Assembly: GCA_002706335.1 (NCBI GenBank) | Contig: PAKZ01000009.1 | Span: 186,001-250,000, forward strand | Source of the DNA: Ahrensia sp. | GTDB taxonomy: Bacteria; Pseudomonadota; Alphaproteobacteria; Rhizobiales; Rhizobiaceae | Length of the DNA stretch: 64,000 bases | Direction: 5' to 3' | Shown: positions 1-64,000 of the stretch, piece after piece | Layout of the letters: each line of letters begins with the position of its first letter | Position numbering within the stretch: position 1 is the first letter of the stretch | Made by a program: the position numbers and the translations under genes | Notes under the pieces: model-generated | Databases searched by the model: none | What the model saw: only the letters and a program-made list of their open reading frames with translations | What the model was told of the DNA's origin: nothing

Positions 1-1020
1 AATCAACGCTACACCTACGGGACGCGCGGCACGCCGACCAGCGATGCACTGGCCGCTGCCGTGAACGAATTGGAGGGCAGCGCCGGAACGATCATCGTGC
101 CGTCCGGTCTGGCTGCTATTACCGTGCCTTTGCTGGGATTTCTGTCTGCGGGAGACCATGCTCTGTTCGTTGATACGATCTATTTTCCGACGCGCCGTTT
201 CGCTGACACAATGCTGCGGCGCCTTGGGGTGGAGGTCGAGTATTACGATCCGGAAATCGGGGCCGAAATCCTGGATCTCTTAAAGCCGAACACGAAGCTG
301 ATCTTCACGGAGTCGCCCGGCTCGAATACGTTCGAAATGCAGGACATCCCGGCGATCACAGCGATTGCGCGCGAGGCGGGAATCATCACAATGCTCGACA
401 ACACCTGGGCGACACCGGTCTATTTCAAACCACTCGACTATGGCGTCGACATCTCAATCCATGCGGCAACGAAGTATCCCGCTGGCCATTCCGATGTCTT
501 GCTCGGCACGGTCTCGGCCAACGAAGCGTGCTGGGAAACGCTTTGGGAGAGCTATCTCACGCTCGGCACCTGCGCTGGACCGGATGATGTTTATCAGGTC
601 CTGCGCGGCCTGCGCACGATGGGCGTCCGCCTGGAGCGCCACCAGGCAACCGCATTCGAGGTCGCGCGGTGGCTGGAGGGTCAGTCCGGCGTCGCACGCG
701 TGCTGCATCCGGGCCTCGAAAGCCATCCCGGCCACGCGATCTGGAAGCGAGATTTCAGCGGTGCTAGCGGCCTTTTCTCGATCGTCCTCGAAGGCGGGGA
801 AAAGCAGGCCCACGCATTTCTCGATGCGCTCGAAATTTTCGGTCTCGGCGCGTCCTGGGGCGGCTACGAATGTCTCGCGGCACAAGTCTCGCTCGCGGAC
901 CGGACAGTTTCCGCCCGCAACTATGGCGGCGAGATCATCCGGCTGCAGATAGGCCTTGAAGACGCGGCCGACATCATAGCCGACCTCGCGGGGGCGCTCG
1001 AGGCCGCCGCATCGGCCTGA
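1..1020 (+). CDS. metC: Cystathionine beta-lyase (5' end outside the window)
   Basis: PLP-dependent lyase that cleaves cystathionine to homocysteine, pyruvate and ammonia in methionine synthesis. The frame is open from base 1, so the gene begins upstream; about 50 N-terminal residues of this ~390-residue family appear to be missing. The fragment opens with the YTYGTRGTPT segment typical of Cys/Met metabolism enzymes. The PLP-binding lysine lies in the motif SIHAATKYPAGHSD (Lys158 of the fragment), and a conserved LDNTWATP motif precedes it. Cystathionine gamma-synthase is a close relative, but this motif pattern and the alphaproteobacterial setting fit MetC better. An imperfect hairpin followed by TTTT at about 1037-1078 may be its terminator. 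Confidence 0.9.
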   Translation, partial: NQRYTYGTRGTPTSDALAAAVNELEGSAGTIIVPSGLAAITVPLLGFLSAGDHALFVDTIYFPTRRFADTMLRRLGVEVEYYDPEIGAEILDLLKPNTKLIFTESPGSNTFEMQDIPAITAIAREAGIITMLDNTWATPVYFKPLDYGVDISIHAATKYPAGHSDVLLGTVSANEACWETLWESYLTLGTCAGPDDVYQVLRGLRTMGVRLERHQATAFEVARWLEGQSGVARVLHPGLESHPGHAIWKRDFSGASGLFSIVLEGGEKQAHAFLDALEIFGLGASWGGYECLAAQVSLADRTVSARNYGGEIIRLQIGLEDAADIIADLAGALEAAASA

Positions 1021-1121
1021 TCCCCAATCCAAAGAATGGCGGCTGGGCTTGGAACTCCACGCCCGGCGAGCCGTTTTCCTTGAAACCCCAAGGGAGCTTG
1101 GAAACGCAAGGAGAAACGGCA

Positions 1122-1337
1122 ATGGCTGACATTGGCTATTATCTTATTGAGGAAAATGGAGGCTGGCGCTACGTGATCGACAGCGAGCGTTCGGCTGCGT
1201 TTAGCTCGCGTCAGGAAGCGGAAGATGCCGCGCGTTCAGCTGCAATGAGACGGTCCGAGCGCGAGGATCAGCTGGAAGAGGGACTGGAAGACACGTTTCC
1301 GGCCAGCGATCCGGTATCCGTGACACGTCCGCGGTAG
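1122..1337 (+). CDS. Small hypothetical protein with C-terminal TFPASDP motif
   Basis: A 71-residue protein starting at the ATG preceded by AAGGAGAAACGGCA, a strong ribosome binding site. The N-terminal half (IEENGGWRYVID, SSRQEAEDAARSAA) resembles the small DUF2188-type fold in which a short query-like strand is followed by a helix. The C-terminus carries the LEDTFPASDPVSVT motif that recurs in many small alphaproteobacterial proteins of unknown role. There is no signal peptide or membrane segment. It follows metC in the same direction, but a possible terminator lies between them. No function can be assigned. Confidence 0.75.
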   Translation: MADIGYYLIEENGGWRYVIDSERSAAFSSRQEAEDAARSAAMRRSEREDQLEEGLEDTFPASDPVSVTRPR

Positions 1338-1401
1338 TGTTCAGGCGAGGCTCGGGTCTCAACGATCTCCAATCTGCCTGACAACTGGCCAGGAAACGGA
1401 T

Positions 1402-1478
1402 TGGCGACCCCGGCAGGATTCGAACCTGCGACCATCGGCTTAGAAGGCCGGTGCTCTATCCAGCTGAGCTACGGGGCC
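1402..1478 (-). tRNA. tRNA-Arg (anticodon TCT)
   Basis: Read on the minus strand, the 77-nt sequence folds as a full cloverleaf. The acceptor arm GGCCCCG pairs with CGGGGTC, the D-arm is AGCTCAGCTGGATAGAGC, the anticodon loop CTTCTAA carries TCT, and the T-arm contains GGTTCGAATCC. The 3' CCA is encoded. It decodes AGA. Confidence 0.97.
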
Positions 1479-1531
1479 GTGCATGAGACGTCTTGGCCGC
1501 GCCTGACGGTGCGGTCAAGCGCATTCCTGAC

Positions 1532-1837
1532 TCAATGCGTCCAAGGATATTTGCGGTCGAACTTGAAATTGTCGGAATAGGAGATCACGCGCCGTTTGCT
1601 GTTTTTCGGTTCGTCGAGCCGATAGGCAATCCCGTGTTTCTCGGCATAGGCAATCGCCTCGTCCCGAGTCTCGAATTTCAGCCGGATCTGAGCCAGCGGA
1701 TCCGCCGAGGACGTATATCCCATCAGAGGTTCGACGGTGCGCGGCGTGTCGCGATCGAACTCCAGTATCCATAGGCCGGTCTTGGCTTTGCCGGATTGCA
1801 TCGCTGTCTTCGAAGGGCTGTAGATGCGGGCGGTCAC
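1532..1837 (-). CDS. NADH dehydrogenase accessory subunit, NDUFS4-like (ETC complex I subunit)
   Basis: A 101-residue protein of the family related to mitochondrial NDUFS4 (the 18-kDa accessory subunit of complex I). Visible family features are the start MTARIYSPSKTAMQSGKA, the GLWILEFD strand, the WGYTSSAD-like segment (here MGYTSSADPLAQIRLKF) and the C-terminal SYSDNFKFDRKYPWTH. The length matches the bacterial members, which are found mainly in alphaproteobacteria and are thought to stabilise the NADH-binding module. It lies between tRNA-Pro and tRNA-Arg, all on the minus strand, away from the main nuo operon as is usual. Confidence 0.9.
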   Translation of the reverse strand: MTARIYSPSKTAMQSGKAKTGLWILEFDRDTPRTVEPLMGYTSSADPLAQIRLKFETRDEAIAYAEKHGIAYRLDEPKNSKRRVISYSDNFKFDRKYPWTH

Positions 1838-1878
1838 GAGCGGCCTCTCTTCTCAATACTTCTCACTCATGCCCGGGC

Positions 1879-1955
<77 letters not shown>

Positions 1956-2020
1956 AATTCAGACCACGAGCAATCGCGGACCCGACCCGCATACAACGGC
2001 TCGGTAGTCTCGGCAACTCT

Positions 2021-2533
2021 CTATCCGGCTTCACCCGAAATTATCGGATGGACGACACGGTCGCCGGGTTGCAATCCCAGCTTTCCGGTCAGGCCGGCAT
2101 TGATCTCGAGCACGTATAGGACCGATCCCTGCGACGGAACGGACGCGGTGGAGAACGGTGTCGTATCGAGCGCGATGCTCTCCACCTCTCCATCACCACG
2201 GATGAACAGCATGTCGAGCGGCCGCGGCGTGTTCTGCATCCAGAAGGCGACGGGCCGGCTTTTCTCGAAGACGAAAAGCATCGCCCGGTCATCGGGAAAC
2301 TCGGTGCGGAACATCAGCCCGCGCGACCGTTCTGAGGGATCGTCGGCGACTTCGATATCGAATGCCGCGATGATTTCGCCGTCGCGCTCGATTGTCAGCG
2401 GCGTCTCGTCGACGGGCAGAAGAATGGGCGCATTGGCGGAAGCCTCCTGCGCGTGCGCCATGCCCGCAATCGACATCGAAGCCACGGATGCGCCCAAAAA
2501 CAAGGCGAGTAAGATATGAATGAGATTTTTCAT
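2021..2533 (-). CDS. DUF192 family exported protein
   Basis: A 170-residue protein with an N-terminal signal peptide (MKNLIHILLALFLGASVAS, likely cleaved near AHAQE at about residue 29) followed by one DUF192 domain. Conserved family features are RGLMFRTEFPDDRAMLFVF, the WMQNT motif, the PLDMLFI strand and the closing LELNAG-like stretch (LEINAGLTGKLGLQPGD). DUF192 proteins are small beta-barrel proteins of unresolved function, found in the periplasm in proteobacteria. It lies just downstream of the cold-shock gene on the same strand, with a 30-bp gap, and may share its transcript. Confidence 0.88.
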   Translation of the reverse strand: MKNLIHILLALFLGASVASMSIAGMAHAQEASANAPILLPVDETPLTIERDGEIIAAFDIEVADDPSERSRGLMFRTEFPDDRAMLFVFEKSRPVAFWMQNTPRPLDMLFIRGDGEVESIALDTTPFSTASVPSQGSVLYVLEINAGLTGKLGLQPGDRVVHPIISGEAG

Positions 2534-2563
2534 CGGTCCGGTCCGTTCAACCGGCGGAAGTCA

Positions 2564-3142
2564 TCAGTGCGATGATGGCAATTGTGTGCCGAGGTCGGGA
2601 TAAATCTCGGCGGCCATGAGGCCCTTGTCCCCGTCGCCGAACCTTACGATCACGACCTGCCCCGCACGCAGTTCCGTGAGCCCGAAGCGGCGCAACGTTT
2701 CCATGTGAACGAAGATGTCCTCGGTCCCCTCGCCCCGCGTCACGAAGCCGAAGCCCTTGGTGCGATTGAACCATTTGACGATCACGCGCTCCAGGCCGCT
2801 TGTCGGCGTGACCTGCACATGGGTCTTCTGCTCGGTTTCACCCGGATGGACGGCCGTTGAATTGTCCATCGACACGACATGGAAGGCTTGAAGGCCGCGA
2901 TCGCCCTGCTTCGCCTGACAAACGATACGCGCGCCTTCGAGCGCTGTCTGGTAACCGTCGCGGCGCAGACAGGTGACATGCAGCATCACATCGCCGAGAG
3001 ACGCCTCGTCAGGCACCACGAAGCCGAAACCCTTGGCCACGTCGAACCATTTTATCGTTCCGGAAACCTCGACAACCTCGGGGCTTTCGGACCGTGCGCC
3101 GGTCCGTCCCAGGCTCGCTGCCGTTGATGCCTTGTCCCCCAT
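2564..3142 (-). CDS. Two-domain cold-shock protein
   Basis: A 192-residue protein with two cold-shock domains. The RNP1 nucleic-acid-binding motif KGFGFV appears at residues 37-42 and again at 129-134. RNP2 is intact in the second domain (DIFVHM, 142-147) and altered in the first (DVMLHV). The domains are joined by a polar linker of about 25 residues. Duplicated Csp proteins of this size are typical of Hyphomicrobiales and act as RNA or single-stranded DNA binders in the cytoplasm. The frame continues upstream to an ATG at 3241, but those 33 residues look unconserved; the MGDKAS start at 3142 is preferred, although its ribosome binding site is weak. Confidence 0.88.
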   Translation of the reverse strand: MGDKASTAASLGRTGARSESPEVVEVSGTIKWFDVAKGFGFVVPDEASLGDVMLHVTCLRRDGYQTALEGARIVCQAKQGDRGLQAFHVVSMDNSTAVHPGETEQKTHVQVTPTSGLERVIVKWFNRTKGFGFVTRGEGTEDIFVHMETLRRFGLTELRAGQVVIVRFGDGDKGLMAAEIYPDLGTQLPSSH

Positions 3143-3341
3143 GAGTCGTGCTTGTGTCCCGATATAACGACTGTGATTCTCTGGGGAAGGATACCATCGC
3201 ACAATCGAAACACCACAAGGCAGAAAGTCGGTTTTGCACATATCCTTGCAATTTTAGACCCGCAGCCCTGGAACAACCTTGCAAAACCTCTTGCCCAGCC
3301 GGCGCGAACCTTTAGAAAAACAGCCAAAGAAGGAGTTTCCG

Positions 3342-3782
3342 ATGCGGTATCTGCACACCATGGTCAGGGTTCGTGACATAGACCAGTCGCTCGATTTCTA
3401 TTGCAACAAGCTCGGCCTGGTCGAGGTCCGGCGGATCGAGAACGAAGGCGGACGATTCACGCTGATTTTTCTCGCCGCTCCGGACGACAAGGACCTGGCG
3501 GAAGCCGGCGGCGCGCCGATGGTCGAACTCACCTATAATTGGGATCCGGAGGACTATCAGGGCGGCCGCAATTTTGGTCACCTGGCCTATGCCGTCGACA
3601 ATATATACGAGACCTGCCAGCGGCTGGCGGATGGCGGCGTCACGATCAACCGGCCCCCGCGCGACGGTCACATGGCGTTCGTGCGGTCTCCGGACGGCAT
3701 TTCCATCGAGCTGCTGCAGAAAGGCGAGGCTTTGCCGAAGGCCGAACCCTGGGCGTCCATGGAGAATACCGGTTCGTGGTGA
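3342..3782 (+). CDS. gloA: Lactoylglutathione lyase (glyoxalase I)
   Basis: Glyoxalase I isomerises the hemithioacetal of methylglyoxal and glutathione to S-lactoylglutathione, the first step of methylglyoxal detoxification in the cytoplasm. The 146-residue length is normal. The four metal ligands of the family are visible: His5 (RYLHTMVRV), Glu62 (MVELTYN), His80 (FGHLAYAV) and Glu123 (ISIELLQK). The lack of long insertions fits the bacterial Ni-type enzyme. The start is fixed by AAGGAG 8 bases before the ATG. It is transcribed away from the cold-shock gene. Confidence 0.95.
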
Positions 3783-3817
3783 CAGCGGCTACGTCATAGA
3801 CCGACGAACCATCTTTT
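3771..3817 (+). terminator. Possible terminator of gloA
   Basis: GGTTCGT (3771-3777) pairs with ACGAACC (3804-3810), followed by ATCTTTT. The stem overlaps the end of gloA and the loop is long (26 nt), so this is a moderate call. Confidence 0.4.
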
Positions 3818-3994
3818 GGCCCGATTTCAAGACTAGCCGGGCGTGGGGATGCTTTGGGCATTTGTGGAATCACGCGGTTTGCTGGTAACTTTCCGTTCAC
3901 CGCGATGATGGCTTAAGATGCCCGACAGCGAGATATTGGGGACTAGGCGGGGAAATTGACCGGAAACGACGTTGAAAGCCGTTCAGGCAGACAT

Positions 3995-5041
3995 ATGCGG
4001 TGGCTGGTCATGCTTGTCGCCGCTACGAGCCTCAGCGGCTGCATGGCGTCGGCGCTCGATACCTCGGCCATTCAGGTTCCCGATGCCGGCCAGACCTTCG
4101 CCTATGCCGATGAGGATGTCGGCGCCGCCCCTCGCCCGCCCGAATATCTGATCACCGGCTCTACCGATCTCGAAACGCAGGCCGTCCCGATTACGCCGCC
4201 CGGTACACCGGATGTCGCCGCGGACGGCCCCGATGCTGTCGCTGTCTTGCAAAATGCGCCGGAAAACCAGGCTGCTGGCGTCGATTCGACGGGCGGCCAG
4301 CAGATGAACGTCGTCGATCCGGCAACCGCCCGCATCTATTCTGCGGCCGGCCAGCCGGGCGCCCCCTCACCGCGTCCGCCAGTTTCCGGTCTGGCGAAGC
4401 GCACGGGAAGCCTGTTGGCGCTCTTTTCGAACAACCGCTCGGCGAACGCCAAGGCGCTTGTCCCGCCGGCGCCACTCGCAGGCAATGATACCAGGGCCGA
4501 GTTGTGGAGTTCGCCTTCCGGCGACAATGTCGAGGCCAGACGCCCGGTTATAGCCTCCGCCGGCGCTTCAAGCTTGCCCGGCGTCGACCGCGACCGGGCG
4601 CTCGGACTGACGTCGGAAACGGCCGAAGAGGACGACATGGAGGGCGGTCCGATCCGCCTCGCCTCCGCCGCCGGACTTGCGCGTCTCGCTCCAAACGGTT
4701 TGAAGACGCAGACCGAAAGCGTGGATGTCGCGTGCCTCAAACCGGCGCTGGTCCGCGTCCTGAAGAAGGTCGAGCAACATTACGGGCGCGACGTGATCAT
4801 CACGTCCGGCTACCGCAGCCCCACGAGAAACAAGAAGGCAAGCGGTTCGTCCAATTCGCTGCACATGTATTGTTCCGCGGCGGATATTCAGATCCAGGGT
4901 GTGACGAAAACGCAGCTTGCGGAGTATCTGCGTTCGATGCCCGGACGAGGCGGCGTCGGCACCTATTGCCATACGGCATCGGTGCATATCGATATCGGCC
5001 CGCAACGTGACTGGAACTGGCGCTGCAGGCGCAAGAAATAA
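3995..5041 (+). CDS. Lipoprotein with C-terminal peptidase M15-like (DUF882-type) domain
   Basis: A 348-residue predicted lipoprotein. MRWLVMLVAATSLSGC gives a lipobox with Cys16 as the acylation site. A long, Pro/Ala-rich, low-conservation region follows to about residue 230. The C-terminal ~110 residues match the peptidase M15 / YcbK-like fold: SGYRSPTRN, then His290 and Asp297 (SLHMYCSAAD), then His331 and Asp333 (VHIDIGP), the expected zinc-ligand pattern. Such proteins are thought to act on peptidoglycan peptides. The frame extends to a TTG at 3956, but the ATG at 3995 begins directly at the signal sequence and is preferred. Confidence 0.85.
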   Translation: MRWLVMLVAATSLSGCMASALDTSAIQVPDAGQTFAYADEDVGAAPRPPEYLITGSTDLETQAVPITPPGTPDVAADGPDAVAVLQNAPENQAAGVDSTGGQQMNVVDPATARIYSAAGQPGAPSPRPPVSGLAKRTGSLLALFSNNRSANAKALVPPAPLAGNDTRAELWSSPSGDNVEARRPVIASAGASSLPGVDRDRALGLTSETAEEDDMEGGPIRLASAAGLARLAPNGLKTQTESVDVACLKPALVRVLKKVEQHYGRDVIITSGYRSPTRNKKASGSSNSLHMYCSAADIQIQGVTKTQLAEYLRSMPGRGGVGTYCHTASVHIDIGPQRDWNWRCRRKK

Positions 5042-5180
5042 CACCTTTCTCTCGCGGAATGTCAGCGTCGGACCGAACATTTTTGCAGTTCGGCATAGCG
5101 TAATCGGCGTTTCGCAAAGCGCCTTTGACGAACCTGGCGGCGACCTTGAAAAAAATCCGAAAAAGACCCCGCAAACGGGC

Positions 5181-5209
5181 TTGCAGATCACCGCGAATGT
5201 TTTTATAGA
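5181..5209 (+). promoter_or_regulatory. Promoter of tRNA-Glu
   Basis: TTGCAG (5181-5186), a 17-bp spacer and TATAGA (5204-5209). Transcription would begin near 5216, ten bases before the mature tRNA. Confidence 0.7.
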
Positions 5210-5225
5210 CGCCGGACCTTGATGC

Positions 5226-5300
5226 GCGCCCTTCGTCTATCGGTTAGGACGCCAGATTTTCATTCTGGAAAGAGGGGTTCGACTCCCCTAGGGCGTGCCA
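5226..5300 (+). tRNA. tRNA-Glu (anticodon TTC)
   Basis: A 75-nt cloverleaf: acceptor GCGCCCT pairs with AGGGCGT (one G-U at the end), D-arm TCGTCTATCGGTTAGGA, anticodon stem CCAGA/TCTGG with loop TTTTCAT carrying TTC, and T-arm GGGGTTCGACTCCCC. CCA is encoded. An AT-rich stretch lies downstream. Confidence 0.97.
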
Positions 5301-5310
5301 AGGTTTTAAA

Positions 5311-5625
5311 TCACTTCACCACTTTGATGATCGTGCGGGACTTCTCGCCGGCTTGGCGTGTACGCGATCTGTATTCCCGATCGGCATCCCGGCTATCTTC
5401 CTGCATGGAAAGTGGCTCCGCGACATCAGGCAGCAAGCGGGACGCCCTTGTCTTGGCTTCAAACCAGTACAGGCATCGCGCACTGCCTCCGAACTGGCAA
5501 GGTTCACTAACGTAACCGACATCGACGACCGACTGCGAAATAAGCGGCAACAAGACGGTCTCGAGCAGAGCGGCTTTGCCGCAATGTCGGCACGAAAACG
5601 CATACTGAATTCTGGCGGGTCGCAT
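5311..5625 (-). CDS. Hypothetical protein with CxxC motif
   Basis: A possible 104-residue protein starting at an ATG preceded by GCAGGGGTGGT. Its N-terminus, AFSCRHCGKAALLETVLLPLI, has one CxxC pair followed by a hydrophobic strand, as in the first half of a zinc ribbon. Further cysteines occur in SEPCQFGG and ARCLYWFE. The C-terminal third is polar and basic. I do not recognise a family. Other frames over the same bases are also open, so the call rests on the CxxC motif, the start site and the position next to tRNA-Glu. Confidence 0.4.
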   Translation of the reverse strand: MRPARIQYAFSCRHCGKAALLETVLLPLISQSVVDVGYVSEPCQFGGSARCLYWFEAKTRASRLLPDVAEPLSMQEDSRDADREYRSRTRQAGEKSRTIIKVVK

Positions 5626-6030
5626 ACCACCCCTGCCCCCTGCCTATGCAGTAAATGCAATTCCTAGAGTTTACAACACGTCCAAATTCTCGCCATAAAT
5701 GACGAAATTTCAATACATTTATCCGATATATCAATAAAATATTTGAGATGGAATATAATTCAAATTCTGGAATGACTTAGAAAATCCGAATATCCAGTAT
5801 GAAAAAAATAGTACGACTTGGATAGACTCGACAGTCGGTCAAAACGAAATGGCTGACGACTTCCTCCACGCGAAGAAGCCTGTTGACCGCCAACAGATTA
5901 TCTGGTCCGCAATCCAAAGCAAAGCGCCGCTGGAAAAACATCCATGTCACGCGGCAACCGGGCAAAGGGGTTTGGCTGCACCTGCGGATATTGTGATAAC
6001 AGCACATCGACAACGAAAGTGGAGGAGAAG
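5626..6030 (+). other. AT-rich intergenic stretch
   Basis: No convincing gene is visible here. About 5650-5830 is strikingly AT-rich compared with the rest of the window, with runs such as ATAAAATATTTGAGATGG and GAAAAAAATAG. It ends at the ribosome binding site of the HAD hydrolase gene and probably holds its promoter. No direct repeat of the tRNA-Glu 3' end was found, so it is not a demonstrated integration site. Confidence 0.6.
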
Positions 6031-6753
6031 TTGGGCCGCGATCCGGTGCTGCTGCATGAACCAATCGATCTGGTGATCTTCGATTGCGATGGTGTGCTCA
6101 TCGACAGCGAGGTTATCAGCGCACGCATTCTGATCGCCCAACTGGGACGTGTCGGGGTGCATGTGGATTTTCCCTATTTTCAGAAGCATTTCCTCGGCCG
6201 CTCATGGACCAAGGTCGCCGCCGAGGTACGCATATCTTATGGGCTCGACCTCGATTCCGATTTCGAGGAGCAATACCGGAGCGATTTGCTGCGAGCGTTC
6301 GAGACGGAATTGCAGGCCGTCCATGGCGTGGAAACGGTGATAGACCGGCTCAATGTCGTCTCCTGCGTTGCCACCAGTTCGAGCCCGAGACGCGTTCGCC
6401 GCTCGCTTGAGCTTTCCGGCCTTTCCCGATTCTTTGGCGACCGTATTTTCACCGCCTCACAAGTAAGAAACGGCAAGCCGGCGCCGGATCTCTTTCTATA
6501 TGTCGCGAAGGCCATGGGCGTGAAGCCAACGCGTTGCCTGGTCATTGAGGATTCCGTGCCGGGCGTGGTCGCCGCCCAGAAAGCGGGCATGCCAGTCTGG
6601 CGATTCGCCGGTGGCAGTCACCTGCGCGGCCTCCCCCCGGCAGACCTCGATCAGGGCGGCGGGCTGACTGTTTTTGACAAATGGACGCAATTCTTTGAAA
6701 TGGCGCCTCATCTGGAAAAACGGGACAAAGCGGCGGAAACGCATCATGGCTAG
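6031..6753 (+). CDS. HAD-superfamily phosphatase, phosphoglycolate phosphatase/beta-phosphoglucomutase-like
   Basis: A 240-residue HAD subfamily IA protein. Motif I is FDCDGVLIDS (nucleophile Asp18, acid Asp20), motif II is TSSSPRR, motif III lysine is in GKPAPDLFL and the final acidic motif is VIEDSVPGV. The helical cap sits between motifs I and II. The TTG at 6031 is chosen because GGAGGAG ends just upstream; the frame is open further back, but the extra residues are Cys-rich and unconserved. It overlaps the SorC regulator gene by 8 bp and heads the polyol locus, so a sugar-phosphate or polyol-phosphate substrate is likely, but this is inferred from context. Confidence 0.85.
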   Translation: MGRDPVLLHEPIDLVIFDCDGVLIDSEVISARILIAQLGRVGVHVDFPYFQKHFLGRSWTKVAAEVRISYGLDLDSDFEEQYRSDLLRAFETELQAVHGVETVIDRLNVVSCVATSSSPRRVRRSLELSGLSRFFGDRIFTASQVRNGKPAPDLFLYVAKAMGVKPTRCLVIEDSVPGVVAAQKAGMPVWRFAGGSHLRGLPPADLDQGGGLTVFDKWTQFFEMAPHLEKRDKAAETHHG

Positions 6754-7702
6754 CAGGATCGAAAACGAAAGCAGCCGTCTGGACGATGCAGCACGCGCGG
6801 GCTGGCTTTATTACGTCGCCGGAAACACGCAGGACGAAATCGCCCGCAAGCTCGGCGTATCACGCCAGTCGGCGCAGCGTCTTGTATCGCTTGCCGTCAG
6901 CGAAAGGCTGATCAAGGTGCGTCTCGACCATCCGATCGCGCATTGCATGGAGTTGAGCGCGCGGCTGACCGATACATTCGGCCTCAAGAACTGCGAGGTG
7001 GTTCCGAGCGATTCGGACACACCGTCGTCCATCGTCGGTATCGCACAGGCCGGCGCGGCGGAAATGGAACGTCACCTCAAATCGCCACATCCGAAAATCA
7101 TCGCGATCGGCACCGGACGAGCGCTTCGGGCCTGCGTCGAACAGCTGCCGCCGATGGATTGCCCCCAGCACTCTATCGTTTCATTGCTCGGAAACATGAT
7201 GTCGGACGGCTCTGCTACCGCTTACAACGTCGTTATTCGCGTCGCTGAGCGGGCGAATGCCAAGCACTATCCGATGCCTCTTCCCGTCTATGCGCGTTCA
7301 GTGGAAGAAAAGCACATCCTCCACAACCAGGAACCGGTACACAACATCCTCGAGCTTGCACGCCAGGCCGACGTCACCTTCGTCGGCGTCGGTAATATGG
7401 ACATGAACGCCCCTCTCCTGGTCGATGGATTCCTGACCCGCGATGATATCCGCGCCTTCAATCGCGTCGGGGCGGTTGGCGAAATCACCAGTTGGGTCTA
7501 TGACGCCGACGGCAATGTTATTAGAGGGCTGGTAAACGATCGGGTGAACAGTGCACCGCTCGCGGTCGCTTCACCGAATCCCATTTACGGGATCGCGGCG
7601 GGCGAAGCCAAGGGCGAGGCCATCCGTGGCGCGATGACCGGCAAGTTGATCAACTGCCTTATAACCAACGAGCACACAGCAGAGCTTCTGCTCAAGCGTT
7701 GA
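6746..7702 (+). CDS. SorC/DeoR-type sugar-binding transcriptional regulator
   Basis: A 318-residue regulator. An N-terminal helix-turn-helix (NTQDEIARKLGVSRQSAQRLV, about residues 29-50) precedes a SorC-type sugar-phosphate-binding domain. The latter shows GTGRAL, the VSLLGNMMSDGSAT segment and the ASPNPIYGIAAGEAK region near the end. The start ATG overlaps the upstream HAD gene by 8 bp, so the two are translated together. Its position before the sorbitol/mannitol transporter and dehydrogenases makes it the likely regulator of the smo/mtl operon. SorC proteins can repress or activate depending on ligand; the direction here is unknown. Confidence 0.92.
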   Translation: MASRIENESSRLDDAARAGWLYYVAGNTQDEIARKLGVSRQSAQRLVSLAVSERLIKVRLDHPIAHCMELSARLTDTFGLKNCEVVPSDSDTPSSIVGIAQAGAAEMERHLKSPHPKIIAIGTGRALRACVEQLPPMDCPQHSIVSLLGNMMSDGSATAYNVVIRVAERANAKHYPMPLPVYARSVEEKHILHNQEPVHNILELARQADVTFVGVGNMDMNAPLLVDGFLTRDDIRAFNRVGAVGEITSWVYDADGNVIRGLVNDRVNSAPLAVASPNPIYGIAAGEAKGEAIRGAMTGKLINCLITNEHTAELLLKR

Positions 7703-7789
7703 GCAAGAGCTTTATCTCATAACTATCTGATTCAATTTACTAAAACGTCGACGTCGGTTGTGGATGCGAGATTCTGCGCCATCTCCCGC

Positions 7790-7839
7790 TTGACTTGAGC
7801 GCGATCCGATGTGAGTATTTGCCCGCATTCATAGCAAAT
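7790..7839 (+). promoter_or_regulatory. Putative smo operon promoter and operator
   Basis: TTGACT (7790-7795), a 17-bp spacer and GAGTAT (7813-7818) form a plausible promoter. An inverted repeat ATTTGC (7817-7822) / GCAAAT (7834-7839), with an 11-bp spacer, overlaps the -10 edge and the start region, a good place for the SorC regulator. A second dyad, ATGCCC (7838-7843) / GGGCAT (7849-7854), lies just before the ribosome binding site of smoE. Confidence 0.5.
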
Positions 7840-7867
7840 GCCCATTTCGGGCATCGGGAGGAAAATC

Positions 7868-9175
7868 ATGAAAATGCTTACCCGCGCCTTGCTGGGCGCG
7901 TCCGCGCTGTCGCTTTTCGTTTCCGGCGTTTCCGCCGAGACACTGACGATCGCCACAGTCAACAATGGCGACATGATCCGCATGCAGGGCCTGACCGACG
8001 ACTTCACCGAGAAGACCGGCCACACGGTCGAATGGGTCACGCTTGAGGAAAACGTTCTTCGCCAGCGTGTCACGACCGACATCACCACCAAGGGCGGTGC
8101 TTTCGACATCATGACCATCGGCATGTACGAGACACCGATCTGGGGCAAGCAGGGGTGGCTGGTTCCGCTCGACGGTCTGTCCGCCGATTACGACGTCGAT
8201 GATCTCCTGCCCGCGATGCGCAGCGGCCTGTCCGCCGATGGCACGCTCTACGCCGCCCCGTTCTACGGCGAGAGCTCCATGATCATGTACCGCACAGACC
8301 TCATGGAAAAAGCCGGCATGGAAATGCCTGAGGCGCCGACCTGGGAGTTTATCCGCAAGGCGGCGGCGGCGATGACCGATCGTGGCAACGACATCAACGG
8401 CATCTGCCTGCGCGGCAAGGCGGGCTGGGGTGAAGGTGGCGCACTTATCACCGTTACCGCAAACTCGTTTGGCGCTCGCTGGTTCGACGAGGACTGGAAT
8501 GCTCAGTTCGATCAGCCGGAGTGGAAGGAAGCGCTCACCTTCTTCGTTGACATGATGAATGAATCCGGCCCCGCCGGCTACGCGACCAACGGCTTCAACG
8601 AAAACCTGTCGCTTTTCCAGCAGGGCAAATGCGGCATGTGGATCGACGCGACCGTCGCGGCCTCCTTCGTGACCAACCCGGACGACTCCACGGTTGCGGA
8701 CAAGGTCGGTTTCGCACTGGCGCCGAACCATGAGGGAGTGGACAAGCACGCTAACTGGTTGTGGGCTTGGGCTCTCGCCATTCCGGCAGGCTCGCAGAAG
8801 GTGGATGCCGCCAAGGAATTCATCGAATGGGCGACCTCCAAGGACTACATCGAGCTCGTCGCATCCAAGGAAGGCTGGGCCAACGTGCCTCCGGGCGCGC
8901 GAACTTCGCTCTACGAAAATCCGAACTACAAGGATATTCCGTTCGCGAAGATGACGCTTGAGTCCATCAACCTGGCCGATCCGCAGAATCCGACGGTCAA
9001 GCCGGTTCCTTACACGGGCGTCCAGTTCGTCGCCATTCCGGAATTCGCGGGCATCGCGACCGAAGTGAGCCAGGAATTCTCGGCTGTCTATGCAGGACAG
9101 CAGACCGTCGACGAGGCGCTGGCCAAGGCGCAGGCCATCACTAACGACGCAATGGAAGCCGCTGGCTACCGTTAA
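7868..9175 (+). CDS. smoE: Sorbitol/mannitol ABC transporter, substrate-binding protein
   Basis: A 435-residue periplasmic solute-binding protein of extracellular family 1. The signal peptide MKMLTRALLGASALSLFVSG is likely cleaved after SAE near residue 23. The family signature lies in the body, with TKGGAFDIMTIGMYETPIWG and the hinge segment LSLFQQGKCGMWIDATVA. The start is the ATG after GGGAGGAAAATC rather than the in-frame start 30 bases upstream. It is the first gene of the smoEFGK-smoS-mtlK operon, and the downstream sorbitol and mannitol dehydrogenases give the substrate assignment. Hairpin 9190-9214 separates it from the permease genes. Confidence 0.93.
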   Translation: MKMLTRALLGASALSLFVSGVSAETLTIATVNNGDMIRMQGLTDDFTEKTGHTVEWVTLEENVLRQRVTTDITTKGGAFDIMTIGMYETPIWGKQGWLVPLDGLSADYDVDDLLPAMRSGLSADGTLYAAPFYGESSMIMYRTDLMEKAGMEMPEAPTWEFIRKAAAAMTDRGNDINGICLRGKAGWGEGGALITVTANSFGARWFDEDWNAQFDQPEWKEALTFFVDMMNESGPAGYATNGFNENLSLFQQGKCGMWIDATVAASFVTNPDDSTVADKVGFALAPNHEGVDKHANWLWAWALAIPAGSQKVDAAKEFIEWATSKDYIELVASKEGWANVPPGARTSLYENPNYKDIPFAKMTLESINLADPQNPTVKPVPYTGVQFVAIPEFAGIATEVSQEFSAVYAGQQTVDEALAKAQAITNDAMEAAGYR

Positions 9176-9189
9176 GTCGCCTCCCGACT

Positions 9190-9214
9190 GGAGGGTGGCC
9201 AATGGTCACCCTCC
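9190..9214 (+). promoter_or_regulatory. Intercistronic stem-loop between smoE and smoF
   Basis: GGAGGGTG (9190-9197) pairs with CACCCTCC (9207-9214), loop GCCAATGGT. There is no T-run after it. Hairpins here often protect the mRNA of the abundant binding protein from 3' exonucleases and lower expression of the permease genes. Confidence 0.6.
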
Positions 9215-9285
9215 GGTTCTCTCTCCGATAGACCGTCCATAGTACCGTTCCCGACGGGGTTCCCGTCAATGGAGGAGGTGTCTCC

Positions 9286-10164
9286 ATGGCTACTCAGCAT
9301 TCCCGTTCCGCAGCACGCTTCATGATGGCGCCTGCCGTGGTCCTGCTTCTTGGCTGGATGCTTATCCCCTTGTCGATGACGCTCTTCTTCTCTTTCAAGA
9401 AGTATCTTCCTCTCCGTGGCGATTCCCTGGGCAATGGACTGGATTGGGTCGGCTTCGACAACTACGTCCGATTTGTCTCGTCCAGTTCCTTTTGGCCGAG
9501 CGTTATCACCACGCTGCTGATTGTCGGCGGCGTACTGATCATTACCGTCGTTCTCGGCATTCTGCTCGCGATCCTGCTTGACCAGCCCATGTGGGGCCAG
9601 GGCGTCGTGCGCATCCTCGTTATTGCGCCCTTCTTCGTAATGCCCACCGTCTCCGCGTTGGTCTGGAAGAACCTCTTCATGGATCCGGGCAACGGCTTTC
9701 TCGCGCATGTTTACCGCTTCTTCGGCGCAACGCCTGTGGAATGGCTCAGCCAGGCCTCGCTGCAGTCGATCATCATGATCGTCAGTTGGCAGTGGCTCCC
9801 TTTCGCGACGCTCATTCTGCTGACTGCGATCCAGTCGCTCGACAGCGAACAGCTTGAAGCCGCCGAAATGGACGGCGCGCCGATCCTGTCGCGCTTCTAC
9901 CATATCGTGCTGCCCCACCTTGCCCGGGCGATCACCATCGTGATCCTGATCCAGACCATCTTCCTGCTGTCGATCTTTGCCGAGATCTTCGTCACAACGG
10001 GCGGTGCATTCGGCACCCGCACGCTGACCTACCTGATCTATCAGCGGGTGCTCGAGAGCCAGAACGTCGGGCTCGGCTCCGCCGGCGGCGTCTATGCAAT
10101 CATCCTCGCCAATATCGTTGCGATCTTCCTGATGCGCATCGTCGGCAAGAACCTCGACGCGTGA
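9286..10164 (+). CDS. smoF: Sorbitol/mannitol ABC transporter, permease 1
   Basis: A 292-residue inner-membrane permease of the MalF-like binding-protein-dependent family with about six membrane segments, starting with MMAPAVVLLLGWMLIPLSMT. The EAA loop that docks on the ATPase is recognisable as EAAEMDGAPILSRFYHIVLPHLA (about residues 190-212). The start follows a strong GGAGGAGGTGTCTCC ribosome binding site. It lies 12 bp before smoG, and the two permeases should pair to form the channel for the SmoE-delivered polyol. Confidence 0.92.
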   Translation: MATQHSRSAARFMMAPAVVLLLGWMLIPLSMTLFFSFKKYLPLRGDSLGNGLDWVGFDNYVRFVSSSSFWPSVITTLLIVGGVLIITVVLGILLAILLDQPMWGQGVVRILVIAPFFVMPTVSALVWKNLFMDPGNGFLAHVYRFFGATPVEWLSQASLQSIIMIVSWQWLPFATLILLTAIQSLDSEQLEAAEMDGAPILSRFYHIVLPHLARAITIVILIQTIFLLSIFAEIFVTTGGAFGTRTLTYLIYQRVLESQNVGLGSAGGVYAIILANIVAIFLMRIVGKNLDA

Positions 10165-10176
10165 GGAGGACAGACA

Positions 10177-11007
10177 ATGGCCCGCGCAGTCACTACGCAA
10201 CGCAAGACGATTAACACGATCATCGCCTGGGCGATCGGCTTGCTGATCTTCTTCCCGATCCTCTGGATCATCATCCTGTCCTTCAAGGCGGAAGGCGACG
10301 CGATCAAGACACCTATCGCGGTCCTGACGTCCGGCTGGACGCTGGAAAACTACGGGGTGGTGCAGGAGCGTTCGGACTACGCCAAGCACTTCTTCAACTC
10401 GGTTATCCTCGCCTTCGGCTCGACGATCCTGGGATTGATCATCGCAGTGCCTGCGGCATGGTCGATGGCGTTCGTGCCATCCAAGCGCACCAAGGATATC
10501 CTGTTGTGGATGCTGTCGACCAAGATGCTGCCAGCGGTCGGCGTGCTCTACCCGATGTATCTGATCTTCATCGAGCTCGGCTTGCTCGATACGCGGGTTG
10601 GGCTGGTTGTTGTGCTGATGCTAATCAACCTCCCAATCATCGTCTGGATGCTCTACACCTACTTCAGGGAAATCCCGGGCGAAATCCTCGAAGCATCGCG
10701 CATGGACGGGGCGAGTTTGCGGGAAGAGATCCTCTACGTGCTGACGCCGATGGCAATTCCCGGCATGGCCTCGACAGTGCTCCTGAACGTGATCCTTGCC
10801 TGGAACGAGGCTTTCTGGACACTCAATCTGACGGCAGCCAAGGCGGCCCCGCTGACGGCTTTCATCGCCAGCTATTCCAGCCCCGAGGGCTTGTTCTACG
10901 CGAAGCTGTCAGCGGCTTCGACGATGGCCATCGCGCCAATCCTGATCATGGGCTGGTTCAGCCAGAAACAACTCGTCCGGGGCCTGACCTTCGGCGCGGT
11001 GAAGTGA
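10177..11007 (+). CDS. smoG: Sorbitol/mannitol ABC transporter, permease 2
   Basis: A 276-residue MalG-like permease with about six membrane segments, beginning [18 protein letters not shown]. The EAA loop is [22 protein letters not shown]. It starts after GTGAGGAGGACAGACA and ends 10 bp before smoK. It completes the membrane part of the polyol transporter with SmoF. Confidence 0.92.
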
Positions 11008-11017
11008 GGAGCGAGAG

Positions 11018-12022
11018 ATGGGACGTATACAACTCAAGCAGGTCGAGAAGTCATTCGGCGATGTGACAGTCATCCCGCCGCTGGACCTCGAAATCAACGA
11101 TGGCGAGTTTGTGGTCTTCGTCGGCCCCTCCGGTTGCGGTAAGTCCACGCTCCTGCGCCTCATCGCCGGGCTTGAAGACGTGTCCGGCGGCGTCATCGAA
11201 ATCGACGGCTCCGACGCCACATCCATTCCGCCCGCCAAACGCGGATTGGCGATGGTTTTCCAGTCCTACGCGCTCTACCCGCACATGACGGTGCGCAAGA
11301 ACATCGCTTTTCCCTTGAGAATGGCCAAGGTTTCCGCCGAAGAGCAGGAAAAGCGGATCTCAAACGCCGCCGAGGTACTCAACCTGACGCCCTATCTCGA
11401 TCGCAGGCCGGGCCAACTCTCCGGCGGCCAGCGGCAGCGCGTCGCCATCGGCCGCGCGATCGTGCGCGAGCCTGCGGCCTTCCTCTTCGATGAACCCCTG
11501 TCGAATCTGGATGCCGCGCTGCGCGTCGGCATGCGCCTGGAAATTTCAGAGCTCCACAAGCGCCTGAAGACGACTATGATCTACGTCACCCACGACCAGG
11601 TCGAAGCCATGACAATGGCCGACAAAATCGTGGTGCTGCAGGCCGGCATCATCGAACAGGTCGGATCGCCGCTGGAACTCTACCACACGCCCCGCAACCT
11701 GTTCGTCGCCGGCTTCATCGGTTCACCGAAGATGAACTTCATCGAGGGCGCCGAGGCGGAAAAATATGACGCACACACGATCGGTGTCAGGCCGGAACAT
11801 ATCGATGTCTCGGAAACCGAGGGACCGTGGCGCGGCACAGTGGGCGTGTCGGAGCATCTCGGATCGGACACCTTCTTCCACATCAATGGAACCGGTCTCG
11901 CCGACGCTCTGACCGTCAGGGCGAGTGGTGAAGTCGGTCTCAATCGTGGTGACACGATCTTCCTGACGCCACAGGCCGACAAGATACATCGCTTCGATCG
12001 GCAAGGCCTGAGGATCGGATGA
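11018..12022 (+). CDS. smoK: Sorbitol/mannitol ABC transporter, ATP-binding protein
   Basis: A 334-residue ATPase of the MalK/UgpC subfamily. Walker A is [12 protein letters not shown] (about residues 37-48), the Q-loop is [10 protein letters not shown], the signature is LSGGQRQR, Walker B is AFLFDEP and the switch histidine is in YVTHDQ. A C-terminal TOBE-type regulatory domain is present ([11 protein letters not shown]). It powers SmoF/SmoG. Its stop codon overlaps the smoS start (ATGA), so the transporter and first catabolic enzyme are translationally coupled. Confidence 0.94.
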
Positions 12023-12792
12023 GACGTCTCGAAGGCAAGGCGGCGCTGATCCCCGGCGCCGCACGCGGTATCGGCAAGGCGTTCGCCGAAGCCTATTTGC
12101 GCGAAGGTGCTTCCGTCGCCATCGCGGATATCAATCTCAAGGGCGCCCAGGCGACGGCGGCCGAACTCGGAAGCGGCGCCATTGCAGTTGAGATGGACGT
12201 CACGAAACAGGAGTCGATCGATGCGGCGATTGCGAAAACCATCGCGGCGTTCGGCAAGATCGATATCCTGATCAACAATGCCGCGCTGTTCACGGCCGCG
12301 CCCATCGTCGAGATAACGCGCGAGGACTACAACCGCGTCTTCGACATCAACTTCGCCGGGACGCTCTTCACGCTGCAGGCGGTCGCGCGCCACATGATCG
12401 AGCGGGGCGGCGGCGGCAAGATCATCAACATGGCAAGCCAGGCGGGACGGCGGGGCGAGGCCTTGGTCGCGGTATATTGCGCGACCAAGGCCGCCATCAT
12501 CAGCCTCACCCAGTCCGCCGGCCTGAACCTGATCGAACACGGCATCAATGTGAACGCGATCGCGCCCGGCGTGGTGGATGGCGAACACTGGGATGGCGTC
12601 GACGCCTTCTTCGCCAAATATGAACACAAGGCCCCCGGCCAGAAGCGCAGGGAGGTAGGCGAAGCCGTTCCCTACGGCCGCATGGGCCGCGCCGAGGATC
12701 TCACCGGCATGGCCGTTTTCCTGGCTTCCAACGAAGCCGAATACATCGTCGCCCAGACCTACAATGTGGACGGCGGCAACTGGATGAGCTGA
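12019..12792 (+). CDS. smoS: Sorbitol dehydrogenase (short-chain dehydrogenase)
   Basis: A 257-residue SDR enzyme that oxidises sorbitol to fructose with NAD+. The cofactor motif [18 protein letters not shown] is at about residues 12-29, NNAA at about 90, and the catalytic Tyr and Lys are in VYCATKAA. The length and the C-terminal [10 protein letters not shown] are typical of the SmoS family. The ATG overlaps the smoK stop by 4 bp, and mtlK follows after 5 bp. Confidence 0.93.
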
Positions 12793-12797
12793 AGGTC

Positions 12798-14264
12798 ATG
12801 TTTACGAAGCTCTCTCTTTCAAATCTCTCCGCCATCGGCGGTAACGTCACAAAGCCGAGCTACACGCGGGCCGACCTGTCACCGGGCATCGTCCATATCG
12901 GCGTTGGCAACTTTCATCGCGCCCATCAGGCGATCTATCTTCACCGCCTGTTCGAGAGCGGCAGAGATCGCGACTGGGCAATCGTCGGTGCCGGCGTGAA
13001 GTCCTATGACGCAGCCATGCGCGCCCGGCTGGAGCCGCAGGACTGGCTGACGACCGTTGTCGAACTCGATCCGGCAGGTTTCTCAGCCACGATCAGCGGC
13101 TCGATGATCGATTTCACCGATGTGGACCCGGAAGCCTTGATCGGAAGGATGGCGAGCCCAGAAATCCGCATCGTCTCGCTTACCGTGACCGAGGGCGGCT
13201 ATTTCGTCGACGCTAAGACCGGCGGCTTCGACGCATCGCATCCCGATATCGTGGCCGATGCGGCCAATCCGGCAAAGCCGACGACTGTCTTCGGTCTGAT
13301 CATCGCCGCACTGATGCGCCGCCGCGAAGCGGGCACCCCTCCATTCACCGTCATGTCCTGCGACAACCTGCCTGAAAACGGCCATGTCGCGCGCAATGCG
13401 GTGTTGGGCCTCGCCACGGGACGCGATGACGACGCGCATGACTGGATCGCCGAGAATGTTGCCTTTCCCTGCGGCATGGTCGATTGCATCACGCCGGCGA
13501 CGGGCCCGCGCGAGATCGCTCTTGTCGCAGAGAAATTCGGCATCGACGATGCCGCGCCAGTGGTTTGCGAACCATTCAGGCAATGGGTGCTGGAAGACAA
13601 CTTCCCGCAGGGGCGTCCTGCGCTGGAGATCGTCGGCGTGGAGTTCGTCGAAGACGTCGCGCCATACGAGCTGATGAAATTGCGTATTCTCAATGGCGGG
13701 CATGCGACTATCGCCTATCCCGCCGGCCTGATGGGCATCCATTATGTCCACGAGGCGATGGAAAATCCGTTTGTCTCAGGCTTTCTGAAGAAGCTGGAAT
13801 TCACCGAGATAATCCCGACCGTTCCGCATATTCCCGGCGTCAGCCTCGAAGCGTACTATCACAAGATCGTCGAGCGTTTCTCGAACCCGGCCATCGGCGA
13901 CACGATCCCGCGCCTTTGCCTCGACGCCTCCAACCGCCAGCCTAAATTCATTCTGCCGACCGTGGCCGCACGGCTCGCTGCCGGCCAGCCGGTCGGCGGA
14001 CTGGCTCTCGAAGTTGCCCTCTGGTGCCGCTACTGCGCCGGCACCGACGATAAAGGCAACGCCATCAGGATCGAAGATATCGCGTCGGACCGGCTGACGA
14101 GGAATGCGCTCGCCGCGCGCGACAATCCCTCGGTTTGGCTGTCCATGCATGACATTTTCGGCGATCTCGGCGAGATTTCCGAGTTCTCAGCCGCGTTCGC
14201 CGAGGCAATCGGGAACTTGTGGACCGACGGGACCGAAGCGACCCTCGCCCGTTACATCGGCTAG
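12798..14264 (+). CDS. mtlK: Mannitol 2-dehydrogenase
   Basis: A 488-residue polyol-specific long-chain dehydrogenase that converts mannitol (and related polyols such as arabitol) to the ketose. The N-terminal nucleotide-binding segment is IVHIGVGNFHRAHQAIYLHRL, followed by MSCDNLPENG and the substrate-domain motif MKLRILNGGHATIAYPAGLMG carrying the catalytic region. Length is normal for the family. It closes the smo operon; its stop codon overlaps by 4 bp with the end of the convergent esterase-like gene, so no terminator fits between them. Confidence 0.95.
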   Translation: MFTKLSLSNLSAIGGNVTKPSYTRADLSPGIVHIGVGNFHRAHQAIYLHRLFESGRDRDWAIVGAGVKSYDAAMRARLEPQDWLTTVVELDPAGFSATISGSMIDFTDVDPEALIGRMASPEIRIVSLTVTEGGYFVDAKTGGFDASHPDIVADAANPAKPTTVFGLIIAALMRRREAGTPPFTVMSCDNLPENGHVARNAVLGLATGRDDDAHDWIAENVAFPCGMVDCITPATGPREIALVAEKFGIDDAAPVVCEPFRQWVLEDNFPQGRPALEIVGVEFVEDVAPYELMKLRILNGGHATIAYPAGLMGIHYVHEAMENPFVSGFLKKLEFTEIIPTVPHIPGVSLEAYYHKIVERFSNPAIGDTIPRLCLDASNRQPKFILPTVAARLAAGQPVGGLALEVALWCRYCAGTDDKGNAIRIEDIASDRLTRNALAARDNPSVWLSMHDIFGDLGEISEFSAAFAEAIGNLWTDGTEATLARYIG

Positions 14265-15166
14265 CCGGGAAGGCGTACGCGCAGCATCCAGTTGATCATC
14301 TCGCGCCAGTCCGTCATGCGGATCGGCGTGCCGTGGCCGCCTGTTTCGAAGCGTACCAAACGCACCGGGTAACCCTCGTTTCGGCGAAGGCTGCGATAGA
14401 AGGATTCCGGTCCCTCGATCGGAATCACCGAATCCGAGCCGCCATGGGCGATGAAGACAGGTACGCGGGCGAGATAAGCCGCCGAGCCGATAAAACTGTC
14501 CGAGCCGAATGAACCCAAAAGGGCAATTCCCGCCAGTCGTCCGGCCGTCAGCTGATCGTGGGCCAGAGAGTGACAGACCGCGCCTCCCGCGGAGCCGCAG
14601 GCGAGAACCACCCTGGCACCCGGCACCTGCCTGTAGACCGCATGAAGAAGCGCGCGGATCTGCGCCACCGCCGCGTCGCCCAGATTGCCGCCATCGGGCG
14701 TGATGTAAACGCCGTTGTTGCGAACCATTAAATTCTTAATTCGATTGAAATTTCCGCCAAACGAATAGTCGTTGATGCCGAGATTGCGGTCACCACCGCG
14801 CCCATGTACGAAGACCGTGACCAGCTTCGCGTCCTTCGGGTTTCCGACAGCGATGAACTTGATTGATCCCGCTTCGGTTTCGAATGTCTGATCGGATTGC
14901 TGCCTGCGCGGCATGAGATCAACATAGCGGCGATTGACGCGCTTTTCCGGAACCCGGTCGCGACCGTTGATATCGCGCAGTTCCCGGTAGTCGATAACAA
15001 GATAATCACCGCCGTCGCGACTTTCGAGAACCTTCGGATAGGCGAAGAGCCGGTCCTTGTAGGGCTTAAGTTCGAAGGCGCCCGACGGACCAGTCCCGAA
15101 CACCGTCAGTATCGACGCGCAAAGCATCACGACCATCAAAGGCGGCCTGCGAAGATAGCGAATCAT
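14261..15166 (-). CDS. Exported alpha/beta-hydrolase fold protein
   Basis: A 301-residue protein with a signal peptide (MIRYLRRPPLMVVMLCASIL, cleavage near SGAFE). The hydrolase features are an oxyanion-type VFVHGRGGD, the nucleophile elbow CGSAGG, an acid in HGGSDSVIP and the catalytic His in FETGGHGTP. The order Ser-Asp-His is that of esterases and dipeptidyl-peptidase-like hydrolases. The substrate is not known. A further in-frame ATG lies 18 bases upstream at 15184; the chosen start begins directly at the signal peptide. It is convergent with mtlK and on the same strand as the Cox maturation genes, 50 bp downstream of them. Confidence 0.8.
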   Translation of the reverse strand: MIRYLRRPPLMVVMLCASILTVFGTGPSGAFELKPYKDRLFAYPKVLESRDGGDYLVIDYRELRDINGRDRVPEKRVNRRYVDLMPRRQQSDQTFETEAGSIKFIAVGNPKDAKLVTVFVHGRGGDRNLGINDYSFGGNFNRIKNLMVRNNGVYITPDGGNLGDAAVAQIRALLHAVYRQVPGARVVLACGSAGGAVCHSLAHDQLTAGRLAGIALLGSFGSDSFIGSAAYLARVPVFIAHGGSDSVIPIEGPESFYRSLRRNEGYPVRLVRFETGGHGTPIRMTDWREMINWMLRVRLPG

Positions 15167-15217
15167 GGAATCTGTCCCGTCCATGGGACGTACCCTAGGG
15201 CTTGGAGCGCAGCAGTT

Positions 15218-15850
15218 TCAATTGCCGGACTTGACGGTCCGCGCTTGTGCAGCAGCAAAATCCGCCGGCGTGTCCAGATCGAAGGCGGCATCTATGCCGA
15301 CCTCAACTGAAACCATGCCCTTCCCGGTCTCAGCAACAAGGCTGCGCACGCCGCGATCGCCGTCCAGCTTTTCTACGAGTTCCGCGACGCCAGCCGGCAA
15401 CCAAACCGGATGCGCCGGCTTGCCGTCGTGCACACCCTGGACGATCCGGTCCGGCATATCCACCGCCGTCGATAGGACGGCCGTAATCGCGCCGACGGGC
15501 AGGAACGGCATGTCGCCCAGCAGGACAAGGACGCCGGACGCCCCCTTTCCTATTGCTTCTCGGAAGCCGGCCCTGATGGAGCCGGATAGCCCGCCGGCAT
15601 AATCCGGGTTGTGGACGAAACGGCAATCGAGGCCGTTTAGTGCGGTGCGCACTTCGCCCGCCTGGTGACCCGTCACGACATAGACGGGCCCAAGCCCCGC
15701 CGAGAGCCCGACTTCGACTGCGCGGCACACAACCGGGACACCGGGTTCTAGTTGCAGCAACAGCTTGTTGTCCGCGCCCATGCGCGTCGAACGGCCGGCT
15801 GCGAGAACGACGGCAGCCGCCTTCTCCGGCCGCTTCGACCGGCCGAGCAT
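15218..15850 (-). CDS. Molybdenum cofactor nucleotidyltransferase (MocA-like)
   Basis: A 210-residue MobA/MocA-type NTP transferase. The nucleotide-binding motif is VVLAAGRSTRMGADNKLL (about residues 14-31), followed by VTGHQAGEV, LSGSIRAG and LLGDMPFLP, all hallmarks of the family. Enzymes of this size next to XdhC and CoxDE genes normally attach CMP to molybdopterin, giving the MCD form of the cofactor used by CO-dehydrogenase-type hydroxylases. Its ATG follows directly on the stop codon of the upstream molybdopterin-binding gene. It is the last gene of the six-gene minus-strand cluster. Confidence 0.88.
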   Translation of the reverse strand: MLGRSKRPEKAAAVVLAAGRSTRMGADNKLLLQLEPGVPVVCRAVEVGLSAGLGPVYVVTGHQAGEVRTALNGLDCRFVHNPDYAGGLSGSIRAGFREAIGKGASGVLVLLGDMPFLPVGAITAVLSTAVDMPDRIVQGVHDGKPAHPVWLPAGVAELVEKLDGDRGVRSLVAETGKGMVSVEVGIDAAFDLDTPADFAAAQARTVKSGN

Positions 15851-16882
15851 TCAGTTGTCGCCCGGGTTTGCGGTTTCGCGCGGATGCGGACGCAGCGGGA
15901 TTTCGGTCAGGAGCCCGCCGACACCCATCGAAATGATGTTGTCTCCGGTGACCTTGAGCCCCGCGCACAGCCGCCACAAGACCCAGTCGAATCCGTTTTC
16001 CTTGGGGCTGCGCGCGCAACCTGGTGCGCCGATGACCGGTTTGCTGGCGATTTCGCCCAGAACCAACAGGTTCCCCGGATCGACCGGCATGCCAACACGA
16101 AGAATTGTCCCGCCGGCCTGCACAATCGCCTGCGGGATCACGTCACGAGAATCAGTGACCGCCGAGGCACCGAAAACAAGCACCATGTCGGCACCTGCCA
16201 GTTGCATCTCGATTTCCGCAGACAGTTCGCCGGCATCATGCGCGGTCCGTGTCTCACCCACCAGTTGCGCATGCGTCTTTTCGAGGCGCGCCACAGTAAC
16301 GCGTACTGTTTTGTCCAACACGGACGCCTTTGTGCCCTTCACCTCGGTCTGAATGATCGCCACCCTCAGCCCGTTCCGGAACCCGTGAACGCGAATCGTA
16401 TCGGGCTTACCCACTTCAGCTGCCGCCTTTTCCACCAGAGTGGCCGCGACAGCGAAGGGAATGATCTTCACTGTAGCGATCATCTGGCCAGCGCGGACAT
16501 GCGAGAAATTAGGCAGCGTCGCAAGCGTGATGGCGGGATCAATACGGTTCAGCGAGTCTATGCGCTCTGGCGCGAGCACAAGGACGCCATCGGCCAAGGC
16601 ATGGAAATTCACCCGGCCGGTACCGACATCCTCGCGGCGAAATCCCTCGAGGGCAAAGACGTCCGCGATATGCGCCGCGGCCGCATCCTCCATCATGTCG
16701 CACGGCTCTGGAATGGCCACCGTCACCTTGGCTAGGCCGGCCTCGCGCATTGCGTCCAGATCGTCAGCCGTCAGCACATGGCCCTTGCGCAGCCTGCGGC
16801 GCGGAGCAAGCTGTTCGGAATGGGCGAGCGTCGCGCCGACAAGATCGCTGTCATCATCGAGTGACCGCGTACCGAACCACAT
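15851..16882 (-). CDS. Molybdopterin-binding protein (MoCF-type domain)
   Basis: A 343-residue protein with a C-terminal molybdopterin-binding (MoaB/MoeA-like) domain. Signatures are VFGASAVTDSRDVIPQAI and PGNLLVLGEI, then GAPGCARSPKENGFDWVL near the end. The N-terminal part (APRRRLRKGHVLTADDLDAM) resembles the small SAF-like lead-in found in MoeA-related proteins of cox/xdh clusters. It is likely to handle Mo insertion or adenylated molybdopterin before cytidylation by the next gene. Gap to the upstream XdhC-like gene is 3 bp. The exact step it catalyses is inferred from context. Confidence 0.82.
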   Translation of the reverse strand: MWFGTRSLDDDSDLVGATLAHSEQLAPRRRLRKGHVLTADDLDAMREAGLAKVTVAIPEPCDMMEDAAAAHIADVFALEGFRREDVGTGRVNFHALADGVLVLAPERIDSLNRIDPAITLATLPNFSHVRAGQMIATVKIIPFAVAATLVEKAAAEVGKPDTIRVHGFRNGLRVAIIQTEVKGTKASVLDKTVRVTVARLEKTHAQLVGETRTAHDAGELSAEIEMQLAGADMVLVFGASAVTDSRDVIPQAIVQAGGTILRVGMPVDPGNLLVLGEIASKPVIGAPGCARSPKENGFDWVLWRLCAGLKVTGDNIISMGVGGLLTEIPLRPHPRETANPGDN

Positions 16883-16885
16883 AGG

Positions 16886-17593
16886 TCAGACAGCCGCCAT
16901 GCGCGTAGCGATCTCTCGTTTGCGGAACGCCTGGATCACCTGCGCCAGCACCGCGACAGCAATTTCGGCCGGACTGGACGCGCCGATATCGAGCCCGATC
17001 GGAGCGGCAATCCTGTCGATCGCGCCTTGCGGCACGCCCTCCGCCAACAGCCGTTCGACACGCTTCCCATGGGTTTTCCGGCTACCGAGCGCACCGACAT
17101 AAAAGCACTTCGCCTCAAGCGCCGCCTTCAGCGGATAATCGTCGATCTTTGGATCGTGCGTAACGGCGCAGAGCGCGCAATACGCATCAAGCGGCCGTGC
17201 CTTCAGCACTTCCTCCGGCCACTCGGCGTCCAGTTGCACGCCTTCGAAACGCTCCGGCGTCGCAAAGGCCGTCCGCGGATCCATAATCTCTATGTCGTAG
17301 CCCGCGAGCTTCGCCATGGGTGCCATCGCCTGGCTGATGTGAACCGCACCAATCACCACCAGCCTCGGCGGCGGAAGATGGATATTGACGAAGAACTCGC
17401 GCCCCTCGGCCTCGATCACGCCGGACTTGCCGGTTCGAAACGCCTTTTCAAGCGCAGCGCCGAGATCACCGGCGACCTGGTTGCCTTCTTCGACGATCCT
17501 GTCCCGGCCGTCTCCGAGATCGGACACCAGCGCAATGGCGCGGCGCGCGGCCCGGGCCGCATTTAATTTTTTGAGGGAAAGAGGATCCATCAT
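16886..17593 (-). CDS. XdhC/CoxI-family protein (Rossmann domain part)
   Basis: A 235-residue protein with the XdhC C-terminal Rossmann domain. Recognisable segments are LVVIGAVHISQAMAPMAKLAGY, DPRTAFATPERF, the cysteine-containing AYCALCAVTHDPKIDDYPL, and YVGALGSRKTHGKR ending with APIGLDIGASSPAEIAVAVLA. XdhC-type proteins bind molybdenum cofactor, support its sulfuration and pass it to the hydroxylase. The usual N-terminal XdhC_CoxI piece is encoded separately by the next gene upstream (6 bp gap), so the two proteins together equal one full XdhC. Confidence 0.92.
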   Translation of the reverse strand: MMDPLSLKKLNAARAARRAIALVSDLGDGRDRIVEEGNQVAGDLGAALEKAFRTGKSGVIEAEGREFFVNIHLPPPRLVVIGAVHISQAMAPMAKLAGYDIEIMDPRTAFATPERFEGVQLDAEWPEEVLKARPLDAYCALCAVTHDPKIDDYPLKAALEAKCFYVGALGSRKTHGKRVERLLAEGVPQGAIDRIAAPIGLDIGASSPAEIAVAVLAQVIQAFRKREIATRMAAV

Positions 17594-17599
17594 GCCGAG

Positions 17600-17926
17600 T
17601 TATCCGACCCGCTCGACATAGACGCGGATCCGCCCGCCGCAGGAAAGCCCAACCCGCCATGCCGTTTCGTCGGCAACGCCGAATTCGAGCATCTTCGGCT
17701 CTCCGCTATCGATGACCTCGAGCGCATCGGCAATCACCGCGCCCTCGACGCACCCTCCGGAGACGGATCCCTCGAAATTTGAGTCCTGATCGATGACAAG
17801 ATGGCTGCCGACCGGGCGCGGCGCCGAACCCCATGTCTCGACGACCGTGGCGACGGCCACCTTACGGCCTTCGCTCATCCAGCCTTCCGCAACCTTGAGC
17901 GGATCGTCATGAAATTGTTCAGACAT
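17600..17926 (-). CDS. XdhC/CoxF-family small protein (N-terminal domain only)
   Basis: A 108-residue protein made only of the XdhC_CoxI N-terminal domain. Visible motifs are VATVVETWGSAPRPVGSHLV, the GSVSGGCVEGAV loop with its conserved cysteine and GLSCGGRIRVYVE. The start is set by AGGAGGTAAA directly before the ATG; the frame runs further upstream into coxE without a good start. Split N- and C-terminal XdhC proteins are usual in Cox clusters. Confidence 0.92.
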   Translation of the reverse strand: MSEQFHDDPLKVAEGWMSEGRKVAVATVVETWGSAPRPVGSHLVIDQDSNFEGSVSGGCVEGAVIADALEVIDSGEPKMLEFGVADETAWRVGLSCGGRIRVYVERVG

Positions 17927-17934
17927 TTTACCTC

Positions 17935-19194
17935 CTAGGCCGCCCGGTCCAGTTCGCGCAGCCAGTCCATCGGTGTCTTCAGGCGATTGGACGACGTTCC
18001 GGTTCCAAGCGCAAGGCAAAGATCGGATATGGTCTCCAGCGAATGGACGGGGCGAAACTCGTCAACATGCGGGAGCATGGCGCGCACGCCCTTCGCCTTG
18101 GCTTGGAAGCCTTCGAAACGCAGCAGCGGGTTGAGCCAGATCAGCCGGCGGCATGATCTGTGCACCCGGTCCATTTCATGTTCCAGACCGTCCACTTCAT
18201 CGCGCTCAAGGCCGTCTGTTATCAGCAGCACGATTGCGCCCTGTGAGAGAACGCGACGCGACCATTGCCGGTTGAACGTGGCCAGCGTCTCGCCGATCCG
18301 CGTGCCACCCGACCAGTCCTCGACGGCCCTCGCGCTATCGTCGATGGCGGCGTCGATATCGCGGTATCGCATCTGCCGCGTGATATTGGTCAGGCGCGTG
18401 CCGAACAGGAACGTATGCACATGCCGGCGGTGCTCGGTGAGTGCGTGCAGGAAATGCAAAAACACGCGGGAATACTGGCTCATCGAGCCGGAGATATCCG
18501 CAAGCACGACTAGGGGCGGATGTACTACGCGCGGTTCGCGAAACTGCGGGATGATCAGGTCGCCGCCGGTGCGCATCGCATAGCGCATCGTACGCCGCGG
18601 ATCGACACGCAGCTTGCGGCCGGACGGTTTGTAACGGCGCGTCTTCACCTCGTCATGCGGCAGGCGCAACTCCGACAAAGCCTTCTTCGCCTGTGCCAGT
18701 TCTGCAGCCGTCATCTGTGCGAAGTCCTTTTCGCGCAACACTTCCTGTCCGGAAAAGCTCATGCGGGCGTCGAACTCGACCTGCGGCGGCTCCTCCGGCT
18801 GATTACGGTTCTTCTGTCCTTCGAAGAGAGCGTCGGCGACACGGGATTCTGCGGCCCGCTTTTTCTCCTTCTCGCTCCTGTCAGCGGCCTTGCGCGAAAA
18901 CATCTGCAGCATCTTCTCCACGAGATCGCGGGAGCGCCAATAGAGCCGGAACGCCTCGTCGAAGACGACAGTGTCCTCGTGCCGGGTGACGAGGACGGAA
19001 TACAGGATCCAGTAAAAATCGTGGCGCGTACCGATCCCGGCAGCGAGCACCGCTTCGATCGCATCATTGACCTGTGCCGGACCGACCTTCATCCCCGCCT
19101 TGCGCAAGGTTCTCGCGAAATAGACGATGTTGTCGGCCAGCTTTCCCTCGGCCGGCTTCGGCGTCTTCTGCGCATCGGAAGCGAAGGTCTCCAT
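17935..19194 (-). CDS. coxE: VWA-domain protein, CoxE family
   Basis: A 419-residue CoxE-like protein. The C-terminal half is a von Willebrand A domain with an intact metal site: ADISGSMS, the threonine in GGTRIGE and the aspartate in LLITDGLERDE. The N-terminal half is a helical region starting LADNIVYFARTLRKAGMKVGPAQV, typical of the family. With its MoxR partner it is proposed to drive ATP-dependent completion of the CO dehydrogenase active site. The ATG lies just after the coxD stop with no clear ribosome binding site, suggesting translational coupling. A TTG six bases further upstream is also in frame. Confidence 0.9.
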   Translation of the reverse strand: METFASDAQKTPKPAEGKLADNIVYFARTLRKAGMKVGPAQVNDAIEAVLAAGIGTRHDFYWILYSVLVTRHEDTVVFDEAFRLYWRSRDLVEKMLQMFSRKAADRSEKEKKRAAESRVADALFEGQKNRNQPEEPPQVEFDARMSFSGQEVLREKDFAQMTAAELAQAKKALSELRLPHDEVKTRRYKPSGRKLRVDPRRTMRYAMRTGGDLIIPQFREPRVVHPPLVVLADISGSMSQYSRVFLHFLHALTEHRRHVHTFLFGTRLTNITRQMRYRDIDAAIDDSARAVEDWSGGTRIGETLATFNRQWSRRVLSQGAIVLLITDGLERDEVDGLEHEMDRVHRSCRRLIWLNPLLRFEGFQAKAKGVRAMLPHVDEFRPVHSLETISDLCLALGTGTSSNRLKTPMDWLRELDRAA

Positions 19195-19196
19195 CG

Positions 19197-20111
19197 TCAA
19201 GCCGAAGCGAGTTCGGCCTTCACGTCATCGAGGATGCGCTTGCCCTCGCTGCCCTGAAGCCGGGCGATATCGTCCTGATATTTCAACAAGACACCGATCG
19301 TGTCCGAAATCGTCGCCGGATCGAGCGCGATCTTGTCGAGTTCCGTGAGCGCGGTCGCCCAGTCGATCGTTTCGGCGACGCCGGGCACCTTGAACAGTTC
19401 CATCTGACGGAGCTTCTGAACGAAGCGCACAATCTCTTCCGACAGGCGCTTGTTTGCCTCGGGTGCCTTTCGGGCGACGATCTCCAGTTCCCGCTCGGCG
19501 CTCGGGTAATCCACCCAGTGATAGAGGCAACGGCGCTTGAGCGCGTCATGGATTTCGCGGGTCCGGTTGGTGGTGATGATAACGGCGGGCCGCTCGGCGG
19601 CCTTGATCGTCCCGTATTCCGGGATCGTCACCTGGAAATCGGACAGAACCTCCAGAAGGAATGCTTCGAAGGCCTCGTCGGTACGGTCGAGTTCATCGAT
19701 CAGGAAAACCGGCGGACGGCCTGGCTCTCCGGACAACGCTTCCAGCACCGGGCGGCGAATGAGGTAACGATCGGCGAAAATATCGTGTTCCAGCCGGTCG
19801 CGATCGGAAATTCCCGCAGCTTCCGACATACGAATCTCTAGCATCTGCGCGGGATAGTTCCACTCATAGACTGCCGACGAGATGTCGAGGCCTTCATAGC
19901 ATTGCAAGCGGATCAACGGCCGGTCAAGCGCCTTGGAGAGCACCTTTGCGATCTCGGTCTTGCCGACACCAGCCTCGCCCTCAAGGAAGAGCGGCCGGAC
20001 CATTTTCAGGCTAAGGAACAGGACCGTCGCCAGCGACCGGTCCGCGACATAGTCCTGACTGTTTAGCATCGTCAGCGTGTCATCGATCGATTGGGGCAAA
20101 GGTGCCGACAT
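19197..20111 (-). CDS. coxD: MoxR-type AAA+ ATPase, CoxD family
   Basis: A 304-residue MoxR ATPase. Walker A is EGEAGVGKTEIAK (about residues 39-51), Walker B is VFLIDELDRTDEAF, sensor 1 is VIITTNRTREI and the arginine-finger region is LKRRCLYHWVDYPS. MoxR-VWA pairs act as chaperones for metalloenzyme maturation; CoxD of CO-oxidisers is needed for the sulfurated Mo-Cu site. It is the first gene of the minus-strand cluster and diverges from a binding-protein gene at 20266, leaving a 154-bp shared promoter region. Confidence 0.92.
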   Translation of the reverse strand: MSAPLPQSIDDTLTMLNSQDYVADRSLATVLFLSLKMVRPLFLEGEAGVGKTEIAKVLSKALDRPLIRLQCYEGLDISSAVYEWNYPAQMLEIRMSEAAGISDRDRLEHDIFADRYLIRRPVLEALSGEPGRPPVFLIDELDRTDEAFEAFLLEVLSDFQVTIPEYGTIKAAERPAVIITTNRTREIHDALKRRCLYHWVDYPSAERELEIVARKAPEANKRLSEEIVRFVQKLRQMELFKVPGVAETIDWATALTELDKIALDPATISDTIGVLLKYQDDIARLQGSEGKRILDDVKAELASA

Positions 20112-20265
20112 CCAGACTTCTTTCTCTCGCTATGAGATTGGCAGCTCACGCCAACATAGTGGGGCGGGCACCAGCCGCCAAGGGTCGAAATTGGAGGAAG
20201 AGCAGATCGCGCACATTCGCAGCTTTTGTCTTGCCCTCTCGGGACGTGCCGTGCATCAAGATGTC

Positions 20266-21417
20266 ATGGCGGTATCCCTACCCATTGCGAAAAAGGCCGC
20301 ATTCGGCATCCGTGCGATGACCGGCCTTCTCCTTGCCGCGCTGCTCACCCTACCGGCGACAAGCGGCTCGCGGGCGCAGAGCGAGCTACGCATCGGCATA
20401 TCCGCTCCGCTGTCGGACTACTTCTCGGTGATCGGAGATCAGATCGAGGCCGGAGCCCGCGCGGCACGGGATGTCGAGGGAACCGGTTCGCTCGAATTCT
20501 TCGACGATGCCTGCGAGCCGAAAGGCGGTGCCCGGACGGCGGAGGCGATGGTCGCCGCCGGTGTCGCCGTCGCGATCGGCTATCCCTGCATAGAGAGCTT
20601 TGACGAGGCCATGCCGATCCTCGCCGACGCCGACACCCCGCTCATTTTGCTCGGAGTCCAGTCCGAGGCGATTGCGGTCGAACGCCGGAAAGGAAACTGG
20701 CCAGTTCTGCGACTTGCTCCGAAAAGCGCCGACGAAGCAGATGCCATTGCGGACTATATGAAACGCGCTTGGCGCGAAGTGAACTTCGCCATCATTGATG
20801 ACGGCACCCTCTATGGCCGCGAACTAGCAGAGGCCGTGCGGTTCCGCATGGAGGAAGACAACCTCAAGCCGGTCTTCACGGACACATACCGCCCGCAACT
20901 GGACAATCAGGTTGCGTTGATACGCCGCTTGCGCAAAGCCGGCGCTACGCATGTCTTTGTCGGCGGCGACGCCTCCGACGCGGCGATCATCGGCGCGGAC
21001 GCCGCCCGAATCGGCATCCCGCTGACGCTCGCTGGCGGCACGGCCTTTCTTGCACCCGCCTCGGCCGGGACGCTGGCCGACGGCACGACCCTTGTCGCCC
21101 TGCCGGCATGGCCGGACGTCATGGACAAGCCTTCCGACGAAGACGGGATGGCAGTCAGCGCCGCTCATCCCGGCAATAACTACCTTGTGCCGGCCTATGC
21201 TGCGCTGCAGATCGCGCTGGCCATTTTCGAAGGCAAGGATCCGGCAGAGGGCTTTTTCTTCGGAGATCTGCTCGGACGCACATTCGATACCGTGCTCGGC
21301 CCGATCAGCTTCGACGGCAATGGGGACGTTTCGCGAAACCTCTTCCGGATTTTCGTTATGGAGGATGGCAAACCGGTTCTGGCCGAAACCGATAGCAGTA
21401 TCGGGTCGATTCAATGA
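20266..21417 (+). CDS. Periplasmic binding protein, branched-chain amino acid type
   Basis: A 383-residue exported protein of the type I periplasmic-binding fold (LivJ-like). The signal region is MTGLLLAALLTLPATSGSRAQS, after a basic N-terminus. The mature part begins LRIGISAPLSDYFSVIGDQIEAGARAA, the usual opening of the family, with FAIIDDGTLYGRELAEAV in the second lobe and GPISFDGNGDVSRN near the end. No permease or ATPase genes are nearby, so its transporter or signalling partner lies elsewhere. It overlaps the following peptidase gene by 4 bp (ATGA). An earlier in-frame start exists, but it adds no recognisable sequence. Confidence 0.85.
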   Translation: MAVSLPIAKKAAFGIRAMTGLLLAALLTLPATSGSRAQSELRIGISAPLSDYFSVIGDQIEAGARAARDVEGTGSLEFFDDACEPKGGARTAEAMVAAGVAVAIGYPCIESFDEAMPILADADTPLILLGVQSEAIAVERRKGNWPVLRLAPKSADEADAIADYMKRAWREVNFAIIDDGTLYGRELAEAVRFRMEEDNLKPVFTDTYRPQLDNQVALIRRLRKAGATHVFVGGDASDAAIIGADAARIGIPLTLAGGTAFLAPASAGTLADGTTLVALPAWPDVMDKPSDEDGMAVSAAHPGNNYLVPAYAALQIALAIFEGKDPAEGFFFGDLLGRTFDTVLGPISFDGNGDVSRNLFRIFVMEDGKPVLAETDSSIGSIQ

Positions 21418-22424
21418 CGGCTTGGACGGCCGGACCGCGCAACCTGATTACGGACGTGGCAGGGCTCAAGGTAGGACACGCGGACGACGCGACGGTCAAG
21501 TCGGGCGTGACGGCCATTCTGTGCGAAGAGCCCGCAGTGGCGTCCGTCCAGGTACTCGGCGGTGCACCGGGCACGCGGGAAACCGATCTTCTGGACCCGC
21601 ATAACACTGTCGACCGTGTCGATGCGTTCGTCCTGTCGGGCGGTTCGGCTTTCGGCCTCGATGCGGCATCCGGCGTACAAGCAGTCCTGCTCGAGGCGGG
21701 CCGCGGTTATCCGGCAGGCCCATATCGCGTGCCGATCGTGCCGGCCGCGATCCTGTTCGATCTCGCCAATGGCGGGGACAAGGAGTGGGGCAGATATCCG
21801 CCCTATCGGGAATTGGGATATGCCGCACTCAACGCCGCGACGCGAAATTTTCCGATTGGCAGCCACGGTGCCGGTACAGGCGCAACCACCGCCGATCTGA
21901 AGGGTGGCCTTGGTTCGGCCTCCACCGTACTTCGCGATCACGACATCACCGTCGGCGCACTTGCCGCGGTCAACAGCCTCGGCACGACAACAATCACCAA
22001 CACAAGGCATTTCTGGGCGGCGCCCTTCGAGATAGGCGACGAGTTCGGCGGATTGGGAATGCCCTCGCCGTTTCCGGCTGATGCTTCGCGCCTTCGCATC
22101 AAGTATCGCGACGATCCCCGGACCAATACGACGATCGCGGTCATCGCCACGGATGCGAAGCTGGACAAGGCGGAATGCAAGCGCCTGGCAACTGCGGCCC
22201 ATGACGGATTTGCGCGCGCCATCTGGCCAAGCCACACCCCGATGGACGGCGACCTGGTTTTTGCCGTCTCGACGGGAAGAAAACCGCTGGATCGTGAAAG
22301 AGGCGCAATGATCGATCTGTGCGCGGCAGCTGCATCGACGATGGCGCGCGCGATTGCGCGCGGCGTGTTCGCGGCGACACCAAAGGACGGCGACAAATTC
22401 CCTTGCTGGTCCCAGCGCGCCTGA
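21414..22424 (+). CDS. P1-family peptidase (DmpA/S58 type)
   Basis: A 336-residue N-terminal-nucleophile aminopeptidase of family S58, which processes itself into two chains. Family features are NLITDVAGLKVGHADD at the start, VLSGGSAFGLDAASGV and GAGTGATTADLKGG. The likely self-cleavage point is Asn238-Thr239 in the stretch RTNTTIAVIATDA, making Thr239 the nucleophile. DmpA relatives act on D- or beta-amino acid peptides; the substrate here is unknown. Translational coupling to the upstream binding protein suggests that both handle the same compound. Confidence 0.9.
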   Translation: MTAWTAGPRNLITDVAGLKVGHADDATVKSGVTAILCEEPAVASVQVLGGAPGTRETDLLDPHNTVDRVDAFVLSGGSAFGLDAASGVQAVLLEAGRGYPAGPYRVPIVPAAILFDLANGGDKEWGRYPPYRELGYAALNAATRNFPIGSHGAGTGATTADLKGGLGSASTVLRDHDITVGALAAVNSLGTTTITNTRHFWAAPFEIGDEFGGLGMPSPFPADASRLRIKYRDDPRTNTTIAVIATDAKLDKAECKRLATAAHDGFARAIWPSHTPMDGDLVFAVSTGRKPLDRERGAMIDLCAAAASTMARAIARGVFAATPKDGDKFPCWSQRA

Positions 22425-22531
22425 GAAATGCCTGCCGTTGTCGAGCCGGCGAGTTCCGGCCATGGACAGAATTTTCCTGAGGCAGCACAATGGCGGCGAA
22501 GAAATTCCGAGCCATCACGAGGGAGACGGAA

Positions 22532-23269
22532 ATGAAGATACACGCAGTTTCGGTCTGCCTCGCGGTCGCTTGGACGGTATGCACGCCTTACGCAAAGGCA
22601 GGTGACGCTTCCAGCGTGAACGTCCTCGGCTTCAGCGGCGACGGATCGATCTTCGCATTCGAGGAACATGGCGTGCAGGACGGCTCGGGATTTCCGTATG
22701 CCAACCGGTTCTATATCGACACGGCCTCGGACAGCTTCGTTTCCCCTTCGCCGATCCGGATCCGTCTGGATGACGAGACCGCCAGCATAACCGCCGCGCG
22801 CGAACAAGCCAGGTTGGCCGGAGAAGCGATCGTTTCCGACGCGGAGCTTGCCGAAAACTCGGGTTACCTCGCCGGTTTCAACGCGATTACCGAATTATCC
22901 GCGGATCCGTTCAGAATTGTCGTCAACCCCCGTCCAGTCTTCCCGCCGATAGACGCTCCGCTCGAATTTCGCCTCGAGGAAATTTCCTTTGCCGCTTCCG
23001 ATACCTGCGCGGGCCTCGATGACACCACGAAGGGATTTCGGCTTGTCGCCATCGACAGCCAGCCGGGCGGAGCGACCCGGCTGCTGCATGAAGACTCATC
23101 GGTACCCGGAAGCCGCGGGTGCCCGATCGGCTACCGGATCGGAGGCGTGCAGACATTTATGCCGCATCAGGGCGCATCCGCATTGGCCGTCCTGATCTCC
23201 GTGGAAAGCTTTGGCTTCGAAGGACCCGACCACCACTGGATGGCGGTAACGATGAGGTCCGCGAACTGA
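22532..23269 (+). CDS. DUF2259-type exported protein
   Basis: A 245-residue protein with signal peptide MKIHAVSVCLAVAWTVCTPY, cleaved near AKAGD. The mature part begins NVLGFSGDGSIFAFEEHGVQDGSGFPYAN, which is typical of the DUF2259 predicted secreted proteins, and ends with a conserved SVESFGFEGPDHHWMAV stretch. The function of the family is unknown. The ATG after GGGAGACGGAA is preferred to one 42 bases upstream because it begins at the signal sequence. The membrane protein gene follows after 4 bp. Confidence 0.82.
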   Translation: MKIHAVSVCLAVAWTVCTPYAKAGDASSVNVLGFSGDGSIFAFEEHGVQDGSGFPYANRFYIDTASDSFVSPSPIRIRLDDETASITAAREQARLAGEAIVSDAELAENSGYLAGFNAITELSADPFRIVVNPRPVFPPIDAPLEFRLEEISFAASDTCAGLDDTTKGFRLVAIDSQPGGATRLLHEDSSVPGSRGCPIGYRIGGVQTFMPHQGASALAVLISVESFGFEGPDHHWMAVTMRSAN

Positions 23270-23273
23270 AGCC

Positions 23274-23789
23274 ATGGCGAATTTCGCGGAGCTCTCACCG
23301 GATACCCGACCGGCACGCCACCCCTTACGAATACTGCGCGTAATCGGCGAGAGCTTTCTATGGGGGGCTTTGATGACGGCCGCCGCATATTTCTCTCTCA
23401 TGTCGGAACAGGCCCGCGTATTCGGCCCGCGGGTCATGACGATCCTGGCACTCTATTTCGCCGGCGGCGCGATCGGCTATCTTTTCGCTTTCCCGGTCGT
23501 CCGCTGGTTGAAGAAACGCATTTCCCCGCGGCAGCGGCTAATCATTGCGATCCTGCTTCTCGGCGGCTTCACGCTTGCCGCCACGGCGGGCGTCCTCGCG
23601 CTCAACTATCGCACCTATTACGCCGAATGGCACGAAGCGGCGTTCTCCATTCACTGGGTCTACCAACAAATCTTCACCGTACTTGGATCGACATACCAGT
23701 ATCTTGTCATTGGTATTCGGCTCTATTGGCCGCTTGGACCCGCTTTTCTGCTCATCGCCGGCTGGTGGATGACACGGCGGGCGAGTTGA
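23274..23789 (+). CDS. Small multipass membrane protein
   Basis: A 171-residue protein with about four membrane segments: ESFLWGALMTAAAYFSLM, ILALYFAGGAIGYLFAFPVV, LIIAILLLGGFTLAATAGVLAL and YLVIGIRLYWPLGPAFLLIAGWWM. A basic loop (KKRISPRQR) lies between the second and third. It is close behind the DUF2259 gene and likely co-transcribed. I do not recognise a family and give no function. Confidence 0.75.
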   Translation: MANFAELSPDTRPARHPLRILRVIGESFLWGALMTAAAYFSLMSEQARVFGPRVMTILALYFAGGAIGYLFAFPVVRWLKKRISPRQRLIIAILLLGGFTLAATAGVLALNYRTYYAEWHEAAFSIHWVYQQIFTVLGSTYQYLVIGIRLYWPLGPAFLLIAGWWMTRRAS

Positions 23790-23858
23790 GAGTGGCGCAC
23801 CGGTCTGGTATCTGCGCGGCGCACAACCCGCAATTTCCCGCAAAGGCCCGTCTCCACG

Positions 23859-25166
23859 ATGATTCCCCGCTATTCCCGACCGGACATGGTCGCAATCTGG
23901 TCACCCGAAACGAAATTCCGCATCTGGTTCGAAATCGAGGCGCATGCCTGTGACGCCCTGGCAAAGCTCGGCGTCATCCCCGAGAGCGCAGCGAAGAATA
24001 TCTGGGAGAAAGGCGGTTCAGCCGAGTTCAATGTCGCTCGGATCGACGAGATTGAAGCCGTCACAAAGCATGACGTCATCGCCTTTCTGACGCATCTTGC
24101 CGAATTCGTCGGCCCGGATAGCCGCTTCGTCCATCAAGGCATGACGTCGTCCGACGTGCTCGACACGACACTCAACATCCAGCTGGTTCGGGCTGCGGAC
24201 ATCCTGATCGCCGACATGGACAAGCTGCTCGAAGCGCTCAAGAAACGCGCCTTCGAGCACAAGGACACAATCCGCATCGGCCGCAGCCACGGCATACATG
24301 CCGAGCCGATCACCATGGGGCTCACCTTCGCGCGCTTCTACGCCGAGATGGACCGCAATCGGGCCCGCCTCGTCGCGGCACGCGCAGAGATCGCGACCGG
24401 CGCAATATCCGGAGCAGTCGGAACTTTCGCCAATATCGACCCGAGCGTCGAGGAGCACGTTTGCGAAAAGCTCGGCCTCCAGCCGGAGACCGTCTCGACT
24501 CAGGTCATTCCGCGCGATCGCCACGCTATGTTCTTCGCGACGCTCGGCGTCATCGCGTCCTCGATTGAAAACGTGGCGACAGAAATCCGCCACATGCAGC
24601 GCACTGAAGTCCTCGAGGCGGAAGAGTTTTTCTCGCCCGGCCAGAAGGGTTCTTCGGCCATGCCGCACAAGCGCAATCCTGTGTTGACGGAAAATCTGAC
24701 CGGCCTCGCCCGCCTCGTTCGCATGGCCGTTGTCCCGGCCATGGAAAATGTGGCGCTTTGGCATGAACGCGATATCTCGCACTCGTCCGTCGAGCGCGGC
24801 ATCGGCCCAGATACAACCATCCATCTCGACTTCGCGCTGGCGCGGCTCACCGGGGTTATCGACAAGCTTGTGGTCTATCCGGACAACATGCTGGCCAACC
24901 TCAACAAGTTCCGTGGCCTGGTGCATTCCCAGCGCGTCCTGCTGGCGCTCACCCAGGCCGGCGTCAGCCGCGAAGATGCCTACCGGCTGGTGCAACGCAA
25001 CGCCATGAAGGTGTGGGAACAGGGCAAGGACTTTCTGGAAGAGCTGCTCGCGGACGCCGATGTCCGCGCCGCGCTCACGGAGGAGCAGATCCGCGAGAAG
25101 TTCGACCTTGGCTATCACACAAAGCATGTCGACACGATCTTCAGGCGCGTGTTCGGCGAGGCCTGA
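23859..25166 (+). CDS. purB: Adenylosuccinate lyase
   Basis: A 435-residue lyase of the fumarase/aspartase superfamily. It acts twice in purine synthesis, releasing fumarate from SAICAR and from adenylosuccinate. The fold signatures are visible: TSSDVLDT (about residues 93-100), GRSHGIHAEPIT (about 141-152) and the flexible signature loop GSSAMPHKRNP (about 263-273). Length is normal. It is the first of several purine genes on the plus strand; purC-purS-purQ-purL follow from 28.8 kb, separated by unrelated genes. Confidence 0.97.
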   Translation: MIPRYSRPDMVAIWSPETKFRIWFEIEAHACDALAKLGVIPESAAKNIWEKGGSAEFNVARIDEIEAVTKHDVIAFLTHLAEFVGPDSRFVHQGMTSSDVLDTTLNIQLVRAADILIADMDKLLEALKKRAFEHKDTIRIGRSHGIHAEPITMGLTFARFYAEMDRNRARLVAARAEIATGAISGAVGTFANIDPSVEEHVCEKLGLQPETVSTQVIPRDRHAMFFATLGVIASSIENVATEIRHMQRTEVLEAEEFFSPGQKGSSAMPHKRNPVLTENLTGLARLVRMAVVPAMENVALWHERDISHSSVERGIGPDTTIHLDFALARLTGVIDKLVVYPDNMLANLNKFRGLVHSQRVLLALTQAGVSREDAYRLVQRNAMKVWEQGKDFLEELLADADVRAALTEEQIREKFDLGYHTKHVDTIFRRVFGEA

Positions 25167-25206
25167 CGCATAGCGGGTCGGCGCGATCCGGTATGGTTCC
25201 TAAAAC

Positions 25207-26067
25207 ATGCCGTTCACGCACATCCTGCTAGCTATCCTCGTCAGCGCGATTTACGGCGTCGCTTTCGTTGCGATAAAACTCTCGGTGACCGAGTTACCAC
25301 CGCTGCTGGTGACCGGTTACCGCTACCTTTTTGCGGCCCTGCCCCTTGTGTTCTTTGTACCTGTGCCAAAAGTGCCGGTCCGTCTCCTTGTCGCCTACGG
25401 GGTAACTCAGGGTGTCCTGATGTTCGGACTGATCTTTTCGGCGATCCGGCTTGGCATGCCGCCCGGACTGGCGTCACTGGTCGTTCAGATGCAGGTCTTC
25501 TTCACCGTACTTTTTTCTGTAATCGCTTTTGGCGAGAAGCCGCGCCGGCATGAAGTCGTCGGTGCGATAGTCGCGATTGGCGGCATCTGCCTGATCGGTT
25601 TCGCCGAGGCGGAGATTACGCCCATCGTACCTTTTCTGATGGTGATTGGCTCCGCCGCCGCATGGGGCCTGGCCAACGTCATCGCCAAGGCCGCAAAACC
25701 GACGGCCATGCTCGGCTTCGTCGGCTGGTCCAGCCTCGCTGCTCCGCTGCCGCTGTTCTTGCTCTCGATGCTGTTCGAGGGCACAACATTCGGATTGCCC
25801 GATCATGTCCCGTCGATGACCGCCGTGTTTTCGATCGCTTTCCTGGCTTATCCCACGACCGTGTTCAACTTCGCCGCCTGGATCTTCCTCCTCCGCGCCC
25901 ATGCTGCGGCGACGGTCACGCCATTCGCCTTGCTCATTCCCGTCTTTGGCATGGCGTCGACAGCGCTTGTCTTCGGCGAGACATTGACCCCCCTGGCCGC
26001 CGCCGGCTCAGCCCTGATATTCCTTGGGCTGGCGATCAATGTCTTCGGTTGGCGCCTGCTGCGCTAG
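25207..26067 (+). CDS. EamA-family (DMT) transporter
   Basis: A 286-residue inner-membrane protein with ten predicted segments in two EamA repeats. The first repeat opens HILLAILVSAIYGVAFVAIKL and ends near GAIVAIGGICLIGF; the second starts PFLMVIGSAAAWGLANVIAK and ends AAAGSALIFLGLAINVFGWRLL. Such proteins export amino acids or other small metabolites; the substrate is not predictable. Its stop codon lies inside the palindrome at 26065-26096. Confidence 0.9.
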   Translation: MPFTHILLAILVSAIYGVAFVAIKLSVTELPPLLVTGYRYLFAALPLVFFVPVPKVPVRLLVAYGVTQGVLMFGLIFSAIRLGMPPGLASLVVQMQVFFTVLFSVIAFGEKPRRHEVVGAIVAIGGICLIGFAEAEITPIVPFLMVIGSAAAWGLANVIAKAAKPTAMLGFVGWSSLAAPLPLFLLSMLFEGTTFGLPDHVPSMTAVFSIAFLAYPTTVFNFAAWIFLLRAHAAATVTPFALLIPVFGMASTALVFGETLTPLAAAGSALIFLGLAINVFGWRLLR

Positions 26068-26096
26068 AGCCTTTCAAGGCCCGATGGAAGGCTCTA
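26065..26096 (+). repeat. Palindrome overlapping the stop codon of the EamA gene
   Basis: TAGAGCCTT (26065-26073) pairs perfectly with AAGGCTCTA (26088-26096) around a 14-nt loop. The TAG is the stop codon of the transporter gene. No T-run follows. It could serve as a transcript end or be a copy of a short palindromic repeat; related ends beginning with TAG are seen at 46995-47098. Confidence 0.55.
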
Positions 26097-26375
26097 GAGG
26101 CCGCCGTCGAGCCGCCTTTTCATTTCGGCATGGGTTTTCCCGCATATCGCTTCGCAAGGAATACCGTCATTGTCGCCATCCCGCTCCCGATCGCCGCATT
26201 GACGAAAGCGGCAGACCGCTTCGCCGCATGAACGCATCTGTTTGCAGGTCTTTCGCGACGTGCACGAAAACTCCTGCGCGAGGGAAACTGTCACCGAAAC
26301 AAGCAGCAGCGAAACGACGACCGCCAGTTCCCGACTTTTTGTCGCCATATTCAGGATCGCGCATCGTCGCAGCAC
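26094..26375 (-). CDS. Exported Excalibur-domain protein
   Basis: A 93-residue protein with a hydrophobic export segment (ELAVVVSLLLVSVTVSLAQE) and a C-terminal Excalibur calcium-binding motif: CGEAVCRFRQCG followed by DRERDGDNDGIPCE, an EF-hand-like loop with DxDxDG spacing and conserved cysteines. The start is a GTG: AGGAGG lies 6 bases before it, whereas the ATG that overlaps it is in another frame and stops after eight codons. An in-frame ATG 27 bases downstream has no good ribosome binding site. It is convergent with the EamA gene. Confidence 0.85.
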   Translation of the reverse strand: MLRRCAILNMATKSRELAVVVSLLLVSVTVSLAQEFSCTSRKTCKQMRSCGEAVCRFRQCGDRERDGDNDGIPCEAICGKTHAEMKRRLDGGL

Positions 26376-26584
26376 ATGTTTCCTCCTGCTCCAGACAATT
26401 TAGCATCCAAGTCGAAAGCCGCAGAAGAAAATTTATCCATCTGATTTTGTGAAGGAAATTGACGCGTTTTGATATTGCTCGCCTCGCCTTTCATTCAGAT
26501 ACGGCAAGTGAATTTGGAAGCTGCGGCTCCGCCTTTTTCGACGATGACACTACCGGTCCCTGGAAACTTGGAAAGGAGATCGCA

Positions 26585-26785
26585 ATGAGTGACTATCGCG
26601 ACAATTTCGACATGAACCCGAACATGCATTCCTACTACCAGAAAGAACGCGGAAGCCTCGTTGGCCCGCTGGTTGCGCTCGGCGTCATCCTCGTCATGAT
26701 TGTCGGCGTATTTTTCTTCTCGGGCGGCACTGGCGAAGTGCCCGGCACAGTGACACCGGCTGTAACGGCGCCCGCTGTCAACTGA
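26585..26785 (+). CDS. Short single-pass membrane protein
   Basis: A 66-residue protein after GGAAAGGAGATCGCA. It has a polar N-terminus (MSDYRDNFDMNPNMHSYYQK), one membrane segment (LVGPLVALGVILVMIVGVFFF) and a short Pro/Thr/Val-rich tail likely facing the periplasm. It resembles small conserved hypothetical proteins of Hyphomicrobiales. No function is assigned. Confidence 0.75.
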   Translation: MSDYRDNFDMNPNMHSYYQKERGSLVGPLVALGVILVMIVGVFFFSGGTGEVPGTVTPAVTAPAVN

Positions 26786-26862
26786 CGCGTTATTTAACAG
26801 GCCCCCCAGCAAATCTCGTGCGCCGGATTGACAAACGGCAGTGAAATGCCGACCTCCGGCGC

Positions 26863-27417
26863 ATGAAAATCAAGGACGCAGAAATCCTCATCATACCCGG
26901 GTACACCAATTCCGGCCCTGACCATTGGCAAAGCCGTTGGCAAGCACGAATGGAAACAGCGCGCCGGGTCGAACAGGCCGCATGGTCGAAGCCGGTATGT
27001 GAAGACTGGGTCGCGCGGGTCCGCGAAGAGATAGACCGGGCATCGCGGCCGGTCGTCCTCATCGGCCATTCCCTGGGCATCGCCGCCGCAGTTCATGCAG
27101 TCCAGGATGGAAGCAGGGTCGAAAAGGTGCGCGGCGGCTTTTTCGTCGCGCCGCCCGAAGTGGACAATCCGAAGGTGAGGCCGAAGCACCTGATGACTTT
27201 CGGCCCCTACCCGCGCAACCCGTTACCCTTTCCGTCCTTCGTCATTGCCAGCCGCAACGATTCATTCTCAAGCTTCGAAAAAGCCGAGGAAATCGCCGAT
27301 GCATGGGGCTCGTTTTTCGTGGATGCCGGCCATTCCGGACACATCAACGCCGAATCGGGGCATGGACCCTGGCCGGAGGGGCTCATGGTCTTCGCAAAAT
27401 TCATGAAGCGGATCTAG
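26863..27417 (+). CDS. RBBP9/YdeN-type serine hydrolase
   Basis: A 184-residue alpha/beta hydrolase of the RBBP9 family. It opens with ILIIPGYTNSGPDHWQSRW, the family signature. The nucleophile Ser is in LIGHSLG, the acid in ASRNDSFSS and the catalytic His in INAESGHGPWPEG at the C-terminus. The length is exactly that of the family. These are cytoplasmic hydrolases with unknown natural substrates. It converges with the aldolase gene, with 5 bp between their ends. Confidence 0.9.
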   Translation: MKIKDAEILIIPGYTNSGPDHWQSRWQARMETARRVEQAAWSKPVCEDWVARVREEIDRASRPVVLIGHSLGIAAAVHAVQDGSRVEKVRGGFFVAPPEVDNPKVRPKHLMTFGPYPRNPLPFPSFVIASRNDSFSSFEKAEEIADAWGSFFVDAGHSGHINAESGHGPWPEGLMVFAKFMKRI

Positions 27418-27422
27418 AAGCC

Positions 27423-28199
27423 TTACCGCGCAGCTCCGGCCGCCGCCATCACCGACTTCTGGCCTTCGGCGATGATAGTGAAATCCATCGCAACGGAGAT
27501 GAAGCGGAAGCCCGATTCGACATATTGTTGAACCGTGGCGGGATTGGCTGCAAATGCGCCGGCATGCTTGCCGGCCGAACGCGCGACCTCGGCGATACGG
27601 GCGACTGCCTCCTGCATGTCGGAAAGCGCCGGATCGACCGTCGCCCCGCCCGACCACGCGATCGAGAAATCCGACGGCCCGAGAAACAATCCGTCAATCC
27701 CATCGATCGCCGCAATCTCTTCGGCGATCTCGAACGCTTCCCGCGTTTCGATCATCGCGAAGGACACGGTTTTCGCATTGGCCGACTTCAAAAAAGCCGG
27801 TCCGCCAGTGACACCGCGCATCTGCAGGGCGCGCGATGCGCCCCAGGAGCGACCGCCGACCGGCGGATATTTCACCGCATCGCGAAAGGCGATCGCATCC
27901 TCGACCGAGTTGATCATCGGCGCGACGACCGCATCGGCGCCGAAATCCAGCGCGCGCGAGGCTGTGCCGAAATCTCCGAGCGGCACACGCACCGCCACGA
28001 CCTTGCCGGCCTTGATCAGGGGAACCATGCCGTTGAGCACGCTTTCGATGTGGTGACCGCCGTGCTGCATGTCCATCGTGACGGCGTCGAAGGGACCCAG
28101 CGCGAACTGCTCGAGAAGGCCCGTCTCCGGAATCGAGGACCAGACGGTAAGGACCGTCTCATCGGCGGCGAGACGATCGGCAAGCGTGTACTCGTGCAT
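27423..28199 (-). CDS. HpcH/HpaI-family class II aldolase
   Basis: A 258-residue aldolase of the HpcH/HpaI family, metal-dependent enzymes that cleave 2-keto-3-deoxy acids. Family features are DMQHGGH (the catalytic His region), the arginine in AVRVPLGD, GADAVVAPMINSVEDA with the metal-binding region nearby, AMIETREAFE with the metal-ligand Glu, and GLFLGPSDFSIAWSG. Length is typical. No catabolic partner genes adjoin it, so the physiological substrate is open. It lies 8 bp downstream of the DUF1476 gene. Confidence 0.9.
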   Translation of the reverse strand: MHEYTLADRLAADETVLTVWSSIPETGLLEQFALGPFDAVTMDMQHGGHHIESVLNGMVPLIKAGKVVAVRVPLGDFGTASRALDFGADAVVAPMINSVEDAIAFRDAVKYPPVGGRSWGASRALQMRGVTGGPAFLKSANAKTVSFAMIETREAFEIAEEIAAIDGIDGLFLGPSDFSIAWSGGATVDPALSDMQEAVARIAEVARSAGKHAGAFAANPATVQQYVESGFRFISVAMDFTIIAEGQKSVMAAAGAAR

Positions 28200-28207
28200 G
28201 TATCGGA

Positions 28208-28525
28208 TCAGCCGTTCTTTACCTGCTCGATGGCTTCGGCCAAGAGCTCTTCCATGGTGCGGCGAATCTGATGATCCGACTGCTCGATACCGGCGGCATC
28301 GAAATCGCCGCGGATCTTGCGGAACACGTCCTCGTGGCCGGCTTCCTCGAAATCGGCGAGTACGACTTCTTTCGCGTAAGCATCAGCCTCTTCGCCGGTC
28401 TTGCCGAGCTTCTCGGCAGCCCACAGGCCAAGCAACTTGTTACGACGCGCCTCTGCCTTGAAGCGGAGCTCTTCGTCGTGGGCGAACTTGTTCTCGTAGG
28501 CGTCCTCGCGGTCTTTCATCGACAT
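28208..28525 (-). CDS. DUF1476 protein, F1-ATPase zeta-subunit type
   Basis: A 105-residue helical protein of the DUF1476 family, known in alphaproteobacteria as the zeta subunit, a natural inhibitor of F1F0-ATP synthase. The N-terminus MSMKDREDAYENKFAHDEELRF is highly characteristic, followed by LLGLWAAEKLG and DFEEAGHEDVFRKIRGDF. The start after GGAGATCGCC is preferred over an ATG 12 bases upstream. The N-terminal segment is the part that inserts into the ATPase in studied homologues. Confidence 0.93.
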   Translation of the reverse strand: MSMKDREDAYENKFAHDEELRFKAEARRNKLLGLWAAEKLGKTGEEADAYAKEVVLADFEEAGHEDVFRKIRGDFDAAGIEQSDHQIRRTMEELLAEAIEQVKNG

Positions 28526-28764
28526 GGCGATCTCCATGGAAACTCGGCCGGCATCGGGTGCTGTGCCGATAGGTTAATTTGTAAGGACGTCTAAATCAAA
28601 AGGCCGTTAAAATATCAACAAGCTTGCGGCCCCGCCGTGCTCGCGGCGTAAAATGATTGGAAAGAGCCCGCCACCGTTTGTGATTGCGCCGCGATTGGAG
28701 TAAACGGCGCAAATGACAGATCCGGCGCCCCGCGCCGAAGTTTCCAGGGCAGAGCAAGCACTCC

Positions 28765-29529
28765 ATGAAACAACGCCGCCGCATCTATGAAGGCAAGGCC
28801 AAGATTCTCTATGAAGGCCCCGAGCCCGGCACGCTGGTCCAGTTCTTCAAGGACGACGCGACGGCCTTCAACAGCAAGAAGCACGACGTAATCGAGGGCA
28901 AGGGTGTCCTCAACAACCGGATTTCCGAGCACATCTTCACGAATCTCAACCGGATCGGCATTCCGACGCATTTCATCAAGCGTCTGAACATGCGCGAACA
29001 ACTGATCCGCGAAGTCGAGATCATTCCGCTGGAAGTCGTGGTGCGCAACGTTGCCGCAGGCTCGATTTCCAAGCGCCTCGGGATCGAGGAAGGGACCGTT
29101 CTGCCGCGCTCGGTGATCGAGTTCTACTACAAGGCGGATGCGCTGGACGATCCGATGGTGACCGAAGAGCATGTGACCGCCTTCGGCTGGGCGAGCCCGC
29201 AGGAAATCGACGACATCATGGCGCTTGCCATCCGCGTCAACGACTTCCTGACCGGCCTTTTCCTCGGTATCGGCATCCAGCTCGTCGACTTCAAGATCGA
29301 ATGTGGCCGCCTCTATGAAGGCGACATGATGCGCATTGTCGTCGCCGACGAGATTTCGCCCGACTCCTGCCGCCTGTGGGACATCAAGACCAACGAGAAG
29401 CTCGACAAGGACCGTTTCCGCCGCGACATGGGCGGTCTCGTCGAAGCCTATCAGGAAGTCGCCCTCCGGCTCGGAATCATGAACGAAAACGATTCGCCGC
29501 GCCCCAAGGGGCCGGTGCTGGTGAAGTAA
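28765..29529 (+). CDS. purC: Phosphoribosylaminoimidazole-succinocarboxamide synthase
   Basis: A 254-residue SAICAR synthetase, which joins CAIR with aspartate using ATP. Conserved motifs are [12 protein letters not shown] at the start, [29 protein letters not shown] and [13 protein letters not shown]. Length is standard. It is followed after 16 bp by purS. The 239-bp gap upstream, shared with the divergent DUF1476 gene, should contain the promoter. Confidence 0.97.
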
Positions 29530-29545
29530 CGGCCGGACAGGAACC

Positions 29546-29788
29546 ATGATCAAGGCACGCGTGACCGTCACGCTGAAAAACGGCGTTCTCGACCCGCAGG
29601 GCAAGGCCATCGAAGGCGCATTGCACGCACTCGACTTCTCCGACGTCGCCAAGGTGCGCCAGGGCAAGGTCTTCGACCTCGAACTCGACACGGCGGACCG
29701 CGCCAAGGCCGAAACCGAGCTGAAGGCAATGTGCGAGAAGCTTCTCGCCAACACGGTCATCGAGGATTTCGCGGTGGAAGTCGAATAG
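29546..29788 (+). CDS. purS: FGAM synthase subunit PurS
   Basis: An 80-residue PurS, the small bridging subunit of the three-part phosphoribosylformylglycinamidine synthase (PurS-PurQ-PurL). Typical sequence: KARVTVTLKNGVLDPQGKAIEGALHALDF at the start and LLANTVIEDFAVEVE at the end. purQ and purL lie downstream in the same direction, completing the enzyme. Confidence 0.97.
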   Translation: MIKARVTVTLKNGVLDPQGKAIEGALHALDFSDVAKVRQGKVFDLELDTADRAKAETELKAMCEKLLANTVIEDFAVEVE

Positions 29789-29946
29789 CGACACGTATGG
29801 CGTGCCGCTTTGAAACACCGCTGTATCGCGACTGTGCAACGAATTAACCACAGCGATTGTTTTCGGCCCGATACGCGCGCGCCTTAACCGCATTTTGGCG
29901 CGTGCCGGCCTAGATTGCCCCAACGAACGCGTTGGGATTCCAGGCC

Positions 29947-31020
29947 ATGGGCACCAAGGAAAGATACCACTGGGTCGATGCCGCCAAGGGCATCTCCATC
30001 ATCCTCGTGGTGATGATGTATTCGGCCCACAATGTCGGCAAATACACCGGCGATATCGGCGTCCTTCATTATATCATCGGATTCGCGACGCCATTCCGGA
30101 TGCCGGAATTCTTCCTGATTTCGGGCCTGTTCCTCAGCCAGGTCATCGCGCGCGACTGGAAGCGCTACGCCGACCGCCGCGTCATGCATTATTTCTATTT
30201 CTACGCCATCTGGGTCACCATCGACATCGTTCTCAAGCTGGGCGTCGCGGGCCAGGACATCCCCGGCATGGTCAGGGGCCTCGCCGGAGCCGTCGTGCAG
30301 CCCTATGGCGTCTGGTGGTTCATCTACATGCTGGGTGTTTTCAGCCTGGCGGCGAAGCTTGCCTGGCAGTTCAAGCTGCCGCACTGGCTGGTCCTCGGCG
30401 CAGCGGCGCTGCTGCAGATGGTGCCCATTGACGTGCCGAGCTACGCGGTGACGCAGTTCTGCGCCTATTTCGTCTTCTTCTATCTCGGCTACGCCGCCTC
30501 GCCGTTGGTGTTCCGGATCGTCGAAGCTGCAGCCGCGCGCCCGATACCTGCCGTACTGGGGCTGGTTGTCTGGGCGATTGCGGAGACCTTTCTGGTTTTC
30601 TGGCCGGAGAACGTGATGCTGCCGATGGACATGAAGATGGGGTATTCCGCCTTCCCGCCGCTGCATCTCGCACTTGCCGTTGCCGGTGCTGTCGCCATCT
30701 GCGTCGGCGCGGCTCTGCTGATGAAACTTCCGCTGATGGGCTGGCTGCGCTGGCTGGGCGAGCATTCGCTCGTCGTCTATCTCGCCTTCACCATTCCGAT
30801 GTCGGCGATCCGCATCGTCTCCATGAAGCTTGGCTTCAACGATACAAGCCTTCTCAGTTGTACTGTGCTGGTCGGCGCAATCCTCGCACCCGTGGTGCTC
30901 TATCTGATCATCCAGCGCATCGGTTTCGGTCGCTTCCTGTTCGAGCGTCCGTCTTGGGCGCATATTCCGGGCACGCCGGGCAGCCGTAACGCTACCCGCG
31001 CTCCTGTTCCGGCCGAATAG
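29947..31020 (+). CDS. Acyltransferase-3-family membrane protein
   Basis: A 357-residue inner-membrane protein with about ten segments. The opening YHWVDAAKGISIILVVMMYSAHN is the classical start of acyltransferase family 3, followed by FRMPEFFLISGLFLS. These enzymes O-acylate surface sugars or glycolipids. The substrate is unknown and no glycan genes adjoin. It is set between purS and purQ. The ATG at 29947 is used; a TTG 15 bases upstream is in frame. Confidence 0.85.
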   Translation: MGTKERYHWVDAAKGISIILVVMMYSAHNVGKYTGDIGVLHYIIGFATPFRMPEFFLISGLFLSQVIARDWKRYADRRVMHYFYFYAIWVTIDIVLKLGVAGQDIPGMVRGLAGAVVQPYGVWWFIYMLGVFSLAAKLAWQFKLPHWLVLGAAALLQMVPIDVPSYAVTQFCAYFVFFYLGYAASPLVFRIVEAAAARPIPAVLGLVVWAIAETFLVFWPENVMLPMDMKMGYSAFPPLHLALAVAGAVAICVGAALLMKLPLMGWLRWLGEHSLVVYLAFTIPMSAIRIVSMKLGFNDTSLLSCTVLVGAILAPVVLYLIIQRIGFGRFLFERPSWAHIPGTPGSRNATRAPVPAE

Positions 31021-31029
31021 GGTATCAAT

Positions 31030-31060
31030 TTTGCCCGTTATGCCGTGCATGACGGGCAAA
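31030..31060 (+). repeat. Inverted repeat after the acyltransferase gene
   Basis: TTTGCCCGT (31030-31038) pairs with ACGGGCAAA (31052-31060). There is no T-run on either side, so it may be a weak transcript end or a binding site in the purQ leader. Confidence 0.4.
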
Positions 31061-31135
31061 CCCTCTCGTCACGGTCGCGTGCTTCGGCTATGAAGCGGGC
31101 AAATCGCACGCTCCTCCAGGACAGCCAAACGCGCC

Positions 31136-31816
31136 ATGAAATCTGCCGTCATCCTGCTCCCCGGCCTCAATCGCGACCGCGACATGATCGCCGCGCTCAC
31201 CAAGATCTCCGGCAAGCCTCCGGTCACTGTTTGGCAGACCGACACGGAAATTCCCGATGTCGACCTCGTCGTCATCCCCGGCGGCTTCTCCTATGGCGAC
31301 TACCTGCGCTGCGGCGCAATCGGCGCGCGCATGCCGGTGATGGATGCAATCCGCCGCAAGGCCGAATCGGGCGTGCGGGTCATGGGCGTGTGCAACGGCT
31401 TCCAGATCCTGCTCGAAGCTGGCCTGCTGCCAGGCGCGCTGATGCGAAACGCCTCTCTGAAATTCGTCTGCAAGGAAGTGAAGCTGGAAGTCGTCAACGC
31501 CGACACAACCTTCAGCCGAGCCTATGCGCAGGGCCAGGTCATCCGCTGTCCTGTCGCCCATCATGACGGCAACTACTTCGCGGATGCAGAAACCCTCGCC
31601 CGCATGAACGGCAACGGCCAGGTGGTATTCCGCTACGCCGAAGGCACGAACCCGAACGGTTCGATCGAGGATATCGCCGGGATCGTCAACGAGGCCGGCA
31701 ACGTGCTCGGAATGATGCCCCACCCCGAAAACCTGATCGAGCCGGCTCATGGCGGCTCCGACGGGCGCGGCATATTCGAAAGCGCGCTCGATCTGCTGGG
31801 GAAGGCCGCGGCGTGA
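31136..31816 (+). CDS. purQ: FGAM synthase glutaminase subunit PurQ
   Basis: A 226-residue class I glutamine amidotransferase that delivers ammonia to PurL. The catalytic triad is visible: Cys86 (MGVCNGFQ), His196 and Glu198 (MMPHPENL). Further signatures are [16 protein letters not shown] near residue 45 and [19 protein letters not shown]. The length fits the small PurQ that works with PurS and small PurL. Its stop overlaps the GTG start of the following lipoprotein gene. Confidence 0.97.
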
Positions 31817-32226
31817 ACCATATCTGCGGTCGCAATCGCCTCGCCTGGACGCCGATTGCGGCGTCACTGGCTATATCCGGCTGTGTCGGCGAGCGGGCTG
31901 GCGGCACCTTGGCCATCGAAGTCGATTCATCCAAGGCGGTCAGCGTATTGTCCACCGTAAACGAACTGGGGCAGAAATGCTGGTTCCGTTCGGGCGACCG
32001 GGAATTCCGGCATCTGGCCCTCATTCCGGAACTCGATACGAGAATCGGCAACCCGAGACTGCTTGTTGTGGAGAGAGGCAAGTCTACCGGGCTGCCGAAA
32101 CTCGTTATCGAAGCGACCGGCGATCCTGTGAAAATCACCACTTATGGGCCGCTTGCATCCGAATCGGTTTCGTCGCGGATCAACAACGATGTCGCCGCCT
32201 GGACGACCGGAAAGAGCACCTGCTAG
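31813..32226 (+). CDS. Putative lipoprotein of unknown function
   Basis: A 137-residue protein starting with GTG, which overlaps the purQ stop (GTGA). The N-terminus ends in the lipobox-like ISGC (Cys24), so it is probably a lipoprotein. The rest ([50 protein letters not shown]) matches no family I recognise. Two further cysteines could form a disulfide in the periplasm. Confidence 0.72.
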
Positions 32227-32244
32227 GGCGCTCCCTCCTTCATT

Positions 32245-32499
32245 TTATTTGCGATACCACCAGATCGGCTTGCTCGCCTCGGTGAGCGCCTGGTCGCGCG
32301 TGACGCCGATGTCGCGAAGCTGATCGTCGCTGAGATGTCGCAAGTGCCGCCGGGAGCGCTGTTTGAGCAGTCGCGCACGCATCGCCGCCACGAAAATCTT
32401 CGCCCAGACATTGAGCGGTACTGCGCCAATGCCGGCAAATGTCCTGTCGCCGATGCGTACAGGGCCATTGTGAGGCATGATTGTATCAATTGATACCAT
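32245..32499 (-). CDS. DUF1127-containing small protein
   Basis: An 84-residue protein whose C-terminal half is a DUF1127 motif: RSRRHLRHLSDDQLRDIGVTRDQA, ending KPIWWYRK. DUF1127 motifs are basic, RNA- or regulator-associated modules common in alphaproteobacteria. The ATG at 32499 follows GGAAGGGTCAGGACA. A perfect 14-bp palindrome lies within codons 2-6. It diverges from a MocR-type regulator across only 82 bp, which suggests that the regulator may control it. Confidence 0.85.
   Translation of the reverse strand: MVSIDTIMPHNGPVRIGDRTFAGIGAVPLNVWAKIFVAAMRARLLKQRSRRHLRHLSDDQLRDIGVTRDQALTEASKPIWWYRK
32483..32496. promoter_or_regulatory. Perfect 14-bp palindrome at the start of the DUF1127 gene
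   Basis: GTATCAATTGATAC is a perfect palindrome located just after the start codon of the DUF1127 gene and about 90 bp from the MocR start. It could be a regulator binding site, possibly for the adjacent MocR protein. Confidence 0.4.
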
Positions 32500-32544
32500 T
32501 GTCCTGACCCTTCCTGGTTTGGATTGTTACAGAGCCTGCCTACA

Positions 32545-32574
32545 TTGACTCGCATTGACCCTCAATATTATAAT
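32545..32574 (+). promoter_or_regulatory. Promoter of the MocR gene (likely leaderless)
   Basis: TTGACT (32545-32550), an 18-bp spacer and a consensus TATAAT (32569-32574). The predicted start point coincides with the ATG at 32582, and there is no Shine-Dalgarno sequence, so the mRNA is probably leaderless. Two ATTGAC direct repeats, 10 bp apart, span the -35 region. Confidence 0.65.
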
Positions 32575-32581
32575 TGTCACC

Positions 32582-34015
32582 ATGACAAATTGGCTACCCG
32601 ACATAAGGACCGGCGACGGTCCGCTCTACGCCCGCCTCGCCGGCCGCATCGAAAACGCAATTGAAACCGGCGATTTGCCTTCGGGCGCGAAGCTCCCTCC
32701 GCAACGCAACCTCGCCTTCGACCTCGGTGTGACCGTCGGCACGGTCAGCCGGGCCTACCAGATCGTGCGCGAACGCGGATTGGTATCCGGCGAAGTCGGA
32801 CGCGGAACCTATGTCATGGAACGGCAGGCCGACGAGATCCGCCCTGCCCCGGCGATCAGACAGGCTCCGGCACCGCGAGGCGGCGAGCGGTCTCCCCTTG
32901 TCGACAATACAATCGCCATGACTTCGACGGCCGCCGCAAATGTCGGACAAGGCCCGCTGATCGGCGAGATCATCGGCAAGGCGAGCGTGGAAACCGGCTA
33001 TGCCGGCATAGACTATATTCGCAGCATTCCATCATCCTGGCAGGAGGCCGGCAGCCAGTGGCTGGCGCATAATGGGTGGACGCCGGATCCCGGCACGGTG
33101 ATCCCGACACTTGGGGTTCATGCGGGCATCATGGCCGCCGTCACAGCGGTATCGACGATCGGCGACCGCATTGCCTTCGAGGAATTGTGCTATCCGGCGA
33201 CCCCGCGCGCCGTGGCGATGTCCGGTCGGCGCGTCGCCCGGCTCAAATCGACCCCGGACGGTATCGATCCGGAAGATTTCGAACATGTCTGCGCACAGCA
33301 GCACCCCAAGGCGCTCGTGCTGGTCGCGACACTCAACAATCCGACGCTCGGCACGGTCTCAGAGGAAAACCGCCAGCGCATCGTTGAAATCGCCCGGCGC
33401 TACAATGTCTGGATCATCGAGGACAACATCTATGGCGGCCTCAAGGACCAGTCACCGACCCCTATTGCGTCGATGGCGCCGGAACGCACCTTTCACCTCG
33501 ACGGCTTGTCAAAATCGGTCTCGGCAGGGCTCCGCTCCGGCTGGATCTCCTGCCCCAAAGGCACGCTGACCCGCGTCGTCAACGCACATCGCCTGCTGAC
33601 CGGCGGTGCGCCGTTCCTGCTCAAGGAAACCGCCGCTCGCCTCGTCCTCTCGGGCGAAGCGACCAGAATTCGCTCACGCGTCCGCGAGATCATCGCCAAA
33701 CGCTCCAACCTTGCCGTTGAATGGCTTTCAGCCGCCAATCCCGATGTGGAAGTACGAAGCGATCCGGACTGTCCGTTCGTCTGGCTGACGCTGCCCGACC
33801 CGTGGCTGCCCGGCACATTCGGCAAGGCGGCGCGTGAGGTCGGCGTGGCCGTCGACGTAGCCGATGAATACAAGATCGGTGCGATAAGCTACCCTTGTCC
33901 CAATGTCCGCATTTCGCTGACCGGACCGCTGAGCGACGCCCAACTCGAACAAGGCCTCGCCGCACTTGCGGATTTGTTGTCCTCGCCATCGCTGAATTTC
34001 GACTCCTACGAATAG
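32582..34015 (+). CDS. MocR-type transcriptional regulator (GntR wHTH + aminotransferase domain)
   Basis: A 477-residue PLP-dependent regulator. The N-terminal winged helix (LYARLAGRIENAIETGDLPSGAKLPPQRNLAFDLGVTVGTVSRAYQ, in part) covers about residues 15-75. The rest is a class I aminotransferase-like domain with ATLNNPTLGTVS, EDNIYGGL and the PLP-lysine at about Lys311 (LDGLSKSVSAG). MocR proteins sense amino acids or vitamin B6 through the domain and usually do not transaminate. The divergent DUF1127 gene is a likely target. A start 27 bases upstream is possible, but the promoter position favours this ATG. Confidence 0.9.
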   Translation: MTNWLPDIRTGDGPLYARLAGRIENAIETGDLPSGAKLPPQRNLAFDLGVTVGTVSRAYQIVRERGLVSGEVGRGTYVMERQADEIRPAPAIRQAPAPRGGERSPLVDNTIAMTSTAAANVGQGPLIGEIIGKASVETGYAGIDYIRSIPSSWQEAGSQWLAHNGWTPDPGTVIPTLGVHAGIMAAVTAVSTIGDRIAFEELCYPATPRAVAMSGRRVARLKSTPDGIDPEDFEHVCAQQHPKALVLVATLNNPTLGTVSEENRQRIVEIARRYNVWIIEDNIYGGLKDQSPTPIASMAPERTFHLDGLSKSVSAGLRSGWISCPKGTLTRVVNAHRLLTGGAPFLLKETAARLVLSGEATRIRSRVREIIAKRSNLAVEWLSAANPDVEVRSDPDCPFVWLTLPDPWLPGTFGKAAREVGVAVDVADEYKIGAISYPCPNVRISLTGPLSDAQLEQGLAALADLLSSPSLNFDSYE

Positions 34016-34140
34016 CAAATATCATCCGGAGCGGAGCAATCCACACCTGTCCGCAGCCGATGCAGGCAGGCCGCTTGTCCTGCCTGCCGCCAGAGTGATA
34101 GCACGGCGTCAGGCCGAACCTCCCGAGATCCATCGCTGTC

Positions 34141-36390
34141 ATGACAATCCGAAATTCGATCCCCATCACGTCCGAACTCGTCGAAGCCCACGGCATCACG
34201 CCGGACGAATATGAGCGCATTCTGGAACTGACCGGGCGCGAACCGACATTCACCGAACTCGGCATCTGGTCGGCGATGTGGAACGAACATTGTTCCTACA
34301 AGTCCTCCAAGAAGTGGTTGAAGACGCTGCCGACCACCGGCCCGCAGGTGATCCAGGGCCCCGGAGAAAACGCCGGCGTTGTCGATATCGGAGATGGCGA
34401 CTGCGTGGTTTTCAAAATGGAGAGCCATAATCACCCCTCCTACATCGAACCCTATCAGGGCGCGGCGACGGGCGTCGGCGGCATCCTGCGCGACGTCTTC
34501 ACCATGGGCGCGCGGCCGGTCGCGGCGATGAACGCATTGCGCTTCGGCGAACCGAACCATCCGAAGACTCGCCATCTCGTTTCGGGCGTCGTGTCGGGCG
34601 TCGGCGGATACGGCAACTCCTTCGGCGTGCCGACGGTCGGCGGCGAAGTCGAGTTCGATGCGCGCTACAATGGCAACATCCTCGTCAACGCTTTTGCCGC
34701 AGGCATCGCCAAGACCGATGCGATCTTCCTGTCGGAGGCCAAGGGTGTCGGCTTGCCGGTCGTCTATCTCGGCGCCAAGACCGGACGCGATGGCGTCGGC
34801 GGCGCGACCATGGCCTCGGCGGAATTCGGCGACGATATCGACCAGAAGCGTCCGACCGTACAGGTCGGCGACCCGTTCACCGAGAAGTGCCTGCTGGAAG
34901 CCTGTCTCGAACTGATGGCGTCCGGCGCGGTCATCGCGATCCAGGACATGGGCGCGGCCGGCCTCACCTGCTCCGCCGTCGAGATGGGTGCAAAAGGCAA
35001 TCTCGGCATCCTGCTCGACCTGGACAAGGTGCCGGTGCGCGAAGAACGGATGACGGCCTACGAAATGATGCTATCGGAAAGCCAAGAGCGCATGCTCATG
35101 GTGCTGCGGCCTGAAAAGGAAGCCGAGGCTGAAGCCATCTTCCACAAATGGGGCCTCGACTTTGCCATCGTCGGCGAGACGACGGACGACCTCAGGTTCC
35201 GTATCCTCCACGAAGGCGAGGAAGTCGCCAATCTGCCGATCAAGGAACTGGGCGACGAGGCGCCGGAATATGACCGGCCGTGGATGACGCCGGGTCTCTA
35301 CCAGGAGATCGAAACTTCGCAATTCGCCGAGCCGGAGGATTACAGTGTCGCGCTGAAACAGATCCTCGGTTCGCCCAACATGGCGTCGCGACGCTGGGTA
35401 TGGGAGCAATATGATACGCTGATCCAGGGCAATTCGCTGCAACTGCCGGGCGGCGATGCCGGTGTCGTACGCGTCGACGGCCACGAGACCAAGGCACTCG
35501 CTTTCTCCTCCGACGTGACGCCGCGCTATTGCGAGGCCGACCCGTTCGAAGGCGGCAAACAGGCGGTCGCCGAATGCTGGCGCAACATCACCGCCACGGG
35601 CGCGGAGCCTCTGGCGGCGACCGACAATCTCAATTTCGGTAATCCGCAGCGCCCCGAGATCATGGGCCAGTTGGTCCGCGCCATCGAGGGTATCGGCGAG
35701 GCCTGCACGGCGCTCGGCTTCCCCATCGTCTCCGGCAATGTTTCGCTTTACAACGAAACCAATGGCGAGGGCATCCTGCCGACACCGACCATCGCCGGTG
35801 TCGGGTTGCTGCCGGACTATTCGGTCATGGCGCGCATCTCGACCATGCAGGAGGGGGACACGATCTTCCTGCTCGGCGGCGACGGCACTCATCTCGGCCA
35901 GTCCATTTTCAACCGCATCGTCAACGAGCGCATGGACGGCCCGCCGCCGCCGGTCGACCTCTACGCCGAAAAACGCAATGGCGATTTCGTCCGCTCGGCG
36001 ATCCGCAACAGACAGGTGACCGCCTGCCACGATCTGTCCGACGGCGGAATGCTGGTTGCGCTCGCGGAAATGTGTATCGGCGCCTCCAAGGGCGCGACGA
36101 TCGATGCGGGCGACACGGCCCTCGCCCATGCGCTCCTCTTCGGCGAGGACCAGGGTCGCTATCTCGTCACCGTGCCGACCGAAACCGCCCGTTTCTTCGC
36201 GCTGAACGCGGAAGGCGCCGGCGTGCCGTTCCGGGAACTTGGTGTTGTGGGCGGCGACATGCTCTCATTGACGGCACCAGTGCAGGCAGCCATATCTGTG
36301 AAAGAACTGGCCGGCATCCATGAAGCCTGGTTCCCGGAATTCATGGACACCGCGCGCCGCGCGCAAGCCGCCGAAGAGGAGATCGCCTGA
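34141..36390 (+). CDS. purL: FGAM synthase subunit PurL
   Basis: A 749-residue small-type PurL, the ATP-dependent synthetase subunit that converts FGAR to FGAM with ammonia from PurQ. Motifs are [16 protein letters not shown] (residues ~40-55), [11 protein letters not shown] with the metal/nucleotide site, [16 protein letters not shown] and [12 protein letters not shown], and the second-half [14 protein letters not shown]. The size is right for the PurSQL complex. Its stop overlaps the bolA start. Confidence 0.98.
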
Positions 36391-36623
36391 TGCCCATGAA
36401 CGCCACGGAAATCGAAAAGATGATCAAGGCGGGAATACCCGACGCAAAGGTCACAATTCGCGACCTGGCCGGGGACGGCGATCATTACGCGGCCGAAGTG
36501 GTTTCGGAGAGCTTCCGCGGCAAGTCGCGCGTGCAGCAGCATCAGATGGTCTACCAGGCCCTGCAGGGCAATATGGGCGGCGTGTTGCATGCCCTCGCCC
36601 TGCAGACCTCCGCGCCGGATTAA
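36390..36623 (+). CDS. BolA family protein
   Basis: A 77-residue BolA-like protein. The family pattern is clear: IEKMIKAGIPDAKVTIRDLAGDGDHYAAEVVSESF, then GKSRVQQHQMVYQALQGNMGG with the conserved His. BolA proteins pair with CGFS monothiol glutaredoxins to hold or sense an iron-sulfur cluster; the matching glutaredoxin is encoded 375 bp downstream. The start A overlaps the last base of the purL stop. Confidence 0.95.
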   Translation: MPMNATEIEKMIKAGIPDAKVTIRDLAGDGDHYAAEVVSESFRGKSRVQQHQMVYQALQGNMGGVLHALALQTSAPD

Positions 36624-36629
36624 GCGCCC

Positions 36630-36959
36630 GTGACGGCCGTCGAGGACTTCGTTGGCGGCGTCGTCGACGGTGCGCTGAAGGAGATTTTGCGCAAGCGCAA
36701 GCGCACGAGGCGAACCCGGCGCAAGAGCTCAGGCACAGCGGACATCATCATCCGCGAACTGGAAAAGTTTCTTGCACCGGCAAAAAAGCAAAAGAGCCGA
36801 AAGCGCACATCCAGGGCACGCAGCACCTCGACACGGCGTAAGACGAAGGCGCGGACTGCGAAGCGGCGGACCACCACGAGGAGCCCGGCCGCCGATAGAT
36901 GGATCGGCACCTTGAGAAGCGGATCGCTTACACGATATAGATATCAGAAATGCATCTAA
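36630..36959 (+). CDS. Highly basic hypothetical protein between bolA and grxD
   Basis: A 109-residue frame starting with GTG six bases after bolA. The start ([20 protein letters not shown]) looks like an amphipathic helix, then come several Lys/Arg-rich tracts ([38 protein letters not shown]) with a helical insert [13 protein letters not shown]. Composition resembles histone-H1-like or nucleic-acid-binding tails. No family is recognised. It fills the whole gap between bolA and grxD and ends 38 bp before the latter, which supports its being a gene, though basic frames arise easily in GC-rich DNA. Confidence 0.5.
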
Positions 36960-36997
36960 TGGCCGGGATACCAGTCGCGGCAATGAAAGGTTTGAAG

Positions 36998-37333
36998 ATG
37001 AGCGGAATCAACGATTTCATCGACCAGGAAGTCAAATCCAACGACGTGGTGCTGTTCATGAAGGGAACGCCGGGCTTTCCGCAGTGCGGCTTCTCCGGCC
37101 AGGTCGTTCAAATCCTCGATTATCTCGGCGTCGACTACAAGGGCATCAACGTCCTTGCCGATGACGACCTCCGTCAGGGCATCAAGGACTATTCCAGCTG
37201 GCCGACGATCCCGCAGCTCTATGTGAAGGGCGAATTCGTCGGCGGTTGCGACATCATACGCGAGATGTTCCAGGCCGGAGAATTGCAGGAACACATGCAG
37301 GAAAAGGGCGTCACCACCAAAGGCGCCGCGTGA
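36998..37333 (+). CDS. grxD: Monothiol glutaredoxin (CGFS type)
   Basis: A 111-residue CGFS glutaredoxin. The active-site motif is FPQCGFSG (Cys30). Other conserved parts are [33 protein letters not shown] and EMFQAGEL. It carries or transfers [2Fe-2S] clusters and works with BolA, encoded just upstream. Several in-frame starts precede this one; [10 protein letters not shown] is the usual family N-terminus and has AAAGG upstream. Confidence 0.95.
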
Positions 37334-37355
37334 TCCGGTCGCTGCCGGGGCCGAT

Positions 37356-38432
37356 GTGAGCGAACCGGTCTTTTCCGAATCCGCCACAAACGCCTTTCGG
37401 CGGCAGGCGGAGGCGTGCCGCAAGCTGGGCTCGCCTTTCACCGCCGCATTATGCGAAATTTTCGCTGACGAGGGATTGCCCGCCGGGCCCGTCCTCGACC
37501 GCGTGACGGGATGGGAAGGCCGGATGCATGGCGGCGCCGATTCGGTGCCGTTGAGGCTGGCCGGCGCATTGCATTATCTGGCGCTCAGCGGTCTCGACTC
37601 GAAGCTCGCGGATATCTATCCGCCAAATGGTGCGAAGATGCCGACTTCGGAAACGATCTTCGGCGCAATCGAGCGGAATGGCGCGTTTATCGACCGTTAT
37701 CTCGACAGTCCTCCGCAGACCAACGAAACCGGCCGCTCCGCAATCCTGTTGCCGTGCTTCCTTCATCTGCGCGACCGTTTCGACAAGCCGCTCGTGCTGT
37801 CCGAACTCGGCTCCAGCGCCGGACTGAACCAGAACTGGCACCGCTACCGCTACGAATACGGACGCTGGAGCTGGGGAGATCTCGATTCGCCAGTGACGCT
37901 TGCTTGCGAATGGCGCGGCGACGAGCCGCCGCCGGTACATCTGCGCGCCACCGTTTCCGACTGCGCCGGATGCGATATCTCGCCTGTCCCGATCGATACG
38001 GAAGACGAGCGGTTACGCCTCACATCCTATGTGTGGGCCGACCAGCCAACACGGCTAGCGCGGCTCTCGGGTGCGCTTTCGGTTGCGGCGGCTCACCCGC
38101 CATCGGTAGAGGCTGCCGGCGCCGCAGACTGGCTTGCACGGCGGCTGGAGGATGCGAGGCCGGGAGAACTGCACGTCGTATTCCACACGATCATGTGGCA
38201 ATACATGCCGGTCGAGGAACAACAGCGAGCGCAATCGCTGATCGAGGATACAGGACGCCGCGCGACTGCGGATGCGCCCTTTGCGTGGGTGCGCTTCGAG
38301 GCGGACAGAGCAAGCGACGGCGCTGCCCTCACCGCCACAATCTGGCCCGGCGGACAGCCCGACGGAGAGCAGGTTACGCTGGGTCGTGGCGACTTCCATG
38401 GTCGCTGGATCGACTGGCGCCCCGGAGCCTGA
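37356..38432 (+). CDS. DUF2332 family protein
   Basis: A 358-residue protein of the DUF2332 family. Typical segments are FRRQAEACRKLGSPFTAALC at the start, LHYLALSG, LSELGSSAGLNQNWHRYRYEYG, and VVFHTIMWQYMPVEEQ with an arginine/aspartate-rich remainder. The glycine-rich ELGSSAGLN segment resembles the motif of methyltransferase-like folds, but no activity has been shown for the family to my knowledge. A GTG start 23 bp after grxD suggests co-transcription. Confidence 0.85.
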   Translation: MSEPVFSESATNAFRRQAEACRKLGSPFTAALCEIFADEGLPAGPVLDRVTGWEGRMHGGADSVPLRLAGALHYLALSGLDSKLADIYPPNGAKMPTSETIFGAIERNGAFIDRYLDSPPQTNETGRSAILLPCFLHLRDRFDKPLVLSELGSSAGLNQNWHRYRYEYGRWSWGDLDSPVTLACEWRGDEPPPVHLRATVSDCAGCDISPVPIDTEDERLRLTSYVWADQPTRLARLSGALSVAAAHPPSVEAAGAADWLARRLEDARPGELHVVFHTIMWQYMPVEEQQRAQSLIEDTGRRATADAPFAWVRFEADRASDGAALTATIWPGGQPDGEQVTLGRGDFHGRWIDWRPGA

Positions 38433-38529
38433 CGAACGAACTATTCAGGAATCTCACCGAATGAAATTCGCGCAAGGCGATGGACGGATGCGCGACGCGG
38501 CCCTATGACGGGTCCGAAAGGATCTTCCT

Positions 38530-39024
38530 ATGACTTCCGAAGCAAACTGGACCGTCTATCTGTCAGGCGAGATTCACACCGACTGGCGTGAGCAAATCAA
38601 GGCGGGCGTCGCAACGGCTGACCTCCCGGTCACGTTCAGCGGACCGGTGACACATCACGAAGCTTCGGACGATTGCGGTGTGACGATACTCGGTGCGGAG
38701 CCGAACAAGTTCTGGCACGACCACAAGGGCGCCCGGATGAACGCGATTCGCACCCGCACGCTGATCGAAAAGGCGGATGCGGTGGTCGTGCGTTTCGGCG
38801 AGAAATACAAACAATGGAACGCCGCGTTCGACGCCGGATATGCCGCCGCGCTTGGCAAACCATTGATCGTCATGCATCAGGACGAGCATGCACATGCGCT
38901 GAAGGAAATCGATGCGGCCGCGCTCGCGGTGACGAAAACGCCGGCCGAGGTTGTCGACATTTTGCGCTATGTCACAAAAGGCGAGCTGGCCGGATATACC
39001 GATCGCTCCGAAGCGGCAGAATAA
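38530..39024 (+). CDS. YtoQ family protein
   Basis: A 164-residue YtoQ-type protein. The opening WTVYLSGEIHTDWREQI and the segments GPVTHHEASDDCG, GAEPNKFWHDHKGARMNAIRT and AFDAGYAAALGKPLIVMH are characteristic. The fold is related to nucleoside 2-deoxyribosyltransferases; cellular function is unknown. The ATG follows AAAGGATCTTCCT. The MFS gene begins 17 bp downstream. Confidence 0.9.
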   Translation: MTSEANWTVYLSGEIHTDWREQIKAGVATADLPVTFSGPVTHHEASDDCGVTILGAEPNKFWHDHKGARMNAIRTRTLIEKADAVVVRFGEKYKQWNAAFDAGYAAALGKPLIVMHQDEHAHALKEIDAAALAVTKTPAEVVDILRYVTKGELAGYTDRSEAAE

Positions 39025-39041
39025 CCGGAACGCCATTTTCC

Positions 39042-40298
39042 ATGCAGAAAGACACCCAGGCACACGCAGCGGAAACGCTCGCGCAAACCGTCATTCCACG
39101 ACGTGAATTCATCGCCATCGTCGCGGGGCTGATGGCGCTGAACGCGCTGGCGATCGACATCCTGCTGCCGGCCTTCCCCAACATCACCGACGCATACGAT
39201 ATCCAGGACAACCAGATCCAGTTTCTTCTTCTGTCCTATGTCCTCGGATTCGGCGGTGCGCAGCTGTTCTTCGGCCCCATCTCCGATCGATACGGACGAC
39301 GCATTCCGTTATTTGTGGGACTTGCAATCTATATCGTCTGTGCGATCGCCGGCTCGCTGGCGCCAACATTCGAGGCTGTCCTGGCGTTCCGGTTCGTGCA
39401 GGGGCTCGGCGCCGCCGCTACACGCGTCATAGCGCTCGCTGCCGTACGCGATACACATGCGGGACGCGCCATGGCCGCGACCATGTCAATGGTCATGATG
39501 GTGTTTATGGTCGTTCCGATCATCGCACCTTTCATCGGCCAAGGTATCATCATGGTCGGTCCGTGGCAGCATATCTTCTGGTTCATGGCGCTGCTTTCCA
39601 TCGTCATGACCATTTGGTGCTTCTTCAGATTGCCGGAGACGCTTCTGCCCGAAAACCGGCGGTCGCTTGCCCTCGGCCCGGTGCTCAAGGGCTTTCAGTT
39701 GGTTGTCTCCAACCGCATCTCGCTTTTCTACACGCTGGCGACCGCCTTCTTCTTCGGCTCGCTCTTCGCCTTTTTGAATCTCGCCCAGCCAATCCTGGGC
39801 GGCGTGTACGGTCTGCATACCTATTTTCCGCTCGCGATGGCCGTGGGCGGGATGTTCATGTCAGGCTCATCCTTCCTGAATTCACGCATAGTCGGCCGGC
39901 TCGGCATGCGGCGCCTGTCGCATGGGGCGCTCGTCGCCCATCTCGCCATCTCGCTGGCGGCATCGGTGTGGTTCCTCACCCACGATGTGTCGCTATGGCT
40001 GTTCATGTTCACGCTTATCCTTTTGATGCCTCTGTTCGGGCTCATAGGCGCAAATTTCAATTCGATTGCGATGGAGCCGCTCGGCAAGGTCGCCGGCACC
40101 GCGTCTTCGGTCCTGGGTTTCACCCAGACGGTCGGCGGCGGACTGGTCGGGGCTGCAATCGGCCAGACGTTCAATGACACGGCGACACCGCTCATCGCCG
40201 GCACCGCGCTGACATCCCTGACAGCGATGATTCTGGTGCTCATCGCGGAAAAAGGCCGGCTGTTCAGCAATCCCGGAGCCGGGCACGGCAAAGCCTGA
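39042..40298 (+). CDS. MFS transporter, Bcr/CflA drug-resistance type
   Basis: A 418-residue major-facilitator protein with 12 predicted membrane segments. It starts with a short cytoplasmic tail, then FIAIVAGLMALNALAIDILLPAFP, the family hallmark of the Bcr/CflA subgroup. Motif A is GPISDRYGRRIPLF, and an RFVQGLGAAATRVIA segment follows in helix 4. It probably exports drugs or metabolites by proton antiport. It ends in a terminator hairpin that includes the stop codon. Confidence 0.9.
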   Translation: MQKDTQAHAAETLAQTVIPRREFIAIVAGLMALNALAIDILLPAFPNITDAYDIQDNQIQFLLLSYVLGFGGAQLFFGPISDRYGRRIPLFVGLAIYIVCAIAGSLAPTFEAVLAFRFVQGLGAAATRVIALAAVRDTHAGRAMAATMSMVMMVFMVVPIIAPFIGQGIIMVGPWQHIFWFMALLSIVMTIWCFFRLPETLLPENRRSLALGPVLKGFQLVVSNRISLFYTLATAFFFGSLFAFLNLAQPILGGVYGLHTYFPLAMAVGGMFMSGSSFLNSRIVGRLGMRRLSHGALVAHLAISLAASVWFLTHDVSLWLFMFTLILLMPLFGLIGANFNSIAMEPLGKVAGTASSVLGFTQTVGGGLVGAAIGQTFNDTATPLIAGTALTSLTAMILVLIAEKGRLFSNPGAGHGKA

Positions 40299-40326
40299 CC
40301 GCCCGGTTTCCGCAGGCGGTCATTTT
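40297..40326 (+). terminator. Terminator of the MFS gene
   Basis: GACCGCC (40297-40303) pairs with GGCGGTC (40315-40321), followed by ATTTT. The stem starts in the stop codon. Confidence 0.65.
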
Positions 40327-40340
40327 GCAGATGTCTCCGG

Positions 40341-41177
40341 CTACAAGGCCATGAAGTCGAAAATCCTGCGATCGAGCAGATGGCTGGGGCGCACATTGGC
40401 GAGAGCGCGGATCATAGTTTCCTTGCGACCCGGCATGCGGCGCTCGATATCGGCAAGCATGTCTTTCATCGCGTTGCGCTGAAGTCCGTCCTGCGAACCG
40501 CAGAGGTCGCAAGGAATGATCGGAAATTCCATCGCGACAGCGAACTTCTCCAAATCGTTTTCGGCGCAATACGATAATGGCCGCAGAACCTGCACGTCGC
40601 CCTCGTCATTAAGCAGCTTGGGCGGCATGGCGGCGAGCCTGCCGCCGTGGAACAGATTCATGAAAAAGGTTTCGAGGATATCCTCGCGGTGATGACCGAG
40701 CACCAGTGCCGAACAGCCCTCCTCGCGAGCGATGCGATACAGGTGGCCCCGACGCAGGCGCGAGCATAGCGAACAATAGGTTCGGTTCTCCGGGATCTTG
40801 TCGGTGACCACCGAATAGGTGTCCTGATATTCAATACGATGCGCGATGCCGTTTTTTGACAGCCAGTCCGGCAGGATGTGCTTGGGAAAATTCGGCTGGC
40901 CCTGATCGAGATTGCAGGCGAGCAGATCGACCGGCAACAGGCCGCGCCACTTCATGTCCATCAGCAGCGCCAGCAGGCCGAAGGAATCCTTGCCGCCGGA
41001 CAGACCGACGAGCCAACGCTCGCCAGGCATCACCATGGAGAAATCCTCGACCGCCTGGCGCATGTTGCGCAACAGTCGCTTGCGCAGCTTGTTGAATTCG
41101 ACCGACCCCGGAGCGTCGGCGAACAGCGGATGACAGGCGTCGGCGGTTTCGGGAGGTGTCGGCGTGGAAATATTCAT
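40341..41177 (-). CDS. ttcA: tRNA 2-thiocytidine biosynthesis protein TtcA
   Basis: A 278-residue ATP-pyrophosphatase that thiolates C32 in certain tRNAs. The PP-loop SGGKDS is at residues 60-65. Cysteines that hold the iron-sulfur cluster in the family are present: Cys135 and Cys138 (YCSLC), Cys223 and Cys226 (CDLCG). [16 protein letters not shown] is another family signature. It lies downstream of rpsD on the same strand, but a strong terminator separates them. Confidence 0.95.
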
Positions 41178-41204
41178 GGCTTCGTCCTAGCCGATCGCAG
41201 CGCA

Positions 41205-41234
41205 AACAAAAAGCCGCCCGAAATCGGGCGGCTT
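41205..41234 (-). terminator. Rho-independent terminator of rpsD
   Basis: On the minus strand, AAGCCGCCCG and CGGGCGGCTT form a perfect 10-bp stem (41211-41234) with a 4-nt loop, followed by TTTTTG. It lies between rpsD and ttcA. Confidence 0.9.
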
Positions 41235-41255
41235 CGAAATTCCGGTATCCGGTGA

Positions 41256-41873
41256 TTAGCGCGAGTAGAACTCGACCACCAGGTTCGGTTCCATCTGCAC
41301 CGGATACGGCACGTCGCCCAGCGCCGGAACGCGGGCAAAGGTCGCGACCATCTTGTTGTGGTCGGCTTCGATGTAATCCGGCACGTCGCGCTCCGCGAGC
41401 TGAGTCGCCTCGAGGACGAGCGCCATCTGCTTGGACTTTTCACGGATCTCGATAACGTCGCCCGCACGGCAACGGTAGGACGGAATGTTGGTGCGCACGC
41501 CGTTGACCAGGACATGGCCATGGTTGACGAACTGGCGGGCCGCGAAGATCGTCGGCACGAATTTGGCGCGATACACGACGGCGTCGAGACGGCTTTCCAG
41601 AAGGCCGATCAGAAGTTCCGGCGTATCGCCATGGCGACGCGCGGCTTCTTCATAGGTCTTGCGGAACTGCTTCTCGGAGATATCGCCGTAATAGCCCTTC
41701 AGCTTCTGCTTGGCGCGCAGCTGCACACCGAAGTCCGACAGCTTGCCCTTGCGGCGCTGGCCGTGCTGGCCGGGGCCGTATTCGCGGCGGTTCACCGGGG
41801 ACTTCGGACGGCCCCAGATGTTTTCGCCCATACGGCGGTCAATTTTGTACTTGGACGATTCGCGCTTGCTCAT
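41256..41873 (-). CDS. rpsD: 30S ribosomal protein S4
   Basis: A 205-residue S4, a primary 16S rRNA binder that starts assembly of the small-subunit body. The N-terminus [21 protein letters not shown] and the S4 RNA-binding domain ([31 protein letters not shown]) are clear. The zinc-binding cysteines of some S4 proteins are absent, as is usual in alphaproteobacteria. The start five codons inside the longest frame is the family start and follows AAAGGAAATGCG. In this lineage rpsD stands alone rather than in the alpha operon. Confidence 0.98.
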
Positions 41874-42008
41874 CGCATTTCCTTTCAAATAGTTATACCC
41901 GAAACCTCACGTCTCGAGCGAAGGAAACGCACCCTCCTCTGCCGACCTTTTTCGCCGACTGACAGGACATGCCACGCACGCTTTGCGGTGATGTCCACGG
42001 GATACGTC

Positions 42009-42038
42009 AAATAAAATGCAGGGCCGAAAGACCCTGCA
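42009..42038 (-). terminator. Terminator-like hairpin in the rpsD leader
   Basis: On the minus strand TGCAGGG and CCCTGCA (42017-42038) form a 7-bp stem, followed by TTTTAT. It lies between a candidate promoter and the rpsD start, 135 bases before the ATG, so it may act as an attenuator. Confidence 0.55.
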
Positions 42039-42048
42039 CTGCGCGCTA

Positions 42049-42075
42049 TCTATAAAGCAAAGCCCCAATAGTCAA
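42049..42075 (-). promoter_or_regulatory. Candidate rpsD promoter
   Basis: On the minus strand TTGACT (42075-42070) is followed after 15 bases by TATAGA (42054-42049). The spacer is short by this register; 17 bases reaches ATAGAT. Transcription would enter the hairpin at 42038 almost at once. Confidence 0.45.
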
Positions 42076-42161
42076 GCATCGCGGGCGATTTGCCACCATC
42101 GACATATTCGCTCCGCAGATTCATCCTACACGGGACAGCTAACACAAGCAGGACCTCGATC

Positions 42162-42905
42162 ATGGTCGGCTCTTACGACGCATATCAGCCGCTGAACACA
42201 CCGATTGAGATCGGCCCGGATATCTGGATCGTCAACGGGCCCGTGCTGCAATGGGGATACGGCATTCCGATCAAATGGCCTTTCCCCACGCGCATGACGA
42301 TCGTCCGCCTGCCGGACGGCGGATTGTGGCTGCACTCGCCGACCCGTCCCGACGAAACGCTGATCGCAAAGGTAGAGGCGCTCGGCCCAATACGACACCT
42401 CGTTTCCCCGAATCTGATCCATCACGTCTCGATCGGTGCATGGACCAAACGGTTTCCGGACGCAAAGATCTGGGCGTCGCCTGGCGTGCGCGACCGCTCG
42501 GAGGTCCAATTCACCGACGACCTGGCGGATTTGCCGCCCGAGGACTGGGCCTCCGCAATCGACCAGCGCATCGCTCGCGGCAGCCGGGTCCTCGAGGAAG
42601 CGATCTTCTTTCACAAGGCTTCGAAAGTGCTAATCCTCACCGACCTGATCGAGAATTTCGAGGATCAACGCCTGCATGGCTGGCTCGCCCGCATCATGTA
42701 TCGGCTGATCGGCGTCATGGCGCCCCATGGCCGCGCGCCGCGCGATCTGCGCGCCACCTTCGCGGGCCATCACGACCAGTTGAAACCGACCATCGACTGG
42801 ATGATCGGTTGCGCGCCTGAAAGGGTCGTCATCGCGCATGGCAAATGGTTCGAGGAGAACGGCACGGCCGTCATCCGTCGCGCCTTTGACTGGGTTCGCG
42901 GCTGA
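42162..42905 (+). CDS. DUF4336 family protein
   Basis: A 247-residue DUF4336 protein. Typical sequence includes IWIVNGPVLQWGYGIPIKWPFPTRMTIVRLPDGGLWLHSP, LVSPNLIHHVSIGAWTKRFPDAKIWASPGV, and the C-terminal RVVIAHGKWFEENG. The fold resembles a metallo-beta-lactamase with reduced metal motifs. Function is unknown. The ATG at 42162 is used because the longer frame adds unconserved residues. It is convergent with murI. Confidence 0.85.
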   Translation: MVGSYDAYQPLNTPIEIGPDIWIVNGPVLQWGYGIPIKWPFPTRMTIVRLPDGGLWLHSPTRPDETLIAKVEALGPIRHLVSPNLIHHVSIGAWTKRFPDAKIWASPGVRDRSEVQFTDDLADLPPEDWASAIDQRIARGSRVLEEAIFFHKASKVLILTDLIENFEDQRLHGWLARIMYRLIGVMAPHGRAPRDLRATFAGHHDQLKPTIDWMIGCAPERVVIAHGKWFEENGTAVIRRAFDWVRG

Positions 42906-42924
42906 CAAGCGGCCTTTTCTTCGA

Positions 42925-43740
42925 CTACCTGCCCTGAAGTGTCGTCGGCGTCAGCCCGAAACCCTGCATCAACCGGCACAGTTCAGGCCCGGGAAAGCCG
43001 GATGTGAACACGGCTAGATCCGGCGCGTCCGGCTTGCCGGGTAACGTCTCTATTTCGTCCGCCAGCGTCCTGGCACGCCGTGCGATCGCTTCTGATGTGT
43101 CGATCCAGTCGACCGGCCACGGGGCCATCTTGCGGAAGCGATTGACCAGGAAGGGATAATGCGTGCACGCGAGCACGACGATATCCGTTCGCCGCCCCTC
43201 CTCCTCGCGAAAACAGGGGTCGATCTCGCGGCGCACAGCTTCCTCGTCGATCATCGTCCCGCGCATATAGGTTTCCGCCATGGACGCGAGATTGTCGCTG
43301 CCGACAAGTCGGACATGGCACTTCTGCGCATATTGGCGGATCAGCTCACGCGTATATTGCCGCTTGACCGTGCCGGGCGTCGCCAGAACGGAGACAAGAC
43401 CGGACCGCGTGCGCTCTGCCGCCGGCTTGATCGCCGGCACGGTGCCGACAAAGGTCTCGACCGGATAAACCTCCCGCAAATGATCGATCGCCAGCGTGGA
43501 CGCCGTGTTGCAGGCAATCACGCTGAGCGCCGGGCGATAATCTTCGAGCAGCACGGAAAAGAGGCGCGTGATATGCTCGCGAAGCGCGTCCTCCTCCCAC
43601 GCGCCATACGGAAAGGCCGCGTCATCCGCCACATAGACGAAGCGCCAGTCCGGCATCATGACGCGCGCCTCCCTCAGCACCGAGAGGCCGCCTATGCCGC
43701 TGTCGAAGAAGAGCGCTGTACGCGGGCGGCGGTCAGTCAT
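42925..43740 (-). CDS. murI: Glutamate racemase
   Basis: A 271-residue enzyme that makes D-glutamate for peptidoglycan. The catalytic cysteines are in ACNTAS and ACTHYP, and the N-terminal [14 protein letters not shown] holds the substrate-binding Asp and Ser. Length is normal. Its ATG overlaps the end of the trmJ-like gene by 8 bp, so the two are probably in one transcript. Confidence 0.95.
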
Positions 43741-44590
43741 CTGCCTGCCCAGCCTGCTTCTTCGAGCGCTTGCCGCCGGTGGACGCGCGGCGCGGATCGT
43801 CGCCGGGCGAGCCCGACCCGCGCGGATTGGAGGGCGAGAACCGGTCGAGGCTGGAGATTATGCCGCGCAACACGCGGATCTCCTCGGAGGAAAACCCGGC
43901 CCTCGTGAACACGGCGCGGAAACTCTCGACCTGAACCGGCTTGCGCTCGGGCGGGCGGAAATAGCCGCGGCTTTCCAGCGCCTGCTCCAGCTGTCCGAAA
44001 AGACCGTAAAGTTCCTCCTTCGGCGCCGGCGCGTATTCCGGCCCGCTAAATGGAAGCGCCTCGCCCTCTTCCATGCCGGACTTCATCCACTCATAGCTCA
44101 TCAGCAGAACGGCCTGGGCCAGGTTGAGCGACGCAAAGGCCGGATTGACCGGGAATGTCACGATGTCATCGGCCAGGCCAACTTCCTCATTGTTGAGGCC
44201 GAAACGCTCGCGCCCGAAAATGATCGCCGTTTTCAGACCGCCGGCATGGCGCCCGCGCAGTTTTCGCGCCGCTTGCACCGGGCCGAGAACGGTCTTGAAC
44301 CCCTCGCGTTGGCGGGCGGTCGTCGCCACGGCGTAAGCGCAATCCGTCAGCGCGTCGGCAAGCGTGTCGAAGAGGCGGACGCCCTCTATCACATGGATGG
44401 CGCCGCTCGCGGCCGCTTCGGCTTTGGGATTGGGCCAGCCGTCGCGCGGCGAAACGATACGCAGTTCGGCAAGGCCGAAATTCGCCATCGCGCGCGCCAC
44501 CATGCCGATATTCTCGCCGAGTTGCGGTTCGACCAGGATGACAGCCGGTCCTTCTGCGATCATGGGGCGTTGTTTGTCGGTTCCGGCCAT
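43733..44590 (-). CDS. trmJ: TrmJ-like RNA 2'-O-methyltransferase (SPOUT)
   Basis: A 285-residue SPOUT methyltransferase of the TrmH/TrmJ group, which methylates the ribose at position 32 (or related) of tRNA. Motif 1 is [20 protein letters not shown], motif 2 [14 protein letters not shown] and motif 3 [20 protein letters not shown], forming the knotted SAM site. A C-terminal helical extension ends in a basic tail (GGKRSKKQ). The start is uncertain: a GTG at 44629 and an ATG at 44563 are also in frame. Confidence 0.88.
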
Positions 44591-44705
44591 GGTTTTCGTT
44601 TTCAGTTTGCGGGTGCCTGCCCCTGCCACAAACGGATGTCCATGAAAACAATGAAACGGGCCGAAAAAGGACCGAATTCGACGCGGAATTCGACGTCAGG
44701 ACAGT

Positions 44706-44734
44706 TTGCACCCGCCTGACGCCTTTGCTATAGC
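44706..44734 (+). promoter_or_regulatory. Promoter of icd
   Basis: TTGCAC (44706-44711), 17-bp spacer, TATAGC (44729-44734). The predicted 5' leader is about 47 nt. Confidence 0.6.
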
Positions 44735-44787
44735 CACGCCACTCTTCCCGGCCGTTTCCGCGGCGCACAATCAATCGAGGATCCTCC

Positions 44788-46002
44788 ATGGCAAAGATCA
44801 AGGTCGACAATCCGGTCGTAGAGCTGGACGGCGATGAAATGACCCGCATCATCTGGCAGTTCATCAAGGATAAGCTGATCCATCCCTATCTCGATATCGA
44901 TCTGAAATATTACGATCTTTCGATCCAGAAGCGCGATGAGACCGACGACCAGATCACCGTCGACGCGGCCAATGCGATCAAGGAATACGGTGTCGGCGTG
45001 AAATGCGCCACGATCACGCCGGACGAGGCCCGCGTCGAGGAATTCAGCCTGAGCCGCATGTACCGTTCGCCCAACGGCACGATCCGCAATATTCTCGGCG
45101 GCGTCATCTTCCGCGAGCCGATCATTTGCAAGAACGTGCCGCGCCTGGTTCCCGGCTGGACGCAGCCGATCATCGTCGGCCGCCACGCTTTCGGCGACCA
45201 GTACCGCGCCACCGATTTCCGCTTCCCCGGCAAGGGCAAGCTGACCATCAAGTTTGTCGGTGACGATGGCCAGGAGATCGAGCACGAAGTGTTCCAGTCG
45301 CCGGGCTCGGGCGTGGCGATGGCGATGTACAACCTGGACGAATCGATCCGCGATTTCGCGCGCGCGTCCTTCAACTACGCGCTGCAGCGCAAGGTGCCCT
45401 GCTACCTCTCGACCAAGAACACGATCCTCAAGGCCTATGACGGCCGCTTCAAGGACATCTTCCAGGAGATCTACGAGGCCGAGTTCGAGGCGAAGTACAA
45501 GGAAGCCAAGATCTGGTACGAACACCGCCTGATCGACGACATGGTTGCGGCCTCGCTGAAGTGGTCCGGCGGCTATGTGTGGGCCTGCAAGAACTATGAC
45601 GGCGACGTGCAATCCGATATCGTCGCGCAGGGCTTCGGCTCGCTCGGCCTTATGACCTCGGTGCTGATGTCGCCCGACGGCAAGACCGTGGAAGCCGAAG
45701 CGGCGCACGGAACGGTGACCCGCCACTACCGCCAGCACCAGGCCGGCCAGGAGACCTCGACGAACTCGATCGCCTCCATCTTCGCCTGGACCCGCGGCCT
45801 GGCGCATCGGGCCAAGCTCGACGACAACAAGGAACTGGCAAAGTTCGCCTCGACCCTTGAAGAGGTCTGTGTCGCGACGGTCGAATCCGGCTTCATGACA
45901 AAGGACCTCGCGCTGCTGATCGGACCCGACCAGCCGTGGCTCTCGACCACCGGCTTCCTCGACAAGATCGACGAGAACCTGCAGAAGGCCATGGCAGCCT
46001 GA
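44788..46002 (+). CDS. icd: Isocitrate dehydrogenase (NADP+)
   Basis: A 404-residue homodimeric NADP-dependent isocitrate dehydrogenase of the type shared by alphaproteobacteria and eukaryotes. It makes 2-oxoglutarate in the TCA cycle. Signatures are [22 protein letters not shown] at the start, the substrate-binding [19 protein letters not shown] and [17 protein letters not shown] near the NADP site. It ends 30 bp before a small membrane protein gene. Confidence 0.97.
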
Positions 46003-46032
46003 CGCCGGAATGACACTGGCCGGAGGGGCGGT

Positions 46033-46389
46033 TTGAACGAAACGATCCGAACCCTCTGGCGCTCCAACAAGCTTCTGGTGATCGCGTTTTCGGTCGCCCT
46101 CGCCTTGACCGTACTGTTCGGAATCCGCACGACGGCGTTCCTGATCTATTGGTCGAACCACCGGAACGTGCCCGTCGCCGGCTGGATGTCGCCCGGCTAT
46201 GTCGCGAAATCCTACCGCGTCGATATCGAAACCGTCCGCAAATCGCTCGGCCTCGATCCGGATGCTCGTGACCGCCGTCCGATCGGACGGATAGCCGCCG
46301 ACCGGGGCGTGCCGGTCGAAGAATTGATCAGGCAGCTGAACGAGGCCCTGCAGGCCGAAAGCGCCAGCGAGGCTGCGCACGGCCAATGA
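46033..46389 (+). CDS. Small membrane-anchored hypothetical protein
   Basis: A 118-residue protein starting with TTG after GGAGGGGCGGT. One N-terminal membrane segment (LLVIAFSVALALTVLFGIRTTAFLIYW) anchors a periplasmic part with VAGWMSPGYVAKSYRVDIETVRKSLGLDPDARDRRPIGRIAADRGVPVEELI, a helix-rich stretch with two repeats of the xxVxxxLGL/RGVPxxEL kind. It overlaps dedA by 4 bp. A role with the DedA protein is likely by coupling, but the family is not assigned. Confidence 0.78.
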   Translation: MNETIRTLWRSNKLLVIAFSVALALTVLFGIRTTAFLIYWSNHRNVPVAGWMSPGYVAKSYRVDIETVRKSLGLDPDARDRRPIGRIAADRGVPVEELIRQLNEALQAESASEAAHGQ

Positions 46390-46997
46390 CCGAGACGATC
46401 CTCTCGATCTTTTCGATCTATGGCGCACCGGCCCTGTTCGTCATCGTTGCCGCCGGCCAGTTCGGTATCCCGCTGCCCACCTCCATCCTGCTGCTGACCG
46501 CCGGCGCGCTGCAGGCCAATGGCGATCTTTCTTTCTGGCAGATTTTCATTTGGGCGCTGGCGGGTGCCGTGACCGGAGATCATCTCGGCTACGCGACCGG
46601 CCGCTTCGCCGGCGCGGCGATGCGCGACAACCTCGACAGATGGCCGAAACTGCGAAACAGCCTCGACAGGGCGGAGGCGCTTACGCGCAAATGGGGCGAC
46701 GGATCGATATTCCTGTCGCGCTGGCTGTTCAGCCCGGTGGGCCCCTATGTCAACCTGACGAGCGGCCTGTCGGTACACCCGCTCTACCGGTTCACCTTCG
46801 CCGACATTGCCGGCGAGGTCATCTGGATCGGCGGTTATCTCTCGCTCGGCGCGCTGTTCGCCGAATCCATCGGTGAAATCGCGGACATCGTCGCCAACGC
46901 CGCCTGGATGATCGGCGCCGGCGCAATCACGTTCATTCTTGGCTGGCAATTGCTGGTTCGGATCCGGCGGATCAAGGCCGCCGGAAAGACCCGCTAG
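46386..46997 (+). CDS. DedA family membrane protein
   Basis: A 203-residue DedA/SNARE-associated membrane protein. Typical elements are FGIPLPTSILLLTAGAL, GDHLGYATGRFAG and the arginine-containing FLSRWLFSPVGPYVNLTSGL, followed by DIAGEVIWIGGYLSLG. DedA proteins contribute to lipid (undecaprenyl phosphate or phospholipid) translocation across the membrane. Its TAG stop lies in the first bases of the palindromic repeat at 46995-47098. Confidence 0.9.
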   Translation: MTETILSIFSIYGAPALFVIVAAGQFGIPLPTSILLLTAGALQANGDLSFWQIFIWALAGAVTGDHLGYATGRFAGAAMRDNLDRWPKLRNSLDRAEALTRKWGDGSIFLSRWLFSPVGPYVNLTSGLSVHPLYRFTFADIAGEVIWIGGYLSLGALFAESIGEIADIVANAAWMIGAGAITFILGWQLLVRIRRIKAAGKTR

Positions 46998-47098
46998 TGC
47001 ACTTCAGGTTGCAATGGAATCAAAATGCGCTGCCTCTCGCCCATGGCTCGAACGCGCATTTTAACGCGGATGTTTCAATCCAAACCTAAATTGCACTA
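46995..47098. repeat. Palindromic intergenic repeat between dedA and alaS
   Basis: An imperfect inverted repeat of 104 bp. The left arm TAGTGCACTTCAGGTT... (46995-47030) matches the reverse complement of the right arm TAGTGCAATTTAGGTT... (to 47054), both ending in AAAATGCGC. It resembles the short mosaic intergenic elements known in rhizobia. Both flanking stop codons (TAG) are part of the repeat ends. Confidence 0.75.
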
Positions 47099-49756
47099 AC
47101 CGGCAAGCGCCTGCCGCACCGCGTCCACCGCCGCCGTTGCCTTCTCGCCCTCCGGACCGCCGGCCTGCGCCATGTCGGGGCGACCGCCTCCGCCCTTGCC
47201 GCCGAGTGCCGCAGACGCAACCTTTACAAGGTCCACGGCATTGAACCTGTCCGTCAGATCGGCGGTCACGCCAACAACGACGCTGCCCTTGCCTTCCTCG
47301 GAGGCGGCCGCGAAGACGACCACGCCGCTGCCGAGCGACTGTTTCGCCTCATCTGCCATCGGCTTGAGGTCGCGCGGCGACACGCCGCTGACGACGCGGC
47401 CGATGAATTTCGTGCGGGCGATCTCTTCCGGACCCTCGCGAGTCCCGCCGGACGGACCGGCAAGCGCCAGCGCCTTCTTCGCCTCGGTCAATTCGCGTTC
47501 GAACTTCCGGCGCTCATCGATCAGCGCCTCAAGGCGCGGCAGGATCTCTTCAGGGCCGGTCTTGAGCATTGCGGCGATAGCGCGAACGCGATCGTCCTGT
47601 TCGGCCAGATATTCGCGCGCGGCCTCGCCGGTCAACGCCTCGATACGGCGCACGCCCGCCGCGACCGCGGATTCAGCGACGACATGCGCCAGGCCGATCT
47701 CGCCTGTGTTGCGGACATGCGTACCGCCGCACAGCTCGACCGAATAGGTCTTTCCCTTTTTCTCGCCGCGCTCCGCCCTGCCCATGGAAACGACGCGAAC
47801 CTCGTCGGCATACTTCTCGCCGAACAGCGCCATGGCTCCTGTTTCCCGGGCATCTTCCAGCGCCATCAGACGTGTGCGTACCGGTGCATTCTGAAGGACG
47901 ATCTCGTTGGCGATCTCCTCGACCTCCTCGATCTCCTTCTCGGTCATCGGCTTGGGATGCGAGAAGTCGAAACGCAGCCGATCCGGCGCGACCAGCGATC
48001 CTTTCTGAGCGACATGGGTGCCAAGCACCTCACGCAGCGCCTCATGTAACAGATGCGTGGCGGAATGGTTGGAGCGCAGCCGAGTGCGGCGCACATGATC
48101 GATTTCCAGTTCGAGCGGCGCGCCGACCTTGAGCGCACCCTCGGTAATCTTGCCGTAATGCACAAAAAGTCCGTCGGCCTTCTTCTGCGTCTCGGTTACC
48201 GTGACGGCGACGCCGTCGCCCTTCATCGTGCCGCGGTCCCCCTGCTGGCCGCCCGACTCACCGTAAAACGGCGTCTGGTTGACCACGATGGCAACCTCGT
48301 CGCCGGCCTTCGCCTCGTCGACCTCTGCGCCGTCGCGCACAAGCGCCAGAACAACGCCTTCTGCCTTCTCGGCCTCATAACCGAGAAATTCGGTGGCGCC
48401 GTGTTTTTCACGCAGGGAAAACCAGACGGATTCCGTCGCTTGAGAGCCCGACCCCTGCCAATTGGCGCGCGCCTCGGCTCGCTGGCGCTCCATAGCCGCG
48501 TTGAATGCGTCAAGATCGACCGCAATGCCGCGCTGGCGCAGCGCATCCTGGGTCAGATCCAACGGGAAGCCATAGGTGTCGTATAGTTTAAAGGCCGTCT
48601 CGCCAGAAAGTGAATCACCCTCGCCGAGATCCGAGCTCGCCTCGTTGAGCAGTGCAAGACCGCGATCGAGCGTGCGGCGGAAACGGGTTTCCTCAAGCAG
48701 CAGCGTCTCCTCGACGAGCGACCGGGCGCGCACCAGTTCCGGATAGGCCTGCCCCATTTCATGAACCAGCGTCGGCACCAGGCGGTGCATCAAGGGCTCT
48801 TTCACGCCGAGCAGTTCCGCATGACGCATCGCGCGACGCATAATGCGCCGAAGCACATATCCGCGGCCCTCATTCGACGGCAACACGCCATCGGCGATCA
48901 GGAATGAAGACGCCCGCAAATGGTCGGCGATGACCCGATGGCTGGCGCGATACTCACCCTCTGCCTTTGTATTCGACAAGTCTTCCGACGCGGCGATCAG
49001 GTGGCGGAACAGGTCGATGTCGTAATTGTCGTGTTCGCCCTGCAGCACGGCGGCGATGCGTTCCAGGCCCATGCCGGTATCGATCGACGGCCGCGGAAGA
49101 TCGACTCTCTGGTCCTGCGTCATCTGCTCATACTGCATGAAAACGAGGTTCCAGATCTCGATGAACCGGTCGCCGTCCTCATCGGGGCTTCCGGGCGGAC
49201 CGCCGAAAATGCCCTCGCCGTGATCGTAGAAAATCTCCGAACACGGACCGCAAGGTCCGGTGTCGCCCATCGCCCAGAAATTGTCATTCGTGGGAATTCG
49301 AATGATGCGTTCGTCGGGAAGACCGGCAATCTTCTTCCAGAAGGAGAAGGCCTCGTCGTCGGTGTGATAGACCGTCACGAGCAGCTTTTCCTCGGGAATT
49401 CCGTACTCCTTGGTGATCAGGTTCCAAGCCAGCTCGATAGCGTTTTCCTTGAAATAATCGCCGAAGGAAAAATTGCCGAGCATCTCGAAGAAAGTGTGGT
49501 GGCGCGCGGTGTAGCCGACATTGTCGAGGTCATTGTGCTTACCACCGGCGCGCACGCATTTTTGCGAGGTCGCGGCGCGCGAATAGGGACGCGTCTCCAG
49601 CCCCGTGAAGACGTTCTTGAACTGCACCATCCCCGCATTGACGAACATCAGGGTCGGATCGTTGTGCGGCACCAGCGGGCTCGACGCGACAACCTCGTGC
49701 CCGTTGCGCGCGAAATAGTCGAGGAATGTCTTTCTGATGTCGTTGACGCTTGCCAT
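47096..49756 (-). CDS. alaS: Alanyl-tRNA synthetase
   Basis: An 886-residue class II synthetase that charges tRNA-Ala. The N-terminal catalytic part has [19 protein letters not shown], the [24 protein letters not shown] motif and [12 protein letters not shown]; the editing domain carries [13 protein letters not shown] and [13 protein letters not shown] with the zinc ligands. A C-terminal DHHA1-like domain follows. The [11 protein letters not shown] start is chosen over an upstream extension that lacks similarity. It lies 177 bp downstream of recA, separated by a terminator. Confidence 0.97.
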
Positions 49757-49862
49757 GAAGTCCTGCCTGCAAAGAGCGTGAAAATGCTCCGGAAAGGCCA
49801 CTGCCTTACTCAATCCGGACGCGTTCTGTCCAGCATATCGGTAAAGCCGAATGGTCTATCAA

Positions 49863-49896
49863 GCAAAAGCCCGGCATCCTGTCGGGACGCCGGGCC
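49863..49896 (-). terminator. Terminator of recA
   Basis: On the minus strand GCCCGGC (49895-49889) pairs with GCCGGGC (49875-49869), followed by TTTTGC. The loop is 13 nt. Confidence 0.75.
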
Positions 49897-49932
49897 AAAA
49901 GCTGCCAGACAAATGGAATTTTGCCGCCGGAT

Positions 49933-51012
<1,080 letters not shown>

Positions 51013-51072
51013 CTTGTCCCTCACCCTTAGGTTATCGCCGCACAGGGCGCAAACTGCAAATTCCCTCTTTTG

Positions 51073-51101
51073 TTTGTACGCTATTTGTTCCGTTTTTGCA
51101 A
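51073..51101 (-). promoter_or_regulatory. recA promoter with SOS-box-like site
   Basis: On the minus strand TTGCAA (51101-51096), a 17-bp spacer and TACAAA (51078-51073). Within it, GTAC-N7-GTTC (plus strand 51076-51090) matches the alphaproteobacterial LexA site GTTC-N7-GTTC with one mismatch. LexA there would block polymerase. Confidence 0.65.
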
Positions 51102-51169
51102 TCTGCGCAAGACACTGAAAATTAAGCGAATTTGAAATTCGTTTTGTTTATGTTCCGCACAATGACCTT

Positions 51170-51197
51170 CGGATGTATCCCCTTGAAACATGTAAGA
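51170..51197 (+). repeat. Left terminal inverted repeat
   Basis: 28 bp, beginning CGGATGTATCCCC and ending ATGTAAGA; identical to the reverse complement of 53569-53596. The preceding 8 bp, ATGACCTT, are the target duplication. Confidence 0.95.
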
Positions 51198-51217
51198 GGA
51201 TTTGCTATATATGTTTC

Positions 51218-52138
51218 ATGAGCACGAAACATCCCAAACCCCCGACGATTCGCCAGTTCCTTGAACGGTTTCCTGATGATGATTCCTGTTTGGATCACCT
51301 GATGGAAACCCGTTACGGGAAGCGCCACACATGCGCCAAATGCGGCAAGGAAGCCAACTTCCACCGCGTTAAGGCCCGTCGCTGCTATGAATGCGATTTC
51401 TGTGGGTATCAGGTGTACCCGACTGCCGGGACACCCTTTGAGAACACTCGCACGTCCCTGCGTGACTGGTTCCATGTCATGTTCATGTTCTGCGCGTCCC
51501 GCAATGGCGTCTCTGCCAAGGAAGTGGAGCGCACGATTGGCGTGACGTACAAAACCGCGTGGCGCATGTGCAACCTGATCCGCCAGTACATGGGCTATGT
51601 CGATGGCGACGAGCCCCTTGGCGGTCCCGGTGGTGGCATTGTCGAAACCGACAAGGCCTTCTTCGGTGGCTATGACAAGCGCGGTGAAGACGACAAGGTT
51701 ATCGTGCTCGGCGCTTCCGAACGCGGTGGCGATGTCATCACTTCGATCATTCCGAGCCGTCGCGAAAGCAGCGTCATGCACAAGCTGACGAAGTGGGTTC
51801 GTCCCGGTTCACGGGTTGCAACCGATGAAGGTCTCGCGTTCGCCAATCTGGTTGAATACGGCTATCGCCACGGCACCGTGAACCACTCGAAAAAAGAGTA
51901 CGTGAAGGGCGACATTCACACGAACAACATTGAAGCCTTCTGGAGCCACGTGAAGCGGTCCATCAAAGGCACCTATGTCAACGTTTCTCCGAAGTGGCTC
52001 CAGACTTACCTTTGGGAGTTCGAGTACCGCCAGAACCTTCGGAAGCAGCCCCACGTGATGCTTGAGCTTCTTTTGCAGGCTTTCCCAAGGCCGGTTTCGT
52101 CGCCATCGCGTGCAACAGACGATCAAAGCGTTGCGTAG
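51218..52138 (+). CDS. IS1595 family (ISXO2-like) transposase
   Basis: A 306-residue transposase. The N-terminal part has a zinc ribbon, CAKCGKEANFHRVKARRCYECDFCG (in part), then VYPTAGTPFENTRTSLRDWF, a family hallmark. The ISXO2-like catalytic domain has the acidic residues in GGIVETDKAFFGG, the second Asp in RVATDEGLAF and HTNNIEAFWSHVKRS, where IS1595 members use Asn/Glu as the third residue. All parts are intact. A start 45 bases upstream begins inside the terminal repeat; the ATG at 51218 gives the usual N-terminus MSTKHPKPPTI. Confidence 0.93.
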   Translation: MSTKHPKPPTIRQFLERFPDDDSCLDHLMETRYGKRHTCAKCGKEANFHRVKARRCYECDFCGYQVYPTAGTPFENTRTSLRDWFHVMFMFCASRNGVSAKEVERTIGVTYKTAWRMCNLIRQYMGYVDGDEPLGGPGGGIVETDKAFFGGYDKRGEDDKVIVLGASERGGDVITSIIPSRRESSVMHKLTKWVRPGSRVATDEGLAFANLVEYGYRHGTVNHSKKEYVKGDIHTNNIEAFWSHVKRSIKGTYVNVSPKWLQTYLWEFEYRQNLRKQPHVMLELLLQAFPRPVSSPSRATDDQSVA

Positions 52139-52143
52139 TTTCG

Positions 52144-52662
52144 CTAGTCATTTACCGGCAGCCCCAACGCTTGAAGCCGGATTCGCATCGACACGGGCGA
52201 CACATCGAAATCCCGCGCCAACTGCGCCAACGAACGACCCTGCATGGCTCGGTGCTCAACCCTCGATCTTGGCATAAGAATGTTCGCGGCCATGTTGTTA
52301 GCTTGATATTCGTGCTGCCGAGTGAACGGCGCTGGCGGGTTGGTCGCCGGGTCGGGGTCAAATAACCTGTCTGCGTGACTGTGAACCAGCAAATCGCGGT
52401 GGAGCAGGAAGTGCGACAACTCATGCGCCGCCGTGAATCTCTGGCGTACGGGGCTTTCGGTTGTATTCACAAAAATAGTGAAATTATCGCCGTCACGCTC
52501 AATCTTTCCGGAATAGCCGTCCGGCATTGCGACAGGCCGATAATTAATTCCAAGCGCCCGAATTGCATCCTCGACGCGAACCGGCTCGCCGCGCGACATA
52601 AAATGGGAGACAATATCGGCGTGGCTTTTAAGCGGGGTTTCCACCATCTCCACCATCTCCAT
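52144..52662 (-). CDS. ImmA/IrrE-family metallo-endopeptidase (transposon passenger)
   Basis: A 172-residue zinc peptidase of the ImmA/IrrE family. The zinc motif is FTAAHELSHFLLH (HExxH form HELSH) and the third-ligand helix is EYQANNMAANILMP, as in ImmA. The C-terminal SLAQLARDFDVSPVSMRIRLQALG is a short helix-turn-helix-like segment common in this family. Such proteases cleave HTH repressors or antitoxins in phages and ICEs. No separate HTH repressor gene is present in the element. The start is uncertain: a GTG at 52671 and ATGs at 52662 and 52656 all lie within the end of the overlapping upstream gene. Confidence 0.88.
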   Translation of the reverse strand: MEMVEMVETPLKSHADIVSHFMSRGEPVRVEDAIRALGINYRPVAMPDGYSGKIERDGDNFTIFVNTTESPVRQRFTAAHELSHFLLHRDLLVHSHADRLFDPDPATNPPAPFTRQHEYQANNMAANILMPRSRVEHRAMQGRSLAQLARDFDVSPVSMRIRLQALGLPVND

Positions 52663-53086
52663 TTTCTCCACCGCGGAACATTTCCGACAACTGATCTTCC
52701 GTCATCGTGGACGGAAGGATTAGATCTCTATTCTCGGGTTTTCCGAGCCATTCCACAACCGCCCTTGTGATCGTGGCTTCTCCGTCTTCCTGAAGGTACT
52801 TGCCTACGTACGTCTCAGTCTCGTCTTCGGCGGTCTTCTTGCCGATGAATGTCGCCTGCCGCCAAACGATACTGCCCCAACCAATCGCAGCAAACGCCAA
52901 AACTATGGTGAGAACGGCGAGGACGACAGTCACAAGGTCAAGCCGACCTATCTGGGCAGCCATGTGCACAGAATCAACGAAGTCCTGCGACTTTTCTATT
53001 AAAGGACAGCTTACCGTCTCATAAAGGCGGATTAGGGGCTTGTCGGGGCACTGAGGCAAAACCTGGTAACCAGCTTGCGCCGACAT
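52628..53086 (-). CDS. Single-pass membrane protein (transposon passenger)
   Basis: A 152-residue protein. One membrane segment (LVTVVLAVLTIVLAFAAIGWGSIVW) splits an N-terminal part with two cysteines (LPQCPDKP, VSCPLIEKS) from a C-terminal cytoplasmic part that is acidic and ends in EMFRGGENGDGGDGGNPA. The ATG at 53086 follows GGAGGAAACGGGC; an earlier ATG lies 21 bases upstream. Its 3' end overlaps the start of the ImmA-type gene by about 35 bp, so the two form a coupled unit. No known family is recognised. Confidence 0.7.
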   Translation of the reverse strand: MSAQAGYQVLPQCPDKPLIRLYETVSCPLIEKSQDFVDSVHMAAQIGRLDLVTVVLAVLTIVLAFAAIGWGSIVWRQATFIGKKTAEDETETYVGKYLQEDGEATITRAVVEWLGKPENRDLILPSTMTEDQLSEMFRGGENGDGGDGGNPA

Positions 53087-53214
53087 GCCCGTTTCCTCCC
53101 GACTCATATGGTGCGCGATATGCACATTATCCACAACCGGGGGAAGAATGGAACATCGCCGAAACACTAAGGCGAGAATCGGAGTAAATTCATCTCTTCA
53201 ACATGGAGAGAAAG

Positions 53215-53469
53215 ATGTTTGGAACAGCAAAATGCGGGCATTGCGGCCAAATCGGAACTAAAATCATGCAAATCGAGCCAAACGGAGCGGCCTATAAGCA
53301 ATCCGCCATATGCTGCAACTCGTGCAATGCTATCCTTGGCGTCACCGGCTACTATGACACTGGGACGCTGCTGAAAAAGGCCGAGAAAGAGCGTGATGAA
53401 TTGAAGCAAAGAATTGAAGGCATCGAACACGCGATAAATCAAATCGGCTATTTGCTCCAGAGCCGATGA
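53215..53469 (+). CDS. Small zinc-ribbon protein with coiled-coil tail (transposon passenger)
   Basis: An 84-residue protein. CGHCGQIGTK and ICCNSCNAILG give two CxxC pairs about 24 residues apart, a zinc-ribbon arrangement. The C-terminal half (LLKKAEKERDELKQRIEGIEHAINQIGYLL) is a predicted coiled coil. The second ATG of the frame is used, because GGAGAGAAAG precedes it directly. It is divergent from the membrane protein gene across 128 bp and lies just inside the right end of the element. Function is unknown. Confidence 0.72.
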   Translation: MFGTAKCGHCGQIGTKIMQIEPNGAAYKQSAICCNSCNAILGVTGYYDTGTLLKKAEKERDELKQRIEGIEHAINQIGYLLQSR

Positions 53470-53568
53470 CCTGAACGCCTTCAATGTGCCTGTATCCTGC
53501 CGCGAGCATCTTCATGTGCTCGGTGGTCTTTGGCGATTCGATTCTGTCCATTAAATCAACGCGCTCCA

Positions 53569-53596
53569 TCTTACATGTTTCAAGGGGATACATCCG
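53569..53596 (-). repeat. Right terminal inverted repeat
   Basis: 28 bp, the exact reverse complement of 51170-51197. It is followed by the second copy of ATGACCTT (53597-53604). Confidence 0.95.
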
Positions 53597-53604
53597 ATGA
53601 CCTT

Positions 53605-53626
53605 CGGATGCATCCCCCTGGAACAC
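53605..53626 (+). repeat. Relic resembling a transposon left end
   Basis: CGGATGCATCCCCCTGGAAC and the next two bases match the first 22 bases of the terminal repeat at 18 positions; all four differences are transitions. It directly follows the right target duplication. Confidence 0.5.
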
Positions 53627-53709
53627 ACAGAGCATCGCGGACGCGATTGACCTTGGCCTGATTCTTCCTGCATTGACCATGCCGGCCATACGGAGCGAAG
53701 AGCGGCATT

Positions 53710-54684
53710 GTGAAAAAGGACAGCGCGACAGGTTGGATGCTGCTCGGCATCGGCGGAGCGCATATGGACCGGATCGGCCATATATACGGCTCCTATCATG
53801 CCGGCGCATCCAATCCCGGACGCCTGACGACAACGGTCGGCGGCGGGACGCTTAATGCATTGCGCACGGCTTGCCTCGCCGGGACCGGTCCTGTCGCATT
53901 GATCTCGGCGCGGGGCGGCGACCATGACGGCGCGATCGTCGCTGATACGGTCGAGGCAGCCGGCCTGGGCGACCTTTCCGCGGTGTTTCTCGACCGGCGC
54001 ACCGCGAGCTATACGGCGATTCTCGACGCGAGCGGCGAGCAGATCGCCGGTCTGGCAGACATGGAGATCTACGAGACCGCCCTGCCCCGGCAACTGCGCC
54101 GCAAGGCGCTCCGGGAGGCGATTGCCTCGGCAAACGCCATTCTGGTCGACGCCAATCTGCCCGTTGCGGGGCTGGAGGCCGCCGCCGGCCATGCCACCGG
54201 TCCGATCTTCGCCATCGCCATCTCGCCGACCAAGGTGCTGCGCCTGACCGCGATTGCCGCGCGGATCGATACAATCTTCATGAACAGGCGCGAAATGAAG
54301 GCCCTGACGAGCGAGGACAGCGACGCCCCGGGTTTGGCCGGATTGGCGGCACTCGGCTTCAACCGCGCAGTCGTCACCGGCGGCGCGGGGCCTGTTCTCG
54401 TGCAGGACGCAGGCACACGGCACGAAGTATCTCCGCCCGCGCTTGACGCCGTCGTCGATGTCACAGGCGCGGGTGACGCGCTGGCCGGCGCGACGATCCA
54501 TTCGCTTCTTCGCGATCCCGGCCTTGCACTCTGCGACGCCGTACGGTTCGGTATCGCGGCGGCGCAAATGACGTTGCGCACGGAAGGGCCGGTGGCGGAG
54601 ACGCTCAGCGGACCGGAACCGGAAGCGATCCGCGCCGCATGCACAATCCGGGAAATGCAACCAAGCAAGGAAGGCGCAACGTGA
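53710..54684 (+). CDS. psuK: PfkB-family kinase, probable pseudouridine kinase
   Basis: A 324-residue PfkB/ribokinase-type sugar kinase. The N-terminal glycine pair motif is TTVGGGTLNALRTACLAG and the C-terminal catalytic motif is DVTGAGDALAGAT with the catalytic Asp. The pairing with psuG, whose GTG start overlaps its stop, identifies it as the kinase that phosphorylates pseudouridine before cleavage. The start is a GTG. The transposon lies 114 bp upstream and may have separated it from its original promoter. Confidence 0.88.
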   Translation: MKKDSATGWMLLGIGGAHMDRIGHIYGSYHAGASNPGRLTTTVGGGTLNALRTACLAGTGPVALISARGGDHDGAIVADTVEAAGLGDLSAVFLDRRTASYTAILDASGEQIAGLADMEIYETALPRQLRRKALREAIASANAILVDANLPVAGLEAAAGHATGPIFAIAISPTKVLRLTAIAARIDTIFMNRREMKALTSEDSDAPGLAGLAALGFNRAVVTGGAGPVLVQDAGTRHEVSPPALDAVVDVTGAGDALAGATIHSLLRDPGLALCDAVRFGIAAAQMTLRTEGPVAETLSGPEPEAIRAACTIREMQPSKEGAT

Positions 54685-55625
54685 TCGCCATTCAAATATC
54701 GCCCGATGTCGCCGAAGCGCTGGCGGACGGCAACGCGGTCGTCGCCCTGGAATCGACGATCATCACCCACGGCATGCCCTATCCCGACAATCTCGCGATG
54801 GCGCGGTCGGTTGAGGCGATCATCCGCGAAAACGGAGCGGTGCCGGCGACGATCGCCGTGATCGACGGAACGCTGCATGTCGGGCTCGACGAGACCCAGG
54901 CGGAAAAGCTGGCGCAGGCGCAGGCGCCGCTTAAACTGTCGCGTGCCGACCTCGCCTTCGCCATGGCGCAGCGGCTCACCGGCGGCACGACGGTCGCCGC
55001 TACGATGATGGCGGCCCACAAGGCCGGCATAGCCGTCTTCGCGACCGGCGGCATCGGAGGCGTGCATCGCGGTGCGGAAGAGAGTTTCGACATCTCCGCC
55101 GATCTCGGCGAACTGGCGCGGACCCCGGTGACGGTCGTCTGCGCGGGCGCCAAGGCGATCCTCGACGTGCCGAAGACGCTGGAAGTGCTGGAGACGCATG
55201 GCGTGCCCGTCATCGCCTACCGGCAGGACGACTTCCCGGCCTTCTGGTCGCGCGAATCGGGCCTTGCCGCGCCGCTGAGGCTCGACGATCCGGAGGAAAT
55301 CGCCGGCTTCATGGCCGCGCGCCGCGAACTCGCGGGTTTCGGCCACGGCGGCGTATTGATCGCCAATCCGGTACCGGAAGCCGACGAGATTCCGGCGGGC
55401 GAGATGAACGCGGTGATCGAACAGGCTGTCACGGAAGCCACGAAAGCAGGTGTGGCCGGCAAGGCGGTCACGCCATGGCTGCTCCAGCGCATTCTCGACA
55501 TCACCGAAGGCAGGAGCCTGAAGACCAATATCGCGCTGGTCGAAAGCAATGCCCGGTTGGCAGCGCGGATCGCCGCCGACTTCGCGGGAAACAGCCGGAA
55601 AAAATCCATCGGTTTCATGGTGTGA
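54681..55625 (+). CDS. psuG: Pseudouridine-5'-phosphate glycosidase
   Basis: A 314-residue enzyme that splits pseudouridine 5'-phosphate into uracil and ribose 5-phosphate. Conserved parts are VVALESTIITHGMPYPDN, GLDETQAEKLA, KLSRADLAFA with the catalytic Lys region, TTVAATMMAAHKAGI, FATGGIGGVHRGAE and FGHGGVLIANPVP. The GTG at 54681 overlaps the psuK stop and follows AAGGAAGGCGCAAC. An upstream ATG in frame lies within psuK and is not favoured. Confidence 0.95.
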   Translation: MIAIQISPDVAEALADGNAVVALESTIITHGMPYPDNLAMARSVEAIIRENGAVPATIAVIDGTLHVGLDETQAEKLAQAQAPLKLSRADLAFAMAQRLTGGTTVAATMMAAHKAGIAVFATGGIGGVHRGAEESFDISADLGELARTPVTVVCAGAKAILDVPKTLEVLETHGVPVIAYRQDDFPAFWSRESGLAAPLRLDDPEEIAGFMAARRELAGFGHGGVLIANPVPEADEIPAGEMNAVIEQAVTEATKAGVAGKAVTPWLLQRILDITEGRSLKTNIALVESNARLAARIAADFAGNSRKKSIGFMV

Positions 55626-55713
55626 CCGAAAGCACATCGGCGCTGGCCGTGCTCGTCTAGCTTTTCCTCAACGCCGCCGAAAAGAGTGCGGCCCCGCAAA
55701 GAGGAAACTCGAG

Positions 55714-56172
55714 ATGAAAACGATCAGTTTCAAGAGCACCGTCGCTGCCGTCGCAACGGCCGCCACGCTGCTGTCCACCGGCATCGTTCCGGTTACCACC
55801 GCCAGCGCCGACCCGATCTTCAAGCCGGGCCTGACCGGCAAGATCCAGCCCAAGCTGCCCGGCCCCTGCGCCAATCCGGTTCTCTGCGGCCCCGGCTTCA
55901 AGGCCCCGCCTAAAACACCGACCCCGCCGCCCGCGCCGGCACCGTCGTCGGGCTTCAACGCCGGCACGGCAGCCGCCATCGGCCTCGGCATTGTCGCTGG
56001 CGCGGCCCTCGTCAGCGCGGCTAACCAGAAGACCGTGATCGTGCAAGAAACCGGCCACGCGAACGCCCACTACAGCTGGTGCTTCGACAAGTACAAGACC
56101 TACCGGATGGAGGACAATTCCTTCATGTCCTACTCCGGATACCGCAAACCCTGCATTTCGCCCTACTACTGA
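55714..56172 (+). CDS. BA14K family exported protein
   Basis: A 152-residue protein with signal peptide MKTISFKSTVAAVATAATLL, cleaved near SADP. A Pro-rich middle (KAPPKTPTPPPAPAPSS) is followed by a membrane-like hydrophobic stretch (GTAAAIGLGIVAGAALVSAA) and the C-terminal BA14K-type motif HYSWCFDKYKTYRMEDNSFMSYSGYRKPC. BA14K proteins, named from a Brucella antigen, are surface or periplasmic and common in Hyphomicrobiales. The ATG follows AGAGGAAACTCGAG. Confidence 0.88.
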   Translation: MKTISFKSTVAAVATAATLLSTGIVPVTTASADPIFKPGLTGKIQPKLPGPCANPVLCGPGFKAPPKTPTPPPAPAPSSGFNAGTAAAIGLGIVAGAALVSAANQKTVIVQETGHANAHYSWCFDKYKTYRMEDNSFMSYSGYRKPCISPYY

Positions 56173-56230
56173 GGCGATCCGCTCCGGGGAGGCGCCGGTT
56201 CAATGCCCCGCCCGACGTCTCCCGTTCCCG

Positions 56231-56262
56231 CCCCGGAAGCCGCAAGGCTTCCGGGGTTCCGC
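56231..56262 (+). terminator. Terminator-like hairpin after the BA14K gene
   Basis: CCCCGGAAGCC and GGCTTCCGGGG form a perfect 11-bp stem (56231-56256) closed by a GCAA tetraloop. Only a weak T-rich tail follows. Confidence 0.6.
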
Positions 56263-56323
56263 TTGACACTGCGGAAAGACGTGCAACCATGGCGCTACCT
56301 TTCCCAGCCAACCGGAAACACCG

Positions 56324-57019
56324 ATGGTCTCCTTGAAATCTTTCTCGCTTTTTGCCGCCCTGACGGACGAGCAGGACAAGCGGTTTTCCACGATGGTGCG
56401 GACAAATGACTATGGCGAGAACGAACTGGTGCTGGATTTCGAAGACTCCAGCCACAATCTCTTTCTGATTCAATCCGGTCGCGTGCGCGTCATCCTGCGA
56501 ATCGCGACAGGGCGCGAAGTGATTCTCGGGGAGTTCGCCGATGGCGAATTTTTCGGCGAAATGGCGGCGATCGACAATTCGACGACCCGCTCAGCCAACG
56601 TCACGGCGATGACGCGCACGCGCGTTGTCACCGTGCCGCAATCGCTTTTCCTGTCGATTCTGCGCGATTCGCCGGATGTGGCGCTGCAGCTCATGCGCTC
56701 GATGGCGATCCTGATCCGCTCGCTGAACACGCGGCTTGCCGAACATGCCTTCCTGCCGGCCAAGTACCGGCTCTATTCCGAGCTGATCCGTCTGTCCAAG
56801 CCCCGCAAGGGCCACGACCAACAGCGCATCATCTCGCCCCCGCCCATCCAGCTGGAACTGGCCGAGCGGATCGGCTGCCGCCGCGAGGTAGTCAGCCGCG
56901 AGATCGCTAAGATGGAGCGGGAGAATGTCGTCGAGCGTTCACGCGGCGGACTGATCCTTGCCGACATGAACGAACTCAACCGCAGATTGTCGGAAGGCTG
57001 GAACGCCGGCGCCGAGTAG
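56324..57019 (+). CDS. Crp/Fnr-family transcriptional regulator
   Basis: A 231-residue regulator with an N-terminal cyclic-nucleotide-binding-type barrel (LFLIQSGRVRVILRIATGREVILGEFADGEFFGEMAAIDN) and a C-terminal winged helix (QLELAERIGCRREVVSREIAKMERENVVERSRGGLIL). The RSAN segment replaces the usual Arg-Ser pair (RSAT/RSAS) of cAMP binders, so ligand binding is uncertain. No FNR-type cysteine cluster is present. A TTGACA box at 56263-56268 lies upstream. Its targets are unknown. Confidence 0.9.
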   Translation: MVSLKSFSLFAALTDEQDKRFSTMVRTNDYGENELVLDFEDSSHNLFLIQSGRVRVILRIATGREVILGEFADGEFFGEMAAIDNSTTRSANVTAMTRTRVVTVPQSLFLSILRDSPDVALQLMRSMAILIRSLNTRLAEHAFLPAKYRLYSELIRLSKPRKGHDQQRIISPPPIQLELAERIGCRREVVSREIAKMERENVVERSRGGLILADMNELNRRLSEGWNAGAE

Positions 57020-57074
57020 CGGAATTTGGGATTCAGTTTCGGCTTTGCTTGTTTGAAACGGGCGATTTGCCCCG

Positions 57075-57509
57075 TCACCCCACCGCAACCAGAACCGCAC
57101 CTCCGGCGATCAAGGCGACGCCGCTCCAACCCATGACGGACAGACGTTCGCCGAGGAAAAGCGCGCCGATAATGGCGACAAAAACGACACTCATCTTGTC
57201 AACCGGCGCGACCTGCCCGGCCTGGCCCAGTTGCAGCGCGCGGAAATAGCAAATCCATGAAGCGCCAGTCGCCAGACCCGACAGGACAAGGAAGATAATC
57301 GTCTTGGAGGAAAGCGATGACAGGCCATGATATTCACCGGTGAACCACAATAGCGGTACGAAGGCCGCGATCACGACGAGGGTACGCAGGAAGGTCGCGA
57401 AGTTCGAATTGACATTCTCGACGCCGATCTTCGCGAAGATGGCCGTCATCGCCGCGAAAACGGCCGCTAGCAGCGCCCAGAACTGCCATGAATTCGTATA
57501 GGCCTGCAT
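57075..57509 (-). CDS. Half-size EamA/DMT transporter
   Basis: A 144-residue membrane protein with a single EamA repeat and about five segments, starting FWALLAAVFAAMTAIFAKIGV and ending GWSGVALIAGGAVLVAVG. The characteristic ALQLGQAGQVAPVDKMSVVF stretch is present. Single-repeat members work as homodimers or heterodimers in small-molecule export. It is convergent with the Crp/Fnr gene. Confidence 0.88.
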   Translation of the reverse strand: MQAYTNSWQFWALLAAVFAAMTAIFAKIGVENVNSNFATFLRTLVVIAAFVPLLWFTGEYHGLSSLSSKTIIFLVLSGLATGASWICYFRALQLGQAGQVAPVDKMSVVFVAIIGALFLGERLSVMGWSGVALIAGGAVLVAVG

Positions 57510-57605
57510 GGCAGGATCCTTTCACATTGTTGCTTCGGGGATCACTCTAGCAGCCAACTGGCGTATTCGGGCAAATGCCCGACAGCCGAAGTCAGGCCCA
57601 GACGC

Positions 57606-57630
57606 GAAAAAGCCCGCTATTCAGCGGGCC
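57606..57630 (-). terminator. Rho-independent terminator
   Basis: On the minus strand GCCCGC and GCGGGC (57612-57629) form a stem, followed by TTTTT. It ends the transcript of the small protein gene at 57671-57991. Confidence 0.75.
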
Positions 57631-57670
57631 TTCTCGTTTCTTCTGATTGGAGGTCAGGAAGATAGGGTAA

Positions 57671-57991
57671 TCAGACGCCGCCGGCTTCGCCCGGCATGGC
57701 GGCTTCGGCGGTCATCTGGCCGGTATCGCGCAGGCGCGCTTCTGCCAAAAGGCCGTTGGTGGCGTCGAGGCGCCAGTCGATGACGACTTTCTGACCAGAG
57801 CCGAGAGCCGGAACCTTGATGCATTCGGCAACGGCCATTGGGTAATCGTCGACGAAACGGACCTGGATATCCTTGTCGGCCTCGCAGCTTTCGACGGAAG
57901 CATAATGCTCGACCGGTCGCGCAGATTGGCGGCAGACCATCATCGAATGATCACATCCAAGTATCAGCATCACAGCAACGATCGGTTCCAT
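57671..57991 (-). CDS. Small hypothetical protein with export-like N-terminus
   Basis: A 106-residue protein starting after AAGGAGAGAAACA. The N-terminus MEPIVAVMLILGCDHSMMVC is a short hydrophobic stretch that may act as a signal or anchor and contains a cysteine in a weak lipobox-like context (ILGC). The rest includes the segment YASVESCEADKDIQVRFVDDYPMAVAECIKV and three further cysteines. No family is recognised. The frame is open upstream, but no better start exists. Confidence 0.7.
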   Translation of the reverse strand: MEPIVAVMLILGCDHSMMVCRQSARPVEHYASVESCEADKDIQVRFVDDYPMAVAECIKVPALGSGQKVVIDWRLDATNGLLAEARLRDTGQMTAEAAMPGEAGGV

Positions 57992-58086
57992 TGTTTCTCT
58001 CCTTGTCAGGACATGAAACGAACTTACGCTGCGTTTGGTTCCGCCACTGTGCATTGCGTCACAGGAGCGATCAGACAGCTTCGCGC

Positions 58087-58129
58087 TTGATTTCCGCACA
58101 GTTCAGGATACAATGTTACCATGGTAACA
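58087..58129 (+). promoter_or_regulatory. Promoter and palindromic operator over a leaderless start codon
   Basis: TTGATT (58087-58092), a 16-bp spacer and TACAAT (58109-58114) place the transcription start at the ATG of the next gene (58121). A perfect 16-bp palindrome, TGTTACCATGGTAACA (58114-58129), is centred on that ATG. A protein bound there would cover the start point, the layout expected for autorepression. Confidence 0.65.
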
Positions 58130-58378
58130 ACTCAGGCAATTACGCGGACCCAGACCGGCGTCCGCATCGCGACGCCGCTCCTGAAGGTGCTAAAGGGGCT
58201 TGCAGAATACGAGGATATGAGCCTCGGCGACCTGCTGGAAGGCATCGTGCTGCATGCTTTCGAGGGCAAGCAGCCGTTCACGGAAGAGACACGCGCGGTC
58301 ATAGACAAGCTGCGCGACGTCTATGATTGCCGCCTCACCGCCGGCGATGCGCACCGTTTCACGGAGGACGAGCCATGA
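58121..58378 (+). CDS. Putative ribbon-helix-helix regulator
   Basis: An 85-residue protein. The segment TGVRIATPLLKVLKGLAEYEDMSLGDLLEGIVLHAFEG has the strand-helix-helix pattern of ribbon-helix-helix DNA-binding proteins: a short strand with a basic residue, then two helices separated by a turn. No ribosome binding site is seen; the predicted transcript starts at the ATG. The perfect palindrome over its start is a natural target. It overlaps the SRPBCC gene by 4 bp. The fold is inferred from pattern only. Confidence 0.7.
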   Translation: MVTTQAITRTQTGVRIATPLLKVLKGLAEYEDMSLGDLLEGIVLHAFEGKQPFTEETRAVIDKLRDVYDCRLTAGDAHRFTEDEP

Positions 58379-58815
58379 GAAAGCGTTTCGAGCATGGAAT
58401 CGTCGTCGACCGGCCGGTCGGCGAAGCTTTTCCGCTGTTCACGCCGAAGGGCGAGGAAGACTGGGTTCCGGGCTGGAAGCCGGATTACTTCCCTGCGGAC
58501 GGCGACAAGACGCGGAAAGACTTGCTGTTTGCGACCGGCAGCGGCGACGAACGCACATGGTGGACTTGCCTCGAATGGGAGCCGGACCGTCATCATGTCC
58601 GTTATCTCAGGCTGACACCCGGCAACCGGGCAGCGTTCGTGGAGGTGAACTGCAAGGCCCGCGGTCCCCGCTCGGCTGATGTTGTGGTCAGCTACGACAT
58701 GCAGTCGCTCGGTGCGTCCGGCGAGGCCTATCTGGCGAAAATGACGGATGCGGACTTCGCCGCGATGATCGGCGAATGGCCGGGCATGATCGAAAAGGCG
58801 GCTACCCGCCTTTAA
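58375..58815 (+). CDS. SRPBCC-superfamily protein
   Basis: A 146-residue protein with an SRPBCC (START/Bet v 1-like) pattern: FEHGIVVDRPVGEAFPLFTPKGEEDWVPGWKPDYF at the start, which is usual for this group, and a long final helix (LAKMTDADFAAMIGEWPGMIEKAATRL). Such folds bind hydrophobic ligands; the ligand is unknown. The ATG overlaps the stop of the putative regulator (ATGA), so both are made together. Confidence 0.82.
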   Translation: MRKRFEHGIVVDRPVGEAFPLFTPKGEEDWVPGWKPDYFPADGDKTRKDLLFATGSGDERTWWTCLEWEPDRHHVRYLRLTPGNRAAFVEVNCKARGPRSADVVVSYDMQSLGASGEAYLAKMTDADFAAMIGEWPGMIEKAATRL

Positions 58816-58842
58816 GACTTCCCTTTTCGAGAGCGCAGGCCC

Positions 58843-59971
58843 CTACTCCACGTCCTCGACTTCGACGTCACCGCCATGAACGCGATGGGCGAGCGCGGCT
58901 TCCATGAATTCGTCGAGATCGCCATCGAGCACATCGGACGGCGACGTGGATTCGACGCCGGTACGCAGATCCTTCACGAGCTGGTAGGGCTGCAGGACGT
59001 AGGACCGGATCTGGTGGCCCCAGCCGATCTCCGTCTTGGTCGCCTCCGTGGCATTGGCTTCGGCCTCGCGCTTTTTCAGCTCTTCCTCATAGAGGCGGGC
59101 CCGCAGCATGTCCCATGCCCTCGCCCGGTTCTTGTGCTGTGAGCGTTCGGCCTGACACTGCACGACGATACCGGTCGGATTGTGCGTGATACGCACCGCC
59201 GAGTCCGTCGTGTTGACGTGCTGGCCGCCCGCGCCGGATGCGCGATAAGTGTCAATGCGGCAGTCGCTCTCCGCGATCTCGATGTCGATCGAATCGTCGA
59301 TGACCGGATAGACCCAGGCCGAGGCAAAGGAGGTATGGCGGCGCGCGTTGGAATCGTAAGGCGAGATGCGCACCAGACGGTGCACGCCCGATTCCGTCTT
59401 CATCCACCCATAGGCGTTGTGGCCCTTGACCTGAATGGTCGCCGACTTGATGCCCGCCTCTTCTCCGGCCTGGACTTCCATCACCTCCACCTTGAAGCCG
59501 CGGCGCTCCGCCCAGCGCGTATACATGCGCAGCAGCATCGACGCCCAGTCCTGGCTCTCGGTACCGCCGGCGCCGGAGTGGATTTCCATGAAGGTGTCGT
59601 TGGAATCGGCCTCGCCAGACAGCAGCGCTTCTACGGAGCGTTTGTCGATCGCTTCCTGGATGTCGCGAATCGCCTTCTCCGCGTCGGCGATGGTTTCCTG
59701 GTCGTCTTCCTCCTCGCCCATGGCGATGAGTTCGACACTGTCTTCCAGCGTTTGGTCGAAACCTCTGATGGCGCCGATCATGTCTTCCAGGCGCTGACGC
59801 TCCTGCATGAGCTTCTGCGCCTCTTCGGCATTATTCCAGAGGTCGGGATCCTCGGCGCGAGAATTCAGATATTCCAGGCGTTTAACGGACTCATCCCAGT
59901 CAAAGATGCCTCCTCAGCAGGCTTATGGCCTGCTTGATGTCGTCGACGAGCGTCGCGGTTTCGGCGCGCAT
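58843..59971 (-). CDS. prfB: Peptide chain release factor 2 (programmed +1 frameshift)
   Basis: RF2 ends translation at UGA and UAA. The full protein of about 375 residues is made from two frames. Codons 1-23 (59971-59903, [20 protein letters not shown] then RHL) reach an in-frame TGA; a +1 slip at CTT TGA C continues from 59901. The stimulatory internal Shine-Dalgarno AGGAGG (59914-59909) is spaced exactly as in E. coli. The GGQ motif is at 248-250 and the stop-recognition segment reads RISPYDS, the usual alphaproteobacterial form of SPF. The start follows GAGGGACAGAAA. RF2 shortage promotes the frameshift, giving autoregulation. Confidence 0.96.
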
Positions 59972-60004
59972 TTTCTGTCCCTCGGATTCGTGAAAATGTC
60001 TTCA

Positions 60005-60031
60005 GGCGCCGGGTTTTAGGCACCCGGCGCC
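60005..60031. terminator. Strong stem-loop between mrcA and prfB
   Basis: GGCGCCGGGT (60005-60014) pairs perfectly with ACCCGGCGCC (60022-60031), 7-nt loop. It follows the mrcA stop on the minus strand. No clear T-run, so it may be a terminator or an mRNA-stabilising hairpin. Confidence 0.55.
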
Positions 60032-60056
60032 GATGTGTAAAGAGCCGGCGGCAAGA

Positions 60057-62513
60057 TCAGAAGAGACCGCCCTGCCCTGTCTGGATGGCTTCCTGGGCGC
60101 GCGGCGAGATCTTGCGCTGTTCCTCGATTTGGACGGCCACTGTCTCGATGCCGATGACCTGATAGGTATCGGCCGGGCCGGTGCCAGGCTTGAAGGCTTC
60201 GAGGATGGTGTCGGGACCGCCCTGGGAGCGCATGCCCGTCTTGCGGTCGATCTCGACGACATTCATGCCTTCGGGCAGGCGGAAATCGGCAATGGGCACG
60301 TCTTTCAACGCCTGGGTGAGAAACTCCTTGACGACAGGCGCCGCCAGACCGCCGCCGGTCGCGCCATGGCCCATCGGTTTGGGTGTGTCAAAGCCGATAT
60401 AGACGCCGGTGACGAGGTTGGGCGTGAAACCCATGAACCAGGCATCCTTTTCCTCATTGGTCGTGCCGGTCTTGCCGGCGAGCGGGCGGCCGAGATCGCG
60501 CATGATGGTCGCGGTTCCGCGCTGGACGACGCCTTCCATCATGGAGGTGATCTGGTAGGCGGTCATCGGATCGAGCACCTGATCGCGATTGTCGATCAGG
60601 GTCGGCTCTTCCTGCCCGGCCCAGCGTTCGGCATTGCAGCCCTCGCAGACACGCTGGTCGTGCTTGTAGACCGTGCGCCCATAACGGTCCTGGATACGGT
60701 CGATCAGGGAAGGTTCGATGGAGCGGCCGCCATTGGCCATCACCGAATAGGCCGACACCATGCGCAGCACGGTCGTCTCGCCGGAACCGAGCGCCATGGA
60801 GAGCAACGGCGGCATATCGTCATAGACGCCGAACCGCTCGGCATATTCGGCGACCAGCTGCATGCCCATGTCCTTGGCGAGCCGGACCGTCATCAGGTTA
60901 CGCGACCGCTCGATGCCGAGGCGCAGCGTGGACGGGCCGGCAAAGCCGCCGCCATAGTTCTTCGGCTGCCAGACCTCGCCGCCCGAGACAAGCTGGATCG
61001 GCGCGTCGAGCACCACCGAGGCCGGCGTGTATCCATTGTCGAGCGCGGCCGCGTAGACGAAGGGCTTGAACGCCGAACCGGGCTGGCGATAGGCCTGCGT
61101 CGCGCGATTGAACTGCGACTGGTTGTAGGAGAAGCCGCCGACCATGGCGAGCACACGACCCGTGTTCGGATCCATTGACACCAGCGCGCCGGAGATCTTC
61201 GGCACCTGCTGGAGCTCCCAATCATCGCCAGTCTTCTCGACATAGACGACGTCTCCGACTTTCAGGACGTCGCCGATGCCTTTGACCTTCTTGCGCTCGC
61301 CATCGATATTCGTGGTCTTGATCCAGTCCAGGCCCGCCGCGGCGAGTTTGATGGTGTCACGCTCGGGAGCGACCTCGCCGGAAACCTGTCGATCGGGACG
61401 CAGCCCGATTCTGGCGCCGTCATCGCCGACGCTAAGAACCACGCCGAGTTTCCATTCCGGGACGTCGTTCAGCCCCTCGACGCCGGCAAGCGGCTCGCCC
61501 CAGTCTCCCGACACATCGATGGTCGTGACCGGGCCACGATAGCCGTCATTCTCGCGGTCATATTTGATAAGCCCGTGCTGGAGCGCCTTGCGCGCCATGA
61601 CTTGCAGCTTCGGATCGAGGGTCGTGCGAACCGAAAGGCCGCCCTCGTAAAGCGCGTCATTGCCGTAACGCTCGACAATCTGCTTGCGCACTTCCTCAGT
61701 GAAATATTCGGATGCGAATACCGTGTCGCCGGAGCGGCGGTAATTGACGCCGAGCCCCTGCTGCTTGGCGGCGGCAGCCTCCTCCTCGGTGACGTAGCCG
61801 TTCTCGGTCATCCGGTCGATGATCCAGTTTCGCCGTTCGGTAGCCGCTTCCGTGTCGTTGAACGGATCGTAGTTCGACGGCGCCTTGGGCAACGCCGCGA
61901 GATAGGCGGCTTCCTGCAGGTTCAGTTCGTTGACGGACTTGCCGAAATAGGTGAGCGCCGCGCTGGCAAGACCGTAAGATCCCTTGCCGAAGAAAATTTC
62001 GTTCAGATAGAGCTCGAGAATTCGGTCCTTGGAATAGGCCTGCTCGATGCGGAAGGACAGCACGGCTTCCTTGATCTTGCGGTCGATCGACCGCTCATTG
62101 GTCAAAAGGAAGTTTTTGGCGACCTGCTGGGTGATCGTCGACGCGCCAACGAGGCGTCTGTCGCTTCCCGATGCGATGTTCTCCAGATTGGTGATGACAG
62201 CGCGCGTCAGCGCGAAAAAATCGACGCCGTGATGCTGGTAGAAATTCTTGTCTTCGGCCGAGATGAAAGCCGCCTTGACGCGGTCCGGAACGGCCTGGAT
62301 GGGAATATAGAGGCGCCGCTCGCGCGCAAACTCACCCATCAGCTGGCCATCGGAGGAGTGGATCCGGGTCATCACGGGCGGCTCGTAGTTGGCCAGCACC
62401 TCGTAGTCGGGCAAGTCGTTGGTCAGATCGCCGATATAGATGATGACGCCGGCGGCCACCAGCAGGGCCATAACCGTTCCGATTCCGAAGAAATATCCAA
62501 GAATTCGAAGCAT
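60057..62513 (-). CDS. mrcA: Penicillin-binding protein 1A
   Basis: An 818-residue bifunctional peptidoglycan synthase anchored by one N-terminal membrane segment (GIGTVMALLVAAGVIIYIG). The glycosyltransferase (GT51) domain has the catalytic Glu in ISAEDKNFYQHHGVD and GASTITQQVAKNFLL. An OB-like insert follows. The transpeptidase has the nucleophile Ser480 and Lys483 (GSAFKP), an SRN motif (IERSRNLMTV) and Lys681 in GKTGTTNEEKDAW. It is in one orientation with amiC upstream and prfB downstream, the usual order in Hyphomicrobiales. Confidence 0.96.
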   Translation of the reverse strand: MLRILGYFFGIGTVMALLVAAGVIIYIGDLTNDLPDYEVLANYEPPVMTRIHSSDGQLMGEFARERRLYIPIQAVPDRVKAAFISAEDKNFYQHHGVDFFALTRAVITNLENIASGSDRRLVGASTITQQVAKNFLLTNERSIDRKIKEAVLSFRIEQAYSKDRILELYLNEIFFGKGSYGLASAALTYFGKSVNELNLQEAAYLAALPKAPSNYDPFNDTEAATERRNWIIDRMTENGYVTEEEAAAAKQQGLGVNYRRSGDTVFASEYFTEEVRKQIVERYGNDALYEGGLSVRTTLDPKLQVMARKALQHGLIKYDRENDGYRGPVTTIDVSGDWGEPLAGVEGLNDVPEWKLGVVLSVGDDGARIGLRPDRQVSGEVAPERDTIKLAAAGLDWIKTTNIDGERKKVKGIGDVLKVGDVVYVEKTGDDWELQQVPKISGALVSMDPNTGRVLAMVGGFSYNQSQFNRATQAYRQPGSAFKPFVYAAALDNGYTPASVVLDAPIQLVSGGEVWQPKNYGGGFAGPSTLRLGIERSRNLMTVRLAKDMGMQLVAEYAERFGVYDDMPPLLSMALGSGETTVLRMVSAYSVMANGGRSIEPSLIDRIQDRYGRTVYKHDQRVCEGCNAERWAGQEEPTLIDNRDQVLDPMTAYQITSMMEGVVQRGTATIMRDLGRPLAGKTGTTNEEKDAWFMGFTPNLVTGVYIGFDTPKPMGHGATGGGLAAPVVKEFLTQALKDVPIADFRLPEGMNVVEIDRKTGMRSQGGPDTILEAFKPGTGPADTYQVIGIETVAVQIEEQRKISPRAQEAIQTGQGGLF

Positions 62514-62685
62514 CTGCTCTCTTTCAGTCGCACCCGGCGATCCGTTGAAGGCCGGGGATTCGGACAGGCGCTAAAGCTACTAGAGTCGCGCCAAGCTTGA
62601 AACCAGCCATTCTACCGAAATTGGACGGGACCATGGCACGGCGGGAAAAAAGCGTGTCTTTCCAGCAACACAGGAACGATCGCGC

Positions 62686-63945
62686 CTATTGACCGGCGGC
62701 AACGCTCGACTCGATATCGCGCGACGACAGCGCCGCGAATTTCTCAATAGCATTGGCGAGACGATCGGCAAGACCGTTCTGCCACTCCTTCTGATTGAGC
62801 AGATGCTCGTCGTCCTTGTTGGACAGATAACCGAGTTCGATCAGGACGGAAGGAACGTCCGGCGCCTTGAGAACGCGGAATCCCGCATAGCGGTGCGGGT
62901 TCTTGATCAGCCGGGCAAAGCCCTTCATGTCCGATATGGCAAGACGCGCAAACTGGACCGAAAAACCAAGCGTCTCGCGGCGCGCCAGATCGACGAGGAT
63001 ATCGGACACGCCCTCGAACTCCTCGGTATTTTCGACCCCGGCGACAGAATCGGCCAGGTTCTCGTTGGCCGCGACGGCTGCGGCGACCTCGTCGGAAGCC
63101 TTCTCGGAAATCGTATAGACGGTCGCGCCGCGCACGCCGTGCTGGCGCAGTGAATCCGCGTGGACGGAAATGAACAGATCGGCCTGGTGTTCGCGGGCGA
63201 AGACCGTGCGGTCGGACAGCGAGACGAAAACGTCGCTGTCACGGGTCATGAAGACCTGCGCGCCGTCGTAACGCGAAAGCCGGTCGCGTAGCGTGCGGGC
63301 GAATTCCAGCACGACATCCTTCTCCAGCGTGCCGCGAACTCCCTTGGCGCCGTTGTCGATGCCGCCATGGCCCGGATCGATGATGATGGTGAAAGGCCGG
63401 TCGTCCTGCCGCACCGAACCCAGCCTGTCGCGTTTTTCGACGCTATTGACCACCGCGCCGGTGGTGAGCGAGCGATCCATCGCATCGGCGAATTCATCCG
63501 CCCCCGCGGCGACGAGATCGATCACGACGTTGTGACGGCTCGTTTCCCGGTCCGGCCGGGACTCGATGCTCGCGATCTTGAACGGATGTCGGGTGCGGAA
63601 GATGAGCCTTGAATGGTTTCCGCCCATGTCACCATAGCGAAGCCCCGAGACAAGCCCGGACGTGTTAACCGCCTCGGCATCAAAACCGTAGCCGATCTTG
63701 TTGAAATCGAGGACCAGTCGCCATGGCCGGTCGAGCAGCCGGTGCGAAACCTCGACCGGCTTGTCAAACTCGATGACGATGCGCGTGACAGCCTCGTCAC
63801 CGGCAACACGCATGTCGAGCGCGATCGGCGCGCTTTCGGCGGACGCAGCGAGCGGGGCGAGCAAAAACAGGACGAACGCCAGCGCGGCAGCAGCGAAACG
63901 CCGCGCCGTTCCGGATGAATATCCATGTCCGATTTGCTGAGCCAT
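62686..63945 (-). CDS. N-acetylmuramoyl-L-alanine amidase (AmiC-like)
   Basis: A 419-residue exported amidase that splits the amide bond between MurNAc and the stem peptide, needed for septum splitting. A signal region (FAAAALAFVLFLLAPLAASAES) precedes an AMIN domain (about residues 35-140, for envelope targeting) and an Amidase_3 domain. Zinc ligands are visible: His193 (IIIDPGHGG) and His262 (FISVHAD), and LIELGYLSN with the catalytic Glu near the end. The ATG after GGGGAGGCG is used; the frame continues to a TTG at 63987. About 55 bases remain to the window end, with no further gene visible. Confidence 0.94.
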   Translation of the reverse strand: MAQQIGHGYSSGTARRFAAAALAFVLFLLAPLAASAESAPIALDMRVAGDEAVTRIVIEFDKPVEVSHRLLDRPWRLVLDFNKIGYGFDAEAVNTSGLVSGLRYGDMGGNHSRLIFRTRHPFKIASIESRPDRETSRHNVVIDLVAAGADEFADAMDRSLTTGAVVNSVEKRDRLGSVRQDDRPFTIIIDPGHGGIDNGAKGVRGTLEKDVVLEFARTLRDRLSRYDGAQVFMTRDSDVFVSLSDRTVFAREHQADLFISVHADSLRQHGVRGATVYTISEKASDEVAAAVAANENLADSVAGVENTEEFEGVSDILVDLARRETLGFSVQFARLAISDMKGFARLIKNPHRYAGFRVLKAPDVPSVLIELGYLSNKDDEHLLNQKEWQNGLADRLANAIEKFAALSSRDIESSVAAGQ

Positions 63946-64000
63946 CGCCTCCCCGATACCGAAACGCCGTCGCCGTCTATCGATCAAGTTGCCTGTGTGG

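Follow-up and report, generated by a model that had tools for sequence, protein, structure and literature searches.

Target choice by most insertion sequences is generally regarded as loose, and Tn7-like transposons use a conserved host locus as a safe landing site. Members of the IS1595 family that belong to the ISNwi type, including ISNwi1, carry cargo. According to excerpts of published reports, the IS1595 family comprises the ISPna2, ISH4, IS1016, IS1595, ISSod11, ISNwi and ISNha5 groups (PMC8101967), passenger genes accompany an IS1595-type transposase in MTnSag1 and tISCpe8 (PMC5704250), and for ISApl4 of the IS1016 group the reported 8-bp repeats are preferably rich in A/T and lie at non-coding as well as intragenic positions (PMC12561309). 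Excerpts on TnGBS and ISLre2 describe insertion at a fixed distance upstream of sigma-A promoters, a habit interpreted as keeping the burden on the host low (PMC3942029). Among the matches listed in our literature search, whose scope took in few subscription journals, there was no report of a transposon or insertion sequence that targets LexA boxes or the region upstream of recA. The element described here is a member of an alphaproteobacterial IS1595 branch in which nearly every bounded member has cargo between the transposase and the right end. Near relatives of the element are found a short, fixed number of bases upstream of LexA (SOS) operators, in most cases the operators of recA and lexA. 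Sequence comparison makes it highly probable that cargo varies within this branch and that its transposase targets LexA operators.

The window element and its family

The window is the whole 64,000-bp stretch of an Ahrensia sp. contig (PAKZ01000009.1) that was analysed. The features around the element are as follows (strand in brackets; a dot where none applies).

49933–51024 (−): recA, with its upstream region occupied; protein 94.6–97.4% identical to recA of five congeners
51076–51090 (.): second LexA-like box GTACGCTATTTGTTC, recA-proximal
51141–51155 (.): recA-distal LexA box GTTTTGTTTATGTTC, 6 bp left of the duplication and differing from GTTC-N7-GTTC at one position; proposed target determinant
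51162–51169 (.): target duplication ATGACCTT, left copy, 8 bp
51170–53596 (+): IS1595-family element with cargo, 2,427 bp, delimited by inverted repeats and duplication
51170–51197 (+): left terminal inverted repeat, 28 bp, from the repeat search
51218–52138 (+): IS1595 DDE transposase with N-terminal zinc ribbon (PF12762, PF12760, NF033547)
52144–52671 (−): M78 (ImmA/IrrE-type) metalloprotease, P0002 (PF06114, 3.4e-19); GTG start uncertain
about 52628–53098 (−): one-TM protein, overlapping the protease gene; in its aligned form the first ATG is at 53086
53203–53469 (+): zinc-ribbon-like ORF, 88 aa, P0004, with two CxxC pairs
53569–53596 (−): right terminal inverted repeat, 28 bp, perfect, from the repeat search
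53597–53604 (.): target duplication ATGACCTT, right copy, 8 bp
53605–53625 (+): relic of an earlier element end CGGATGCATCCCCCTGGAACA, degenerate, exactly 8 bp beyond the right end

The preliminary description of this DNA had proposed a mobile IS1595-type element with cargo, 28-bp perfect ends and an 8-bp duplication, and all of this was borne out: the arms are perfectly complementary over 28 bp (scored as 29 bp by the repeat search because one duplication base prolongs the repeat), both copies of the duplication are in place, and the bounded ends enclose an intact transposase and three cargo ORFs. Its remark that the element is unusually long for IS1595 does not hold within its own branch, where more than 400 bp lie beyond the transposase in 99 of 100 bounded elements (40–100% transposase identity). 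The degenerate second end on the right and the recA LexA box on the left had escaped that description. The element is present once in its own genome.

The transposase ORF matched the ISXO2-like DDE transposase domain (PF12762, 1.9e-36), the N-terminal zinc ribbon (PF12760, 3.9e-8) and NF033547 (8.9e-51; 172.8 bits against a cut-off of 75), and is of the IS1595 type, not a Mutator-like (p-MULT) transposase as in TnGBS/ISLre2. Together with the 8-bp duplication and the terminal inverted repeats, these matches are the marks of the IS1595 family. In 42 aligned sequences, the window included, C39, C42, C59 and C62 are invariant, as are D145, D203 and E239, which probably form the catalytic triad. 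The structure model (pLDDT 88) gave integrase-like matches and, in our own reading of its helices, contains the zinc ribbon and a putative HTH-like helix pair. A LexA-like fold was not seen among the 50 matches listed, the best PDB matches being retroviral integrases. The Nitrobacter winogradskyi element (L063) shares the branch, and a plasmid search with the transposase returned 326 records, all below 60% identity. The DDE_Tnp_IS1595 domain, zinc ribbon, 8-bp duplications and inverted ends are common to the window element and the IS1595 family, but the branch differs in having cargo in nearly every bounded member, with wholesale cargo exchange, and in inserting beside LexA boxes, whereas ISApl4 is reported, in the excerpt cited above, with preferably A/T-rich repeats (PMC12561309).

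The branch survey began with 179 loci, in which several places were represented twice; ends could be set for 114 of these loci, and 104 elements were retained. One hundred non-redundant bounded elements, the window element included, have transposases of 40–100% identity (52 at ≥55%, 48 at 40–55%), and four bounded elements lie below 40%. A further 17 loci at ≥55% identity fall outside the 52, some being repeat fetches and the rest not boundable. From the first set of 81 loci, 17 without bounded ends were dropped; exact 8/8 duplications occur in 59 of the 81, a share that is not unbiased since the finder asked for a duplication. L047 and L180, at contig ends, were left out of neighbour scoring, and the placement of L044 was left out of the quick transposase tree.

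Insertion beside LexA boxes

The alphaproteobacterial LexA motif is GTTC-N7-GTTC (excerpt of PMC3323433), and a box was scored when it matched this motif with at most one mismatch 3–8 bp outside the duplication. Such a box accompanies 40 of the 52 elements at ≥55% identity, 27 of these exactly, compared with 119 of 14,348 random insertion points in the same loci (0.83%; binomial p about 1e-72, kinship ignored). When elements were clustered at 80% nucleotide identity and one was kept per cluster, 29 of 40 were boxed, as were 6 of 10 elements in a separately scored subset. At control offsets of 12–17, 20–25, 28–33 and 36–41 bp, boxes were found in 2, 10, 7 and 0 of 52, the counts of 10 and 7 being largely the second box of recA/lexA promoters. 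At the one-mismatch level the box is absent from 12 of the 52 near relatives. Three of the 12 lie beside recA with AGAC-N7-GAAC, a variant with two mismatches, at a spacing of exactly 6 bp.

The gene on the boxed side (≤2 mismatches, n = 52) is recA in 25 and lexA in 8, in both orientations; at recA, the box lies at the left end in 12 elements and at the right end in 13. TIGR00498 backs the lexA identity in the 5 scanned of the 8. No neighbour gene was recognised for boxed L058, L062, L070 and L081, and L047 stops at its contig end. In the 14-member clade of the window element (SH-aLRT 98, quick tree), 13 sit at recA, three of the clade with the AGAC box, and one sits at lexA. The spacing from box to duplication is 6–8 bp for GAAC-outward and 4 or 5 bp for GTTC-outward boxes, and polarity and spacing largely track the transposase tree (exceptions L070, L105 and L111). 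When 34 bp outside the duplication were aligned, the box alone was conserved across the two main spacing classes, although the 7-bp class also showed conservation at a few A/T columns.

Among relatives of 40–55% identity, many of them from sphingomonads, 13 of 48 have the box and several appear by eye to sit at palindrome centres; with 35 of 48 unboxed, the insertion rule belongs to sub-branches. Bounded elements below 40% identity gave 0 of 4, a weak control. Resemblance of the target to the terminal repeat, the behaviour of IS911 or IS30, was rejected, as the identity of box-side flank to repeat equals that of mismatched pairs (0.266 vs 0.265 for 45 GAAC-type, 0.314 vs 0.313 for 11 GTTC-type).

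In the five congeners without the element, the recA–kinase synteny is kept, a LexA box is visible by eye in 5/5 and the site itself has diverged; none of the five (0/5) contains a match to the window element. One of them (G001) reads box-7-8-relic end. In 5 of 64 elements (window, L036, L039, L045, L077) a relic end follows at exactly 8 bp on the side opposite the box, and relic-like matches at unrelated distances occur in L079, L086 and L107, with scores of 8.8–13.0 against 9.2–31.2 for the five.

How the operator might be chosen

Our proposal is that the transposase would recognise the LexA–operator complex, or the operator DNA. The operator may offer a conserved safe landing site upstream of the SOS promoter, with box and SOS gene left intact. 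Later insertions would land between the box and older ends, and tandem build-up at one site could lead to recombination between elements by which one transposase half gains different cargo halves. Part of the bias towards recA and lexA could also come from selection against insertions elsewhere. We tentatively suggest, at somewhat less than an even chance, that operator-bound LexA serves as the landing beacon, in which case transposition might be damage-gated and repeated landing might turn the site into a cargo-exchange station.

That the transposase reads the operator DNA itself, in the form of an extended GAACAnAnnnGAACA motif and independently of the LexA protein, is a serious possibility that we nevertheless incline against. 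The narrow polarity and spacing, largely tracking the transposase tree, and the modelled zinc ribbon and HTH-like helix pair would suit such direct reading. However, recA or lexA is the target in 33 of 52 insertions and three are at AGAC half-sites, although perfect GTTC-N7-GTTC matches number 123 in the window genome alone (control 74). The half-sites alone are not sufficient, since the element used a one-mismatch box in spite of these perfect matches.

It is scarcely credible that insertion is random or merely AT-biased and that copies upstream of recA and lexA survive as harmless. Both genes are near-universal and the elements stand upstream of the box, as harmless survivors might, but selection alone would not be expected to produce the narrow spacing, relic ends in exact register or the excess over the 0.83% background, and ordinary intergenic sites should be far more numerous. 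Equally, the 25 of 52 near relatives at recA, and the existence of cargo replacement, might recall a single ancestral recA insertion inherited vertically with later changes of cargo, and the preliminary description had named one constant ancestral site as the finding that would speak against recent mobility. The appearance is half there, but the recA insertions look repeated, since they have both orientations, exact duplications (with the finder bias given above) and different cargo, other genes are also targeted, and no congener matches the element. In L053 and L056, which occupy the same place, the duplications are identical within each element and 2 of 8 bases differ between the species, a concerted difference that also argues against common descent of one insertion, which we regard as highly improbable.

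The branch resembles TnGBS/ISLre2/ISKra4 (Mutator-like DDE) in keeping a constant spacing between the insertion and a promoter downstream of it, and this precedent from another family (excerpt of PMC3942029) would favour a sigma-70 promoter as the target here too, with the LexA box a mere passenger of SOS promoters. This is very unlikely: no −35-like column is conserved within the 34 aligned bp, only the box, and strong non-SOS promoters would be targets too. The transposase family is also different, the target of those elements is a general promoter instead of a LexA operator, and TnGBS-type insertions are oriented whereas the branch inserts in both orientations. Like Tn7-like transposons, the branch uses a conserved host locus, but no dedicated target-selector protein was recognised in an element made of one transposase gene and variable cargo. 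With targeting of LexA operators as the preferred reading, a one-transposase element seemingly finds a specific SOS operator across many genera, making DDE target choice directly testable, and insertion at LexA boxes ties mobile DNA to DNA-damage control. The branch would provide a natural system for site-directed insertion in which the cargo can be swapped, and regions upstream of recA and lexA are a simple place to look for cargo genes, many of them short and for the most part without annotation.

Cargo genes and their turnover

The cargo protease P0002 has an intact HELSH motif and a PADLOC capP match (1.7e-24). Homologues lie inside five elements (L037, L039, L041, L136, L137), and in the four aligned proteases (4/4) the HE and the second H of HEXXH are kept, as for M78 metalloproteases. 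The preliminary description had asked whether the same three genes recur between the same ends. This is so for the protease/TM pair, which tblastn placed between similar ends in other species in L037, L039, L041 and L136; in L137 the protease match is accompanied by an overlapping upstream TM ORF, seen in L201, a longer stretch of the same place. It is not so for the zinc-ribbon-like ORF P0004, which has a weak, below-cut-off Lar-like match (8.1e-4) and is an orphan ORF, as searches of the related loci retrieved, of plasmids and of phages gave no homologue. All elements sharing the pair with the window element sit at recA. For the pair in the window and L039, differences are more frequent at synonymous than at nonsynonymous sites (pS 0.78/pN 0.28 and 0.71/0.33), with synonymous sites near saturation. 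The one-TM protein had no Pfam match above cut-off, and a search of 387 genomes at 1e-6 gave no match in the 386 others. Relatives of the protease were absent from viral contigs, and a plasmid search with it gave 29 records, below 60% identity.

CapP/CapH, ImmA/ImmR and IrrE/DdrO are protease–regulator pairs, which P0002 recalls as an M78 protease. The window partner is a one-TM protein instead; beyond weak matches, no HTH domain was recognised in the three cargo ORFs, and a CBASS-type CapP/CapH pair was not found among them. The one-TM protein and the protease are a predicted two-gene module carried by several elements of the branch, and from M78 family membership we would guess at a damage-responsive regulatory or defence role. 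Driving of the cargo by the neighbouring LexA box was not supported, since the box occurs at either end and the TM cargo is mostly antisense (43/48). A count of LexA boxes inside the elements, in the outermost 200 bp at each end, gave no signal (8/52 left and 4/52 right, against 5/52 in one shuffle of the left stretches). The interior of the window element has a single one-mismatch box match, at 53151 (GAACATCGCCGAAAC), and this match may have arisen by chance.

Near-identical transposases can carry unrelated cargo: L036 and L037 are 96% identical over nt 1–959, after which they do not match. Cargo families are counted as lower bounds, and some chosen ORFs look spurious (e.g., L038, L056, L064, L065). 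In a comparison of 15 pairs, the similarity of 10 is confined to the transposase half, with or without the right end; L085/L098 also share 30 bp near the right end and L033/L036 a further 24 bp. Shared cargo was seen in L071/L076 (131 bp), window/L039 and L136/L137.

The element and its relatives

The ends and target duplication given in the preliminary description were confirmed: the 28-bp inverted ends are perfect, the 8-bp duplication is ATGACCTT, and the element spans 2,427 bp. The element is present once in its own genome, and no DNA match to it was found in the five congeners searched. A profile search detected an IS1595 DDE domain and a zinc ribbon in its transposase, D145, D203 and E239 are common to all 42 aligned transposases (window included), and the best matches of a structure model (pLDDT 88) were retroviral integrases.

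51141-51155: LexA box with one mismatch
51170-53596: IS1595-family cargo transposon, upstream of recA
51170-51197 and 53569-53596: terminal repeats
53710-55625: adjoining recA, what we take (by eye) to be genes for a PfkB-like kinase and a pseudouridine-5'-phosphate-glycosidase-like protein

The last stretch and recA form a three-gene neighbourhood kept in 5/5 congeners and in 6/7 other family genomes examined. The terminal repeats encode ATG TAT CCC CTT GAA ACA TGT AAG (MYPLETCK); the transposase frame is already open within the repeat, as is the cargo frame in two related loci (L036 and L042), and translation might start there.

Of 130 loci that encode relatives of the transposase, the best 80 were examined. 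In 63 of these 80, terminal repeats together with a duplication matching at 6/8 or better defined the limits of an element, with lengths of 1,479-2,979 bp and, in all of them, at least 546 bp from the transposase match to the right end. An enlarged set of 179 loci (some in duplicate) gave 114 bounded and 104 non-redundant elements, for which duplication counts are biased upwards because most were bounded by requiring a duplication. By transposase identity to that of the window, 52 (window included) are near relatives at >=55%, 48 fall at 40-55% and 4 below. Cargo space is under 400 bp in 1/52 near relatives (L135). An ORF of at least 90 aa with a TM segment is present in 48/52 near relatives and 29/48 of the 40-55% class, compared with 28% of 1,068 control segments from the same loci; Pfam at 0.01 gave no match for ten non-M78 cargo proteins.

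Insertion beside LexA boxes

GTTC-N7-GTTC is given as the LexA motif of Alphaproteobacteria in an excerpt of PMC3323433. Within 60 bp outside the duplication, an exact box on either strand was found in 30/64 elements versus 0.3% of 9,629 background windows, and a box with at most one mismatch in 47/64 versus 6.1%. At 3-9 bp, 28 of the 64 have an exact, 15 a one-mismatch and 4 a two-mismatch box. In the enlarged set, a box with at most one mismatch lies at 3-8 bp in 40/52 near relatives, 13/48 of the 40-55% class and 0/4 below 40%, a control group of four elements only. Control offsets of 12-17, 20-25, 28-33 and 36-41 bp gave 2, 10, 7 and 0 of 52, the 10 and 7 being largely the second box of the same promoters, and 119 of 14,348 random points in the same loci qualified. 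Thinning at 80% nucleotide identity left 29/40 representatives boxed, and six of ten elements from the later-added loci were boxed; p-values overstate the significance because the species are related.

Two geometries were seen among the 40 boxed elements, GAAC-outward at 6-8 bp (34/40) and GTTC-outward at 4-5 bp (6/40), and they largely track the transposase tree, with exceptions including L070, L105 and L111. When 34 bp outside the duplication were aligned, the box was the sole feature shared by both main spacing classes, with a few additional A/T columns conserved in the 7-bp class.

In 25/52 near relatives, recA starts no more than 450 bp from an element end, by one end in 12 and by the other in 13. 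With up to two mismatches allowed in the box, lexA is on the boxed side in 8/52; L045 has lexA past its opposite, unboxed end as well. The 40 elements with a box of at most one mismatch divide into 22 at recA, 8 at lexA and 10 elsewhere, the last including four without a named neighbour (L058, L062, L070, L081) and L047 at a contig end. The clade of the window (n=14) has 13 at recA and 1 at lexA, with a two-mismatch AGAC box in three. Among the 48 elements of the 40-55% class, four (3 boxed) are next to recA, and coaBC adjoins L071 (NCBIfam) and, by eye, L076.

Genes beside other insertions
L064: UvrD/PcrA-like helicase (NCBIfam)
L074: DNA polymerase III alpha (NCBIfam)
L065: YifB/ComM-like ATPase (NCBIfam)
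L067: coaBC (by eye)
L068: MraZ-like ORF (by eye)

Half-sites alone do not account for the targeting: the genome of the window holds 123 perfect half-site-pair matches (control 74), and the element sits at a one-mismatch recA box. The predominance of recA and lexA is compatible with recognition of operators that LexA occupies, or with recognition of some longer motif, and selection favouring harmless sites may contribute as well. None of the literature matches listed reported LexA-box targeting; the closest precedent found is the insertion of TnGBS/ISLre2 upstream of sigma-A promoters, as described in an excerpt of PMC3942029.

Sphingomonad relatives are mostly at non-box sites, and several of them lie, by eye, in the middle of palindromes; the sub-branches may thus differ through a shift in target choice. 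L088, L093, L102, L103 and L110, whose hosts are sphingomonads where the record gives a name, have no LexA box and lie, by eye, at the centre of a REP-like palindrome of the CACCCTGA-ACTTGTTT-CAGGGT type. L079, L080, L149 and L208 are seemingly inside other palindromes (by eye). The duplication AAATCCTA, beside repeated TAGGA motifs, is common to L082, L104 and L112, and this site looks like another operator-type target.

Probable repeated landing, and cargo exchange

Among the 64 elements scanned, the window, L036, L039, L045 and L077 have an end-like sequence exactly 8 bp past the end opposite the box; L079, L086 and L107 have end-like matches of overlapping strength, but at unrelated distances. 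The recA-kinase intergenic region of a congener without the element (G001, locus L123) contains the box, 7 bp, 8 bp and an end-like relic, and this solo end beside the distal LexA box of recA looks like a footprint left by an insertion that came before. Each of the remaining four congeners has the box (by eye) and no relic. L053 and L056 are insertions at the same place in two species, and their duplications agree within each element and differ between the two at 2/8 bases. Together with the relics, this pair is consistent with insertion measured from the box, newer elements displacing older ones outward. Tandem copies at one site would make cargo exchange easy.

Sequence comparison shows wholesale exchange of cargo among elements of the branch. 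L036 and L037 share 96% identity over nucleotides 1-959 and nothing detectable beyond, and five pairs (L053/L056, L057/L059, L063/L048, L063/L094, L063/L052) have in common the transposase half and, beyond it, only the rightmost 23-83 bp. Altogether, 10/15 pairs compared share the transposase half without common cargo; the others have some or much cargo in common.

Cargo of the window element

The cargo comprises a leftward-reading one-TM protein with an overlapping M78 (ImmA/IrrE-type) protease and, divergent from this pair, an 88-aa ORF with two CxxC pairs. The protease/TM pair recurs between the ends of other elements; the 88-aa ORF has no relative in the fetched related loci, plasmids or phages. 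By tblastn against the fetched loci, protease homologues were found in L037, L039, L041, L136 and L137 and TM-protein homologues in the first four; L201, a longer fetch of the L137 place, has a TM ORF upstream of the protease and overlapping it. When 387 genomes of the order were searched at 1e-6 with the TM protein, none of the 386 besides its own gave a match; plasmids and phages gave none either, and one distant match (26%) came from a viral contig. All five protease-bearing relatives are inserted at recA.
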